Below, piece by piece: positions 1 through 64,000 of a DNA stretch of 64,000 bases. The notes beneath the pieces were generated by a model. The model saw only the letters and a program-made list of their open reading frames with translations, did no database searches and was not told the origin of the DNA. Position numbers and translations under genes: made by a program. Positions within the stretch are counted from its first letter, which is position 1, and the number at the start of each line of letters is the position of its first letter. This DNA is from Corallium rubrum (lineage: Eukaryota; Cnidaria; Anthozoa; Scleralcyonacea; Coralliidae), in contig OZ036002.1 of the NCBI GenBank assembly GCA_964035015.1, forward strand, positions 2,348,501-2,412,500. Reading direction: 5' to 3'.

Positions 1-565
1 TCTCTTTTGAGCTCTTTGCCAGGCGAATATGGGTAGTTGATTTTGGGTGGCCAATGAGTTCGGATTTTCCACACACAAGATCTTTGTCACAGAAGGAACA
101 GTGTGCTTTCCCTCCACGCTGCGACATAGATAACCAACCACTCGCCCAACTTTCTCTTTCCCATTCCTGGCGGTATTTCTGCGCTCGATATTTTTTTTTG
201 ATAATCTTCGGTATGGTGCTGCTGTGGGTGACTGTCGGCCAGGCCGATATTAAAACTCTGATCCTGGCTGGTTCTAACCCAGTGTAGTCAAAGTATCATA
301 ATTTGTCATTACAAAAAGACATTAGTGTGTGAGTTATTCGGATTCGGGAATCAAGATTCTAACTTGTCTGCGTTTCTGATAAATGAGTCATCACCTCAAA
401 CACGGTGAGACACCACAAACGACCCACATGGGAATTGTGAGAGAGTATCAGAGCAATCATGCAAGTAATTACCGTTGGTAACTGGTTATTTGCTAGGGAG
501 GTGCGCGTGTGTCTGCAAGGGGTCTAGCCTGCGTGTCAGGCTCTTAACTTGTTATGGGGCGCGGG

Positions 566-568
<3 letters not shown>

Positions 569-597
<29 letters not shown>

Positions 598-599
598 GG
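569..599. repeat. Poly-G homopolymer
   Basis: An uninterrupted run of about 30 G residues. Other G or C runs occur at 2645-2667, 12811-12822, 22001-22017 and in the piggyBac-like MITEs. Run length is prone to sequencing and assembly error. Confidence 0.9.
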
Positions 600-689
600 C
601 TACAAGAGGGCCACATTGCAGCTCTGCCAGCGACCCCTTTATTTATTCGTGGTTTTCTTGTGTTTTTTTCTAAACTTTTATATTATCGT

Positions 690-800
690 CAATTCCCCTA
701 CATTCCCCTACATATAGGCTGTTTTCCCCGTAGGTTTCCCCTACAACCTACAATTAGCCATATTCCCCTACCGTAGGGGAATTCCCCTACGAGTGGCAGC
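690..800. repeat. Clustered TTCCCCTAC short repeats
   Basis: The nonamer TTCCCCTAC or a one-base variant occurs about six times within 110 bases, with one inverted copy (GTAGGGGAA) next to a direct copy, forming a small palindrome near 773-790. Spacing is irregular, so this is a degenerate minisatellite or a set of motif duplications rather than a clean tandem repeat. Confidence 0.6.
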
Positions 801-1269
801 ACTGGCACTTGTGCACTCTGGGAAGATTTCACACCACGGTCAATGTACCCCGATATTTTACCACCGGTTGGCAGGCAACATAAATTGAAGCGGAAAGCCT
901 GGGTACGAGGTTGCATAAATTGCATCAATACTATTGATTCAATAGTCTTAATTTCACCGTTGTATGTTTACTTTCACTAACATTTCGCATATATTTTATT
1001 GTATTGCATGTAACAGTATCAACAATTCAATCTATGATACCATACAGTAAAAGTTTGTTGCTCAATGACGTGTTTTTTTGCGACGGCTACGTATATTCCG
1101 ACCGGGGTTTCGGACCCGCCGCTGTGACGTGTTGATCACGAGGCGCGCGAAGGTTTGCATTTGTCGTCGTTGTTGACTTCTTTAAAGAGCGAAGGCAGTT
1201 TTAGCAGTCGAATCCTTATCAATCTTTATTGATCTTTGCGAAAGAGGAGCTTATTCAATCTTTAATAAT

Positions 1270-3901
1270 ATGAAGTACGCACTAATTCATTGGATATCTA
1301 GCAACGAAACAAGCGTTTTAACGACGGAATTCGTCCGCGATAAAACGATGCTCGATAATCCTGGCAAACAAGGAATGGTTTTGTTTGGCCAAATCGGCAT
1401 GAAGCCACCTAAATCAGGATGGAGAGCGTATCTAGGACGAGTAATTGTTACTAGTGGTGAGTATTATTAGAAAACATTAGCCTTTTAGTATGATAGTGTC
1501 GATAATCTAATGGGGTAAACCTCTTGTGTATGATTGTGTTGATGGTCATCATGTGCAATCATGGCATCTCATGTAAACAGTATTAAACACAACAGCCACT
1601 ATTCATCAACCCCATTCTTTAGAAGTTAAACAATCAACTTTTGGATAAACGACAGGTTTAATGTGTTTGGTAATAAAGTATGTTATTGAAATAATAATAG
1701 GCTGGCGGTAGCTTGTGCCAAAAGTTACACTTAGATGAAACTGCTCGACCGCGTGGTCGCCGTTTGGGTTGATCACAAAATGATTCTTTTCATAAACAAG
1801 TTAATAACCACCATTTCAGTTCATTAAGTTCGTATCAATGAATAGTATTTCGCTAAATTTATTTGTAATTACCTTTTTCTAGTACGAAAACAAGATATTT
1901 TAAAGGCAGAAATGGATTTTCTTTCCTCGGTATCAGCCTCTGACACTGTATCTGATGGTCATGAGGCCAACATCTACAAAGCATCCCAAAGTATCGGCGA
2001 TGACCATGGGCCTGGGATTAACAAAGGTGGAAAGGTTTGTAAAATATAAAATTATATACTTTAGTTTACTCCAGTTTTCTTTTAAAAGTAGGGCTCACCG
2101 CTCGCATATAATATATCACATATTACCAGAAATCCATTCAAAATGGCTGCTTGAATCAGTTCAATGTTTACTATAAATTTGCATAAAACATGTATGGTCC
2201 ATTGAAATTGGCCTCTCATTTTGAAGAGTGAATACATAAAGCCGAATAGCTTACTTTTTTAGAAACTCACAATTAAATAATCAACAATTTTTATCATCAG
2301 GTACATCTATGATCTGTCAAATGGTTATTTGTATAGGTAATAGCATGGTTTCGAGTGCAATTTGGAAAAAATATGCATGAAGAGTTTTCAAATACTATCA
2401 AAATTGCACGAGTCTGAAGGGCGAGTCTTTGAAAAACTCACAAGTGTGTGTTTTTTTCAAATTGCACTCAAAACCATGCTATTACTTATTAATAATATAT
2501 ACATGAAAAAATGTAGCATGAGAATCTTCCTTATCAAACTGCTTTGTTCAAATAACATACATAAAAAAAAATTAACAGGAAGAGCTTTTTTTCCAGTGAA
2601 AAATGATTTTTGTGTAAATTTAGGGACCGTTCATTATTTATCATGGGGGGGGGGGGGGGGGGGGGGCGGGGCAAAAGTACTGTAGTAGGACCTATAGTAT
2701 TTTAACATTTACAACAGGTATAACGTTTGATATTGTGTAGGTTCATAGCTTCCTTTGGTTTATGGGTTGCTCTCACTTTTTTCCAGTCAATTACACGTAT
2801 TTAGCTTCCAGAACTGTACAAGCAATGCAAACAATGTTTTGGCTGGGTATAAGACTAGGGAACAAGCTATAAACTATAGAAAAACATTTCACTTGTGTTG
2901 CTAGTGCAACTCTGGAAGCTAAAGAATTGACTAAAAAAGTCTGAGTGTCACCATATAAACTAAGAAGGCACATTCAATTGATTGCCTGTGGAGGAGGCTA
3001 GTAAGTTTAATAAAACAACTATGGTATATACAAATTTTCAAGAGCATGGTTACATTCAGAGATTGGAGAAAATTTCTTAAGCTATGGATTTTACATGTAT
3101 GTAAACAAAACTCGCATTGATAGCTCCAACAAACAATGAGAAAACAAACTACTGTGTATATCTAACTAATGTATGTCTTATAAAAGTTACAATTTATTAA
3201 CCCTATCCAGACTGGGCTTTTTTTGTCTTATTTATCCCATACATATTTAGGAAAAGTCATAAAATTTCAGAACCATACCTCTACTGGTTTAGGAGATATT
3301 AACTTTTAAATTCAGCGTGGGCACTCCCCCCCCCCCCTTCCTCGGAGTCTGGATAGGGTTAAGTAAAATTAATAGGTTGGCAGGAAAATACATAAAAATG
3401 CCAAAGATTGAAACTTTCTCATTTTTTGTGTCATGTGGGTCACATGGCCATGCAGTAAGTCACATGGTCATGCAGTAAGTCATTAAATTGGAAGCTTAAA
3501 AGATAAATATTAGGAATTAAATATATTACAGTATTTTAAATATATCCCCAGGGCTTTCTTTAATAATAATAATAATAGACTTTATTTAAAGAAGGTAAAA
3601 AAAAACCAGTTTAACGAAGCTAATCTTACACTTATAGAAATCATCCCCTGGAAAGGCAAGAAAAAAGGCAGAAATGATTGCCTGCAAAAAGATTTTCAGG
3701 AAGATTGCTACAGAACCAGATTCAAGTGACTTCAGCAGCAATGATGAGGAAGAAATCGGGGAAAATAGTTTGCCTAAAAAAAGTAGTGGTGGAGACAAGT
3801 CTGATTGTGTAGAGCTACGGGAGTCAATAAAGCGACTTGAAAGTGAAGTTTGTCAATTAAGGAAGACAATCATGGCACTACATAATAGTAAGTTATATAA
3901 T

Positions 3902-3965
<64 letters not shown>

Positions 3966-6233
3966 CTATATATATAACATATACAAACCACACAAAAGGT
4001 TTGACGCCGAGTGTAGTAAACTGTATGAGAATTTAAACAAAAAAGTTGACTAAATATATCTGCAAGGTTTAAATACCATCCACTTTTGAGTTTGGTCTTT
4101 GAATTTATTTTTCATTAATGAAATATTGTATACAAAATGATTACGTTTTATGATGTTGCAATGATTTGCATTTGTGAAAGTAAAACCTTTTTATTAGGTT
4201 TTAAAGACATTAATAAAAAGCTGCAAACTAAAAATATTTTGGTACTTGACTATTTGCCTCATAGGATCTATATTTCAAATATTGTATTGGGGTTCATAGG
4301 CACTTCAAATAAAAAGGGTTGCTATTGATTAAATTATTTAAAATTTCAAAATGAAGTGTTGGCTTAGTATTATACAGCATTGAAAATACCCTAATTTCAG
4401 AGTCAATTTGACATGTGCTAAATATTTATTATGTTTTTATCCTGTTTTAGACATACCAGAACTTCTCAGTAAAGCTCTGCAATCAAGTTCTTTTCACAAT
4501 CAGTTAAATGGTAATCGACAAGTTTTAAAAACATTAAAAAGCACTCCTGAAAATAAAGAAAATGGAAAGTGGCTTTTTTCAAGCCTTCAAAAATCCTGCT
4601 CGATGCCAAGAAACAAAGAATCGACGTCGAAAACACCAAAACAGTCATCATGTGATGTAAATAAGAGATCTGATTTGGAAAGCAATGAAGATGAGGATGA
4701 CCAACCAAGAGAATGTGCATCACAAGTCCCAACTTTATTGGTAAGTTTCATTTACATTGTATAGCCATAGGCATTCTTGTACGGTATATACAGTATTTAC
4801 ATACATGTACAGTACCGCTCGCTTATATCTTAACACATTTTTGCATATCATAGGTGTATGATACGCATATGACACTTGTATGATACGCGTGAATGTTTGG
4901 TCTTTGTATAAATACATTTACAAACAAGAAAACATTTCACTAGCTAAGTTTTGTGAGTATGACCTCACATGTACAGTAGCATGTAGTACATTCATCTGAG
5001 TGGTTTCTGGTCATCGAAAGAAGTGAGAGTTAGTTGCTACACTACAGTCAGTGACTGTACATAGCATACAAATAACTCTTAATTCAGAAATATTTGCGAA
5101 CTAGATATGTACAGTGTAAATATATCAAGAATATATGTTCCTCATGGTCAGTGAAACTGTCTGTAAATCATGTCGTGAAATCGATGTAGTTTTAAGAATG
5201 ATCCATCCCTGACAAATCTGATGGAGACACCAGTATGCCCAAATAATGCCGGCTACTTTTTAATTTTTTTTTATTTTGCATTGTTTTATTTAAATCATCT
5301 GTTATAAATAGGGAGGTTTAGATTAGTTCAAGTGAGGTTTCCCCTCAAACTCATCCTGTAATTAGTGGTGCATGCTTCCCACTAGCCAATCAGAGGACAA
5401 GTTTGAGAAACATACTGGAACTTGTACTAAATCTAAGCCTCCCTATATATCCATGGTTGCATACTCAGGGGATTTTAAATTTTCTAGTCACATTAATTTG
5501 GCATTTTTCTAGTGAGAATGAGACATTCCAGCACATGTTTGCTAGTTGTTTCAAAGTAGTGAGGTTAAGACCCATGACAACTGCATTGCTATACACCTTA
5601 TGCCAAAATGATGGAACTATTTTCTTAGACTGTACTGTACATACTATTCTGTTGTTACTACTCTGTCAAAATAGTCCATATTATTAAATTTTATTGAACA
5701 TTTGATTGTTTTGGTGCATATTTCACTTTTATGTTAGTTAAAACTTGTCTCAAATCTCTATTTTAGGACTTTATTGACCCAGTTCAAATGGCTGAGATTC
5801 ATCGTTCAACCAACCACAAGAGGATGACATCAAATTTGATGACAGCTGTATTTGGGAGAAAGATTATGGCCGAATCATCTGTCACGGGAAGAGGCAAAGA
5901 TAGTCGTCCTCCCTTGGACCGCACAAAGGTGGAATTGATAATAGGTCAGTGTCTTACAGTATATGGGCTTACACTGTACTCTCTTAGTGTGTTAACCAGT
6001 GATGCTGACAAAGTGAAAGAGTGTGAAAGCTGATAGATATATTAATAATAAATTATTCATGTTTATAAATTTAATTCATACAGAAATTGATACTGTTGTT
6101 TTTAATATTTCTAGCCTTTGTCCTCAAGAAATTTCCGACAGTGTCGGAATTTGTCATTAAAGCAACGATGGCACAGAATTGCAAAGACCAAAGGCATGCG
6201 CTGGAAGGCAGAAAACAAAAAGTTGAGGAGTAA
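1270..6233 (+). CDS. BEN-domain protein, six exons, 391 codons
   Basis: Exons are 1270-1456, 1883-2034, 3638-3887, 4451-4740, 5767-5944 and 6115-6233. Each junction has GT/AG borders, phases match throughout (1,0,1,0,1), and the exons total 1,176 nt ending in TAA. Exon 1 begins MKYALIHWI and looks like the N-terminal module seen in several invertebrate BEN-type proteins. Exon 3 is charged, with a short coiled-coil-like stretch (ELRESIKRLESEVCQLRKT). Exon 4 is a polar, low-complexity linker. Exons 5 and 6 give the BEN domain (about residues 294-391): LMTAVFGRKIMAESSVTGRG, RPPLDRTKVELI and FVLKKFPTVSEF. BEN domains are known to bind DNA or chromatin proteins, usually in transcriptional repressors, so a nuclear DNA-binding role is inferred. 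The start is the first ATG of the open exon after an untranslated leader. A possible AATAAA signal is at 6592-6597. The domain call is strong; the biological target is unknown. Confidence 0.85.
3201..3358. mobile_element. piggyBac-like MITE, TTAA target duplication
   Basis: A 158-bp element with terminal inverted repeats CCCTATCCAGACTGGG, flanked on both sides by TTAA (3197-3200 and 3359-3362). It lies in intron 2 of the BEN gene. A larger copy of the same family is at 22677-23247. TTAA duplication with CCC termini is the hallmark of piggyBac-type elements; no coding capacity is present. Confidence 0.8.
3907..3964. repeat. (TA)n microsatellite in BEN gene intron 3
   Basis: About 28 TA dinucleotides begin some 20 bases after the exon 3 donor. 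Length is likely polymorphic. Confidence 0.9.
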
Positions 6234-6591
6234 TATACTTGATAGAACTTAAACTTTCATTATTATGTTAACTTTATGAAAGAACTAAGCTTGTAATTGG
6301 CAGCAAAGTAAAAAGTTGGTGAACTGCCTAGATTTCAATAATGAAATACTAGCTCATGTTTCGATCAAAACCCACGTTTTACTCTGGTGCCTGATGAAGG
6401 GCGCCGTTCAAAATGTCAGTATTTCACTGTTAAAAATATTGGCAGTTCACTGCCTATTTACTTTGTGAAATACTTTTTTAAACTTGCATATACAGTATTA
6501 GTGTAACATTGTTCAGTTAATTATTTGACTTTGTGCCTATTTGTGCCTACTTTGTGCCTAGGTGATTATTTATTAATAGTACAGTATTTAT

Positions 6592-6597
6592 AATAAA
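6592..6597 (+). terminator. Candidate polyadenylation signal of the BEN gene
   Basis: AATAAA lies about 360 bases after the stop codon. It is the first canonical hexamer in this orientation that I noticed downstream. Use is inferred only from position. Confidence 0.4.
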
Positions 6598-6662
6598 ATT
6601 TAATAACTTTGATCATTGCAAAATCTCATTTTTCATTTCGGTTTTGAGCACTATTGCAATTC

Positions 6663-6805
6663 TCACATGTGGTCACTTTTCTGACAATATCACATGTGGC
6701 CACATGTGACCGAACTCACATGTGACCGAATTCACATGTGACAATACCACATGTGACGGTTCCAAATTCACATGTGGTAAATTCACATGTGAGATTGACA
6801 TGTGG
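6663..6805. promoter_or_regulatory. Cluster of CACATGTG palindromic E-boxes
   Basis: Eight copies of the palindromic octamer CACATGTG plus one GACATGTG variant occur within about 140 bases, separated by short, unequal spacers that often start ACCG or AATT. CANNTG is the known E-box recognised by bHLH factors. The cluster lies between the 3' ends of two convergent genes, just past the stop of the minus-strand gene. It could be a binding array, a degenerate satellite or part of a mobile element. Confidence 0.65.
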
Positions 6806-6830
6806 AATTTTCATAAGGGATGAGTTGTTT

Positions 6831-7605
6831 TCAAGGTTGCAAATAAGTAAAATCCCCACCATGATATATAATTTGTTTTTGATGCAAGGGGGCAGTTGGA
6901 AGGTAAGACGAGGCAGGTATAAGTAATGTTGGAGCAGCTGAGGTACTGGAAGAAAAGGACGTGCATGAATGTTGGCCAGCATTAGTAGGGATTGCCTCAG
7001 CTGTTTTGGATTGCGTCGTCTTGAGAAGATAAAAGAAAACAAAAAAACGACTCCATCAACCTTTTGTTTATAGTATCTAATATGGTCTAATAATGCACAG
7101 GTTATTACTAGCTGGAAAACTTTAGAAAAACATTCTTGAGAACACCCATGTTGTATCTGCTCTAATGTACATAACGCATTTGACAAGTAAAAGTTATAGT
7201 GAAATGACAAATTACCTGAGTATTGCTTGCAAACCGCAGCGTTTGGCGGGATGCAGATTGTCGACTGGATCCATTATTAGGCGCATTAATCCGAGCAGAT
7301 TTTTGTCGCGGAGATCTAGTAGATCTGTTAACATTCGGTGAAGCTGGAAATGTTTTTCTTTTCTGTTGCGGGCTAATATTTTCCTTTAGCTTTTTCAATT
7401 TTTGCACGACGTTGTGTGCTTTATCCCTGCACTTTCTGCAGCAGTGGCGAGATAGTTCGGGTTTATTTCTTCTAATTGTCATATGGAAAGCTTCAAAAAG
7501 TAGCAAGGCAGTTGGTGTATAATCACCATGGACGTTATATAAAACATATCGTCGAGCAGGAGAACACAACTCTTTACAAATACGACATGTCACGTCGAAC
7601 GCCAT
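6831..7605 (-). CDS. ZAD-like zinc-binding protein, two exons, 192 aa
   Basis: Exon 1 is 7605-7216 (130 codons) and ends CAG before GTAATT. Exon 2 is 7019-6831 (63 codons including TGA), preceded by a CTTCTCAAG acceptor. Both are phase 0. The N-terminus carries C7-x2-C10 and C56-x2-C59 pairs (VTCRICKEL and HCCRKCRDK), arranged like the treble-clef ZAD domain of animal zinc-finger proteins. A basic, Ser/Arg/Pro-rich region follows (residues about 70-130). Exon 2 is Ser/Thr/Pro-rich and has no C2H2 finger. ZAD domains are protein-interaction modules in known families, so a nuclear adaptor or transcription-related role is inferred. The gene converges on the BEN gene with about 600 bases between stop codons. 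Exon 1 is well supported; exon 2 rests on splice consensus and an open frame only. Confidence 0.6.
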
Positions 7606-7754
7606 TTTGCTTTGTTTACACGAGAGACTTTTCCCTATTCCGCTCTATTTCCGGAAACGCGCTGATTGGACAGAGTTGACGCATGCGTATGCAAAAAAGA
7701 CTGGACCCTCTTTTTCTCCGCGGGGAGGAAAGTGGGTCTGGAACTGGACTAGCT

Positions 7755-8640
7755 TGGGGGTTGATCCCCAGGGGAGAATTGCCTCAAGGTCCACAGGGGA
7801 GAATTGCCTAAGGGACCAACAGGGGATAATTGCCTTGGGGGAGAATTTCCTTCGGTGTCCGTGGGAGAGAATTGCCTTGGGTGTCCCCAGGGGAGAATTA
7901 CCTCAGGTGTCCCCAGGGGAGAATTGCCTTGAGGGTCCCTGGGGCAACCTTTTCCAGGGGTTCCCTGAGGCAACTTCACTCAGGGACCCGTAAGGAAATT
8001 CTCCTCCAAGGCATCTCTCCCCCAGGGACCTCTGAGGGTACTTCCCTGGGGATCCCCAACGCAACTTTTCCCCAGGGACCCCTGAAACAACTCCTGGGAG
8101 CCCCCGAGGCAATTCTTTCTTGGAAACCCCCAAGACAACTCTTCCCCAGGTAACCCTGAGGCAATTCTCCCCTGGGGAGCCCTGAGAGAATTATTTCCAG
8201 TGTCCCCTGAGGCAAGGCAATTCTCCATGGGACCTCTTGAGGCCGGCACGAAAACCATAGGCCCCCCCGAGGCAACTCTCTCCCAAAGCTCTCCGAGGCA
8301 ATTGTTTCTTGGAAATCCCCAAGACAACTCTTCCCCAGGTAGCCCTGAAGCCATTCTCCCCTGGGGAGCCCTGAGAGAATTGTTTCCAGGGACCCCTGAG
8401 GTAACTCTCCCCCGGAGATCCCCAAGGCAATTTGGGACCTGTTGAGGCTGGCACGAAAACCATAGGCCTTCTGTTCACACACAAAACGCCTGTCCCGGCA
8501 CAATTTCTGTGTCGGAGCACCGCTGCGCCACCCCGATCTCGAAAAAGGTACATCCAGCACGAAAACCTATCCGGTATAGTGTGAACGGGACCTGGGGACC
8601 CCTGAGGAAATTTTATCCCAGAGACCCCCAATGGAGTTTA
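7755..8640. repeat. GC-rich bidirectional minisatellite
   Basis: Degenerate units of about 25-35 bases built on GGGGAGAATTGCCT and CCC(C)AGGG. From about 7755 to 7980 units read GGGGAGAATTGCC; from about 7980 to 8445, and again at 8590-8640, they read in the opposite sense (GAGGCAATTCTCCCC). The array is thus a rough large palindrome. It lacks stops in several frames on both strands, which makes spurious ORFs up to 194 codons. The phrase GGCACGAAAACCATAGGCC is duplicated at about 8244 and 8449. Confidence 0.75.
8455..8580. repeat. Dispersed repeat shared with 57770-57870
   Basis: The core (ACACAAA-CGCCTGTYC, GCACAATTT, then GATCT-GAAA) recurs near 57785-57850 in the same orientation. Terminal TGTTCACAC and GTGTGAAC make a loose inverted repeat here. 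Probably a degraded short interspersed element; family not identified. Confidence 0.45.
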
Positions 8641-8969
8641 CCCCGAGGACCAAATTTTGTTGGCACCACTGCTGGGTGTACAAACGTTTTAAGAATTTTG
8701 TGTGCTCAGTACAGAATTTTCAACATTTTGTACACTCGGCACCACTGCTAAAATCTCTAGGTTGTATTTTCACTACAATATAGTACAATGTTAGCCAAAA
8801 CTTATTCTTAAAGATTTGATGTCAAACTTTAATCTCAGATTGGGTTACAACAGTTAAAACGTTTCCATACATATAAATAGCTTTAACAGAATCAACATAC
8901 ATGTACAGTACCTCCATGCTTGGCTGTTATTGGAGATTCCTAAAAGATTTTTTTAAACACTATGCACAT

Positions 8970-9299
8970 CTAAATGTTTACTTTTTGGTATTTGAAAGTA
9001 ATAAACGCTCCATGCTTTGGTTTCAACCCATCTACTCCATATTTGGCAGATGAACCATCCACGTAGATCAACCAGTATGTTGAAGCTGATGGTTGCCTCA
9101 CAACACCGCAAATGCTTGTAACTGATCTTCCCCAGGAATATCTTTTATATACAGCTGTGTAGCAAGGGTTTTGTTTTTTAGCCAACTCCAGTATTTCATA
9201 GGTTGTTGTTCCTTCCGGTACTGTAACGGTGACTGGAGGTTCCATCCTCAAGGGATTGATGGTGTCATTGTAAACTAGGTTGACACTGACAGTTATGTT
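8970..9299 (-). CDS. Cobalamin-binding protein gene A, terminal beta-domain exon (DUF4430-like)
   Basis: This last exon encodes about 109 residues ending YQKVNI then TAG. It follows a TTTGTCTTTAAAG acceptor (exon begins 9299, AAC ATA ACT). The pattern is that of the C-terminal beta domain of intrinsic factor/transcobalamin proteins: a strand-rich segment (ITVSVNLVYND), PVTVTVPEGTTTYEILELAK, a small-residue turn, then YWLIYVDGSSAKYGVDGLKP and GAFITFKYQ. In the known family this domain closes over the alpha/alpha barrel to bury cobalamin. The exon is intact. The preceding coding exon found (11832-12015) ends in phase 1 whereas this exon starts in phase 0, so at least one linker exon between them is unidentified. 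Confidence 0.75.
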   Translation of the reverse strand, partial: NITVSVNLVYNDTINPLRMEPPVTVTVPEGTTTYEILELAKKQNPCYTAVYKRYSWGRSVTSICGVVRQPSASTYWLIYVDGSSAKYGVDGLKPKHGAFITFKYQKVNI

Positions 9300-9339
9300 C
9301 TTTAAAGACAAAAGGAGACGTTTATCTTAATAGAACTAT

Positions 9340-9345
9340 AGCTTT

Positions 9346-9394
<49 letters not shown>
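9340..9394. repeat. (TA)n microsatellite
   Basis: A TA dinucleotide tract that, with the second tract at about 9755-9818, brackets a foldback element. The second tract may derive from the same ancestral microsatellite. Confidence 0.85.
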
Positions 9395-9397
<3 letters not shown>

Positions 9398-9750
9398 ACA
9401 ATTAGATTATGAGCTCGAAATTTCTATGAGTGAATAGTTGACGAGAGCGGAGCTCGAGTCAACTATCATCTCATAGAAATTGAGAGCGAATAATCTAATT
9501 GTTTTAGTAGAAACTAACTTGTGTACCTTAGTTCTTCCAAATTATTTCAAAAAACGAAGCATAACCATTGTTTCTGTGTGAAAACCAAGGCAAAACAATC
9601 TTTCACTCCTCGTGTCCTCCATGTTGTTTACTGCATGGCCGCGCGAGTACTGGTACTCAATTTGCTACTCGCTATCTATTGACGAATAGATATCGAGTAG
9701 AGTAGCCAATCAGATTGCAGAATTTGCAATAGAATACTAGTAAGTTTCTA

Positions 9751-9756
<6 letters not shown>
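9395..9756. mobile_element. Foldback MITE bracketed by (TA)n
   Basis: Two nested hairpins are visible: ACAATTAGATTAT with its complement ATAATCTAATTGT (about 9399-9502), and TTAGTAGAAACTAACT with AGTAAGTTTCTACTAA (about 9502-9756). A third short palindrome lies around 9660-9700. No coding capacity. The element sits in a (TA)n tract in the last intron of gene A. Confidence 0.6.
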
Positions 9757-9820
<64 letters not shown>

Positions 9821-10165
9821 TTTTCGCTTACCTCAAAAGTCTGCTACAGGCTGTTTCATCTAAAAAAGAATCTTCAGGCAGATGACAATTTTCGAAAACA
9901 GGGGGTGCTTATATCCTTCTTGTCGGAACGTGGGAGTGTGGGGGCGAAACAATACATGCATTCATGGCTTTGTTGCGCTGTTTGCGCGGAATTTGTTCCG
10001 ATGACGACATTGACTGATAATTTCTGCTCTTTTGTTGAGTAAACAATTCTTGTTTTTATCTTTCAAAATATAAAATTTTTCTTCTAAACATAAATTACAT
10101 CGTTTTGAACCTCCCGTATGCGAAATAGAATGTTTTAAAATTTGCCAATTAATACTAAAATCCTT

Positions 10166-10508
<343 letters not shown>

Positions 10509-10650
10509 GATATTACGCGGTGGTGCGAAGATATGGATTTTATCTTCGAGTGGTGAAAACAATATTTTACGGATGAGCGTAGCGAATGAGTAAAATATCG
10601 TTTTTACCACGAGAGATAAAATTCATATCTTCAAGCCAGCATGTAATTTT
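10509..10650. mobile_element. Short foldback MITE
   Basis: A hairpin with arms of about 65 bases: GAAGATATGGATTTTATCT pairs with AGATAAAATTCATATCTTC, and AATATTTTACGGATGAGCG pairs with CGAATGAGTAAAATATCG. It directly follows the purine microsatellite. No target duplication is evident. Confidence 0.6.
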
Positions 10651-10849
10651 CTTTTTATTAAATAGATTCAATGCAAAAAGAGGTAAAATTCTTAATGACG
10701 TCATCGATATCTTCACTAGTGAGGATATGAAAAATACGACACTGCATATTTTCTAATAAAACACTCGCATCTATATAATAAATTATATATATAATTTGAT
10801 TTGGAATGAAAACAATCTTTTGTGTGGTGCTCTGGACATCAATGTGGGT

Positions 10850-11650
10850 GTGATGTGGATAAATGTGATGTTGATATGTTATGTCATGTTATGATGTAAG
10901 TGTTGATGTGGATGTGAGGGGGTGGGCATGTGATGGGGACTTAATGGATCATGGGGATGTGATGTAGATGTGATGGGGATGGGATGGGGATGTGATGGGA
11001 ATGTGATGTGGATGTGATGTGAATGGGATGTGATGTGGATGTGATGTGGAGATGGGAATGTGGATGTGATGTGATGTGATGTGATGTGATGTGATGTGAT
11101 GTGATGTGATGTGATGTGATGTGATGTGATGTGATGGGAATGTGATGTGATGGAGATGTGATGTGGATGTAATGGGAATGTGATGTAGATGTGAAGTGGA
11201 TGTGATGTGGATGTGATGTGATATGGATGTTGATGTGATGTGGATCAGTGGATGTAGATGTGGATGTGATGGGGATGTGATGCGAATGTGATGTGGATGT
11301 GATGTGGATGTGATGGAAATGTGATGGGAATGGGATGTGGATGTTGATGTGATGTGGATGTAGATGTGATGGGGATGTGATGTGGATGTGTGATGTGAGA
11401 TGGGAATGTTGATGTGGATGTGGATGTGGATGTGGATGTGGATGTGGATGTGGATGTGGATGTGAATGTGGATGTGGATGTGGATGTGATGTGATGTGAT
11501 GTGATGTGATGTGATGTGATGTGATGTGATGTGATGTGATGTGATGTGATGTGAATGTGTGTGAATGTGATGTGAATGTGATGTGGATGTGAATGTGGAT
11601 GTGAATGTGAATGTGAATGTGATGTGGATATGAAGTTGATGCGATGTGTA
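10850..11650. repeat. GATGTG/GATGT satellite
   Basis: An 800-base array of GATGTG hexamers and GATGT pentamers with GATGGG and GAATGT variants. Pure GATGT pentamer blocks occur at about 11070-11130 and 11485-11550, and a pure GATGTG hexamer block at about 11420-11460. It lies in an intron of gene A. Confidence 0.9.
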
Positions 11651-11831
11651 TGTAATGTGATATTAATATCTTTAAATACCCACCTTTTTCTTTTCAGGTG
11701 GTGCTACAAAAATTAAAGGGAAGAACATGTTAATAACATGTGGTACTTGAAAATATCTTTTAAAACTGTATGTAACCATCTGTTATTACTTTTGTTGTTC
11801 AGAATTATTTATGCATGTTCAAGATACTTAC

Positions 11832-12015
11832 GAGTAGGTTCAGGACAGGACAAATCTTTCAAAGATGTCATAGCTTCACCCATTAATGAAGGAGTGATTC
11901 GAATATTGGCAAGCACAGTTCCGAATGACGCTGTAGCATCTTGGTAGCTTAAGATATTCCTCATGGCCTTCTCACAGTTCCAACAGGGAGGGTTAATGTT
12001 TGCAGCCCAAAGTGC
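11832..12015 (-). CDS. Cobalamin-binding protein gene A, second alpha-domain exon
   Basis: A 184-nt exon with a TATAG acceptor (exon starts 12015, GCACTTTGG) and a GTAAGT donor (exon ends 11832, phase 1). Its translation starts ALWAANINPPCWNCEKAMRN, continues ILSYQDATASFGTVLANIR and ITPSLMGEAMTSLKDLSC. It aligns residue by residue with gene B exon 3 (ALQAARH...TWHCEKAMRN, ILGYQDEDGSFGNILANVQ, TPSLLGESLISL), with the same start phase and end phase. In the intrinsic factor/transcobalamin family this region forms late helices of the alpha/alpha barrel, including a conserved cysteine. It was too short to stand out as an ORF; homology to gene B and splice sites define it. Confidence 0.85.
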
Positions 12016-12086
12016 CTATAATAATGAATCATCACACACAGAGCTTATTTTTTTTAAATAGAATAAACACCATATACTTTATTTAA

Positions 12087-12188
12087 CCCATTGCTGCCTA
12101 GGATGGCTGTGGATGAGTAAAATTATCTAGCGTTAGACAGAGTAAAAAAATTAAGGGGCTGTTTTTGGCCAGCTCGGGCAGGAATGGG
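12087..12188. mobile_element. piggyBac-like MITE, TTAA-flanked
   Basis: A 102-bp element with TTAA on both sides (12083-12086, 12189-12192). Termini are CCCATTGCTGCC and GGCAGGAATGGG. Related copies are at 12215-12646, 38163-38257 and 62735-63144, sharing an internal GAGTAAAAT-TCT segment and CTGTTTTTGGCC. Confidence 0.7.
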
Positions 12189-12214
12189 TTAATGACTTGT
12201 TAATCACTCGTTAA

Positions 12215-12646
12215 CCCTTTGTTGCCTGGGATGTCTGAGGATTCTCCCAATTTGACGAGTAACATTGTCTGCATGGCATTAGACAAATTAAAAAATTATT
12301 TAAAAGAAAGATACTTTGCTTTTCTTCAAAACACTTGAGAAACCTTGACTCAACAAACTTCAGAATTTCTTGTTAGTAGAACTGTATTTTGTGTGTGTCG
12401 TTGATTGTAAGTAGTATATGCAATCTTAATGATGTGAGTGTGATGACGTTTCTGTGATTTTATAGCTCAACATAAAGTATTCTTAATTTGTAATTATTGT
12501 ATATTTTGTAACAATATTTGTTAAAGGGAAGAGACGTTGATTAGGGCGTCATAACCCTGTTGTCTCTTGCCTCGTGCGTGCTACACGAAAGCCAAATAAA
12601 TAAAACAATAAAGGGACTGTTTTTGGCCGGCTCAGGCAGGAAGAGG
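12215..12646. mobile_element. piggyBac-like MITE interrupted by a second insertion
   Basis: TTAA-flanked (12211-12214, 12647-12650), with ends CCCTTTGTTGCC and GGCAGGAAGAGG. Compared with the 102-bp neighbour, about 310 extra bases start near 12298. The extra segment ends GCCAAATAAATAAAACAATA, which resembles the A-rich 3' tail of a LINE or SINE; its family is not recognised. Confidence 0.6.
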
Positions 12647-12649
12647 TTA

Positions 12650-13676
12650 AATATCTAATGTTCTAGCTGACCTTAGTGATGTTTCATCTGTTGCTATGAG
12701 AACATTGGCGTTTCAAAATTGCCAGAAATTCACATTTAATCCAATTTATTTCAAAAATGAGTGTGGTTACCACTAAATGTTTTAGTGCAAGAAAGTGAGT
12801 GCCAGTGAGCCCCCCCCCCCCTTAAAGAGTTTGGTCATTTCAAGAGTCAACTTCGAGGCCTCGTCAAGCGCAAGTAACAAATAAAATTTGACTTAAGTTA
12901 AAAAACTCAGAAATCATTTTGGCTTTTTTTTTGTTTTCAACAGTAATTGCTATTTCGTTGCTTTTTAAAGTCTCAAATAGTGAGAGTGTGTGAAGTACAT
13001 TGTATATATGTCTGTGCGTTTGTATTTAACAATGTTTCGTCAATCACGTGATTAAGGCGAAAGACCAATAATCGGCATAGTTCAGAAGCCTTATTCGTAC
13101 ATGTTGAAATCTGAATTCTGAATAACCTTTCAACTAATGTTTCAAGTGTTGACACGTTAAGCATTCGCCGCTCGGCCAATTTGTTCTAGGTATAAGTTTA
13201 CACGGAGAAATCCGCTTTGCTAGGCGTATCCAAAGACTTACTCAAAAAGCGTGTTGATCATTGTGGAGACGAATCAACGCATGTATTACCAGAGTCTAAT
13301 ATAATAACATTAGAGCGAGAGCGATATAAGTATCACATTTTTAACGATGTGATTAGCGACCGCATTTCCTGATTTTGCCGATTTACCCAAACGTGAGTTC
13401 AGACAGGTAAAAATGCCTTTTTAGGGTTTAAGTGGGTTTGTTAATTGTTAATTATAGGTGAGACGTGAAAGGATGTACTAATAGGAAAAATTTACATTGT
13501 TCAATTATTATATAAGCCAAATAAATACCAGTATCCGCATGTACGTAATTACCTATTTTTCAGTTATTTGCAGACGACGAGGATGCCTGTTTTATGAGTC
13601 AGCGAGTCATGAGTTATGAGCCAATGGGTCACGATTCCGGTCAGCAATTTTGCTGTTAAGCAACACGAAGGACTCA
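12650..13676. other. Intron sequence without recognised features
   Basis: Part of intron 2 of gene A. I find no supported exon, RNA gene or clear repeat apart from a C-run at about 12811. Confidence 0.5.
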
Positions 13677-13804
13677 AATGGACATTTAACCTTAAATAGT
13701 AAATTAAAAACCGCAATGCATTGTTAGTTTGATATCACTTCGAAGTGAAGTCATATAGAACTACCAGAATGCATTGCGGTTTTTGCTATAAGGTTAAAGG
13801 TCCA
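13677..13804. mobile_element. Foldback MITE (128 bp)
   Basis: Termini TGGACATTTAACCTTA and TAAGGTTAAAGGTCCA are inverted repeats, and an inner pair AAAAACCGCAATGCATT / AATGCATTGCGGTTTTT extends the stem. Centre near 13740. No target duplication could be assigned. Confidence 0.65.
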
Positions 13805-13923
13805 TGATTAAAGATGGAGGGAAACAGCACTGGTGCGTATTCAATGCTCATTTGTTATTTGAACAAATTATGTTAGGTATATATAATTAATTCTTTGAAA
13901 GTTTTCATGGCGATAAACAAATA

Positions 13924-14239
13924 CAGTGCGTATCAAAAAAAAGAACCCTTAGAAAATGAATTAGTATTCTTTTAAAACAACCTATTGTAGTAGTTTGAAT
14001 CCCTAAAAGCGCTGCTTTATAAATTAATCAGCACATAAGTTAAACATGAACAGAAAAAACTTTTAAATACTTTCACCATGCATACACTTCAAGTTATCTT
14101 AATTTCCCAGGTCTATAAGACCGTGTTTTTACGCATCCATGGCTCAGAGGTGTTTAGGGCTTTCAAACTACTACAATAGGTTGTTTGAATAGAATACTAA
14201 TTCATTTTCTAAGGGTTCCGGGTTTTTTTATACACACTG
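13924..14239. mobile_element. Tc1/mariner-like MITE, TA target
   Basis: A 316-bp element with CAGTGCGTATCAAAAAAA at the left and the complementary TTTTTTTATACACACTG at the right, flanked by TA. Inner arms (AGAACCCTTAGAAAATGAAT and its complement, plus CAACCTATTGTAGTAGTTTG and its complement) make the inverted repeat about 90 bases long. TA duplication and CAGTG ends fit Tc1/mariner relatives. No transposase. Confidence 0.75.
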
Positions 14240-14599
14240 TAGGCCACTTTGACCACTGTAGACCATGAAAAGAATGTTATGCTTTTCTAAATGTGGTTTG
14301 CTGTTGATTTTTGTATTTTCGACAATCGTGGTTCCCACTCTTCCAACTAGATGAAACTTGTACATGTAGTTCACATTTTAACTCCTCTCCCATGCAAATC
14401 AATGATTGATTCATAAATGATGATCCAAAAATTTGAAGTGTTCAGCACTTGGCAAACACTAAACAACAGCATTTGTACAGGGATAACATACAATTAAGTT
14501 GTATTTTTGTCGGGTTTTTATAGGTGTTGTGTTTTCTGACGAAACCATTTAGTAGATTTGATTTAGCAACTGTATTGCCTATTGCAACTGGTAGTCGAA

Positions 14600-14830
14600 C
14601 AGGGCGAAATGCCCCAATTGAACATGGGAGGACAACCGGAGAACCCAGCGAAAATCCCTTGAAGCACAGCCGGGAGAGATCAACTACAACTCTACTCAGA
14701 TGAGATGAGTTCCAAGCTCGACAACGGGGTTATTCCCAAGCGGTCATCCATCCAAGTACTAACCCCGTCTAACCAGGCTTAACTTTTGGTGAGAGGCAGC
14801 GCGCTAACAGCACACGCCACCCGTGCTCCC
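14600..14830 (-). mobile_element. 5S rRNA-derived SINE (SINE3-like)
   Basis: On the minus strand the segment AGTTAAGCCTGGTTAGAC, then GTTAGTACTTGGATGGATGA and CCGCTTGGGAAT matches the internal promoter half of eukaryotic 5S rRNA (A box, intermediate element, C box). The 5' part has GTGGCGTGTGCTG. A unique non-5S tail follows. A diverged second copy lies at 56490-56700. The 5S-derived head with a foreign body is the structure of SINE3-class elements; it is not a functional 5S gene. Confidence 0.7.
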
Positions 14831-14889
14831 CTAGTAGCTCCTGTTCTTAGTTCCTGAAAGCGTTCTAAAGTGGAAATTTTCAGATTGAC

Positions 14890-15090
14890 TCATTCGGGCC
14901 AATTAAAACGAAATAAGTCGCGACTTAATTAAGACGCGAACACACTCGAACAAGCGGTCAATTTGTAATAAGTCGCGACTTATTTTGGACTAGCTTTATA
15001 GCCTGTTCTTATTTTAGTTGTGACTTACTTTGGTCACGAACAAGTAGACCATTTATACGAGACGCGTCTTATTAAGTCGCGAGTTTCTTT
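14890..15090. repeat. Repeated AAGTCGCGACTT palindromes
   Basis: AATAAGTCGCGACTTA(TT) occurs twice intact (about 14911 and 14970). Degenerate forms (TAGTTGTGACTTACTTTGG; GAGACGCGTCTTATTAAG; TTAAGTCGCGAG) follow. Conserved neighbours CGAACA and AAGCGGTCAATTT/AAGTAGACCATTT make a loose tandem or inverted organisation. Possibly a foldback element remnant. Confidence 0.5.
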
Positions 15091-15869
15091 TGTAAGTTTT
15101 TGTTTAAACGGCCTTAATGACTCATTGACTCAAGAATCATAACTCATTGACTCGTTTTAGGCTAATTTAAGCATTAATCTCGCAGACCACGACAAACGGT
15201 CAGTGATGGCCTTCGTTGCACTAAATTGTATTTAAGTATATAGAAAAGAGGAAAACCGAAAATTGGCAATATTACTAATCATACTACGCAGATGCGAAGA
15301 TTTTTAGACATTTTTACTATTTATTGAGATAGAAGAACCAAAGACATGGCGACTGTTGAAAGCAAAAAAAGTCGAATTACTGAGGTTTTTTGTGTCCACT
15401 GACCGTATAAGGTCACGTGGCACACTAAGCTAACGCCGATATTTGGATCAGAGTTTGTTGCGATGACGTCACAGTTACGAAATGTTTGCGAATCGGCCAC
15501 ATGTGTTTTTGAATGATCAGTGGTGCGATTCTTTATATCGTTTCTTTCAAGTTAAACAATCCTCTATTATCAAGAGGTCTGTGTTTCGAGTGCTATATAG
15601 TTCATCATTGATTTGTACGATAACATTCAAACAACTTATCCAACTTTTATTACGACTGTTTTACGACAATTGAAGTGCAGGCTATATCTCTGTTTAGGCA
15701 TTGACAGTATCATTCGCATAAACGTTAATTAACAAAAACATAGAACAAAGAGTTTGGTTGCGTTCAAGTCACTTCAATTTCAGTGACTGCAGCTACTGAT
15801 GCCCTAGCCCTGCGTTTCTCAAATACGTCAGTGGACACATGTACACATTGTGTGCCTATTTTTAACTTG

Positions 15870-16221
15870 ACTTGCCTTGCCTTGCCCTGGCTTGCCTCGC
15901 CTCGCCTCGCCTCGCCTCGCCTCGCCTCGCCTCGCCTGGACTGGACTGGACTGGACTGGACTGGACTGGACTGGACTGGACTGGACTGGACTGGACTGGA
16001 CTTGACTTGACTTGACTTGACTTGACTTGACTTGACTTGACTTGACTTGACTTAGCCTAGCCTAGCCTAGCCTAGCCTAGCCTAGCCTAGCCTAGCCTAG
16101 CCTAGCCTAGCCTAACCTAACCTAACCTAACCTAACCTAACCTAACCTAACCTAACCTAACCTAACCTAACCTAACCTAACCTAACCTAACCTAACCTAA
16201 CCTAACCTAACCTAACCTAAC
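15870..16221. repeat. Pentanucleotide array, left part (CTNNN blocks)
   Basis: A period-5 array whose unit changes in homogeneous blocks: CTTGC, CTCGC (about 15893-15936), CTGGA (to about 16000), CTTGA (to about 16050), CTAGC (to about 16110) and CTAAC (to 16221). The phase is kept across changes. It is cut by the hAT element and resumes at 22466. The CTAAC block equals the arthropod telomere motif by chance; location and drift argue against a telomere. Confidence 0.9.
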
Positions 16222-16605
16222 TAGGCATGGCCCGATTGTGCTCGGCAACTTTTGAGCAACTTTTTGCCTTTGGAGCAACTTTTTTTGGTTGAGCAACTTC
16301 AACTCTTCAAGCAACTTTTTCCTTTTTGAGCAATTTCCGAGCAACTTTTACTAGAATTAAAACTTTACAGTGTGAAATTTTTAAAACTTCATTTTCTGCA
16401 ATATATTTCTGATAAAATAATTTTGGAAATCAAATTAATCAATGTAAATATAGCCTGTGCAGTGTGCACATCCTGTATTAGTACAGCGTTAGTATGCAAT
16501 ATGCCGTGTAGTGTAATGTTGCTTATTTCCCATTGCTAGGGTTACCTGTGTTCTCTTGAAAACAAGATGGCGGCTTATAAAAGTGTAAATAAATGCTAAT
16601 ATATT

Positions 16606-18528
16606 ATGACTGAATTAGAGGAGCTGTCAGAGTCGTCAAGTTTATCAGAGGACGAAAATTTAGAAGAAGATCCAATTGTGGTAGCAGAAAATGCTGGTGC
16701 AACTTTTAGTACTCCAGCTGGCGCAGCCATTGCACGTAAGCGAAAGCTCCCTACCAACAAAGGGAAGTATAAGCAGAGAGGAAGTAAAACACCAGTTGGT
16801 ACTAGTGCCTGGGATCGTTTGAAAGAGTTCACGAACAATCATTTTGCTGTAGTTTCACAGAAATTGCTGCAACGCTTGCAATGAAATGATTTCTAAGAAG
16901 AAAAGTTCTATCGTAAAGCATGTCGAATCGAAGAAGCACAAGAAAGGCTTGGCTGATATTGCAAAGAACAAAACGGAAAACCAGACGATAATGGCATGTC
17001 TTGAGAGGAGGAAAAATAGAGAGAATACCACTGGGTCGACTTTACCCGCCGAGATGCAGCTTTTCCGCTTTGAAGTCGTCGAATCGTTTCTCTCGAGCGG
17101 AATACCACTGGCGAAAGTAGATGCTCTTCGACCAATGCTAGAGAAGCATGGGCACCGATTAACAAGCCGTTCCCACATGAACGAGCTTATCCCAGCGGTA
17201 CTTGAGAAAGAGAAGAACAAACTTAAGGAAGAACTCCAAGGTGTCAAGGAAGTTTCGGTAATTTTTGATGGTACTGCAAGATTGGGAGAAGCCTTGCTAT
17301 CATTATTCGCTATGTGCAGGACAACTTCAAACCCACTCAGCGCCTCATACGTTTAGAAATACTTGCAAAGGCCATGAAAGGTGAAGAGTTGGCCCAGAGA
17401 TTGATGTCTTGCCTGGCCGTGGTTTACAAGTTCGGCCAGAGCGTAGTCATTGGAGCAATGAGAGATGGCGCGTCTGTCAATGGAGCTGCCTTACGCCAGC
17501 TAAGTTTCTTTTATCCAGAGCTCTTTGATGTTGTGTGTTTCTCTCACACCATTGACAATGTTGGCAACCATTTTGAATTTCAAGTCTTAGATTTGTTTAC
17601 TCGCTATTGGATTGGAATGTTTTCTCACAGTTACAATGCACGCCTTGTTTGGAGAGAGAAAACAGGACAGTCCATTCGAACCTACAGCGAAACACGTTGG
17701 TGGAGCAAGTGGGAAGTTCTCAACCAAGTGCTAATCTATTTTGGTTTCGTCGAGCCCTTTCTTCGGGAGAATGAGGAAATTTGCCCCTCTAATCGCAGGC
17801 ATCTGCTGGAGATACTCGACAATCCTCAGAACCTTCAGGATTTACGCTTGGAGCTAGCTGCGCTTGTTGATGCAGGGGTGCATTTTGTAAATGCCACCTA
17901 CTACTTAGAAGGAGATGGACCGCTCATATTCACCTGTTATGAGCGGCTTTCGGCTGTTTCTCATGCGGTAGCAGTTGATCACTATCCCAATACCTCAGCT
18001 GTTGCCCGGCAAATAGCTGGTGGTGACGCTACACTCTGCAACCAATTAATTTCACAGGAAAAAGCTTGTATCAAGCCTGGCCTCCAGTTCTACCAGCAGA
18101 AATTTAGCGGTCAGTTTCGTGTTATAGTGCGGGCATTCAAAGCTGCACGTCTCTGCTGCCCTGTGCAGGTTCAAAGCCTAGATATCACAGCCGAGTCTCT
18201 GGAAGAATTCAGAAATTTTCCCTTTATCAACGATGACACGAAAATAGCAAATCTGGCAGAAGAGCTTCCCGCATATCTTGCAGCAGCTGATGGTGTCACA
18301 GTCACGTGTGAGGATGACAAGGTTACTTGGTGGGCGGCGCACGCAGATAACCTCCCGCATTGGTCTTCGCTGGTTAAGACACTGTTGTTGATTCAGCCAA
18401 GTTCTGCTTCCGCCGAAAGGGCCTTCAGCATCTTAACTAATGTGTTTAATGCACAACAAGACAGGACCCTTGAAGACTATATTGAAGCTTGCGTTATGCT
18501 CCAATACAATAACGACAAGAGGGTGTAA
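16606..18528 (+). pseudogene. hAT transposase, two frameshifts
   Basis: The reading frame begins MTELEELSESSSLSED and spans about 640 codons in three successive frames: 16606-16865, about 16866-17290 and about 17291-18528. The first shift lies in a BED-type zinc finger: in the next frame CNACNEMISKK, then HVESKKHKKG, restores the C-x2-C...H-x4-H pattern. The second shift lies after VIFDGTARLGEA; the shifted frame continues RYVQDNFKPTQRLIRLEIL. The C-terminus carries the hAT dimerisation motif SSASAERAFSILTNVF. BED finger, central catalytic region and dimerisation domain are the family's normal order and the length is typical. Two frameshifts make it inactive unless they are assembly errors; no splice sites explain them. 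Confidence 0.85.
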
Positions 18529-19783
18529 ATATAGAATATCCAACTCGGGCCGAGGCAGTTATATGAACGTTTTATATGATATGAGAGTAATGAGACACAC
18601 AGTCATCGGACCCCAAACTAGAAAGAATTAGTGTTAGAAACGCAGAGCTATAAAGACATAAAACTTGTGAAGTTACTTTATACTTCAATCGGAAGATTTA
18701 TTACTCTACGAGACTACGACTACGTATTATTGTTCAGCAAAATGTCAACTTTGTATGACATAATGACATTTGTTTGTTAAACTTTTGTAAAGAAAACGTT
18801 TTTTGTTAATTTCAAGCAGTTTATCCGGGCGTGCAGAAATTGTATAAATCTCTTAATTACTCGGGCTACCTGTGGTAGCCGAGTCTAGGTTTCGCGATTC
18901 TTTTTATTATTTTTTTGCGACGCGTTATTAGTCCTCTGGCGGCCACTGGCGACATTGACCAATAAGCTTTGCGAAACTGAGGCAGCTTGGAATCAATTTC
19001 TCGGCGATACTCTTATGGCCTTTTAACCAAAACTCGCCAGGATCTGTTGAAGTAAAGGTAAGCTGTTTCGTTATTTCCATTGGTACAGTACGTAAGCTTA
19101 TTTAGATAGCCGTTGTCTAAATTTAGTTTATAGAACAAAGTTTTTATACCATGTTTAAACGATTTTGTTTGAGCAGTTTGAAATCGCTTATCCGTGTATG
19201 AATTATTAAACATGTTGAAAAGTTGTAGAACACAATTAACTTTATAAGCTCATTTGGATAACCATAGTCACATAGACATGGATACATGTAAACAAATCTC
19301 TTAAAAATTGACATTGTGATTACTATACTGGTATAGCTTCATGGGTTTGTTCATGTAATGACTCATGTAATCACTCAAGATATTGAGCCTTGGACCCTTA
19401 GGGTTGTCCACATTATGTCAACATGGTTTTGAGCATAATAGTGAGGCAAAAGTAAAGTTCCACTCTTTGTCTTCTTGAAAAAACTTTTGACAAAACTATA
19501 TTAAAGATGGATTCCCATACAAGACACCAGTCTAGAGACCAAGGACCCAAGGCACAGCACTTTCTCGATACATAACATGCACAATGCAAACCGTAACCCA
19601 TAACCATTTTGGTTGTGCATGTACTGTATCGAGAAAGAGCCCTAGGCACCTCATTTTAAGACCATTCCTGGTTATAACGACTTCCAGACATACATCGCGA
19701 TCTTCCAGTATATCCAGTTCTAGATGACTATTGGTACAAGTTTTAATGCTTCAGTGTCAGCTGCCTCCTGTGTTTACTGTCAT

Positions 19784-20810
19784 CAGGGCGTCTATAAGAT
19801 AGGGCGGGGAAACGAGCCGTGTGCCCTGAAGTATGTGTGATGCGCGGGACCCCCCGAATATTTGAACACATTGAGGAGGTTATTTACCTGCCCCAGTCCT
19901 CGCGCGTCTTTAGCAATGTCTGCCAAATATATTTTTTCCCTTTGCGACGTGTTTGTTCGCATGCAGCAAAAAAAGCTCAAAAAATTAAGTAACAACATTT
20001 ATACCAAAGATAGATCTATTAATGGAGCAGTAACCGTCCTTGGATTTGCTAAGTTCTGGTGCCAGGGCAAGTTATTAAATATTTTACAAAACGAGTGCGA
20101 GTTGGAACTGCGGAAGCCGCCATGATGAACGAAACGAAAGTTTGCTGGAAGAGAATTCACATTTCCTCTTAATATTTTGGCTTCTGGTGAAGGATGATCG
20201 TACGGTAAGAAGAACATGTATTCTTTTGTCGATTAAAAATATAAAAGTGACCACAAGACGCTTAACTACCTTTCAAATACGTACATTTTCAGAACATTCG
20301 AGCCAGGAAAATTTCTCAACTGTAACCAAATTTTTAGGCTGCAATCAACACGCTATTGCTAAAAAAGCTCAAAAAATTACGCGATGAAATTTGAGAGGAA
20401 TAAAGTTTAATGCCTTCCAGACATGTCTTTAAAAAAGCTAAGTTCTGGCTCGGTTTTGAGTTAGGAAATAATTAAAATGTTCTATGCGTGGAGCAAAATT
20501 AGACAAGGAAGCCATAAATGGCTTCGGCTTCAACATTGGAAATTTTAGTCGTTTTATACTTAAGAATGCCTTCCACCATGTTATATGAACAGTACAACGT
20601 ATGGATAACAAAACAAAAAACTTACACCAACAATCGAGTCAATAGTTGCAGCATTATAAGAGATTTAATCAACGTCCTTGAATTTCACATGGATTTTTTG
20701 TTTTGATCAAAATTTGCAGTTGGCCGCGCTCGCCCCATGCCTAAAGTGCAATCACACATGTTTCAGTACGTCAGATTGGCGTTTCCCCGCCCTATCTTAT
20801 AGACGCCCTG
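19784..20810. mobile_element. Nested DNA element, CAGGGCG family, about 1 kb
   Basis: Inverted termini CAGGGCGTCTATAAGATAGG and the complement at 20780-20810 (31 bases, perfect through GGGGAAACG), flanked by CTGTCAT (19777-19783 and 20811-20817). It lies inside the hAT element. The larger element at 25818-32676 has related termini (CAGGGCGTTTATATAGGG). No transposase is visible. Duplications of 7-8 bp suggest a hAT-like non-autonomous family. Confidence 0.75.
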
Positions 20811-22346
20811 CTGTCATCTACTAATTCATTTTACCTATAGTGATGCTACAGTATTGAGCAAGGTTTAAAACACATGTTCTCTTTAGTTCATCCACCTGAT
20901 ATTGACTCAAATTCCAGTTTTATACCCCGGGCTAAATTACTGTAACTGTCACAAACCCATACCCAGGGTCTTTATTACTTGCCTTTTATGTACCTAACAT
21001 GTAGAATTAGTGGGTCAATCCCTTATTATCTGCCACCATCATCAACTTTGGCTGATACTCATGAAAATCTTAGACCATGGCTCTATTTTCTCTTATACAG
21101 TACTTTTTTTGCTAATTTTTGTTTTATAATCTGTAGATCCAGGCCCAGAGCCAGGTTTGGACAATCACTACCTGTCATGATCAGTGCTGGTAAAATCTGA
21201 TGTTTCTGATATATTTCTGGAAGATAAATCTAAAAACCTGGAAGTTAAATTTATTGTCACAGCTGTCAGCATGTACACAGAATGTTGGTGGAGTCACATT
21301 GTTATCATGCATGTACTGTATATCAATACTATAGAACAATCATGCTGTCCTTTCATTGAACATTGTCTACACTGATGGTCTGCAAACTATGGTCACAACC
21401 CAAAAGCAGGGTACAAAACATTTTCACAGGATTTTGTCAGAAGTCGAACGACTTAGTTTTTCAGCATTTGCCGACAAACATTGGTCAAGTTAACCCAGTT
21501 GTCTGTTACCCAATGTTAGTAGACATGAAATCCCTAAATGCAAAAGTATTTTTTGTTCGCTACTTTCACAAGTTCATGTAATTATAGTAAATGGTTACAT
21601 TAATGTACAACAAATAATGTATATACTAAATTTATCATGAAATCAATCATGGCACAATGCTTGAAATTGTGCAGTGGGTCATCAGCCTAAAAGTTTGTGG
21701 ACTGTTGGTCTACACATACCAATAGCTCAGCAAAAACAATTTCAACAACTTTCTAATCACTAATTAATGCTGTAATTATTAGTCAATGCTTGTGACGTCA
21801 ATAACTTTTTTGGAAATCAATGTTTAAAATGTTCTTCATCCCGACCTTAACATACTCTCTTCTAAACCTTACTGCTACTGACTTTAATCACTTAATCTAT
21901 TGTATTTGTTTGCATGATTATCCTGAATTGTGAAGTGGTCCAGAATTTCAGATAATCCTGAATATTAATGAAAATGAAACCCAACCCTGACCACAACCCC
22001 CCCCCCCCCCCCCCCCTCCAGGGAGAAAGTTCCACCACTCAGACCCTGACCACAACACCCCTACTGTTTTTTTTGTTATATGCTTTTAGTTTAACATCCC
22101 ACATGTGGGACAGAGAACTCCCCTAGGCATCAGGATCATCCTGAATTCTAGACACTTTAAATTGACAATTCCGGATAGTCCTGCACCACATTCAGCGTTC
22201 GATCTGATCTTCCTCAGCCCACTCTCGCCTCTTTGCTCATGCGTTATAGGCGTTTTAGAGACCTCTGCACTTTCCAGTAGCCCGAGTGCACACCTGACCC
22301 AGGTGTCTTGTTAACGTAATGAGTACGGGCACCTTTTTGAATTTTA
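20811..22346. other. hAT element interior without recognised features
   Basis: No coding exon that I can support. A poly-C run lies at 22001-22017. Short open frames here show no domain. Confidence 0.5.
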
Positions 22347-22465
22347 GTAGCAACTTTTTTTATTTCGGGCAGCTTTTGAGCAACTTTTAGGCTTTTTAGT
22401 GAGCGACTTTCTGGTTTTAGCGAGCAACTTTTTGGGATTTTACGAGCACAATCGGGCCATGCCTA

Positions 22466-22620
22466 AACCTAACCTAACCTAACCTAACCTAATGTAACAA
22501 CGTAACGTAACGTAACGTAACGTAACGTAACTTCACGTCACGTCACGTCACGTCACGTCACTTCACTTCACTTCACTTCACTTCACTTCACTTAATTTAA
22601 CTTAACTCAAACGTGACTCG
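22466..22620. repeat. Pentanucleotide array, right part
   Basis: Continues the array of 15870-16221 after the hAT element: CTAAC, then GTAAC (about 22501-22530), GTCAC (about 22535-22560) and TTCAC (about 22560-22590), then loses periodicity in CTTAA/CTCAA variants. Confidence 0.85.
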
Positions 22621-22676
22621 TGATTGACTGGGGCTCGAAGTTGATTCGTGAAATGACCAAACCGCTTCCCTGTTAA

Positions 22677-23247
22677 CCCTATCCAGACTGGGGGGGGGGG
22701 GGGGGGGGCAGAAAGTGCCCGCGCTGAATTTAAAGGTTAATATCTCCTAAACTATTACAGGTATGGTTCTGAAATTTTATGACTTTTCCTAAATATGTAT
22801 GGGCTTTATATGTGGTAAATTTGGTGAAAAAATATTACTCCAAAAAAAAGTTACAGCGGAGTCGTGAACACCTACCAACACTAAATTTCAGCCGACAATT
22901 TTTATTATGCATGCTTTTATAATAGTTACAATAAAAGTAAGCACTTTTTAATAAAGAGAAACTATTTTTTTGATATACTACCTTTTTTATGCTAACAAAA
23001 CAATAAGAAAAATTTTTTTTGAAATTCTAAAAATCCTGGGTGTTTGCAATTAATGACGTCATAGTGACGTCATAATTTGTCGCCATGACAACATAAGTGT
23101 AACACATACTTCAACAAGGCATACCATCCACCTGTAAAAGTTTCGTCGGAATACACCAAATGGTTCAGGAGATATTAATCGTGGGCACTTTCTGCCCCCC
23201 CCCCCCCCCAGTCCCAGAAGTAAAAAAAAGGGCCAGTCTGGATAGGG
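22677..23247. mobile_element. piggyBac-like MITE, 571 bp
   Basis: TTAA duplications at 22673-22676 and 23248-23251. Inverted termini CCCTATCCAGACTGG and complement, with a G-run at the left and a C-run at the right. The inner segment GGAGATATTAA occurs in inverted sense near both ends. Same family as 3201-3358. No coding frame. Confidence 0.8.
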
Positions 23248-23262
23248 TTAACGTTTCAGAAC

Positions 23263-23304
23263 TGAATTGAACTGAACTGAACTGAACTGAACTGAACTGA
23301 ACTG
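23263..23304. repeat. GAACT pentanucleotide array at a splice donor
   Basis: About eight perfect GAACT units, starting some 20 bases downstream (minus strand) of the donor at the end of the interrupted exon of gene A. Confidence 0.85.
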
Positions 23305-23325
23305 AAAGAGTCGTATCTATCTTAC

Positions 23326-23460
23326 CGAAACTGCCAGCCCAGTCGAATACTGATTTCCAAAAGCTCCTGTGTTTGGGTTTTGACTCGTAATAAAATTCCA
23401 TGCTAACCGCGCCGAGGCTTTTCTAATCTCGTCCGCCACGGACCTTCCCTGACCCGGCAC
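23326..23460 (-). CDS. Cobalamin-binding protein gene A, 3' half of interrupted exon
   Basis: On the minus strand this reads GQGRSVADEIRKASARLAWN, FITSQNPNTGAFGNQYSTGL, AVS, then donor GTAAGA. It matches the end of gene B exon 2 (EVNKAITKIVNHLISKQN, TGAFGNQYSTALAVQ, GTAAGG), with the same phase-0 exit. It begins exactly at the left edge of the 11-kb transposon stack, next to the duplicated CGGCAC. The other half of the same exon is 34483-35066. Joining the halves keeps the frame; total exon length 719 nt against 677 nt in gene B, a difference of 14 codons. Confidence 0.85.
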
Positions 23461-23983
23461 CAGGGGCGGATTTAGACTACGTCAACTAAGTCGCGCGACG
23501 AAGTGAAAATTTGACGTGAATATGTAATTTTTGTTTGTTGCACGTTGTCAAAAATTTACAAATAAAATCCTGCAAATAAAAAATAATTATCTAGTAGGAA
23601 GGAGTATGTTCTATTCTTAAAATACTTATCTACAGAGGCTTCGGTTCAGGCCAGAAAAATTTCCCCGTTGGCGCTTCTCCGTTTTCTTACGCGCGAGGCC
23701 TGATTCTGCAGCTAGGACTGATTTCGAGGGGAAGCAGTGGGATGCACGGGACATAATGGGAGAATCAAGGATCGGGTTCACAGTCATTTCCAGGCCGCAA
23801 ATGCGATGCAGGCTCTCGGTTTGATGAATTTGACGAAGGAAGCAACTTCGTCAAATTTTGACGAAGTTGGTTGGTTTTTCAACGTTCCTGATTGGCTAAT
23901 TTTGCTCTAATTACGACTTACGATTGGTGTAGAGGCTGAAACGTCATTTTGCAGGATACGCGCCTTTTCTGAATAATCAGTAT

Positions 23984-25812
23984 CAGGGGCGGATCTAGAC
24001 CAAAATCTGACTGTAGCAAATTAGTGATGACACCTTTCTAGGGGGGTCCCAGAAACAGCATTTCTTGCATTCTGAGAGTGACTTTATCCGAGTTATCCCT
24101 TTACTTTTTTTACAAATTTTAACCAGTACATAGGACTTAAAAATCTCGAATTTGCAATTTTCTATTGATCAATTAGAATTTTATCTATACTTATTACTGT
24201 AATATATCAAAATAAATTTATACTAGTATTTTTCCATGTTTGCAAGAGGTAAGGGATTTACTAGCCGTGGGCACGAAGTTCCATCAGATAATAAACAAGT
24301 AGGGTAAACAGCAGAACAGCACTTGAGACAGTTCCACCAGTTAATAAATGAGTAAAATAAGCAGCAGCACAGCACTTGAGACAGTTCCACCAGTTAATAA
24401 ACGAGTAAAATAAGCAGCAGAACAGTACTTGTACAGGCAGTTACCATCACCCGAAGTTCTAGAACAAGTATTATAGGATCAAAAAATAATAATTAAAGGA
24501 TTTTTCAATTTAAATGAATTTCTCTAAAGTTTAAATTCAGTTAAGTTATTGAAGTAATTTTGTAAATAATTATCAAAGCATGATAACAGATATTAACACA
24601 CAAATATTCATGAACATCATCGACATGATCATCAAATTCAAAGCTTCAAACAAAATATTATAAATTAAAAATAAAGATTAATCATTATAACTTTAAAGAA
24701 TCTACCTATAATATTATCTTAACATAATTAAAGGCATTAGATAATATAATTATAGGTAGATTCTTTAATCTTTTAGATTTAACCTATACAATAAACTATT
24801 CACAGAGCACATGTGGACTAGCTAGATGAATATATGAAGCGAAAGTAAGACTATTAATTAAATACTAAGAAAAAAATGATACAAAGCAAGACTGAAAAAG
24901 CACTACATCTTATAGTATCTATTAACACTCGACAGTTCACAGTTGCATTTCAAAACATGGCGACTGTACAGCGATATTCTTAAGTTATTCATGACATGAT
25001 GACGCTACTTACTTTACATAACTATCTATTATTCATAAGATATTTTATTGAAATGAATACAAATATATGCTTACCTTACTGGGTAATAGTTAAAACAGCG
25101 TGATTCTTCGCTATTTGGAAATTGGGATCTCGCAAACTGGCATACGCTCAAGGAACGAACACGACCATCAACAGCCTTCTTCCTCTCCATATCGACAATC
25201 CGCGCACATTCATCTCCAAACAAAGATAATTTTTCCCCTTTCCGCAGAAGAAAAGCTCCCATTGAGTATATTCCGCAATTGCTGCAATACGTTTTTGGAA
25301 GCCATCCGATCGTAAAACGATCAAAACTCACAGTGAAACTGAAAGAAATCTCGAGTAGACACAGCGTGCAATGGTCTTACATAAGATTAACCGTAGTACG
25401 AAACAAAAATTATTACATAATAAATATAAATTATGACAGCGCCGAGGGTAGCAAATCGTGGCTCCCCCCTTAAACTGCATTTGATTCCGCTCTTCTGATT
25501 GGCTGGCACCTCCTTCATGGGTGCTCTGTTTCTAAAAATAGCACAGACTGTTGTTATAAATAGATCCAGGGGTGCAAGCGGCAGTTCCCCCCTGATGCAC
25601 TGGCATCGATGGCTTTGGCAGGTCAAACGATACTTCATGTAAACAGAAATATTATGTTTTACAATTTCAAAGGGTGAGAGCTGACTAGATAGGATAGAGG
25701 GCGCATTGAATACAAATTCTGTGGCGAATGACTGATAATAATTCGCATCATTTTTTTGCAAAAATCTGACTGGTGCTATAGCACCTGTTGCATCCCTCTA
25801 GATCCGCCCCTG
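23984..25812. mobile_element. Second CAGGGGCGGATCTAG element, nested
   Basis: Termini CAGGGGCGGATCTAGA and TCTAGATCCGCCCCTG, with inner complement CAAAAATCTGACTG; duplication AGTAT at 23979-23983 and 25813-25817. It inserted exactly at the left boundary of the element starting at 25818. The same terminal family as the outer element. An internal hairpin (AAGAATCTACCTATAAT and complement) is at 24695-24768. A minus-strand open frame at 25331-25071 (CSNCGIYS, then SLFGDECARIVDMERKK) ends at GTAAGG and could be an exon of an element-encoded gene, not recognised. Confidence 0.75.
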
Positions 25813-25899
25813 AGTATCAGGGCGTTTATATAGGGGGCGGTGAAACGGCAATGGGCGCGCTGATCGATGTGTGATGCAGAGGACTGGTAACAAGCCCCC

Positions 25900-28800
25900 T
25901 TGAGTTTAGAAGAGGACGTGATGAAATTGCCGAGTCATACGATATATCAGTGGATTCAGCTACTATATTCTCTGGTGTTACTCCCAAAAATTCGGAGTCG
26001 TTGCTGAAACATGAACAAATATGTTGCTGAAAAATATGAACCGTACCGTTGCTTTCGCAAGAGAAATGACGCAAGAAGTCTTTGGAAATCTTTGTTTGTG
26101 CACGTTATCATTCGGCCATGTTCGATAGAAGACAACATCTTGCATTGAATTTTAGCTGGTAGGTCATCTTTCCAATTGAATTTCAAGAAATAATCAACTC
26201 CAATTTGCATTTTCTCAATGAAACCTAACAAGAAGTCATCTTGGCTATCTGATGACAAAATTACAAGGTGTGGACGACAGTTTATCACATAATGCGCTCG
26301 GCATGCGTCCCAGCAAGTCGTATTTTAATAAATTGATCGGAGAGTAAAATTTGTTTACAGCTTACAGTTATTTTAATCTAATGCTTCAAAAACCCGATGA
26401 AGTTATTGATATAATTACTAAGAATCGTAACATGGCAAAACTATAAGTTTTGTTTACTTCTCTTGCAGCAATTGAGGAACTAAACAGGCAAGAGTTAAAC
26501 CATAAAAATACCTAACATCCGAACGCTATATCTCCAAATAATCAACTCCGATTTTTATGAAAACTTTAAGATATAACCACACTATTATAATCTTCAACAT
26601 ACCTGAATTCCTAGGCGTGGACGACCTGTTAACATGCTCAAATCTTGTAATGAAATTTTCCCTCAATAGAAGTCATCAAAAAATCGAGTCATTATCCATA
26701 ATAACTCCTTTATAGTACAACTTTTTACGCCAAACAAATATTCATACATTAAACGAATAAGTACTTCGTCGGTACATTGCAAAAGGTTCCTCCGAAATTA
26801 CATAGTTAAAGAAAAAACAGCGGGAATATCACAGTGCCCAAAAATCCACTTTTGATCAACTTTTGCTCAGAAGCACGCTCGTGCCAGTCCTTTTGTGCAA
26901 TCACACATCGATCAGCGATATGAACCACAGGGAGCCCAACAGGTGGGAAAATTGTCTTAACTGACCAAAAATCGCGGGCGCATTTGCTCTGTTTCTTTAT
27001 TTTTGTTCGAAATGAGGTTCGTTCAGGTTTGAATGTTTTGTTAGCTGAAATATTTGGTAAGCTGAAGAAGAGAAACCTCGGCGATTTAAAACTGGTTGTG
27101 ATGACTTTCATGTGAGCTATATATTCCTATGATCGGAGTTATGGAAACCTTGGATTATTCGAGGAGAATATGCAACAAACAGGGTTTTTCGTTTCGATGT
27201 CCATTTTGTTTGTGTCGACAAACTGTTTAAACAGAAAAATACTACTAAAAGGTGAGTTGAAGTATCTAGATCATATGTTTATCTTTAAAAATACTGTGTG
27301 AATTGTTAATATTGAAGCCCACTTGAGTTGACGGTGTAAATTTATCGCCTAGTTGCTTAATATCCTAAATACAGTTAAAATCAGTGCTTTTGAACGAGCC
27401 ATAGTTAAAAATTTAGCCCTTTGCCACCCAAATTTTATTCTCTTAAACTATCCATAGTTCTTTGCTCCATCCACTGAAATAAATGACAACGTCCGGAAAA
27501 ATCGAAAACGAACTGAATCTTGTGCCCTTTCGCCTGTCCATAGGAAATTGCGATAACAGTCGGCTTAGGGAATGTGCTTGAATTACCGTATATTGTTTGT
27601 TAATCGTCTAAATGAAACTTTACAACTGCTTACAGGTTCTTGCAGTATGACTAAAACCAGTCTGTTTAAGAATCAACTGCATTTCCGAAGCCTACGCGAA
27701 CTCTAAAGTTTGCTCATTTTCGGTACACAATTTTGACAGCTATAAAAAGCGACGAAAGCCAATAAATTAAAATTTTCGCCTATGCCACCAATTTTTTTGT
27801 CTTTCAAAGTATGCTTTTGATCCTAATTGTTAACATTGTACCAGTTTCTGAGCTTCAAAAAATCGTAAACACTTGAATTTCACGCTTTGAATTTGAGTCA
27901 CTTGAAGCCGCCATTTTGGATTTGGAATATTGAACAGAATAACTGCTACCAAAAATAATATTGCATTGTTATCATGCAAATCTTTGTGTTCTTTTTCTCT
28001 TTTTAGATACTATATTAGCTATATTTATGGCTAAAGAAAAAGTTAAAAGAGTGAAGTGTTTAATATGCTGTATATATTTATATACATGCTTATTTTGAAA
28101 TTGCTAGATTTAAATAGGCTAAGTGTGTTCAAGCAAAGGTTGACCAACAACGTTGAGTGAAGATACTGAAAGGATTCAAGTTTATTTAATTTACATATAT
28201 TCTGCTACATGTACCTATGTTTAAATGTTTATATATAGTCTTATTGCTTATTAATGTTAAAAAAAGTTGGAATGTTACTCATGGGTTGTACTGTAATAGA
28301 CTCTGTTGTAATTTAAATTGGCAGTGATATGAAGATGTGACAATAACTCCTTATTTTTGCTGTGAATTGTTCTTTTCATTTTCTACTGAACCTTTGACAT
28401 AACCACCAAAAAGGCCAAGACACAAGCTAGTTATAAATTGTATTATTGAGTTTATAAAACACGAGCAACTGCCAACTCGTACTTCCCTGAGCTTTTATAT
28501 TATGTGTATTATAACCAAAAACTATTTATTATGGGTTTTTCTCTTTTTTATTGTATGGTAGAACATAGTATGTTTCTTATTCAGTATTTCGTTTTTAATA
28601 AAATATCTAAAAAGAAGTAGAATTACCAAAAAACTCTTCGGATTATTTACAGATTAAAAGCCGCCATATTGCCGTCCCAGTCCCCCGCAAGCTTGTTTAT
28701 ATCACGGTTTTCGCGCATGCTCACACAATTTTCCCACCTGTTAGGGAGCCCATCTTGGCAGAGCGTGGGTACTCTGTGGCACACTCGATCGTGGTGTGTT

Positions 28801-28960
28801 TAGGAAAATAATAAAGGGATGAAACACGAATTCTTCCTTGTTTTGAACATCGTTTTAAGCGGCTATAGGTATTAAAATTGTAAGACAATTGAGCGAAGTA
28901 GTTGTGATAATGATTCATTTATCAAAATATAATCAAAATGAGGCAAAATCTCACCTTTTA
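25900..28960. other. Element interior, no gene recognised
   Basis: Short open frames of at most 110 codons on both strands show no domain I recognise. AGCCCAACAGGTGGGAAAAT (26934-26953) recurs in inverted sense near 28727-28750, which suggests an internal inverted duplication. Confidence 0.45.
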
Positions 28961-29002
28961 GCCGTGATTTTGCAGCTAAATTACATATCGTATTTTCGAG
29001 AG

Positions 29003-29209
29003 ATGTGTTCCGCAAGTAGCTAGGACACTACGTCATCGTTGACACTTCGGATAGCTACGAAATCCCACGATAAGCTTTTCGGATAAAGCGGGAAGTCTCA
29101 GGATTATTGATTTATTGCACATTCATCTGACTCTGAGTTTCAGTAGGTTTCAGTATTCCAACGGTGGCTCCCGACGATACGAGATGTCCTGGCTACTTGC
29201 GGAACACAT
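29003..29209. mobile_element. Short inverted-repeat element
   Basis: ATGTGTTCCGCAAGTAGC at the left pairs with GCTACTTGCGGAACACAT at the right, about 23 bases including TAGGACA/TGTCCTG. 207 bp in total, immediately inside the right terminus of the host element. May be a MITE or part of that terminus. Confidence 0.5.
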
Positions 29210-29889
29210 TCCACGTTGAACGTTTGGTGTTTCATCCCTTATATTTTTTTCTCTCCCTCCCCCCCTTTCCCCCGGTTTTTCCCTCGCTTCCGGTAACCGT
29301 TTTCCGTACTTTTTTAAATCCCCTGCCACAGTCCCCCGCGCTTCTTTCGAGTCCGCCACAGGTGCCCAAGTGCTGCCAAGATGCCCTGTGTATGAACGCG
29401 TTGCACCGCCCCGTATATATATGGGGCGCCAAATGTAAAAAAATGGTTTAGGACAAAAATGTGTTGATTTTACCATTATTTAGCTATATAATACATTATT
29501 GGTAAACAATGTTTCTATCTGAGTTAAACAATCCATAGATTATTTATAAATAATCTATGGATTGTTTACAAACAATTCCTGGATGGTTTAGTGGAAAGGT
29601 ATTATTTATTAAATAATCCAGGGATTGTTTATAAATAATCTAGGGATGGTTTAGTAAACCATGGATTATTTGCTAAATAATCCCTGGATTGTTTATAAAT
29701 AATGTATAGATGGTTTAGTAAACCATAGATTGTCTATTAAACAATCCATAGATTGTTTATAAATAATCCGGAGATTGTTTAATAAACCATGAGTTTTTGT
29801 TAAATAATCTAAGGATTATTTGCTCGCGCCAAATGTAAAAATATGGCCGACGGTCGCCAAATGTAAAAAAAAGCTGGCCAGTTAAAAAG

Positions 29890-30225
29890 AGCCTGGGTAC
29901 AACTGTTTGTGGCCGGGGGAGGACCACTGATAGTGGGGAGGACATACTCTATAAGTCTCTAACGCAAGATTATAGGCGGTTGTCGACCGACTCGACATTT
30001 TTCGTTTGTCTTGGCTAATTAGTTCTACTAGACTTGGCAGTGCTTTCCCCGCACGAGAGGACCCCAATACCTATATAACGTATAAACATGATAAAATCCA
30101 TAATTACACCCCGATTTTACTAATTATTGGTAAATTTGGGTAAGTTTATGTGTCATTTGGGTAGAACATATAATGTAACAAGATATATATGTATAACATA
30201 TAACGTAACATGATATAATGCATAG

Positions 30226-30285
<60 letters not shown>

Positions 30286-31170
30286 AATATACTATTTACA
30301 ATATGAGACAATATGAGTGGCCGTGTTGTATTGGATATCACGGCGAGAGCTTGTCATATCCAATACAACGCGGATACGAATATTGTAAATAGCTTAAAAT
30401 ACTCCGAGTCTTTAATGTAAATATGAGTAATATTTGTTCAGATTAATTCAGAAAAAGCTCAATTTCAATGCTTCAGAGCTTGTATATTTGATACAAACCA
30501 CGCGTGGTTGTATCATTTGATACAACCTCCTTCACGGTCATGATTTCTTTTGTGTTTTCTTCATGAATTATTAATGAAATTGTCCGAATATATCGAAATT
30601 GTGGATCTTGTTCAGCAATTTTATTCGATTTCAAGGCAAGATCAAGAGCGTTTCCGTGACAAAGAAGATGGACTGCTGTTATTAATTCCTGAATCCTGAA
30701 TCTTTGCAGGTTCAAGTTTGCGAGACATTAGTGAGAACCAAAATATTGTTCTTTACTGGCCGCCCGTATATAGCACTTCCATTCGCAAGCTTATTTAATT
30801 TGCGTTGTTTCAGCTGGCCGACACGTCAAAACACTCCCGAGATGGAGAGCTTGCGTGAAGCTTTCACGATTACCACAATAATTAATTAATTCAACGAAAA
30901 ATATCAGAATAAAACTATATTCTATAAACAGGTATATTTACTTGAAATATAATGTGGGCCTTCCTAGGTATTGGGGTCTCTCGTGCGGGGAAAGCACTGC
31001 CAAGTCTAGTAGAACTAATTAGCCAAGACAAACGAAAAATGTCGAGTCGCTCGACATGATCGTGTCGCCTAGTGGAAAACCGGCTATAATCTTGCGTAAG
31101 AGACTTAGAGTTAGTATGTCCTCCCCACTTCAGTGGTCCTCCCCCGGCCACAAACAGTTGTACCCAGGCT
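29890..31170. mobile_element. Inner element 1 of the palindromic stack
   Basis: Arms of about 190 bases: AGCCTGGGTACAACTGTTTG at the left, complement CAAACAGTTGTACCCAGGCT at the right, continuing through GGGGGAGGACCACTGA and GGCAGTGCTTTCCCC. The right arm contains a small insertion relative to the left (TCGACATGATCGTGTCG). The ends adjoin TTAAAAAG/CTTTTTAA, so exact boundaries are ambiguous. Interior holds a (TA)n tract (30231-30282) and a hairpin (GTGTTGTATTGGATATCACG and complement, 30318-30373). Confidence 0.7.
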
Positions 31171-31180
31171 CTTTTTAACT

Positions 31181-32191
31181 AGTCTGCGATAGCAGACTGA
31201 TCTCGGCCGCTCCCTCCCCCCCGGAAGCGGCAGAGAAACAGTCTGCGATCAATCGACACTAATGCCGTACCGTGACGTCATGTATAAATATTTCGGATAT
31301 AAATTAACTGGAGTCTGGAAGAAGTTCTGACCGCGCTACGCGCCGTTTTTTTAACGTTGTTCACTTGTTATCAACAGTGGTTTGAGGACACAAACAATTG
31401 TGATTTGTCACGCAATTTAAATTTTACGTTACCCCATTCATTTGTTTTTGCAACAACCAGTGCACTGTCTACGTTCGTGTAAAGTAAACAAAGTTCGTCT
31501 ACCGTATGTTCCTAATCCTTTGGGCAAATGCGTGTATATTATTCCGAGGTTCTTGATGCTGAAACGATGAAAGTAAGCAGCAGTTGAAAGACTTAATACG
31601 AAAGAAGAAAATCTTTGACCATAGATGTCAGGAGAGCTATTTTAATTAGATGAAATCGTCTTACTGGGACCCGTTATTTTAATAGTTTTCACGCAGCATT
31701 TTTATCAACGTCTATTCAGTGCATGTGAAGTCGTAAACAACTGTCAAAAAAACGGCGCGGCAACTGGAATTAGCAGTATCGAAGTCATTCAAAAGTTTCC
31801 ATTCCAAGTGAGCGTGTGTAAACGAATCGCACGTGTGTCGAAAGTGCCTCGGCAACGGTATGTTTATAATTATAAACTTAAAGGTTTTGTAGATGCTTCC
31901 ACTTGTTCTTGTTTCAAAAAATTTATAGAAAATACCGGTTTAACGTCCTTCACTGCGTTTATAAAAGCTTCGTAAACGTCCATTTCGATACCATTTCGAA
32001 AGCTGTTTATGAAGTTGTCGGCATTAGATTTAGATCAGCTTATACAAAGAAAGTTTAAATCGACCAATCACATGCCGCCCCACGGTTTACTGGGGTGGCT
32101 GTACGGCATTAGTGTCGATTGATCGCAGACTGTTTCTCTGCCGCTTCCGGGGGGGAGGGAGCGGCCGAGATCAGTCTCCTATCGCAGACTA
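31181..32191. mobile_element. Inner element 2, Mutator-like MITE candidate
   Basis: Inverted arms of about 90 bases starting AGTCTGCGATAGCAGACTGA, containing CGGCCGCTCCCTCCCCCCCG and ending CGACACTAATGCCGTAC. A 10-bp direct duplication CTTTTTAACT flanks it (31171-31180, 32192-32201). Nine- to ten-base duplications with long arms are typical of Mutator-like elements; no coding frame is present. Confidence 0.65.
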
Positions 32192-33778
32192 CTTTTTAAC
32201 TGGCCAACTTTTTTTTACATTTGGCGACCGTCGGCCATATTTTTACATTTGGCGCGAGCAAATAATCCTTAGATTATTTAACAAAAACTCATGGTTTATT
32301 AAACAATCTCCGGATTATTTATAAACAATTTATGGATTGTTTAATAGACAATCTATGGTTTACTAAACCATCTATAGATTATTTATAAACAATCCAGGGA
32401 TTATTTAGCAAATAATCCGTGGTTTACTAAACCATCCCTAGATTATTTATAAACAATCCCTGGATTATTTAATAAATAATACCTTTCCACTAAACCATCC
32501 AGGGATTGTTTGTAAACAATCCATAGATTATTTATAAATAATCTATGGATTGTTTAACTCAGATAGAAACATTGTTTACCAATAATGTATTATATAGCTA
32601 AATAATGGTAAAATCAACACATTTTTGTCCTAAACCATTTTTTTACATTTGGCGCCCCATATATATAAGCGCCCTGATCAGTATGGTTAGCGATCGCTTC
32701 TGTGGTTCTACGAGCCATGCGCATATTCTCAGCCATAATATTGCGCCAGAACAAATATAAAAAGTTATATTCCCAACACTCAATAGCAAGGATATCTACA
32801 AGACCTTTATGATGAAATATTCGTGAAACTTTCATCAAGTGCTTTATGCACTGAAGATGACCTTTTACAGAGGATTGAAAAAGATATATATCGAAATATC
32901 AATTGCGAGAATTTTATACAGTGAATCAGTGATGCGCTCTGAGGTCGTCTGAGGTAAGAAACCCTACTATACTGTATGATTTGAATATCATTATAGTCTT
33001 TATGATAATTTATAGATTTAGTCTTGGGCTAGACTTCGCGTTTGCTTGTATTTGATGTATAACATGTTAATGAATTGATGCTTTGCTGGAAATTTGATTT
33101 TGCTTGGAGATTTCATGGTTTTAATATTAATATCAGTAATATGATTAATTTTATCTTTGTGAGAGCGAGACTGTAACTTAGCCAGCCAACCTGGCAGTTA
33201 AAGCACTCTTCTCATACATTGCTAATTTCTGTCCTTTAATTTAATATTAATTATTACAGTATATAATATATATATATATACATGTCATGTACTATATGAA
33301 TAAACTTAATTAGTAAATGATGATTGGTTTCTTCTTTTAATATAAATTTACATGTGTACAGTAGCTATAGTACTAAGTGCTGATATCCACATGAACCAAT
33401 AACTACATGTGCGGTATTACAATTATTATTTACATTTTATTATCTGGCTTAAATACAATGTCTGCTTAATTCTAGTATTCAATGTTTATATACTTTCATA
33501 GTTTATAGAATTGAAATCATATAAACAAGTAATGATTTAGATTAGATGGGGGCTCAAGGGTTAGGATGACTGGGATAATGTCGAGAGTTGAGCTCCTTTA
33601 TGTCCATGTCGCATTATGGTCATAAATAAAGGCATTCCTTAACAAGACATTGTCTGCTTGGGTATAGATGTGTAAAAGGTGAGTATCTGGCACCTGAAAA
33701 CCATGCAGACAGCTCATAGTAACATAGATTGGTAATGGTGGGTAGTGACTTGAATTAGTTGTGGCTTAATTAGGATGA

Positions 33779-33883
33779 AATTTTTTCATGATGTCTTACA
33801 CTGCTAAAGTCAACCGAAAAATTTCGGCTGACTCGAGCGGGCTTTAGGTTGACTTTAGCAGTGTAAGACATCATGAAAAATTT
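33779..33883. mobile_element. Perfect hairpin element, about 105 bp
   Basis: AAATTTTTTCATGATGTCTT and TACACTGCTAAAGTCAACC pair with their complements at 33845-33883 around a GC-richer loop. It lies between two diverged copies of a TTAGGATGACTGGGATRATG segment (about 33561 and 33920). Confidence 0.7.
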
Positions 33884-34482
33884 TCTAATGTTTCTGAGGA
33901 TGATTCTGTAATAGAATTAATTAGGATGACTGGGATGATGTAGATGGTTGAGCTCCTAGAGCTGTCTTTGAAATGTCCCATTACCCTTGCTCTAGCTGGG
34001 TTATGCAGAACATTAAATTCAGCTAGACCTTTATTTGTGTGTTGGTCAGGCTGTCCATGTTGAATTCACTGACTGCAAGAATATGTTTTTGGTGTCTTCA
34101 AGGCATGCTGATGAGCTTTGACATAGAGCAAAACAACCATATATTTTTTAAGTTAGTAATTAAATATAATCACATATCTCTACTGTTTGTTGTATTGCCT
34201 TCTTTTTAGAAAAAAATAATTACGCACTTACTATTACAAGAACTATTACAATAATTCACTAATCCAAATCCAATTTTGACACTTTTTCAAAAAAAGTATA
34301 AAATTATGTGCTAAAAAATATGTTTTAAAACTTCAGAAATTTTGATTAAAAGTGTTGTCAGAATGCGGGAAATACCATTTCAGAGATCCAAATTTCAAAA
34401 ATTTTCAGGGGGGGCATACCCCCGGACCCCCCTAGATAGTCTGACTAAGTGGGGAAAATTCCTAGATCCGCCCCTGCGGCAC

Positions 34483-35066
34483 CCACGGTCTGGTTCCTTT
34501 ATAGTTTCCTTTCTTGACGCAAGACAAAGCCATCAAAATCAAAGCGTCGAAATCGTTTTTGTGGCTGTTAAAATTCGCCTTAGCTCCTTTAAGTAACTCG
34601 CCTACCGACTCCTTGCTTACGCTCACTCCACCGTTGCACAATGCAATGATTGCTAACCCGTACCGAAAATAGTTGTTAAATGTTGTTGAGTTTTTGAATG
34701 TTTTTAAACCAATTTCCAGTGTACTGTACAGGTTATAACCATAGAAATCTTTTGGGTTTTCGCATATTGCGATGACGCCTTGTATGATGAGGGCGAGTTC
34801 GGCTGGAGGTATCTTTTCTAAGTTGCCGTGATCCCTCTTCTGCTCGTCCAGGTAGTTTTTCAATGTTTCTTTGATTGACATCGAGCGGTTGTTTTTGACT
34901 TCAGAAAGCAACACTTCTGCTTCGTGGCCGTATAGTCTCAGAGATACTATTATGGAACTGGCCAGAGATGGAGTCATGAATGAACTGCCGTCTCTGTAAT
35001 AACGTATTAGCCAATCAGAGGACTTGACGACTGCCCTCGTGAGATTAGCGTGCAAAGTCTTGCTTC
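34483..35066 (-). CDS. Cobalamin-binding protein gene A, 5' half of interrupted alpha-domain exon
   Basis: The exon starts after TTCTTTATAG (35067) in phase 1 and reads GSKTLHANLTRAVVKSSDWL, then IRYYRDGSSFMTPSLASSII, SLRLYGHEAEVLLSE, LALIIQGVIAICENPKDFYG, FNNYFRYGLAIIALCNGGVS and ALSCVKKGNYKG. This is the alpha/alpha-barrel N-terminal part of intrinsic factor/transcobalamin proteins, secreted cobalamin carriers, and is alignable throughout with gene B exon 2. At GTGCCG it runs into the transposon edge (34476) and would hit a stop about four codons into the element; the true continuation is at 23460-23326. The signal-peptide exon upstream was not found. Confidence 0.85.
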
Positions 35067-35162
35067 CTATAAAGAATAATATCATTCATGAGTTGTAAAA
35101 TTTTTTGCACACATTTAATCTAAGCCACAGATGAAAAGAAAACCTACAGGCACCACCTTCAA

Positions 35163-36876
35163 AGAAGTTTACTAGTAAGGAAGATTTATACTATAATAGT
35201 GAAGAAGGTTTACTATAGTGAGGAAGGTTTACTATAGTGAGGAAGGTTTACTAGGAAAGTTTACTAGTGAGGAATTAAGGTTAACTATAGTGAAGAAGGT
35301 TTATTAGTGAGGAAGGTTTACTAGTGAGGAAGGTTTACTAGTGAGAAATGTTTACTAGTGAGGAAGGTTTACTAGTAAGGAAGGTTTACTAGTGAGGAAG
35401 GTTTACTAGGAAAGTTTACTATAGTAATCATCGTTTACTAGTAAGGAAGGTTTACTAGTGAGGAAGGTTTACTAGTGAGGAAGGTTTACTAGTGAAGAAA
35501 GTTTACTATATAGTGAGGAAGGTTTACTATAGTGAAGGAAGGTTTACTATAGTGAGGAAGGTTTACTATAGTGAGGAAGGTTTACTATAGTGAGGAAGGT
35601 TTACTAGTGAGGAAGGTTTAATAGTGAGGAAGGTTTACTAGTGAGGAAGGTTTACTAGTGCTGAAGGTTTACTAGTGAGGAAGGTTTACTATAGTGAGGA
35701 AGGTTTACTAGTGAGGAAGGTTTACTAGTGAGGAAGGTTTACTATAGTGAGGAAGGTTTACTAGTCAGGAAGGTTTACTATAGTGAGGAAGGTTTACTAT
35801 AGTGAGGAAGGTTTACTAGTGAGGCAGGTTTACTATAGTGAGGAAGGTTTACTGGTGAGGAAGGTTTACTACTGAGGACGTTTTACTAGTGAGGAAGGTT
35901 TACTATTAAGGAAGGTTTACTATAGTGAAGAACAGGGGCGTCGGAAGTGGGGGGGGGGGCGGGGGGCGGGGGGCCTGCCCCCCTTTTTTTTGGGGGGGGG
36001 GGGCAGAATATGTTTGCCCCCCCCCCCCCTTTTTAACAAGGTCAGTAATAAACAAGGCCAGTAATAAAGTTATGATTAACAAAATCACTGACCCTAGCTA
36101 ACCCACGACTTTGAATAAAGATATAATAAAGAAATTTGAATGCAGATATTCAATGTCCGGAAAAGTGTTGTCTTTTGAGTATTTTGTGACGTTTTTGGAC
36201 CTTTAGAATTCTGTAAATCCTTGTCCTAAAATGCAGGAAATGGCATTTCAGAGACTCTAGATTTCAAAATTTCCCGGGGGAGCATGCCCCCGGACCCCCT
36301 TAAAAATCTAAGAATTTTGGGGCCCCCCACTTTTAGTGTCGCTCCGACGCCACTGGTGAAGAAGGTTTACAAGTGAGGAAGGTTTACTAGTGAGGAAGGT
36401 TTACTATAGTGAGGAAGGTTTACTATAGTGAGGAAGGTTTACTAGTATAAGGAAGGTTTACTAGTGAGGAATTAAGGTTTATTATAGTGAAGAAGGTTTA
36501 CTAGTGAGGAAGGTTTACTAGTGAGGAAGGTTTACTATAGTGAGGAAGGTTTACTATAGTGAGGAAGGTTTACTAGTAAGGAAGGTTTACTAGTGAGGAA
36601 GGTTTACTAGTGAGGAAGGTTTACTATAGTGAGGATGGTTTACTATAGTGAGGAATGTTGACTATAGTGAGGAAGGTTGACTATAGTGAGGAAGGTTTAC
36701 TATAGTGAGGAAGGTTTACTAGTGAGGAAGGTTTACTATAGTGATGAAGGTTTACTAGTGAGGAATGTTTACTATAGTGAGGAAGGTTTACTGGTGAGGA
36801 AGGTTTACTACTGAGGAAGTTTTACTAGTGAGGAAGGTTTACTAAATAAGAAAGGTTTACTATAGTGAGGAAGGTT
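35163..36876. repeat. 17/19-bp tandem repeat (GAGGAAGGTTTACTAGT)
   Basis: About 75 units of GAGGAAGGTTTACTAGT (17 bp) or GAGGAAGGTTTACTATAGT (19 bp), interspersed without simple order, with point variants (GAAGAA, GATGAA, GTTGACTA). Interrupted once by the MITE at 35933-36355. It lies upstream of the alpha-domain exon of gene A, probably in intron 1. Confidence 0.9.
35933..36355. mobile_element. hAT-type MITE in the tandem repeat
   Basis: 423 bp; termini CAGGGGCGTCGGAAGTGGGG and the complement of CCACTTTTAGTGTCGCTCCG...GCCACTG; 8-bp duplication GTGAAGAA at 35925-35932 and 36356-36363. Contains GGAGCATGCCCCCGGACCCC, shared with the outer stack element. Confidence 0.85.
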
Positions 36877-36976
36877 TTTCAGCCTTTGAAAATATTTTCT
36901 TTTTCGAGCAGGTCAGGGTCTGGTGACCAGGGCCCACTTTTTAAAAATCAAGGACCATTTTACTGAAATCTGCTAG

Positions 36977-37110
36977 GCTCTCTCCACTGATCTCAAATAA
37001 TATACTCATTATACTGGATAGAGCATCTATTGGTTCGCGCCTGGCAAAAATTGAAGTCGGAAGTGAGGCTGAAAATCTCGCGGCGGCCATATCCGGTGGG
37101 ACCCACTTCG
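36977..37110. repeat. Left arm of a distant inverted repeat (partner 43800-44147)
   Basis: CTCTCTCCACTGATCTCAAA, CTCATTATACTGGATAGAGC and CGGCGGCCATATCCGGTGGG correspond in inverted sense to 44147-43800. The partner arm is split by the MITE at 43863-44082. The pair could be the termini of a 7.2-kb element or two inverted copies of one repeat; no matching flanking duplication was found. Confidence 0.65.
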
Positions 37111-37202
37111 TAGTTATATCACTATTGCTGAATCATACTTTTCGCTTTAAATTATCGGATTTTTAACGAAAACCAGCTAAATTTTACATTCTTAACAAGA
37201 AA

Positions 37203-37334
37203 ATGTACCTGTCGCTATGGGAGAACTTAAAAGTGGCTGGGATCATGGAAAATCAGCCGAAATTTCACGATTTTACTGAACGAAAATCAGCACCGACCAC
37301 CAGGCTACAGTTTGAAGAATTATTAAGGACTAAA
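37203..37334 (+). CDS. Candidate first coding exon inside the 36977-44147 region
   Basis: ATG at 37203 opens 44 codons (MYLSLWENLKVAGIMENQPK, then FHDFTERKSAPTTRLQFEEL, LRTK) and ends exactly at GTAAGG. It follows the GC-richer end of the left arm. No domain is recognised and no downstream exon could be joined. It may be a transposon-encoded gene start. Confidence 0.3.
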
Positions 37335-38162
37335 GTAAGGAACAAATAACATCTTGTATTCACTTTAGCAGTTTGACAGTGACTTTATGACAAAGTAAAA
37401 ATATTACCGTTTCTATATCCGTCTTTTTCAACGTATCTTGGATCACGATCTGAGCGTTTTATACAAGATGTTTATTGGAAGTTTGTGCTGTAGTTATTTA
37501 TAAACAGGCAAATTTATAAGCATTTACATGTAACTCACTGTTTTACTATTATTGATGAAGTCGGATGAAGTCCTGTTACTATAATATTGACGAAGATAAC
37601 TCCTGTTCACCTAGCATTTACATGTATGGTGTGCATTTTCAATATTTATATCTGATTATCTGTGATGAACTCATGGCTGCCTATAGGCTTGCTGGAGAGA
37701 CTTGCCAAGGGTTTTCTATTGGTACTTGAAAGAGTAGAATCATCTGAGATTGAAGTAAAATTATAAAAATGGGGCATGGTTTGGCCAGTTCTGATTTACA
37801 CACAGAAATTATTTATTGGTTATAATCTACTATATTCTTTTATAGTTTATATACTTCAGTGTACATCATGACACTACTGTACTTTGTGTAGACTTATATT
37901 CGAAACAGATAATAAGTCATGAGCTTTTTTCTAAAATAAACAAAGAGAAGGATGATTCCAAACTATTATTTACTACAGAAGTGTTTTCATTTCAAGATAT
38001 TTTGGAAAAATTTTCAAACTTTACTACATTTATCATACCTCGATTATTATCTTGCATCATACAACTTTTTAGGCTTCATGCCCATGCATCTATATGTCTT
38101 TTCCTTATTAGATCCACACATATCACTAGCTGATCTTGGGAGAAGACAAGATCAGTCATTAA

Positions 38163-38257
38163 CCCTTTATCGCCCAGTAGCCACTCCATTGACGAGTAAA
38201 ATCATCTGGTGTTAGCCAGAGTATAAAATACTAAAGACATTGTTGGGCGATAAAGGG
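38163..38257. mobile_element. piggyBac-like MITE, 95 bp
   Basis: TTAA at 38159-38162 and 38258-38261; termini CCCTTTATCGCCCA and complement TGGGCGATAAAGGG. Internal GAGTAAAATCATCTGGTGTT is shared with the copy at 62735. Confidence 0.75.
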
Positions 38258-38284
38258 TTAATTTTTTTTTTGAGATGAGTGATC

Positions 38285-38790
38285 ATAGAGATGTTTATGA
38301 TTGATCTTTTGATTGATTGATGTTTAATGAAAACTACTTGCAGCCGTGGAGGCTGAATTACGTAGATCTTACAAGGGTATGAACTATAAGGGTAAAAACT
38401 TAAGTAGTTACAAATTGAATACATACATATTAAAAAAGTTATATTTACAAAATGCTGACTCGATTAATACAGCGTGACATGGATGGTATAAAGGTGTTCT
38501 TGAAGCGATTAGTGAACGCAATTGGAAGTTCATATGTGCGCTTGTGTCTAAGATTGTATTTAGCTTGATGTTTAGGAGGTAGTAACGTGCGAAGTTTATG
38601 GTTATTGTCTGATGTTATTTTACTAAACAGGTTTTTACATAGCTCTTCTCTTCGGTCGAAGAGGGGAGATAGTCCAGATTGCTGAAGGCTTACTGAGTAG
38701 GGCTGTCCTCGGAAGATTATTGCCAATGACCGGCGTTTGTGAACATGCTCAATATCATCAGACAAGTATTTGGGTAAAGAGTGGTTTATA
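38285..38790 (-). mobile_element. CR1/L2-like LINE, 3' fragment
   Basis: The minus strand encodes YLSDDIEHVHKRRSLAIIF-like sequence, HKLRTLLPPKHQAKYNLRHK and TNRFKNTFIPSMSRC, matching the C-terminal end of the reverse transcriptase at 48525-50340. A 3' UTR with AATTCAGCCTCCACGGCTGC and a tail of ATCA repeats follows. Strongly 5'-truncated and frame-degraded. Confidence 0.75.
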
Positions 38791-39096
38791 AGATTTTAGT
38801 TTAATTGAAGCTAGTGTAAGCCACTCTAGATAGTAAAAACAATTTTATTGAAATTAATTAAGTTTTCTCTAATACAGACTAAGTGAGTTGCAAAGGACTA
38901 AAATGTCCAAACATTTTAAAATACTATCTAGCAGCAGCAGTGGCTGGAGCACTGGCACGATCTTCCCTCCAATGCCCGCAAATTATTGCCAGTTTAAAAC
39001 ATGGTTTGAAATTATCCATACTTCTATACTGATAGTTTGCTACATCAAAATTTCGATCAAAGAAAACTTAACAAGCATTCGTTTAGTTCTACACTG

Positions 39097-39210
39097 ATGG
39101 GTAAAACTCGAGGCTTGCAGTATTGTGCTTTTGGCTGTAAGAAGCGTAAAAAAGAAGGCAGCAGAAGTGATAGTGAAGGAAGCACTGATAATAAATCATC
39201 TCGTAAATGA
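39097..39210 (+). pseudogene. Possible THAP-type zinc finger fragment
   Basis: MGKTRGLQYCAFGCKKRKKE resembles the start of THAP domains (Cys-x3-Cys near the N-terminus, basic residues after). The frame stops after SSRK; a shifted frame reads further. THAP domains occur in P-element-type transposases and host proteins. Resemblance is short, so this is tentative. Confidence 0.3.
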
Positions 39211-40163
39211 CAACAACCAAGAACATTCCATTTGTAAGTGCAGTTTTTATTTTGTTGATTTTGTTATATCAGTTTACAATGGTTTTGAGACTCCTGGAAA
39301 AAATAAATCGTCATTTTTATTAACCCATTTGCACAATTGCACCTACAAATACAGTGTGGTATAACCTTATCAGTCATATGTAAACTGTCCTTCCTAGAGA
39401 TCTAGTAAGGGTAACCCCTCATTGGTCGATGTTACTACAAAAGAAAGCTGAACTAAACTAATTTTATTTATACTGGATGATAACTCTATCAGTCATATCT
39501 AAACTGTTCTTCCTAGAGGTCCAGCAAGAGTCATTCCTCATTGGTCAGTGTTACTACAGGAGGAAACTGGAGTACCCAGAAGAAATCTCTGGTGTTTGGT
39601 AGAGTCAAACTAGAAGCACTCCTCTAATGTACATGCATCCAAGTTGAAATTGTAATCTGATAAGTGCATCAAGTAGGAGTTAAACCCAGATTACAGAGTA
39701 ACATCCTTAGATCTACAGTAATCCTGGATGCATGTAACTGGAAAGACTTTTCTTGCTTTCAGCAAACTAGATAAAATTTTAATCTGCTAAACGTACAGTA
39801 AAACTGCATTGATCAAGTAGGAATTAAACTTGGGTGTAACTTCTTAATGGCCAGTAAGATGCTCTAACCATAATAAACTACCACTAACTCAAAATGTTAT
39901 ACAGTATGTAACATATTTTGTCTGAAACATACTGTAGACAAAATTAATGTGTTGCTTAAACAAAAGTGGAATTGATAGTCGAATTGAAAATACTATCAAG
40001 GGACTAGCCTGTGCACAGCCTGAAATACCCCTGTATTACAGTCTGTGAAAACTCACGCGATAGCTTGTCGAACCCCCGCGAAGCTACCCAGATCTGAGTA
40101 GTAGATTCTGATTGGCCAAAGCAACATCAGCTTCACTTCCTCTCAAGAAATGATAAATTCAAC

Positions 40164-40486
40164 ATGGCTGAAAGTCCAAACTGTGAAACTGCATTCGAGA
40201 AAGCGACCAGAGAAGTGTGTACATAACGTTTTTGCAATTACAGCATTCGACAAACAAAAGAGGCTTTACAGAGCTTCTTTTCAAAGCGTGATACACGTCA
40301 TACTCCCAAAACTGTTATGAGAAATCACTGATATTTCAGTCTATACCGATCATGGCAGATATTATCTACAAGAGAGCAAGAGGCAGCAGCATAATGCTTG
40401 TTATATCTCCCCTAAAATCTCTTATGGAAGATCAAGTACGTGGATTAAAGAAGCTTAACATTTCAGCAGTGTGTGTAAAAGAATGA
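40164..40486 (+). pseudogene. RecQ-type helicase gene piece, left arm
   Basis: In the plus frames I read a possible start exon MAESPNCETAFEKATREV, then IRQTKEALQSFFSKRDT (motif 0/Q-like region), KSLIFQSIPIMADIIYKRAR (after motif I) and MLVISPLKSLMEDQVRGLKK (motif Ia), then a stop. Order and spacing fit SF2 RecQ helicases. The motif I glycine codon is mutated here (GAG AAA TCA), a frameshift separates the Q-like part from motif I, and the motif II exon is deleted from this arm. Non-functional; introns were kept, so it derives from genomic DNA rather than mRNA. Confidence 0.75.
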
Positions 40487-40674
40487 TCAATGGTGAGTTT
40501 ACCCATGTTTATGGCTTGGCTCGCTCGAGTGCTTGCTGACAATACATCAACACCAACATGGAGAGGTATTCTCTCAAGTAAGACATTTAAAGACTTCCTA
40601 ATTTTGTAAATATTATTGGGTCACCTATTTAAGTGTAAATAACTTTCACATTTACAGTATATAACATATTCTAA

Positions 40675-40950
40675 GGATGAAGGAAAATTCGAGCGTAGAA
40701 TATATACATTTTAAGACCAAACCGGGACCAGTTGCGAAAAATGCAACTACACAGGTCTTCCGGCAGGAATTGAACCCACGACCTTGCGATTCTAGTGCAA
40801 TGCTCTGACCACTGAGCCACGGAGGGCGTTGCCGAGAGCTTGATCGCGAGTTCTGTATATATATAATAAGGTGGTAATGCCAGGATTAGAGTGAGGTATA
40901 TTATAGGTAATATTGGGCATTTCGCTCGATTACATAGCATGTTCTAGAAC
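40675..40950 (-). mobile_element. tRNA-derived SINE
   Basis: On the minus strand the head reads TGGCTCAGTGGTCAGAGCAT (A box) and GGTCGTGGGTTCAATTCCTG (B box), an RNA polymerase III type 2 promoter, followed by a unique body. Translation gives SVAQWSEHCTRIARSWVQ, a spurious peptide familiar from marine-animal SINE copies. It is inserted in the left arm of the foldback element and absent from the right arm. Confidence 0.8.
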
Positions 40951-41929
40951 ATGAATTTTTCAGAGAATTATTCAACATATTAAATAAATATACATATATC
41001 CCTATAAAAGTATATTCACTACAAAACGATTGCCTCTTGCGTTTCATATTTAGTTTGTTTTAGTCTCAGTGGGTCCATCTCACGAAATATCATCTAACCT
41101 CTGTTAGAAACTAGACGTTAATAGGATAATAGTATCCCTATTTGAACCCCCCTCTTTTAATATTAATATAGGGATAAAAATAATTGTCTGTAACCTCAGT
41201 GAAATGAGGTCTCTCATTCCTGAGAGTGTCCACTTAATTGTTGTAACAGCGACAGCTACAAAACAGTCTCACCTTGCAATATATGACAGCTTAAGGTTAT
41301 GTAAACAAACTGCAATAGTATCTGAGAGCCCGCAATAGATCCAATATTTTCTACTGTGTTCAGTACATTAATAAAGACATTCCATTCCATTTATTATTTA
41401 CTGATATCATAAAGGAAATCGAAAACCAATCACGTGACAGCTAAGAGGACAATCATATTATTACACAAGGAAACAATGTGGGCCTTTATATGGGGTATTC
41501 GAAGTCACTCTTAGAAGCAAATTTTAAAAGGGTCATCTCACAAGCCCACAAGGTGTCTTGTTGAAGTGTGTCATGCTGGAACCCCAAATTCTGTTAAAAA
41601 GCACATTTCGAGGAATCTGTCAAAAAGTGATGGACACATCAGAATTCTAATCTCTACTATTACCTTTGGAATGGGTAAATTGCCAGGATGTATGATGTAT
41701 CATACACTTTGGTCCATCAAAGAGCATAGAGTGTTATGTGTATAAAGAACAAAGAATGACTTCAAATACCCTGTATAAAAGCCCACATTGTTTCCTTGTC
41801 TGACAATGTATGATTGTCCTTCTTAGCTGTCATGTGATTGGTTTCAATTTCCTTTATGATAATAAATGGAATGGAATGCCTTTATTAACGTCCTGAACAC
41901 AGTAGAAAATATTGGATCTGTACACCTTA

Positions 41930-42098
41930 CTCAAAAATGGCCACCAAATTAGAATTCTTTTATGTGCATATAAATTAGCCCTTATGACCTCGCTTCAAAG
42001 TAAGAATTCTTTTGAATTTCCCACATGAAAACGAGTTCATAAAGGCTAATTTATATGTATATAAAAGAATTTTAATTCCGCAGCCATTTTTGAATAAG
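41930..42098. mobile_element. MITE in the right arm of the foldback element
   Basis: Inverted termini ACCTTACTCAAAAATGGC and GCCATTTTTGAATAAGGT, with inner AGAATTCTTTTAT / ATAAAAGAATTTTAATTC. The left arm lacks it, so it came after the palindrome formed. Confidence 0.75.
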
Positions 42099-42587
42099 GT
42101 CTATTGGGGGCTCTCAGATACTATTGCAGTTTGTTTACATAACCTTAAGCTGTCATATATTGCAAGGTGAGACTGTTTTGTAGCTGTCGCTGTTACAACA
42201 ATTAAGTGGACACTCTCAGGAATGAGAGACCTCATTTCACTGAGGTTACAGACAATTATTTTTATCCCTATATTAATATTAAAAGAGGGGGGTTCAAATA
42301 GGGATACTATTATCCTATTAATGCCTAGTTGCTAACAGAGGCTAGATGATATTTCTTGAGATGGACCCACTGAGACTAAAACAAACTAAATATGAAACGC
42401 AAGAGGCAATCGTTTTGTAGTGAATATACTTTTATAGGGATATATGTATATTAATATGTTGAATAATTCTCTCAAACTTAAATATTTCGCACAGTAAGTT
42501 ATCAGAGCATTTATGTTATATGCTGTAAATGTGAAAGTAAATTATTTATACTTAAATAGATGACCCAATAATATTTACAAAATTACT

Positions 42588-43010
42588 TACCACTTGCTAA
42601 TACAATGTGTCTCATCGACCGCAACACACTCCAGGAAGTCTTTAAATGTCTTACTTGAGAGAATACCTCTCCATGTTGATGTTGATGTATTGTCAGCAAG
42701 CACTCGAGCGAGCCAAGCCATAAACATGGGTAAACTCGCCATTGATCATTCTTTTACACACACTGCTGAAATGTTAAGCTTCTTTTAATCCACGTACTTG
42801 ATCTTCCATAAGAGATTTTAGGGGAGATATAACAAGCATTATGCTGCTGCCTCTTGCTCTCTTGCAGATAATATCTGCCATGATCGGTATAGACTGAAAT
42901 ATCAGTGATTTCCCATAACAGTTTTGGGAGTATGACGTGTATCACGCTTTGAAAAGAAGCTCTGTAAAGCCTCTTTTGTTTGTCGAATAATGCTGTAATT
43001 GCAAAAACGT
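42588..43010 (-). pseudogene. RecQ-type helicase gene piece, right arm
   Basis: On the minus strand: CYGKSLIFQSIPIMADIIYK (motif I GKS retained), MLVISPLKSLMEDQVRG (motif Ia) and, after an intron-like gap, FKDFLECVAVDETHCISKW followed by GTAAGT. AVDETHCISKW corresponds to RecQ motif II (DExH-CIS-W), ending at an exon boundary. The start exon seen on the left arm is missing here. Comparing both arms shows the two copies decayed independently. Confidence 0.8.
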
Positions 43011-43862
43011 TATGTACACACTTCTCTACTCAGATCTGGGTAGCTTCGCGGGGGTTCGACAAGCTATCGCGCGAGTTTTCACAGACTGTAATACAGGGGT
43101 ATTTCAGGCTGTGCACAGGCTATCAAGGGACAGGAGCTTGGGCAAAATACATACTGTACTGTAACCATAATAAAACCATCTGAACTGGTTGAACATTAGC
43201 CCAAATTCGACAAAACTAAGTATCGTTTGTTACCTTAATATCACATTAGAAAGCAAATATACTTACTACAAGACAAGTCAAGCACATTCTATCATGGCCA
43301 TGAATTCATTTATTATTAGTCAATAAACAAACCTGGTAGTGAAAGTGTCCAACTTAAAATATTAACAGGAAGACAATGAGCACAAGTCAGACTCAACCAT
43401 GTTTCACTGAATTATAACCACAAAGAACTGAACAAACCGTTCTATTCAAGTTCGAATTCATGTGAACAGTATCAACAGCGGGTAAGTTTATTAGTTTAAA
43501 AAGACACAGTTATGACTTCTTGGCGTTTAATCGGCATGAAATAAATCAAAACTTAAACAAACGCATCATGGTAAATCATCAAATAATACAGTCACTTCCA
43601 GACATTTGTTTACCGAATTTGCGGCAAGTGTATTTTGTAAAAAAAAGCACTTTCTAAACAAAAAAATAGTTCAAAACACTAAACTATTACTTAAAATAAG
43701 ATTACAAACCTCAATTCGGTGGTAACTCTTCGTAACATCCCAGAATTTGGCGAAAACGCCGTTCAACTGCTTCGACTCCTATTTACGCCATATTGTATGG
43801 GACCCAAGTGGGTCCCACCGGAAATGGCCGCCGCTAATCTATTTCCGACTTCACAGCCAGGA

Positions 43863-44082
43863 CCAATCTCGTTCCCAGAGCCCACGTTCCCCTTACCCAG
43901 CGGGCGGGAAACGAGAGGCTCTGGGATAATCCGTTCACGCCATCACAGGATTCTTGTTATCCGGAAGAAGAGTTATATAGAGTTCACTGTGTTCATCAGC
44001 CAATGAAATATCGATGTGAAACGGATTATCCCAGAGTCTCTCGTTTCCCGGGTGGGGAACGTGGGCTCTGGGAACGAGATTG
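43863..44082. mobile_element. hAT-type MITE, 220 bp
   Basis: Inverted termini CCAATCTCGTTCCCAGAGCC / GGCTCTGGGAACGAGATTG, with 8-bp duplication AGCCAGGA (43855-43862, 44083-44090). It splits the right arm partner of 36977-37110. The GCTCTGGGAACGAGATTG motif is a common MITE end in anthozoan-like genomes, from memory and not checked. Confidence 0.85.
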
Positions 44083-44739
44083 AGCCAGGATGGGATGCTC
44101 TATCCAGTATAATGAGTATATTATTTGAGATCAGTGGCTCTCTCTCGCAGCGCCCAATCTCGTACCCAGAGCCTGCGATCCTTTTGGTCATTACCAAGGA
44201 ACGGAGACTCTGGGAAACTCCGATGAAAAAGTCCCCAAATCGGGGTCTTTGGTCCCAGTCCTCTGGTTCTAAGTTCCTCATAATTTGTAACTGTTATGTT
44301 GACGATCGTTCGCTAGTCCAAAGACCAGGGAAATATTTGTTTACCGATGAATAAAATCAACATGTTTTACAAGGCTCTCGACAAAGCATTTCGTGTACGA
44401 ATGGCCATTCTTTGCTTTTCTCCTAATCGTTGACCGGGCCGTAGGTTTTATTTGTCCGCGTTGGCCGTGATCGGCTCGGCTCAGCTGCTCAGGTAAGGAA
44501 TTGTACTTTCTGTTATGAATTTTGGCTAAATTCTTTCGACCTTGCATTCTCTAATGTTATTTTTAAAGTTCTGAGACGAAACTGCGAAGAAATACGAGAC
44601 GAATCAGACGACAGGTACTGCTTCTTGCTTTTCTGTAGACCTCTAACGTATTGTAGATCCCTAACGTATTACCCCTTTTTCTATATTATAAGTTTCCTTA
44701 CATAGTCATTGTATACTAAGTTTTATTGTAAATACTTAA

Positions 44740-44845
44740 TTTGAACATTTTATCTTATTGTCACTATTTATCATTGTAAATTACGCAATTCAGCCCTTGG
44801 CTGCCAGGTAATTTTTAATAAAGTATCTATCTATCTATCTATCTA
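44740..44845 (+). mobile_element. CR1/L2-like LINE 3' end
   Basis: ACGCAATTCAGCCCTTGGCT, GCCAGG, then AATAAAGTATCT and (ATCT)n match the 3' UTR and tail of the LINE at 48318-50340. Only the 3' end is evident. Confidence 0.6.
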
Positions 44846-45047
44846 TCTTGTTTGGCGACAAAGCGACAATAATAATAGTTTTAACTTGTAAATTATCGGG
44901 ATTTTCACTGTTTTGAATTATTTCAGGTGTTCAATTGTATCTTAGGTTTGTCGTTTATAATTATATGTTACAGAACGTTGATAAATCAATTAAACAAGTT
45001 AGCAACGTGCACAGAATTTTAATTTTCACTGTTATTTATTGCTGGTT

Positions 45048-46549
45048 CACAGAATAAGGATCAACCAGAAGTCCAACTCGCGGAAAAAAGTGTCCCATTA
45101 ATTTTATGCGCATGCGCCAGTCGGCCATTTTGAAAGTAAGTGCAGCCGGAAAATTATCCCTCTCGTCCTTACGACCCTCGGGTTCCTGTATTCAATTACT
45201 CTTGGCCTTCTTGTGACCTTTTATTTAACTTTATATTGTTATCTGTACATATATAAATAATATTAATTAAGTAATAAGTAATTTACTTTAGAAAACGTTT
45301 CGTTGGAGATGAAGTTCTTTGACCACGAAGTTATTAAAACTTCAGTACGCGGATACTACGGGTAAAAGTCCGTGGCAAAAAAGTCCTGTACTCACGAAGC
45401 TGATTTTTACATTTCTCGATGATGCCGACACACTTGTTTATAGAGAAAGATGGCTAAAAATTTCGGAACTACGCATTGTTGAAATACATCGAGTACGTAT
45501 GTTGTTAGAAATTTTATAAGCTTTCATTCGGTATATAGTTCAAATCATAGTGTTACCTATAACTTTTTAAAATGTTCAAAATGTTCTCACCATTGACCAT
45601 AAAAGTTTTAATATTTTTTCATATGTTCAAAAGGTATGATCACTAATTTGCACCAAAAACATTTTCAACTTCAACTAGAAATCTGCAAACTTTTCCACTC
45701 CTTTCATATTTGAATTAGCTTCTGTTCAAGAAATATCTTAGGTTCATGCCAGAAGTCTTTCTGAGGTTATAGCAAACAAAACAACAAAAGGCAAAACAAA
45801 CTTAAGATCAGACGGTCCACGTCAAAATAATGGTTTTTTTCATATTTTAAAATACTTCCCAGCAAGAAAATTAAAAGTTCTGTTTAATATCTTGTTCAGG
45901 GCTGTGCGTATAGTATTTAAAAACAAAATCCAAAATTCTATAACACTTGTGAGGAGTCCATTTCCCATTATATAATTCTTATTTTACGAGCAATGGTGAG
46001 AACATTTTGAACATTTTAAAAAGTTACAGGTAACACTAAAATTTGAACTATATACCGAATGAAAGCTTATAAAATTTCTAACAACATACGTACCCGATGT
46101 ATTTCAACAATGCGTAGTTCCGAAAATTTTAGCCATCTTTTTTTATAAACAACTGTGTCGGCAAAATCGAGAAATGTAAAACCCGCTTCGTGAGTACAGG
46201 ACTTTTTTGCCACGGACTTTTACCCGTAGTATCCGCGTACTGAAGTTTTAATAACCTCGTGGTCAAATAATTTCATCTCCAACGGAACGCCTTCTAAAGT
46301 AAATTACTTGTTTACTTAACTAAATATTATTTATATAGATATATAACAATATAAAGTTAATTAAAGGTCACACCAAGGCCAAGAGTAATTGAATACAGGA
46401 GCCCGAGGGTCGCAAGGACGAGAGGGCTAATTTCCCGGGTGCACTTACTTTCAAAATGGCGCCGGGATCGCGAGGCCGACATTTCCCGAGGACGCTTACA
46501 TCAAAGGTGCCGACAGAGAGTTGGACTTCTGGTTGATCCTTATTCTGTG
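45048..46549. mobile_element. 1.5-kb near-complete palindrome (foldback element)
   Basis: Arms of about 550 bases start CACAGAATAAGGATCAACCA and meet around 45600-45980; inner markers CAAAATGTTCTCACCATT and AATGGTGAGAACATTTTG confirm pairing to the centre. Flanks GCTGGTT / GCTGGGT may be an imperfect duplication. Open frames on both arms are copies of one sequence and show no domain. Confidence 0.8.
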
Positions 46550-46961
46550 GCTGGGTCGAGATTGATTGAACTAACCAATCAGATGCCGAGTTTCATCGGA
46601 GTTGCCCAGAGCCTCCGTTCCTTGGTAATGACCAAAAGGATCGCAGGCTCTGGGTACGAGATTGGCAGCGCCCGGGCCTGCGCCCATGCTAGCAAATGTA
46701 AAACAGCGAAGAAAGAGAGCCTGGAACTAGGCTGCGGAATCAATAACAAGTGACGCGGTTTTGATGCGACGTTTTTACTGACGCCAACTTTTAGCACTGC
46801 GCTTTTCAGCGAGCGATTTAGAAGTTCGTTGCCAAGTTTCAAATTACGTTCCCAAGTTCAGAAGTTGATTACGAAGTTCGAATGTTTATTTCTACAAGCA
46901 GGGTGAAGGTATCACCACATTCATCCTCGGATTCATCACCAGATTCATCACCACAGTTGCA

Positions 46962-49900
46962 AAGCATATATTTCACGTTCAATAATTCCTTCAATAATCA
47001 ACCGATCGGCACACACAATATACCAAATTAAAGCTTATTATTCTATCTTTCTGGCCCAAGATTAACGGCGTTTGTTTGAACAATTTATAGAGGAGAAAAA
47101 TAATGATTTACTAGAAAGTACTCGCTCTTCGGTCTTGGGGGGAAAATTTCGATAGCTTCTGTTATTTTTAATTCTATAGTCTTGCTGGCCCAAAAAAAAT
47201 TAGAAGTGGCCCAGATCTGGTTCGGGAGATATTCGCATTTAGAGCGAGAAACCCAAACTGTAATTACATCGCGGAAATAGAAATCTTTAATAATTGTACT
47301 TGCCGACAAAGTCCTTGAGGGGGAAATTTCGATGGCTTCCGTTATCTTTAACCAGCTTTCCTATATTTCAAAATGAAGCTCATTCTATCGTCTTGCTTGC
47401 CCAAGAAAACTTAGAAGTGGCCCAGATCCGGTTTAAGAGTTATTCGCTCTTAAAGCGAGACGCCGAAACTGTCAATTACATGTAGTTGCCGACATAGTCC
47501 TTGGGGGAAAAATTTCGATGGCTTCCGTTATTTTTAACCAGATTTCCTATATATCCAAATGAAGCTCATTCTATCGTCTTGCTGGCCAAAGAAGAATTAG
47601 AAAAATTAGAAGAGTTTAAAGAGAGAAGCACAAACTGTCAATTACATGGAAAGTTGGTTAAAAACAACGGAAGCCATCGAAATTTTCCCCCCAAGACCAT
47701 CCCGGCGAACTTGTGTAATTGACAGTTTGGGCTTCTCGCTTTAAAAGCGAATAACTCTAGAACCAGATCTGGGCCACTTATAATTTTACTTGGGCCAGCA
47801 AACGATAGAAGGAGCTTCATTTTGATATATAGGAAAGCTGGATAAAAACAACGGAAGCCATCGAAATCCCCCCCAAATGAATGTGGCGATACCTTCACAG
47901 TTTTGGCGTAAGCGAGTAACTCTTAAACCAGATATGGGCCACTTCTATTTTTTCTTGGGCCAGCAAGACGATAGAATGAGTTTCATTTCATTTTGATATA
48001 TAGGATAGCTGGTTAAAAACAACGGAAGCCATCGAAATTTTTCTCCCAAAACCATCCTGACGAACTTTATAATAATAAAGTGTTCTATTTTTAGCACGCT
48101 GTAAAATTGACAGTTTGGGCGTCTCGCTTCAAAAGCGAACAACTCTTGAACCAGATCTGGGCCACTTCTAATGGCCAGCAAGACGATAGAATGAGCTTCA
48201 TTTTGATATATAGGAAGCCATCGAAATCCCCCCCCCCCTGGACTATGTCGGCAACTATAGTTAATAAAGTGTTCTATTTTTGGCGCGCTGTGTAATTCAC
48301 AGTTTGGGCGTGTCGCTTTAGATAGATAGATAGATAGATAGTTTAATAATCAATTTACATCACAGCCTTGCTAGGCTGAATTGCGTAAATTTACAATAAT
48401 ACATTTCATGAGAACACTAAAAAGCTAAAAAGTTATATAAATCTATAAATAAACTACTAATGTTATATTAACTAATTACTAATTACTGATTACAATAAAA
48501 ATTCAATTTAAGTGGATACTCGACTTAGGTGCACATCGCTGGAATAAAAGTGTTTTTAAATCTGTTTGTACGCGTATAGTGGTTATCAAAAACACGCTTT
48601 CGCCTCAGATTATAACTGGAGACATGCCTGGGAGGAAGCAGGTGATGGAGCTTATGTGATGGATCCGATACAACAGTGTTAAATAGCTTCCTACATTGAT
48701 ACTGTCGCCTATCTTTAAGCGTGCTAAGATTAAATACTTCGAGGTTGTTCGTGTAGGCTACGTTCGGCGAGATAATAGAAAGAGCACGTTTTTGAACATG
48801 CTCTAGGTCGTCGCTTAAATACGTTGGTATGGAGTTATGGAAAACCGACGAGCAGTACTCTAAAACGGGCCTAACACAGCTAGAATAAAAATTAATAATA
48901 TCACATGATGGTACTTTCGCACGTTTCAATAACATAAGAAAATATAGACGTTTGTTCGCCTTTTTTATCGTTTCATTGATATGTTCGTTCCATTGGAGCG
49001 TGTTAGAAATCGTAACCCCCAAGATCTTAGCATGATCAACTAGCCCCAAATCCTTGGAGTTAACTACAATCGGATCGAACGGTTGCTTGGTCTTCTTGAA
49101 ATCAATAATTAACTCTTTGCATTTATCTTCATTCAGCTGAAGCTTATGTTCGACTGACCAACTCTCTACCAAGTCAACGGCATCCTGGATGACTGCTGGA
49201 TCTTTTAGGGACTACTTCAGCGAGAGTGGAGTCGTCGACATACTTCCACATGCTCACATCGGGAGGGTTAAGGTCATTTATCATATGGAGGAATAACCAG
49301 GGTCCAAGTTTCGTGCCCTGTGGCACTCCTGATGGAACGTGCCCCCAATCAGAAAAGCAATCCCTAGAGAGCTTGACACGTTGCCTTCTTTCCATTAGAA
49401 AGTCGCAGACCCAGCGAGCTACACCGTGCGGGATGCGCAGGCTGTACACTTTATCAGCAAGGATTTGGTGGTCGATGAGGTCGAACGCTTTCCTGTAATC
49501 CAATAATAGTACCCTAACAGCAGCTCCACTAGCATCGGTGGCCTTCGACCATGTGTGAATCATAGAGATAAGCGCTTGTGCCGTAGAAGACTTGGGTATG
49601 GCTCCAAATTGGTTTGGATCAATAATCTCAAGGACCGCGGGGGCAACATAAGTGACTACCACGAAGTCCTCGGCCACTTTCGACAAAGCTGAAGTCAGTG
49701 AGATTGGTCTGATGTGTTTGCTGACGAAAGTAACTGGTTTTACCTTTGGCAGCGGGGTCACGTTCGCGTACTTCCATGAAGGTGGAAGTTCTTGCTCGAC
49801 AAAAGAACTGTTAAGAATGGAACAAACAGGAGCAGCAAGGATGTCAGCGTAGTCTTTAAGTAACCAATTTGCCACCTCGTCAGGGCCGGATGCTTTGCGA

Positions 49901-50660
49901 GAGTTCAGCTTCGATAGTGCTGTACATACGGTCGTTTCGGTTAGCTCAAGTACCTCAGAATCGGTTTCAAATGGGGGAAGAGAATCCAGCGGTTTGTAAG
50001 CGGACATTGGTTCCAGAAGAGCATCGTTGATCATATTTGCAATGTCTTCCATTGATTGATCTTGGATTCCGTCAATGTGGAGTTGTGATTTAAGATCTTC
50101 ACTTCCTGTTGATGGCACCATACCTGCAATTTTCTTAACATCACTCCACCATTTGCTGGGTTTGGCCTTCTTCAGGTTCTCAACCTTGGACGCGTAGAAC
50201 CTGCTTCGACAAGACTTTCTTTTGCGATTTACAATGTTTCGATAGTGCCGATAGCGTTGCGTATCACCCTCCGCAAAAGCCTTCTGACGTAAATTAATTA
50301 GATGTTTAAATTCGGCAGTAATCCACGGTGCATCATTCACATGAAAATGCGAATAACTCTTAAACTAGATCTGGGCCACATCTAATTTTTCTTGGGCCAG
50401 CAGGACGATAGAATGAGCTTCATTTTGATTTATAGGAAAGCTGGTTAAAAATAACGGAAGTCATCGAAATTTTTTCCCCAAGACCGAAGAGCGAGTACTT
50501 TCTAGTAAATCGTTATTTTTCTCCTCTATAAATTGTTCAAACAAACGCCGTTAATCTTGGTCCAGAAAGATAGAATAATAAGCTTTAATTTGGTATATCG
50601 TGTGTGCCGATCGGTTGATTATTGAAAGAATTATTGAATGTGAAATATTTGCTTTGCGAA
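46962..50660. mobile_element. Foldback element with tandem-repeat arms, interrupted by a LINE
   Basis: The ends GCAAAGCATATATTTCACG (46963) and GTGAAATATTTGCTTTGC (50660) are complements, and about 290 bases of each end match in inverted sense. Inside are several about 170-base units containing AGATCTGGGCCACTTCTAAT, GGCCAGCAAGACGATAGAAT and ACGGAAGCCATCGAAATTT, direct at 47130-47640 and inverted from 47640 to 48320. The LINE at 48318-50340 lies in one unit. Confidence 0.7.
48318..50340 (-). mobile_element. CR1/L2-like LINE, 5'-truncated
   Basis: The minus strand starts in the linker before the reverse transcriptase (PWITAEFKHLINLRQKAF), continues through GPDEVANWLL, LLDYRKAFDLIDHQIL, SGVPQGTKLGPWLF and KYVDDSTLAE (catalytic YVDD), and shifts frame near 49205 (next frame DPAVIQDAVDLVESW). 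It then runs through KILGVTISNTLQWNEHIN to TNRFKNTFIPAMCT. The endonuclease is absent. The 3' end is AATTCAGCCTAGCAAGGC and a (ATCT)n tail next to GCGACACGCC. It sits inside a repeat unit between TCGCTTTA and AAAATGCGAATA. Clade call rests on YVDD and the microsatellite tail. Confidence 0.8.
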
Positions 50661-50734
50661 TGTACATAATCCAATCTCCGAAAGAAAACGCAATTTGCAA
50701 TACACAAAACACGATTGCCTGTAACGTATTTCCA

Positions 50735-51105
50735 CACAGCGTTCATATGTCGAGTCTCTTAATCGGGTATTAAATATCAACACAGCTAGCGACATTACTG
50801 ACCAATATCAAACTATGTCTGTGAACACGCAAAACACATCCGAGACGAGAAAGACTTGATCAGACTCTGATCATCAGACAGTAGGAAAGCTAAGAAAGAA
50901 AGCATTATTTCCACACATGTACAGCGTTCATATGTCAAGTCTCTTCGGGTATTAAATATCAACACAGCTTCATGTATATTATATATAATATCAAGATATA
51001 CTTGCCAGCGACATTACTGACCAATAACTATGTCTGTGAAAACACAAAACACATCCGAGAGGAGAAAGACTTGATCAGACATCAGGAAAGCAAAGAAAGA
51101 AAGCA
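50735..51105. repeat. Direct tandem duplication of about 180 bp
   Basis: GCGTTCATATGTCGAGTCTC, GGGTATTAAATATCAACACA, GCGACATTACTGACCAAT and GAAAGACTTGATCAGAC occur twice in order, at 50739-50905 and 50922-51105. The second copy has an extra AT-rich insert (about 50970-51000). Confidence 0.75.
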
Positions 51106-51164
51106 TTTGGCATGCACGCATCAGTTTCGCAAAGTCTTATTATGTTTGTCTTGGTCGAGACGGC

Positions 51165-54100
51165 GGAATAAGTTAAAATTTGATATTTATTCAAACAACA
51201 ACATAAATACCAGATTTGGTATATAAGATACATACATATAACATATAAACTGAACTACGTGCTCAACTACTGTATAGACTTTCAAAACTTGTTAAAACAT
51301 TAAAACAGTATTTAGCTACCAAAGTCATAATTGTTTTGTCTTGCATAGCAATGACATACATAAAAAGGTCTTGGTAGCTAAATTTAGTAAACGAGTTATT
51401 TATTTTACCGAGACTTTCCATAAAATTAACTCTAAGATCGGCGAACTGTGTGTTTCTGCATGACATTAAAAGGTGTTGTTCGTTCCCAATCTCATTTAGA
51501 TCACAATGTTTGCATAATCTTTCACTGTATGAAACATTTCCGTATCGACCAGTTTCAACAGGTAATTTATGAGCTGAAATTCTTAATTTTGTAACCGCTT
51601 GACGATGTTTTCAAAGCCAAAATTTATTTTCAGTTTTTTAAAGACTCTTAATTTGCCATTATTTCCACCTTGTTGAATCTGCTCTTTCCAGTATTCGGTA
51701 TAAAACTCATGTAATTTATTCCTCAAGTAATGGCAAAAATTTCCTTGTTCTTCGGGTGGTATTACAAAATTTTTAAAATTATTAACTTCTATATTACATA
51801 GTTGTAGTAAATATTTTGTGAATAATATTGGTTGTAAATTAGAGTCGATACAGACTCTCGCTGCTTCACCAGCGAGGGTATCTGTAAAAGTTGAGCTTTT
51901 GATGCGAAACCAATATTTTGTTATAAGTGTAGCTATTTGTATAATTAGGGGTGCCCTTCCTAGTTCACCATAGACAGCTAAATTAGTAGATTTTGAGTGC
52001 ACACCCAAGATTCTTTTGCAGAATTTTAGATGTAGTCTTTCTATATCATTTGTTAATTTAAGAATTTTGGTTTTAAACATCGCAAAAGAGTTTATTTTAC
52101 CCAGTAAGTATGGACCCCAAATTTCGCAGCTATACAGTAAAACGGGAACTACAGTTGAAGAGAAAAGTTTTAAAAGTAATTTTATTGGTACATTCTCCAC
52201 GTTTGAAAAACTTTTGAATAAACAATGATAGGCACGTATTGCTTTACCATAAAGTATTTTTTGTGTTCGTTTAAAATTACCGGAAAAGTGAAAAGTAATA
52301 CCAAGGTAACAATATTCATCAACTTGCTCTAGAGCAATATTCCCAAAAGACCAAATTGATGAGAAGTGTGCACGTCTTTGGGTTGGTGTTCCAAACAATA
52401 AAACTTTTGATTTTTTTAAATTAATGTTCAACTTCCATTTCTTGGTGTAAAATTCAAGCTTTGTGAGACAGTTTTGTAAGCCAGACTTGGACTCGGATAG
52501 TAAAACTAAGTCGTCTGCGTAAAGTAAACAATTTAAATCAGTTTCATCAAGTTTTACTGGGGCACACGAGCTGTTAAATAGATTAGGTATATCATTGATA
52601 AACATGTTGAATAAGGTGGGACTTAGATTGCATCCTTGTTTTACCCCAATATGGGACTTAAAGAAAGGAGTACTTCCCTTATCCAATTTTACCGAGCAAT
52701 CAACTGAGGAATACATACTTAGCATTAGACGTATGAAATTCTTACTACAACCATATTGAATAAGTTTGAAGAAAAGTCCTTCTCTCCACACGCTGTCGTA
52801 GGCTTTTTTAAAGTCGATAAAACAGGCAAAAATTGGTTTTCGTTTTGACTTATAAACATCTATTAAAGTTTTAAGAACTAGTAAATGATCTGCTGTTCTG
52901 CAATTTTTCCGAAAACCGATTTGACATTTACTCATAATTTTGCACTCTTCCAGAAATTTAGTTAAACGAGTATTCATAATCAATGTGAAAAATTTTCCTA
53001 GACAGCTGCCTATACAAATTCCTCTATAGTTACTCGGGTCAATTGTACTACCTGATTTATATATTGGGACTATGAAACCCTTTGACCAATGTGATGGAAA
53101 CACACCGTAGGATAGAATAGTATTAAACAATTTTACAAAATAGGATGGTAAAACTTCGACTGCTAACTTAATGATCTCATTGGACAGTGAATCACCGGCA
53201 CTGGCTTTTTTGTTCTTTAATCTCTTTGACAGTTTGCACAATTCTTCAAGTGAGATTGGTTTGTCAAGGGTATCGTTTTTGCAGGCTGCCCAAATATTGA
53301 AATCCTTCACAATTTGAGCTTCGTTGCTTATCTTTTCAGTGTTGAAATTTATCTTGTTCAAATTTCTAAAATAATCAAACCATTCCGATGATGGTATTTC
53401 ATTAGACGTACATGATTTACGTGTTTTTATAGAATTAACTAGCTTCCAGAATCCTTTAGGATTGTTATTGGATAAAATTTCAATTTGATTTAGTATAGAA
53501 TTATGAAATTGTCTTTTTTGTTTCTTAACCATGCGTTTATATTCCTTTCTTTTTGAAAAAAATAGATGACGTAAATAGACATCATTAGGATATTTTGTCA
53601 GTAAACTTCCTAAATTTCTCAAATTCTTTTTAAGAGTATGGCAATTTGTATCATACCATTTTTGTTTCACCTTTGTTTTGTTTTTATTGTTCGTTTTCTT
53701 TTGTTTCTTAGTATATAATACTTTTTGGGATGTATCACATAATATTTTGGAAAAATTAGTTACAAGCATATCAACATCGATTGATTTTTCGCTATATGTA
53801 GGCTGGAGAAACAATGAATCTAATTTATTTTGTACTTCATTCGAGACCATAAATTCTCTCAAACAATCTTTCTGGTTCTCATTCCACACAAAAGACACAG
53901 GATGAGGCATTAATTTTAATGCATCATCTGGAGTTTTGGGGATTTTAATTCTCATCACAAAAGATAAATAGGAATGATGAGAAAATTCAGTGATATCGGC
54001 TACTGTAAGGCTAATAATAGATGAAAGCAGGTCTTGTGAAACAATAACGTAATCAACAACACTTGCTCCATTATAAGTTTGACAAGTGAACTGACCAATG

Positions 54101-55112
54101 AGATCTCCGTTGGTTCTACCATTTAGTGCAACCATACTATTGCCAATACATAAATCAATTAAAGATCGCCCATAAGAATTTACATGACAATCTCTTGAGG
54201 ATCGCTTATCTAATGTGAGTGGGGTATAATTTTCATCCTCAAGAAATGGATCATCAATAAAATCATCTAGGCTACCTATTCTAGCATTGAAATCTCCACA
54301 TAAAATAACCTTACCCAAAACTGAAAATTTATAGATACTATCTTGAAGATTTTCAAAATGATCAATATTAATTCGTGTTTCACGGGAGGAGTTTTGAGGT
54401 GGTATGTAAACAGTACAAATGAAAATATCATGTGTAAGGTTGAAAAACGTTTTATCCAGTTTCCACCATACAAACTCTTCACTACTCTCTTTATCTAAAA
54501 ATTTAATCCCTTTTCTAAGAGATGATCTAATAAGAATTGTAATACCACCAGAACTTCTACGTGATTTTTGAGAAACTTCTTTTCGGCATTTTGAAAACGA
54601 AAAGAAACCATCAATATTAATATTATTGTGACCATAGGGAAGCCAGGTCTCTACTAGTGAGATTAAATCAAAGTTTTGTAATTTTGAAATGAAGTCTGTA
54701 TCATTAAGCTTACTAGACAGACCTTCAATATTCCAACTTGCAAACCGGAGAAAATTTTTTGCCATTAATTGAAGTTTAACTACTAAAGAACTATTTGAGT
54801 AAACTAATTAAACAAGTCTATTATTAAAAAATGAAGGAATTGGTGGATACATTACCCTTTGATAATGCTGCTGCTGATTAATGCTAATATTGTTTTGAAT
54901 CAGTCGATTCAATAAGTCTGATATATTCTTCAGCTGGTCTTGCATCCCAATTATCACAGGTTGAGGTACATTGTTACCGACGGTGCCTCTTGACTGTAAA
55001 TCAGTTGGTTAAATGCGCACTTGCGGAGTAGGCTAAGAGCGAGACACAGAAGGGGGAAAAAAACCCGAGCCGAAACCAAGACTCGACCTACTACAGGTAG
55101 CCCGAGTAATAA
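51165..55112 (-). mobile_element. APE-type LINE, near full length
   Basis: The minus-strand ORF starts ATG at 54765 and runs 1,060 codons to 51583. N-terminal endonuclease: FASWNIEGL, LVETW, ILCGDFNAR, VVDYVIVS and SHHSYLSF (about residues 5-265). Reverse transcriptase: AGDSLSNEIIK, SNYRGICIGSCLGK, FIDFKKAYDSVW, GVKQGCNLSPTLFN and LLYADDLVLL (catalytic YADD about residue 749). A stop follows VKRLQN, but the +1 frame continues as HRQAVTKLRISAHKLPVETG, a Cys/His knuckle (LCKHCDLNEIGNEQHLLMSC) and on to about 51268, the usual C-terminus of such ORFs. One frameshift near 51600 thus truncates it. The 5' UTR extends to about 55112; the 3' boundary is approximate. Clade not assigned. Confidence 0.85.
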
Positions 55113-56470
55113 AGGTCCTTGCTTCAAAAGGCCCAAACACCTATTCAAACAAACCCGAGTGAACAGTTACAGATGGTGATAAAGCATCTCGTTCTTGATG
55201 ACAAAGCATTCCAAAATCATAAATGAGCGCAGACTATATAAACAAGCGTTTAGGTAACTTTGTACGCATTGATTGCAGCACGAGATAAATATAATTGTAG
55301 CCTAATCTGGATCCAAGTAAAGCTATTAATTAACCACATATATATATATTATCGACTTACCACAAAGGCATTGTACCCTGTTAATGCCAGGAATAAACAA
55401 CACGAAAAGGCAAAGCAAAAGGGTTTTCATACTTGGCGAGTTGGCGCGGAATAAACACTCAAACATGCAAAGGTGAAATATTAATAGTCACGTTTACACG
55501 ATTATGACGCACGGCATAAGTGCGCGCGCCCACGCATGGCTTTGCACAAGTATGATATCACTGATTTGAGTAGATCATGACGCAAGCGAGCTGGCCCGTT
55601 TAGCGATATCTGCCATTTTAGTCATATGCGGTACAGGCTAAGCAAGATTCCGCCTCACACTTTTTTCCCTATTAAAATTTCTTTACCTTCATGAGAGAAA
55701 CCGAGGGCTGACCCGCTTGCCGAGATCCCAGCAGCGTGGTGTGCCGAGGTCTCGGTATAAAGCGGGATGAAATTTCTCCTTAACGCTTTAATACTTGGAT
55801 GAAATGAAGTCATTAAGGACAAAAAGTTATTATTTTCGATGAGATTTAAGGATAGTTGAAGATTCTATTTTTTAATATTAGAATATTAATCACAATTGTA
55901 TAATGCAAGGATTGATTTTGAGGCAACCAAACATGCATGTGCAATACAACAAAATTGTTATCTTTGATGGCTGATCAAGCGGTTTTTAAATATTACATAA
56001 AGCTCTGTGGCTCATATTGTAAATAGTACTTGGAATTTTGGATGTTTATGTTAATAAAATTGATTCTTCTTTTGTTTTTGTTCAAAACAGGAACTTAAGA
56101 TTGATGACGTTTCTAGAAAATTTCAAAATTTCTTGGGAAAGGTACAATGAAGTTTCTCTAAGTAATTTAACAATAGCAAGGTATGAAATCAATTAAAATT
56201 CCAACTATACTATGAACTCAAATTTCAAACAAACATATGAAGACGTTGCCTTTCTTTTTTCAAAAGTTTCAGATCCGTTTTCGATAACTCTTGTTCCAAC
56301 ACTATGTTGTATATTTACAAAATGAAATAGGTTAAGAATAAAAGACTGCGCATTCTACGCAGATCAACGTGATCGTGTCGAGGCAATGAGGCATACCAAA
56401 AAGGCGCTCCAAGCAGCCGCCATACGACACAGTTCAGACCACGGCGGCACGAATCACAGCTAAGATGTAG
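55113..56470. other. Intergenic stretch, no gene recognised
   Basis: No supported exon, RNA gene or clear terminal-repeat element was found. Short open frames show no domain. Confidence 0.5.
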
Positions 56471-56489
56471 GTGTTGATTACTTGATTGG

Positions 56490-56700
56490 AAGACTTGAAG
56501 GAGGGAGGAAAATCGGGGAACCTGGCGAAAAACCCTCGAAGCACAGGAGAGAGCAACTATAACTGACTCTACTCACATATATGAGTTCCAAGCTCGACAA
56601 CGGGGTCATTCCCAAGCGGTCACCCATCCAAGTACTAACGCCGTCCACGCTATATATATATATATATATATACAGCACACGCCACCCGGGTTTCCCAATG
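56490..56700 (-). mobile_element. Second 5S-derived SINE copy
   Basis: On the minus strand GTTAGTACTTGGATGGGTGA, CCGCTTGGGAATGACC and GAGCTTGGAACTCAT match the copy at 14600-14830 and the 5S C-box region. A (TA)n tract (56652-56671) replaces the A-box part, and GTGGCGTGTGCTG remains at the head. Confidence 0.65.
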
Positions 56701-56955
56701 AAAAAGTTGACTGGTGAAGGTTTGTCTTTCGTGACATTAGTATACTTCAAACACTTATTTGTAATTCATGAGGAAAACCGAAAACAGAAAAGAAATACCT
56801 ATTTAATCAGTATTTAGAAATCGGAGATGATTAAAGTCACATTTAGCAAACTTCTAAATCGATTATCTCTTCAGCAGATTTGTTTCTGAAGCTATACCCA
56901 ACACTCGTCAATTTTCGTCCTCTGGTGTCTAAATAGAATACAACCAAGCTGCATG

Positions 56956-57424
56956 CAGTGGCGGATCAAGCATGAGCGGGGCCCCTGGCACATTAGTGCT
57001 GATCCGCCTCCCCCCGAAGTCCTAAAGGGACTAGAAAAATCGGGGGAAATCAATAAAAAAATGCGACTAGCAACAAGCTGGTAATTGCGAATAGCTAGTT
57101 TGTAAATATCTTGTAAAATGTTTGTGTTTATCAATGGCATTCAATCTACATTTCTGGAACTCTGGTTCTCTAAGATATTTACAAAGAATAATTTAAAGTT
57201 TAGATTGAAAATTATAAATATATTTACAAGTTTCTTATAGCAATAGCTTTTGGAATGATTCTGAAATATTTTTGCTCTTCTTATAAGTTGTAATGTGTGA
57301 TAAAGCTATAGTATAAGCCTTAATAAATTAAAACCAAAAGATCCCAAAAATCTGCGGGGCCCTCCGAAAGCGCGGGGCTGGCCCTGGCACTTGCCCAAAG
57401 TGCCCTCCCCTTAATCCGCCACTG
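56956..57424. mobile_element. hAT-type MITE, 469 bp
   Basis: Termini CAGTGGCGGATCAAG / CTTAATCCGCCACTG, perfect 8-bp duplication GCTGCATG (56948-56955, 57425-57432). CAGTGGCGGAT ends are typical of hAT-like elements. No coding frame. Confidence 0.85.
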
Positions 57425-57572
57425 GCTGCATGGTTAAAAATAACTTGCTGCGAGAAGAGCATTATTTTGTTTCTTCGCCGCTGAGAGAGAGGAAGTCAGG
57501 AAGAAATTAGAATTGAAAGCATGCATATCAGTACAATCTCGAACCCAGCCCAGAGCAGAAAACAAAACGAAA

Positions 57573-57650
57573 CGGACGGAACGGAACGAAACGAAACGAA
57601 ACGAAACGAAACGAAACGAAACGAAACGAAACAAAACAAAACAAAACAAA
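57573..57650. repeat. ACGAA/ACAAA pentanucleotide array
   Basis: Period-5 array with ACGGA, ACGAA and ACAAA blocks in order, another example of block-wise unit drift. It is bracketed by GAGAGAGGAAG-rich segments in inverted sense (57485 and 57725). Confidence 0.85.
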
Positions 57651-58145
57651 TCTTAAACGGGTTGACTTCGTCCTAAATCTTTGATTAAAGCCAAACACGA
57701 ATACAGCAGAGCCTTCTTTTCCTCCTCTCTCTCAGCGAAGAAAAAAAATCTGGAAAAGAAGGCTCTACTCGCCTTCAATTTATACACAAAGCGCCTGTTC
57801 TAGCACAATTTTTGCATGTGCGCTGGCACGCCGCTCCGATCTTGAAACTAGAGGTAGATTTTCTCTCGGAAATAGCTTTTTGTGCCGAGTTTATTCGCAT
57901 TATATATATTGGGTAGGTTTTCCTTTCGTTGTCACAATGAAATTAGTCTCCTCCACTGATTTGTCCCTATATTCACATTCATACCGACATACGTGTTTTG
58001 TACATGATTGTATTGTATGTGTGTGTATGTTTAGATTGTTTCGTAACTGTTTTGGCAAGCGTTTAGACTTTAGTCGGTTTAGAAGACAAATGTATACGTA
58101 CCTATAGCTATATTTAACAAATAAAACATGAAGCTCCGTACATAT

Positions 58146-58281
58146 GTACTCTTATAGAGGTACGTTTGACGTCATTCCAACACGAAAGAAGTTGAGTAAA
58201 CGGACGAGGCGATAGCCGAGTAAAATTGCCTTTACACTTCTTTCGTGTTCAAATCAGGTCAAACGTATTTTTATCAGAGTA
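58146..58281. mobile_element. Short foldback MITE
   Basis: GTACTCTTATAGAGGTACGTTTGA pairs loosely with TCAAACGTATTTTTATCAGAGTAC, and AACACGAAAGAAGT with ACTTCTTTCGTGTT. 136 bp; no coding frame. Confidence 0.6.
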
Positions 58282-58742
58282 CAAATGCATAAGAGCGATA
58301 TGTTTTATTTGCTGGGTTTTTTTTAAATAATAAGAAAAAAAAATAGCTAAAAATTAGACAGATTTGGAAACTGGCCGCCAGGTGACGTTCCATGCCATTT
58401 TACGTCATTCATGATTTCCATACCCTTATAAATACACGGGGCCTTGCCAGCCAATCAGAGCGTGCGTAGAGGACTCTTCTTTTTGTTTTGTTTGTTCTTT
58501 TTTTGGTTGGGTGTGTAAATTTCCGTCGTGGGGGCGTATTTACTGGGAAATATGTCCCTGAGGGATCCTATGAACGGAATATTCGTTTTGGGTCACAACC
58601 CAAATTATTTCAACACATGACGTATGAGTCATTTGACTCGTTTCTAAGAACCTAATCTGTAGATAAACAGAGGAAGTCGTTCTATTACGCAGCAGAATTT
58701 CGCTAGAGTCTTCAGGCATTGAGGGTCTTCCTACCAAGCAGA

Positions 58743-58812
58743 ATGAAGGTATTTTCAATACTGTTTATCGCGTTCTTCATCGCGTTGTTTAACATGGCAC
58801 ACTCGTTTTGTG
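58743..58812 (+). CDS. Cobalamin-binding protein gene B, signal-peptide exon
   Basis: ATG at 58743 opens MKVFSILFIAFFIALFNMAH then SFC, a typical cleavable signal peptide (positive residue, long hydrophobic core, small residues near the end), and stops at GTAAGT in phase 1. Exon 2 resumes in the matching phase with CAAAAGGAAGC. This supports secretion, as expected for intrinsic factor/transcobalamin-type carriers. I prefer this ATG because upstream there is no in-frame ATG before the hydrophobic core. Confidence 0.8.
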
Positions 58813-59806
58813 GTAAGTCTTTTACTTTTTCCACTCACTATTTTGTTTTTAACTTAAGAAAACATGAAACTTGCCGCCTGGCTGTAGAAATTCGCGCCAC
58901 CGTCGTTTCGCTCCAATGATGTTACATTTTATCATATTGATTAAAAGCTTCGGGGCCATTTGCCCTGAGAAGAGTCTTTGAGTTAGACAGTGACAGTGAG
59001 CAGCTAAACAAGATATATAATCTCGGATTTAACCGTCGTCGACCACAACATTGCCGAACCAAAAACAATAGTTAACCTCTTTGGTATCTGTTTAAAAGGT
59101 CTCTAGAAAGCTGCGTATAGGCAGTGTTTTGGATAGAGCAAAAGGTGGTAAAACTAACGAGATTAAAGTTCAGATAACGATTGAAATACTGACGTTCCGA
59201 GCGGAACCCTTCATTTGAACAGCGTAAAATGTGTATTTAGTGAGTTGCATGGGTTGCTATTCGACGGTCGGTGTTTTTGTCAGTCTGTCCTGTGCTTGGC
59301 GGATGCTTGCTAACGCCAGACGGTTTTACTGGTCAAAAGAAGCCTTGGTAGTCGAAACGAAGTCGAATACTTGTGGGTATTGTGAACAGTCGAAACGACT
59401 TCCTGTCCGCTTAAAGATCAAGTTTGGACAGGTATATAATGAATTGCGTCATTCGTCACATCTGCATGCAATATTGACAATAGTCTTGTGACAAGTATTA
59501 CCAGTATATCATTCCCATCAAACAGCTCAGGGCCTGTTTTATGGGGCGAGTTACTTTACTGCCTCATGTTGAGACAATAAACGAAATTGAAAAGAATTTG
59601 ACGTCAGTGAAATAGAGGCAAGTTACCTGATCAGCATGGATACCCAGTTTGCCAAGATAAATTTTACGTAGTGTTTATAGATCCTTCTAATAAGTGTAGA
59701 ATACGTAATTTTCACCCTACAACGCCAATTCCTTTTCAATTTTTCTTTTGAATGTAAATAACCGGCTGGTGGTTATATCCACACAGTAAGTCCTGCATAT
59801 AAGGTC

Positions 59807-60140
59807 TGTGACAAACGGCGTATTTTTCATGCGCTGTATAAAATACCTATTATAGTCGACCCAAATTCTGAAATTGTTCCTGTTGAGCTATACAGCGTAT
59901 TTTCGTCGTATTTATAGAAAATGTATTATCATATTGTAAATTAATGTATGCATTTTATTCGGCGCATGAGTAGTATGCCCTCTGCACCAACGCCGTACTT
60001 GAGTCGTATTAGTGGGCTCGTATTTAATGGCACTGGCGAACTTAATGAAATTTTCGTATTTAATGGTTACAGCGGCGTATTTTTCATGAACTTAATTCTC
60101 ATACTTTATACGCCGCATGAAAAATACGCCGTTTGTCACA
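59807..60140. mobile_element. MITE in intron 1 of gene B, 334 bp
   Basis: Inverted termini TGTGACAAACGGCGTATTTT / AAAATACGCCGTTTGTCACA, continuing CATGCGCTGTATAAA / TTTATACGCCGCATG. The CGTATTT motif recurs about eight times inside. Target duplication unclear. Confidence 0.75.
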
Positions 60141-60169
60141 TGCCTAAGAAACCGACTTTTTGAAATCAG

Positions 60170-60400
60170 GCTGTTCAGTTTCTTATCTAGTTTCTTATAG
60201 TTTGTCTTTATGGTTTTTCTTATAAAGGAGGAAATATTCTTTCTACTTGCAGGCTGTAGTTTCTTATATGTCGGTTTCTTATGTGCGTGGACTTACTGTA
60301 ACTGGCTGGTTGTTATATGCATACCGTTTTCCTGTATGCATATAACAGGCTGGTGGTTATATGCATATAATTTTCCGATATGCAAATGACCAGCTTGTGG
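60170..60400. repeat. Short repeats near the exon 2 acceptor of gene B
   Basis: TTTCTTAT occurs about five times (60178-60275), then GGCTGGTGGTTATATGCAT-like units repeat three times (60302-60400), with palindromic TATGCATATA cores. An earlier relative is at 59763. Confidence 0.55.
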
Positions 60401-60417
60401 TCTTGTTACAATTTTAG

Positions 60418-61094
60418 CAAAAGGAAGCTTACACGCTGACCTCACACAGGCAGTAGTGAGATCATCAGATTGGATGCGAACGTTTTACAAGAATAACGAG
60501 ACATTCATTGAACCCTACACGGCCAGCTCAATGATAGAGACTCTACGATTAGCCGGTCATCAGCCACGCTACTTGCTTTCCGAATTCAAGAACAAAGATC
60601 AACTTTCTATTGACGAAACCTTGAAAGACTACCTGGATCGCGAGAATGGTACAAACGGAAACCTGACCAAAATTCCAACCGGACAACTGGCTTACATCGT
60701 ACAAGGTGTTATTGCGATATGCCGGAAGCCCGAAGCCTTCGAGGGGTTTAACTTGTACAATGCCCTTCACGATGGTCTCAAATGGTTCAAGAAAACGCCA
60801 ACTTTTAGTAATTATTTCCAGTATAGTTTAGTCGCCATTGCGTTCTGTACCGGAGGAGTCCAAGTCCCGGAGATCATGGTAAAGGAACTCGTAAAAGCAG
60901 CTCGTCAAAAATACAGTATTCATTCTGTTGACACTAACTCGTTGATACTTATGGCACTGTCCTGCGCGAAGAAGAGCTCGATGTCCAGTGAAGTTAATAA
61001 GGCAATAACTAAAATTGTCAATCATCTTATTTCAAAGCAAAATACAGCCACAGGTGCTTTTGGTAACCAGTATTCCACTGCACTGGCTGTCCAG
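60418..61094 (+). CDS. Cobalamin-binding protein gene B, main alpha-domain exon
   Basis: Starts after CAATTTTAG in phase 1 and ends CAG before GTAAGG (677 nt). It reads KGSLHADLTQAVVRSSDWMR, YTASSMIETLRLAGHQPRYL, LAYIVQGVIAICRKPEAFEG, FSNYFQYSLVAIAFCTGGVQ, LILMALSCAKKSSM and NTATGAFGNQYSTALAVQ. Paired helices with QGVIAIC and GAFGNQYSTALAVQA-type motifs are those of the alpha/alpha barrel of intrinsic factor, transcobalamin and haptocorrin, which bind vitamin B12 for uptake. Any open frame beyond 61094 is intronic repeat, not protein. Paralogue of gene A in the same window; the family is known to have several members in invertebrates. Confidence 0.9.
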
Positions 61095-61159
61095 GTAAGG
61101 TACATCATTCTCTTTAGAATAAAATTGTCTATTATTAAATTGTTTAGAATTACAGTACA

Positions 61160-62000
61160 TTACGTTGCGTTGCATTACATTACATTGCATCACATTACAT
61201 CACATCACATTACATCACATTACATTACATCACATTACATTACATTACATTACATTACATTACATTACATTACATTACATTATATTACCTTACATTACAT
61301 TACATTACATTACATTACATTACATTACATTACATTACATCACATCACATTACATCACATTACATCACATTACATCACATTACATCACATTACATCCATT
61401 ACATCACATTATACTACATTACATCACATTACATTGCATTGCATTACATTTGCATTGCTTTGCATTGCTTTGCTTTGCTTTGCATTGCATTGCATTGCAT
61501 TGCATTGCATTGCATTGCATTGCATTGCATTGCATTGCATTGCATTGCATTGCATTGCATTGCATTGCATTGCATTGCTTTGCTTTGCTTTGCTTTGCTT
61601 TGCTTTGCTTTGCTTTGCTTTGCTTTGCTTTGCATTGCATTGCATTGCATTGCTTTGCATTGCATTGCATTGCTTTGCATTGCATTGCTTTGCATTACGT
61701 TACGTTACGTTACGTTACGTTACATTACGTTACGTTACATTGCATTGCATTGCTTTACTTTGCTTTGCATTGCATCGCATTGCTTTGCTTTGCATTGCAT
61801 TGCATTGTATTGTATTGTATTGTATTGTATAACAATGCGTTATATTACATTCGGTTACATTACATTACATTGCGTTACATTACTTTACATTAATTGCTTT
61901 GCATTGAGTTACATTGCCTTGCGTTGCATTACATTGCTTTGCTTTGCTTTGCTTTGCTTTGCTTTGCTTTGCTTTGCTTTGCTTTGCTTTGTGGTGTGTG
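61160..62000. repeat. Pentanucleotide array in intron 2 of gene B
   Basis: Period-5 array of about 840 bases with blocks ATTAC, ATCAC, ATTAC, ATCAC, ATTGC (about 61484-61576), TTTGC (to about 61630), ATTGC, GTTAC (about 61697-61735), ATTGC/TTTGC mixtures, ATTGT and TTTGC. Blocks are homogeneous and join without loss of phase. It opens all frames and creates spurious reading frames of up to about 240 codons. Confidence 0.9.
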
Positions 62001-62079
62001 GATTGGATTGCATTGCATTATATTGGATTGCAATCCTTTGCGTTGTTTAGAGTGGATTAGATTGCATGGTTTTGTGATG

Positions 62080-62303
62080 GGTGGTGTGTGTTGTAGGTGG
62101 TGAGTGCTGGTTGTGGTCATGCGGTACTGTGCTCTGGGTTGCGGTGGGTTTGGGTAAGTGGTGGCCGACGCATGTGTATGCTAATGGTGCTCTGGTGATG
62201 TGGTACGGTGAGGTTCTTGTGTGGTGTATGTGGTAGGTGATGTGTGTGGTGAGTTTATAGTGTTGGTCTGTGTCGTGTGTAGTGTGTGTGGTGGGTTTAG
62301 TGG

Positions 62304-62364
<61 letters not shown>

Positions 62365-62400
62365 TGTGTGTGTGTGTGTGTGAGTGCGTGGTATGGTGTG
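62080..62400. repeat. GT-rich region with (GT)n and (GTGC)n
   Basis: GTGGTGTG-type imperfect repeats lead into a (GT) tract at 62306-62345, four GTGC units, then more GT. Still within intron 2 of gene B. Confidence 0.8.
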
Positions 62401-62518
62401 GTTATGTGTTAATGTGATCTAATCATTCTAATGTAATGTGGTGCACGTGAATTACAACTACAGAAACCATGCTTTAGTGCCACAAATGCGTCTCTACCAA
62501 TGTTTTGTCGTATTCTAG

Positions 62519-62696
62519 GCACTACAAGCTGCACGACATGTTTATACAAATACTTGGCATTGTGAAAAAGCTATGAGAAACATTCTTGGTTATCAAGACG
62601 AGGACGGATCGTTTGGAAATATACTTGCAAATGTACAAGTCACACCATCGTTGCTCGGCGAATCTTTGATAAGTCTGAGTAAATTCATGTGCACGA
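62519..62696 (+). CDS. Cobalamin-binding protein gene B, third exon
   Basis: Starts after TATTCTAG in phase 0, 178 nt, ends before GTGAGT in phase 1. Reads ALQAARHVYTNTWHCEKAMR, NILGYQDEDGSFGNILANVQ and VTPSLLGESLISLSKFMCT. It matches gene A exon 11832-12015 in sequence, start phase and end phase; two extra codons are in gene A. The remaining exons, including the beta domain, are not in the last 1.3 kb of the window, so the gene is cut by the window end. Confidence 0.85.
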
Positions 62697-62734
62697 GTGA
62701 GTAGCTATATTTTGTATGTGTATAGATTAGTTAA

Positions 62735-63144
62735 CTCGTTTCTCCTTTGGACGAGTAAAATCGTCTGGCGGTATTCCAGGGGGAGGGGTACTCTGGCAAT
62801 TTTTGGGTAGGGGTGTGCCGCCGTGACCTCAAAATCCTGACCATATCCTAGACCTAAAACAGTGATTTTTCATACTCTATCCCAGATTTAAACTAAAAAA
62901 GGTCACCCTATCCCAGCACTGCTGTCACATCGGCACCATTCTCTATCTCAGACCAAAGTATTCGCCTTATTCCAGACCAAAATTGACAATTTGTATACCC
63001 TATCCCAGACTTCAGATCTCGAAAACCATACCCTATTGGGCAACATACCCGTATACCTTATATACGAGAGTACCTCCCACCGGGGCGTTATTACACAGTA
63101 AAATACTAAAGGGGTCGTTTTTGACCGGCCCAGGCGGCAATGGG
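62735..63144. mobile_element. piggyBac-like MITE with a nested MITE
   Basis: TTAA at 62731-62734 and 63145-63148; outer ends CTCGTTTCTCCTTTGG and GGCGGCAATGGG. Relative to 12087-12188 it is split at GAGTAAAATCGTCTGGCG by about 310 bases (about 62772-63088) whose ends GGGGGAGGGGTACTC and GAGTACCTCCCACC are imperfect inverted repeats. That inner sequence has four or more TATCCCAGA-type repeats (CATACCCTAT, CCTATCCCAGAC). Confidence 0.65.
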
Positions 63145-63507
63145 TTAAACTAGTGCCCATGAAACCAAAATTGAGTTTGTCTTTGTTCTTGTCGAGAGAA
63201 TACTTACAATGACAGAGCAACGTCTTTTGCATTTTTTTGTTTCCTTGCTTTGTTGTTGAGATATTTCAGATTGTTTGATATGCAAATTAAACATTTTGAC
63301 GTCACATGCGTGCGCATAATGTTTCCTTCATTGGTTTACTGCCCAACTATAATAACAAATAGAATTATGAGCCAGAAATCAATCAAATTGAAAGTAGAAG
63401 AAATAATTGAAACCAGTCATTGGCTTCCACTTTTATGAACTGTCTAAGTTTTTGCTCCTTTTGCTGAACTCATATGAATGACGACCGCGTCAAAATAAAG
63501 ACTGCTA

Positions 63508-63897
63508 CTACACGCGTAAAAACACACAAATTGTTCACGGTTGTTAACAGGCATGAACAATGTTGTGCTGAACAAGTTGTTCTAACAGCACAATTTTCTA
63601 GCCAACAAAAGTTGTTCGCCCATGATACAACATGTTGTAACAGCATGATGAAATGACAAGGCTGAACAACAATGTCACAACAATTGTGAACATGGTTGAT
63701 GTATCAACACATCCTTCGGTTGTTTCAACATGCGTGGACAACTGCTGTTGTTTCATGAAGCTGTAACAACATGATGAAACAATGATGAAGAATATTGTTA
63801 ATTCGTTAAGGTTGTTCGCACATGATAACAACGTTGTTGCAGCATTGTTCAGGCAACAATGCTGTAACAACTTGCGAGACTTTTGCGCCGCGTGTAG
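63508..63897. mobile_element. MITE rich in TTGTTCA/AACAATGTTGT repeats
   Basis: Inverted termini CTACACGCG / CGCGTGTAG flanked by TA, 390 bp. The interior has about a dozen direct and inverted copies of GTTGTTCA, AACAACATGTTGT and TGAACAA, so the entire element can fold on itself. TA flanks suggest a Tc1/mariner-type target. Confidence 0.65.
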
Positions 63898-64000
63898 TAC
63901 CTTGTGATGTCATACCGGTAACAAACAACAAGGTGATTGGTGGGTTTTACTAGTATGATCATGACGTCAAAGAGAATGGATTACCCACTCTCCTAGACAC

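Follow-up and report, generated by a model that had tools for sequence, protein, structure and literature searches.

Recent interruption of a transcobalamin-like gene by a nested transposon stack in Corallium rubrum

DNA transposons of the hAT type are characterized by CAGGG ends and target-site duplications of 5-8 bp, a hAT transposase in the autonomous member and a constant 8-bp duplication being criteria of the superfamily. The gene described here resembles, through its two domains, transcobalamin-1, transcobalamin-2 and gastric intrinsic factor, which we take to be vertebrate proteins. Transposons may also give rise to introns. A study of introners (PMC9860276) describes transposon-derived introns which take the donor from the target-site duplication, or both splice sites from the duplication or the neighbouring exon. 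The same study reports introner families with median lengths of 30-654 nt and applies a rule of at least four similar introns of a family per genome. The locus analysed here shares with the introners described there an inverted-repeat DNA transposon with its duplication in a coding exon, and a duplication starting with GT; in contrast to them, the element is far longer and is known here from DNA alone. Among the titles and abstract openings in the literature searched, we found no description of this locus, a statement confined to those texts.

In the window (the whole stretch of 64,000 nucleotides analysed), gene A is a transcobalamin/intrinsic-factor-like gene with exon 2 split by an 11,016-bp insert (Table 1). 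Positions 34462-35085 alone score 52.6 bits against PF01122 (cut-off 25), which the other copies of the gene also match, and positions 8973-9326 score 39.8 bits against the C-terminal DUF4430 family (cut-off 23.8). Exons 2 and 3 of an uninterrupted copy, A', match transcobalamin-1 (4kki, E 9e-17), transcobalamin-2 (4zrp, 1e-8) and gastric intrinsic factor (3kq4, 4e-8). The domains place the product in the cobalamin-binding family, and it is predicted to bind cobalamin. The coral differs from the vertebrate genes in having several probably tandem copies, one of them interrupted by a transposon stack, with the family assigned by sequence. A direct junction of exon 3 with the last exon would be out of phase, so at least one linking exon should lie between them.

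Table 1. Coordinates of the features of gene A, its insert and gene B in the window
Feature	Position	Strand	Details
Gene A exon 2, first part	34477..35066	-	590 nt, PF01122 Cobalamin_bind
Target-site duplication, copy 1	34477..34482		GTGCCG on gene strand
Candidate donor	34481..34482	-	TGG/GTGCCG; GT opens duplication
Whole insert	23461..34476	-	11,016 bp; O with the elements nested in it; ends CAGGGGCGGATCTAGG... / ...CTAAATCCGCCCCTG
Outer element O, left piece	33917..34476	-	560 bp; aligned to five whole O copies
Nested insertion Z	33779..33916		138 bp, hairpin-bearing, 13-bp duplication
Outer element O, middle piece	32677..33778	-	alignment to O copies
Nested element Y	25818..32676		ends CAGGGCG.../...GCGCCCTG; repeated family
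Insertion inside Y	31180..32191		inverted-repeat ends TAGTCTGCGATAG, 9-bp duplication CTTTTTAAC
Nested element X	23984..25812		both ends CAGGGGCGGATCTA, AGTAT duplicated (5 bp); repeated family
Outer element O, right piece	23461..23983	-	523 bp; alignment to O copies
Target-site duplication, copy 2	23455..23460		6 bp
Candidate acceptor	23449..23450	-	GGGTCAG/GGA; first exon base 23448
Gene A exon 2, second part	23326..23454	-	129 nt, then donor GTAAGA
Gene A exon 3	11832..12015	-	open frame with ordinary splice sites; private changes G to A and Q to R
Gene A last exon	8970..9299	-	PF14478 DUF4430, open; stop at 8970-8972; gene's low-coordinate end
Gene B exon 2	60435..61091	+	uninterrupted paralogue, without 14 residues at insertion site

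A first-pass annotation, made from the letters of the window, had proposed this split by a nested stack, and its boundaries hold to the base, flanked by a 6-bp duplication. Its reading of the joined exon as gene B exon 2 plus 14 codons also stands, the 14 residues missing from gene B lying at the insertion site. Four later insertions have brought the outer element, O, to 11 kb. Z is missing from all five O copies fetched whole, and Y is flanked by an 8-bp duplication (ATCAGTAT at 23976-23983 and 32677-32684). X sits in the left duplication of Y and is therefore the later of the two. Reading through from exon 2 into O, the first in-frame stop is met at 34462..34464 on the minus strand (...RPWVPQGRI*).

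The five whole O copies are 2120-2170 bp long with ends matching those of O here, from which they differ pairwise by 1.0-2.4%. O has short terminal inverted repeats of about 15 bp, CAGGGGCGGAT(C/T)TAG at both ends, and a target-site duplication of 6 bp, which is single in the empty sites described below; this combination is that of a cut-and-paste DNA transposon. With its CAGGGGCGGAT...ATCCGCCCCTG ends, target duplication and many similar copies, O resembles non-autonomous hAT-like elements. However, among 13 other O copies the duplication is 5 bp in eight, 8 bp in two and not exact in three, and this variable length (5, 6 and 8 bp) departs from the constant 8 bp of hAT, so that O is a putative hAT element. 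No Pfam family exceeded its cut-off, and hence no transposase was found, in the 8 insert frames scanned out of 37 (stop-to-stop frames of at least 60 aa over the insert, one of them the exon itself). Since no transposase was found in O, it was probably moved by the enzyme of another element.

An empty site, which the first-pass annotation had proposed to seek by long reads from several individuals, occurs twice in the same assembly, exactly as predicted. Uninterrupted copies A' and A'' lie on contig C289, at 26578-27279 and 161728-162429, each with a single GTGCCG, and are 98.2% and 96.8% identical to A over 819 aligned columns (exon and short flanks). A 738-bp exon query is found at four places in the assembly, namely these two sites and the two halves on C18, the scaffold of the window, and a query spanning the filled junction at one. 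The evidence that the other copies are intact covers exons 2 and 3 and the last exon. An ordinary intron in homologues, which the annotation had named as evidence against its reading, was rejected, as exon 2 is uninterrupted at the site in A', A'', B, B' and the C30 paralogue of the same genome (B'', which lies at the end of C289 and has a frameshift and 3 stops, was left out of this comparison).

The first-pass annotation saw tension between the age implied by nested insertions and the open frames of gene A. Our dating removes it. O carries private substitutions in 17 of 2012 columns (about 0.8%), no different (P = 0.62) from the 19 of 1901 on the C18 branch in intron sequence, and only about 0.25 stops are expected in the exon since insertion, with a probability of about 0.78 of no stop. 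The frames would thus still be open because few mutations have accumulated. The suggestion that the stack grew rapidly fits best, and with four later insertions in an element of less than 1% private divergence, nested insertions make a poor clock.

Beyond the insert, private changes in exon 3 and the last exon comprise 5-6 replacements and no silent change, against 2 replacements and 9 silent changes (9/11) in exon 2; the Fisher test gives P = 0.0023 including three codons which differ among all three copies and P = 0.027 without them. The two exon 3 changes hit a G and a Q common to the aligned chains of transcobalamin-1 (4kki) and transcobalamin-2 (4zrp). Judged from these sequence comparisons, exon 3 and the last exon are probably in early decay. 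Some observations count against a pseudogene. In these two exons A' and A'' also show replacement changes, and exon 2, with mostly silent private changes, looks conserved: about 4.7 replacements would be expected under drift since insertion (0.84% over 557 replacement sites), against the 2 observed. However, the 9 silent changes at 160 sites are more than an intron divergence of 1% would give, and the first 77 codons hold 7 of them; because of this excess and clustering, gene conversion may confuse the count.

Could the insertion be an allele, an uninterrupted C289 copy being the other haplotype of the same locus, as one of the three options of the first-pass annotation has it? Uninterrupted copies do exist, and C289, an unplaced contig, is in part collinear with C18, with the exon identity of 98.2% given above. 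However, A, A' and A'' are three distinct sequences, more than two haplotypes of one locus can provide. C18 itself carries, at 2485788 and 73 kb past the window, a gene A-type last exon almost identical to the one in A'; the 3 kb around it differ from the first C289 copy by 4 mismatches and 59 gap positions. For this reason tandem paralogy seems to describe the copies better than allelism does. Over 3 kb, 0-4 mismatches (plus gaps) separate the versions of A' on C18, C230 and C289, whereas A differs from A' in about 1.8% of intron columns. We therefore consider an allele rather unlikely, and the broken gene A is probably one copy of a tandem array, although the array order and the allele-or-paralogue status are insecure, since C289 contains an N gap of 7.5 kb, has a frameshift at its end and is redundant with C18 and C230. 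A query from the middle of C289 matched a dispersed repeat (84 matches) and was uninformative on the placement of the contig. Misassembly, with 23454 and 34477 coming from different loci, might be suspected in a region so repeat-rich and redundantly assembled, and the annotation had flagged it. An error is not expected to yield a perfect 6-bp duplication, exact family termini at both junctions and private changes in both halves; we find it extremely improbable and have rejected it, given the duplication and the existence of empty sites.

It has also to be asked, with the first-pass annotation's option of removal from mRNA, whether the insert is a newborn intron, with donor GT at 34482 and AG before 23448, removal of the stack and four codons leaving gene A functional. 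The annotation had found no frame-keeping splice pair, but an in-frame GT-AG pair (34482/23448) does exist, at the cost of four codons (VPGQ) which fall in the stretch gene B lacks. The candidate acceptor scores 5.8, within the 5.3-6.9 of three real gene A acceptors, whereas the donor reaches 2.2, compared with 7.2 and 5.9 for two real gene A donors (matrices and background were taken from consensus values, untrained on this genome). The mostly silent changes of exon 2 would suit a functional gene, and transposon-derived introns with a donor from the duplication are described in PMC9860276; exon 3 and the last exon, however, look unconstrained. When insertion was simulated at 589 points in exon 2, 9.5% of them yielded a pair at least as strong. 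At other O copies, 0 of 10 exact duplications start with GT in the orientation of O (one, TAAAC, would do so in the opposite orientation), and these duplications give no sign of other O copies forming introns. O, about 2.1 kb and now 11 kb, also far exceeds the family medians given in PMC9860276. Taken together, a newborn intron appears quite improbable. We hold as very improbable that O became a working intron at once and took at least four further elements, reaching 11 kb, with the gene expressed minus four codons.

The interruption looks like ordinary recent gene breakage and poses no puzzle. O inserted into one copy of the gene and received further insertions, and it is likely that this left an early-stage pseudogene whose loss is tolerated. 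O, of about 2.1-2.2 kb and from a young family, entered exon 2, duplicating 6 bp, presumably by cut-and-paste movement, and further elements then landed within it. A transcript would meet a stop four codons into O and so either yield a truncated protein or be subject to mRNA decay. Loss of gene A may have been tolerated because the other copies of exon 2 in the probable array are uninterrupted.

On this reading gene A is a clean, datable case of how a member of such an array may be lost: the assembly holds the filled site as well as empty ones, the element comes from a young family, and the exons downstream carry replacement changes. Only if RNA were to show the stack spliced out would the locus have greater significance, as the gain of an intron and its growth by nested insertion observed while under way.

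Gene A, the minus-strand gene of a cobalamin-binding protein (Cobalamin_bind domain, PF01122), lies within the window, which spans C18:2348501-2412500 of the 474-Mb genome. Removal of the insert from its exon 2 leaves an open frame of 719 nt, and the encoded protein is about 50% identical to that of exon 2 (60435-61091, plus strand) of gene B, the uninterrupted paralogue. Gene B has a 14-residue gap at the position of the insertion. Transcobalamin-1 has residues at this gap, transcobalamin-2 has 6 fewer, and a paralogue on contig C30 aligns with gene B there without a gap, so the difference could be a gain in gene A or a loss in gene B. The phases of exon 3 and the last exon are incompatible at their join, so at least one linking exon must exist beyond the exons located.

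Features of gene A and of its insert (window positions)
Feature	Position	Strand	Remarks
Exon 2, two parts	35066-34477 and 23454-23326	minus	PF01122 gene
Insert between exon 2 parts	23461-34476		GTGCCG (gene strand) on either side
Outer transposon O, pieces	34476-33917, 33778-32677, 23983-23461		from alignment to five complete copies
Nested element Z	33779-33916		138 bp; 13-bp duplication
Nested element Y	25818-32676		duplication ATCAGTAT
Element within Y	31180-32191		duplication CTTTTTAAC
Nested element X	23984-25812		duplication AGTAT
Exon 3	11832-12015		open, ordinary splice sites
Last exon	8970-9299		DUF4430; open, ordinary splice sites

The intron between exons 2 and 3 also holds a hAT transposase frame (PF05699, 37 bits; 17269-18525, plus strand), which belongs to an element separate from the 11-kb insert; the adjoining frame 16853-17353 matched no family over the cut-off. 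Between genes A and B lies a LINE-type element (51586-54807, minus strand) with a 1074-aa open frame containing endonuclease and reverse transcriptase domains.

Searches with the ends of O matched in all scored candidates (left end, 40/40 scored of 2016 at first look; right end, 40/40 scored of 183), so O is a repeated family. Five copies with both ends were retrieved complete for comparison (2120-2170 bp), and these differ by 1.0-2.4% from O in gene A and by 0.2-1.8% among themselves. At 13 other copies the target duplication is 5 bp in eight, 8 bp in two and without an exact form in three. Duplication length within the family (L045-L068) differs between copies (5, 6, 8 bp) despite matching ends. 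No transposase was found in the eight insert frames scanned. The insert outside the O pieces is younger than O; X is younger than Y because it sits within the duplication of Y, and both match repeats at other genome places. Z is short and hairpin-bearing, with a duplication exceeding the usual DNA-transposon length, and may be a retroposed element.

A whole-genome protein search returned eight places. Two are uninterrupted copies on contig C289 (99% and 98%) and another two the halves on C18; three are of gene B type, and the last is the C30 paralogue. The 738-bp exon query found four places, both C289 copies and both C18 halves; a query spanning the filled junction found one. At the DNA level both C289 exons run continuously through the site with a single GTGCCG, which supplies the empty site sought by the first-pass annotation for its exon split by a nested stack; within this single assembly, neither halves from different loci nor a homologue with an ordinary intron at the site was found.

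On C289 gene A copies occupy 14-27 kb and 155-162 kb, with a 7.5-kb N gap somewhere in between. Further gene A-type last exons are present on C18 at 2485788, 73 kb past the window, and on contig C230 at 121449. Over about 3 kb, compared with the first C289 copy (A'), the C18 sequence has 4 mismatches and 59 gap positions and the C230 sequence 0 and 11. Exon 2 of the 2485788 copy was not found on C18 with the 738-bp query, and a 200-N gap lies in its next intron. The A' locus occurs three times in the assembly (C18:2485000-2497376, C289:13257-16216, C230:120661-123661), as an unresolved repeat. Three distinct gene A sequences, two at least partly on C18, favour a tandem array over two alleles, in an assembly too tangled for certainty. 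A gene B copy at the end of C289 (190002-190763) has a frameshift and three stops, although it shares 99% identity with its partner copy over this stretch; it looks like an unpolished contig end. Three DUF4430 places at C18:14387269-14513446 outscore those of the gene A/B cluster, with no PF01122 match listed nearby, and are perhaps a separate protein family sharing the C-terminal domain.

In the six-copy alignment, 17 of the 2012 ungapped columns show a substitution private to O of gene A (1 to 21 for each of the other five). The corresponding 0.8% is rather an upper bound, because some of these may be older than the insertion. Two intron blocks give 19/1901 for the C18 branch, 14 for A' and 54 for A'', another gene A copy; in 2 columns no two of the three sequences agree. 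The insertion is thus neither distinguishably younger nor older than the split from A'. At 0.8%, neutrality predicts about 6 substitutions and 0.25 stops in the exon (P of no stop 0.78, indels left out), so the open halves, which the first-pass annotation set against an age implied by the later insertions, need no special cause.

Read-through from exon 2 into O would add QGRI before a stop at 34464. The screened ranges contain four GT-AG pairs, open and in frame, that would excise the insert at a cost of ≤45 nt, whereas the first-pass annotation had found no frame-keeping pair. The best candidate joins donor TGG/GTGCCG (2.2) to acceptor GGGTCAG/GGA (5.8), with loss of VPGQ. When insertion was simulated at 589 points of this exon, 9.5% of them had an equally good pair and 60% some pair, so the existence of such a pair is weak evidence for splicing. 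Introners, as described in PMC9860276, are able to use splice sites from the duplication or exon; the O copies compared here gave no sign of doing so.

Of the private changes of gene A in exon 2, 9 are silent and 2 replacement, whereas exon 3 and the last exon together have 5-6 replacement changes and none that is silent. Three of these later replacements fall in codons for which no two of the three copies agree; Fisher P is 0.0023 with them and 0.027 without. A' and A'' also have replacement changes in these later exons, which may thus be less constrained in all copies; the two exon 3 changes of gene A are at a G and a Q common to the aligned transcobalamin-1 and -2 chains. With 2 replacements seen against about 4.7 expected (0.84% of 557 sites), exon 2 looks conserved, which counts against an early knock-out. 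Its 9 silent changes exceed the prediction from 1% intron divergence and 7 of them fall within the first 77 codons, which suggests gene conversion among copies. Most likely, the case is an ordinary transposon knock-out, still at an early stage, that hit a single member of a small array of genes.
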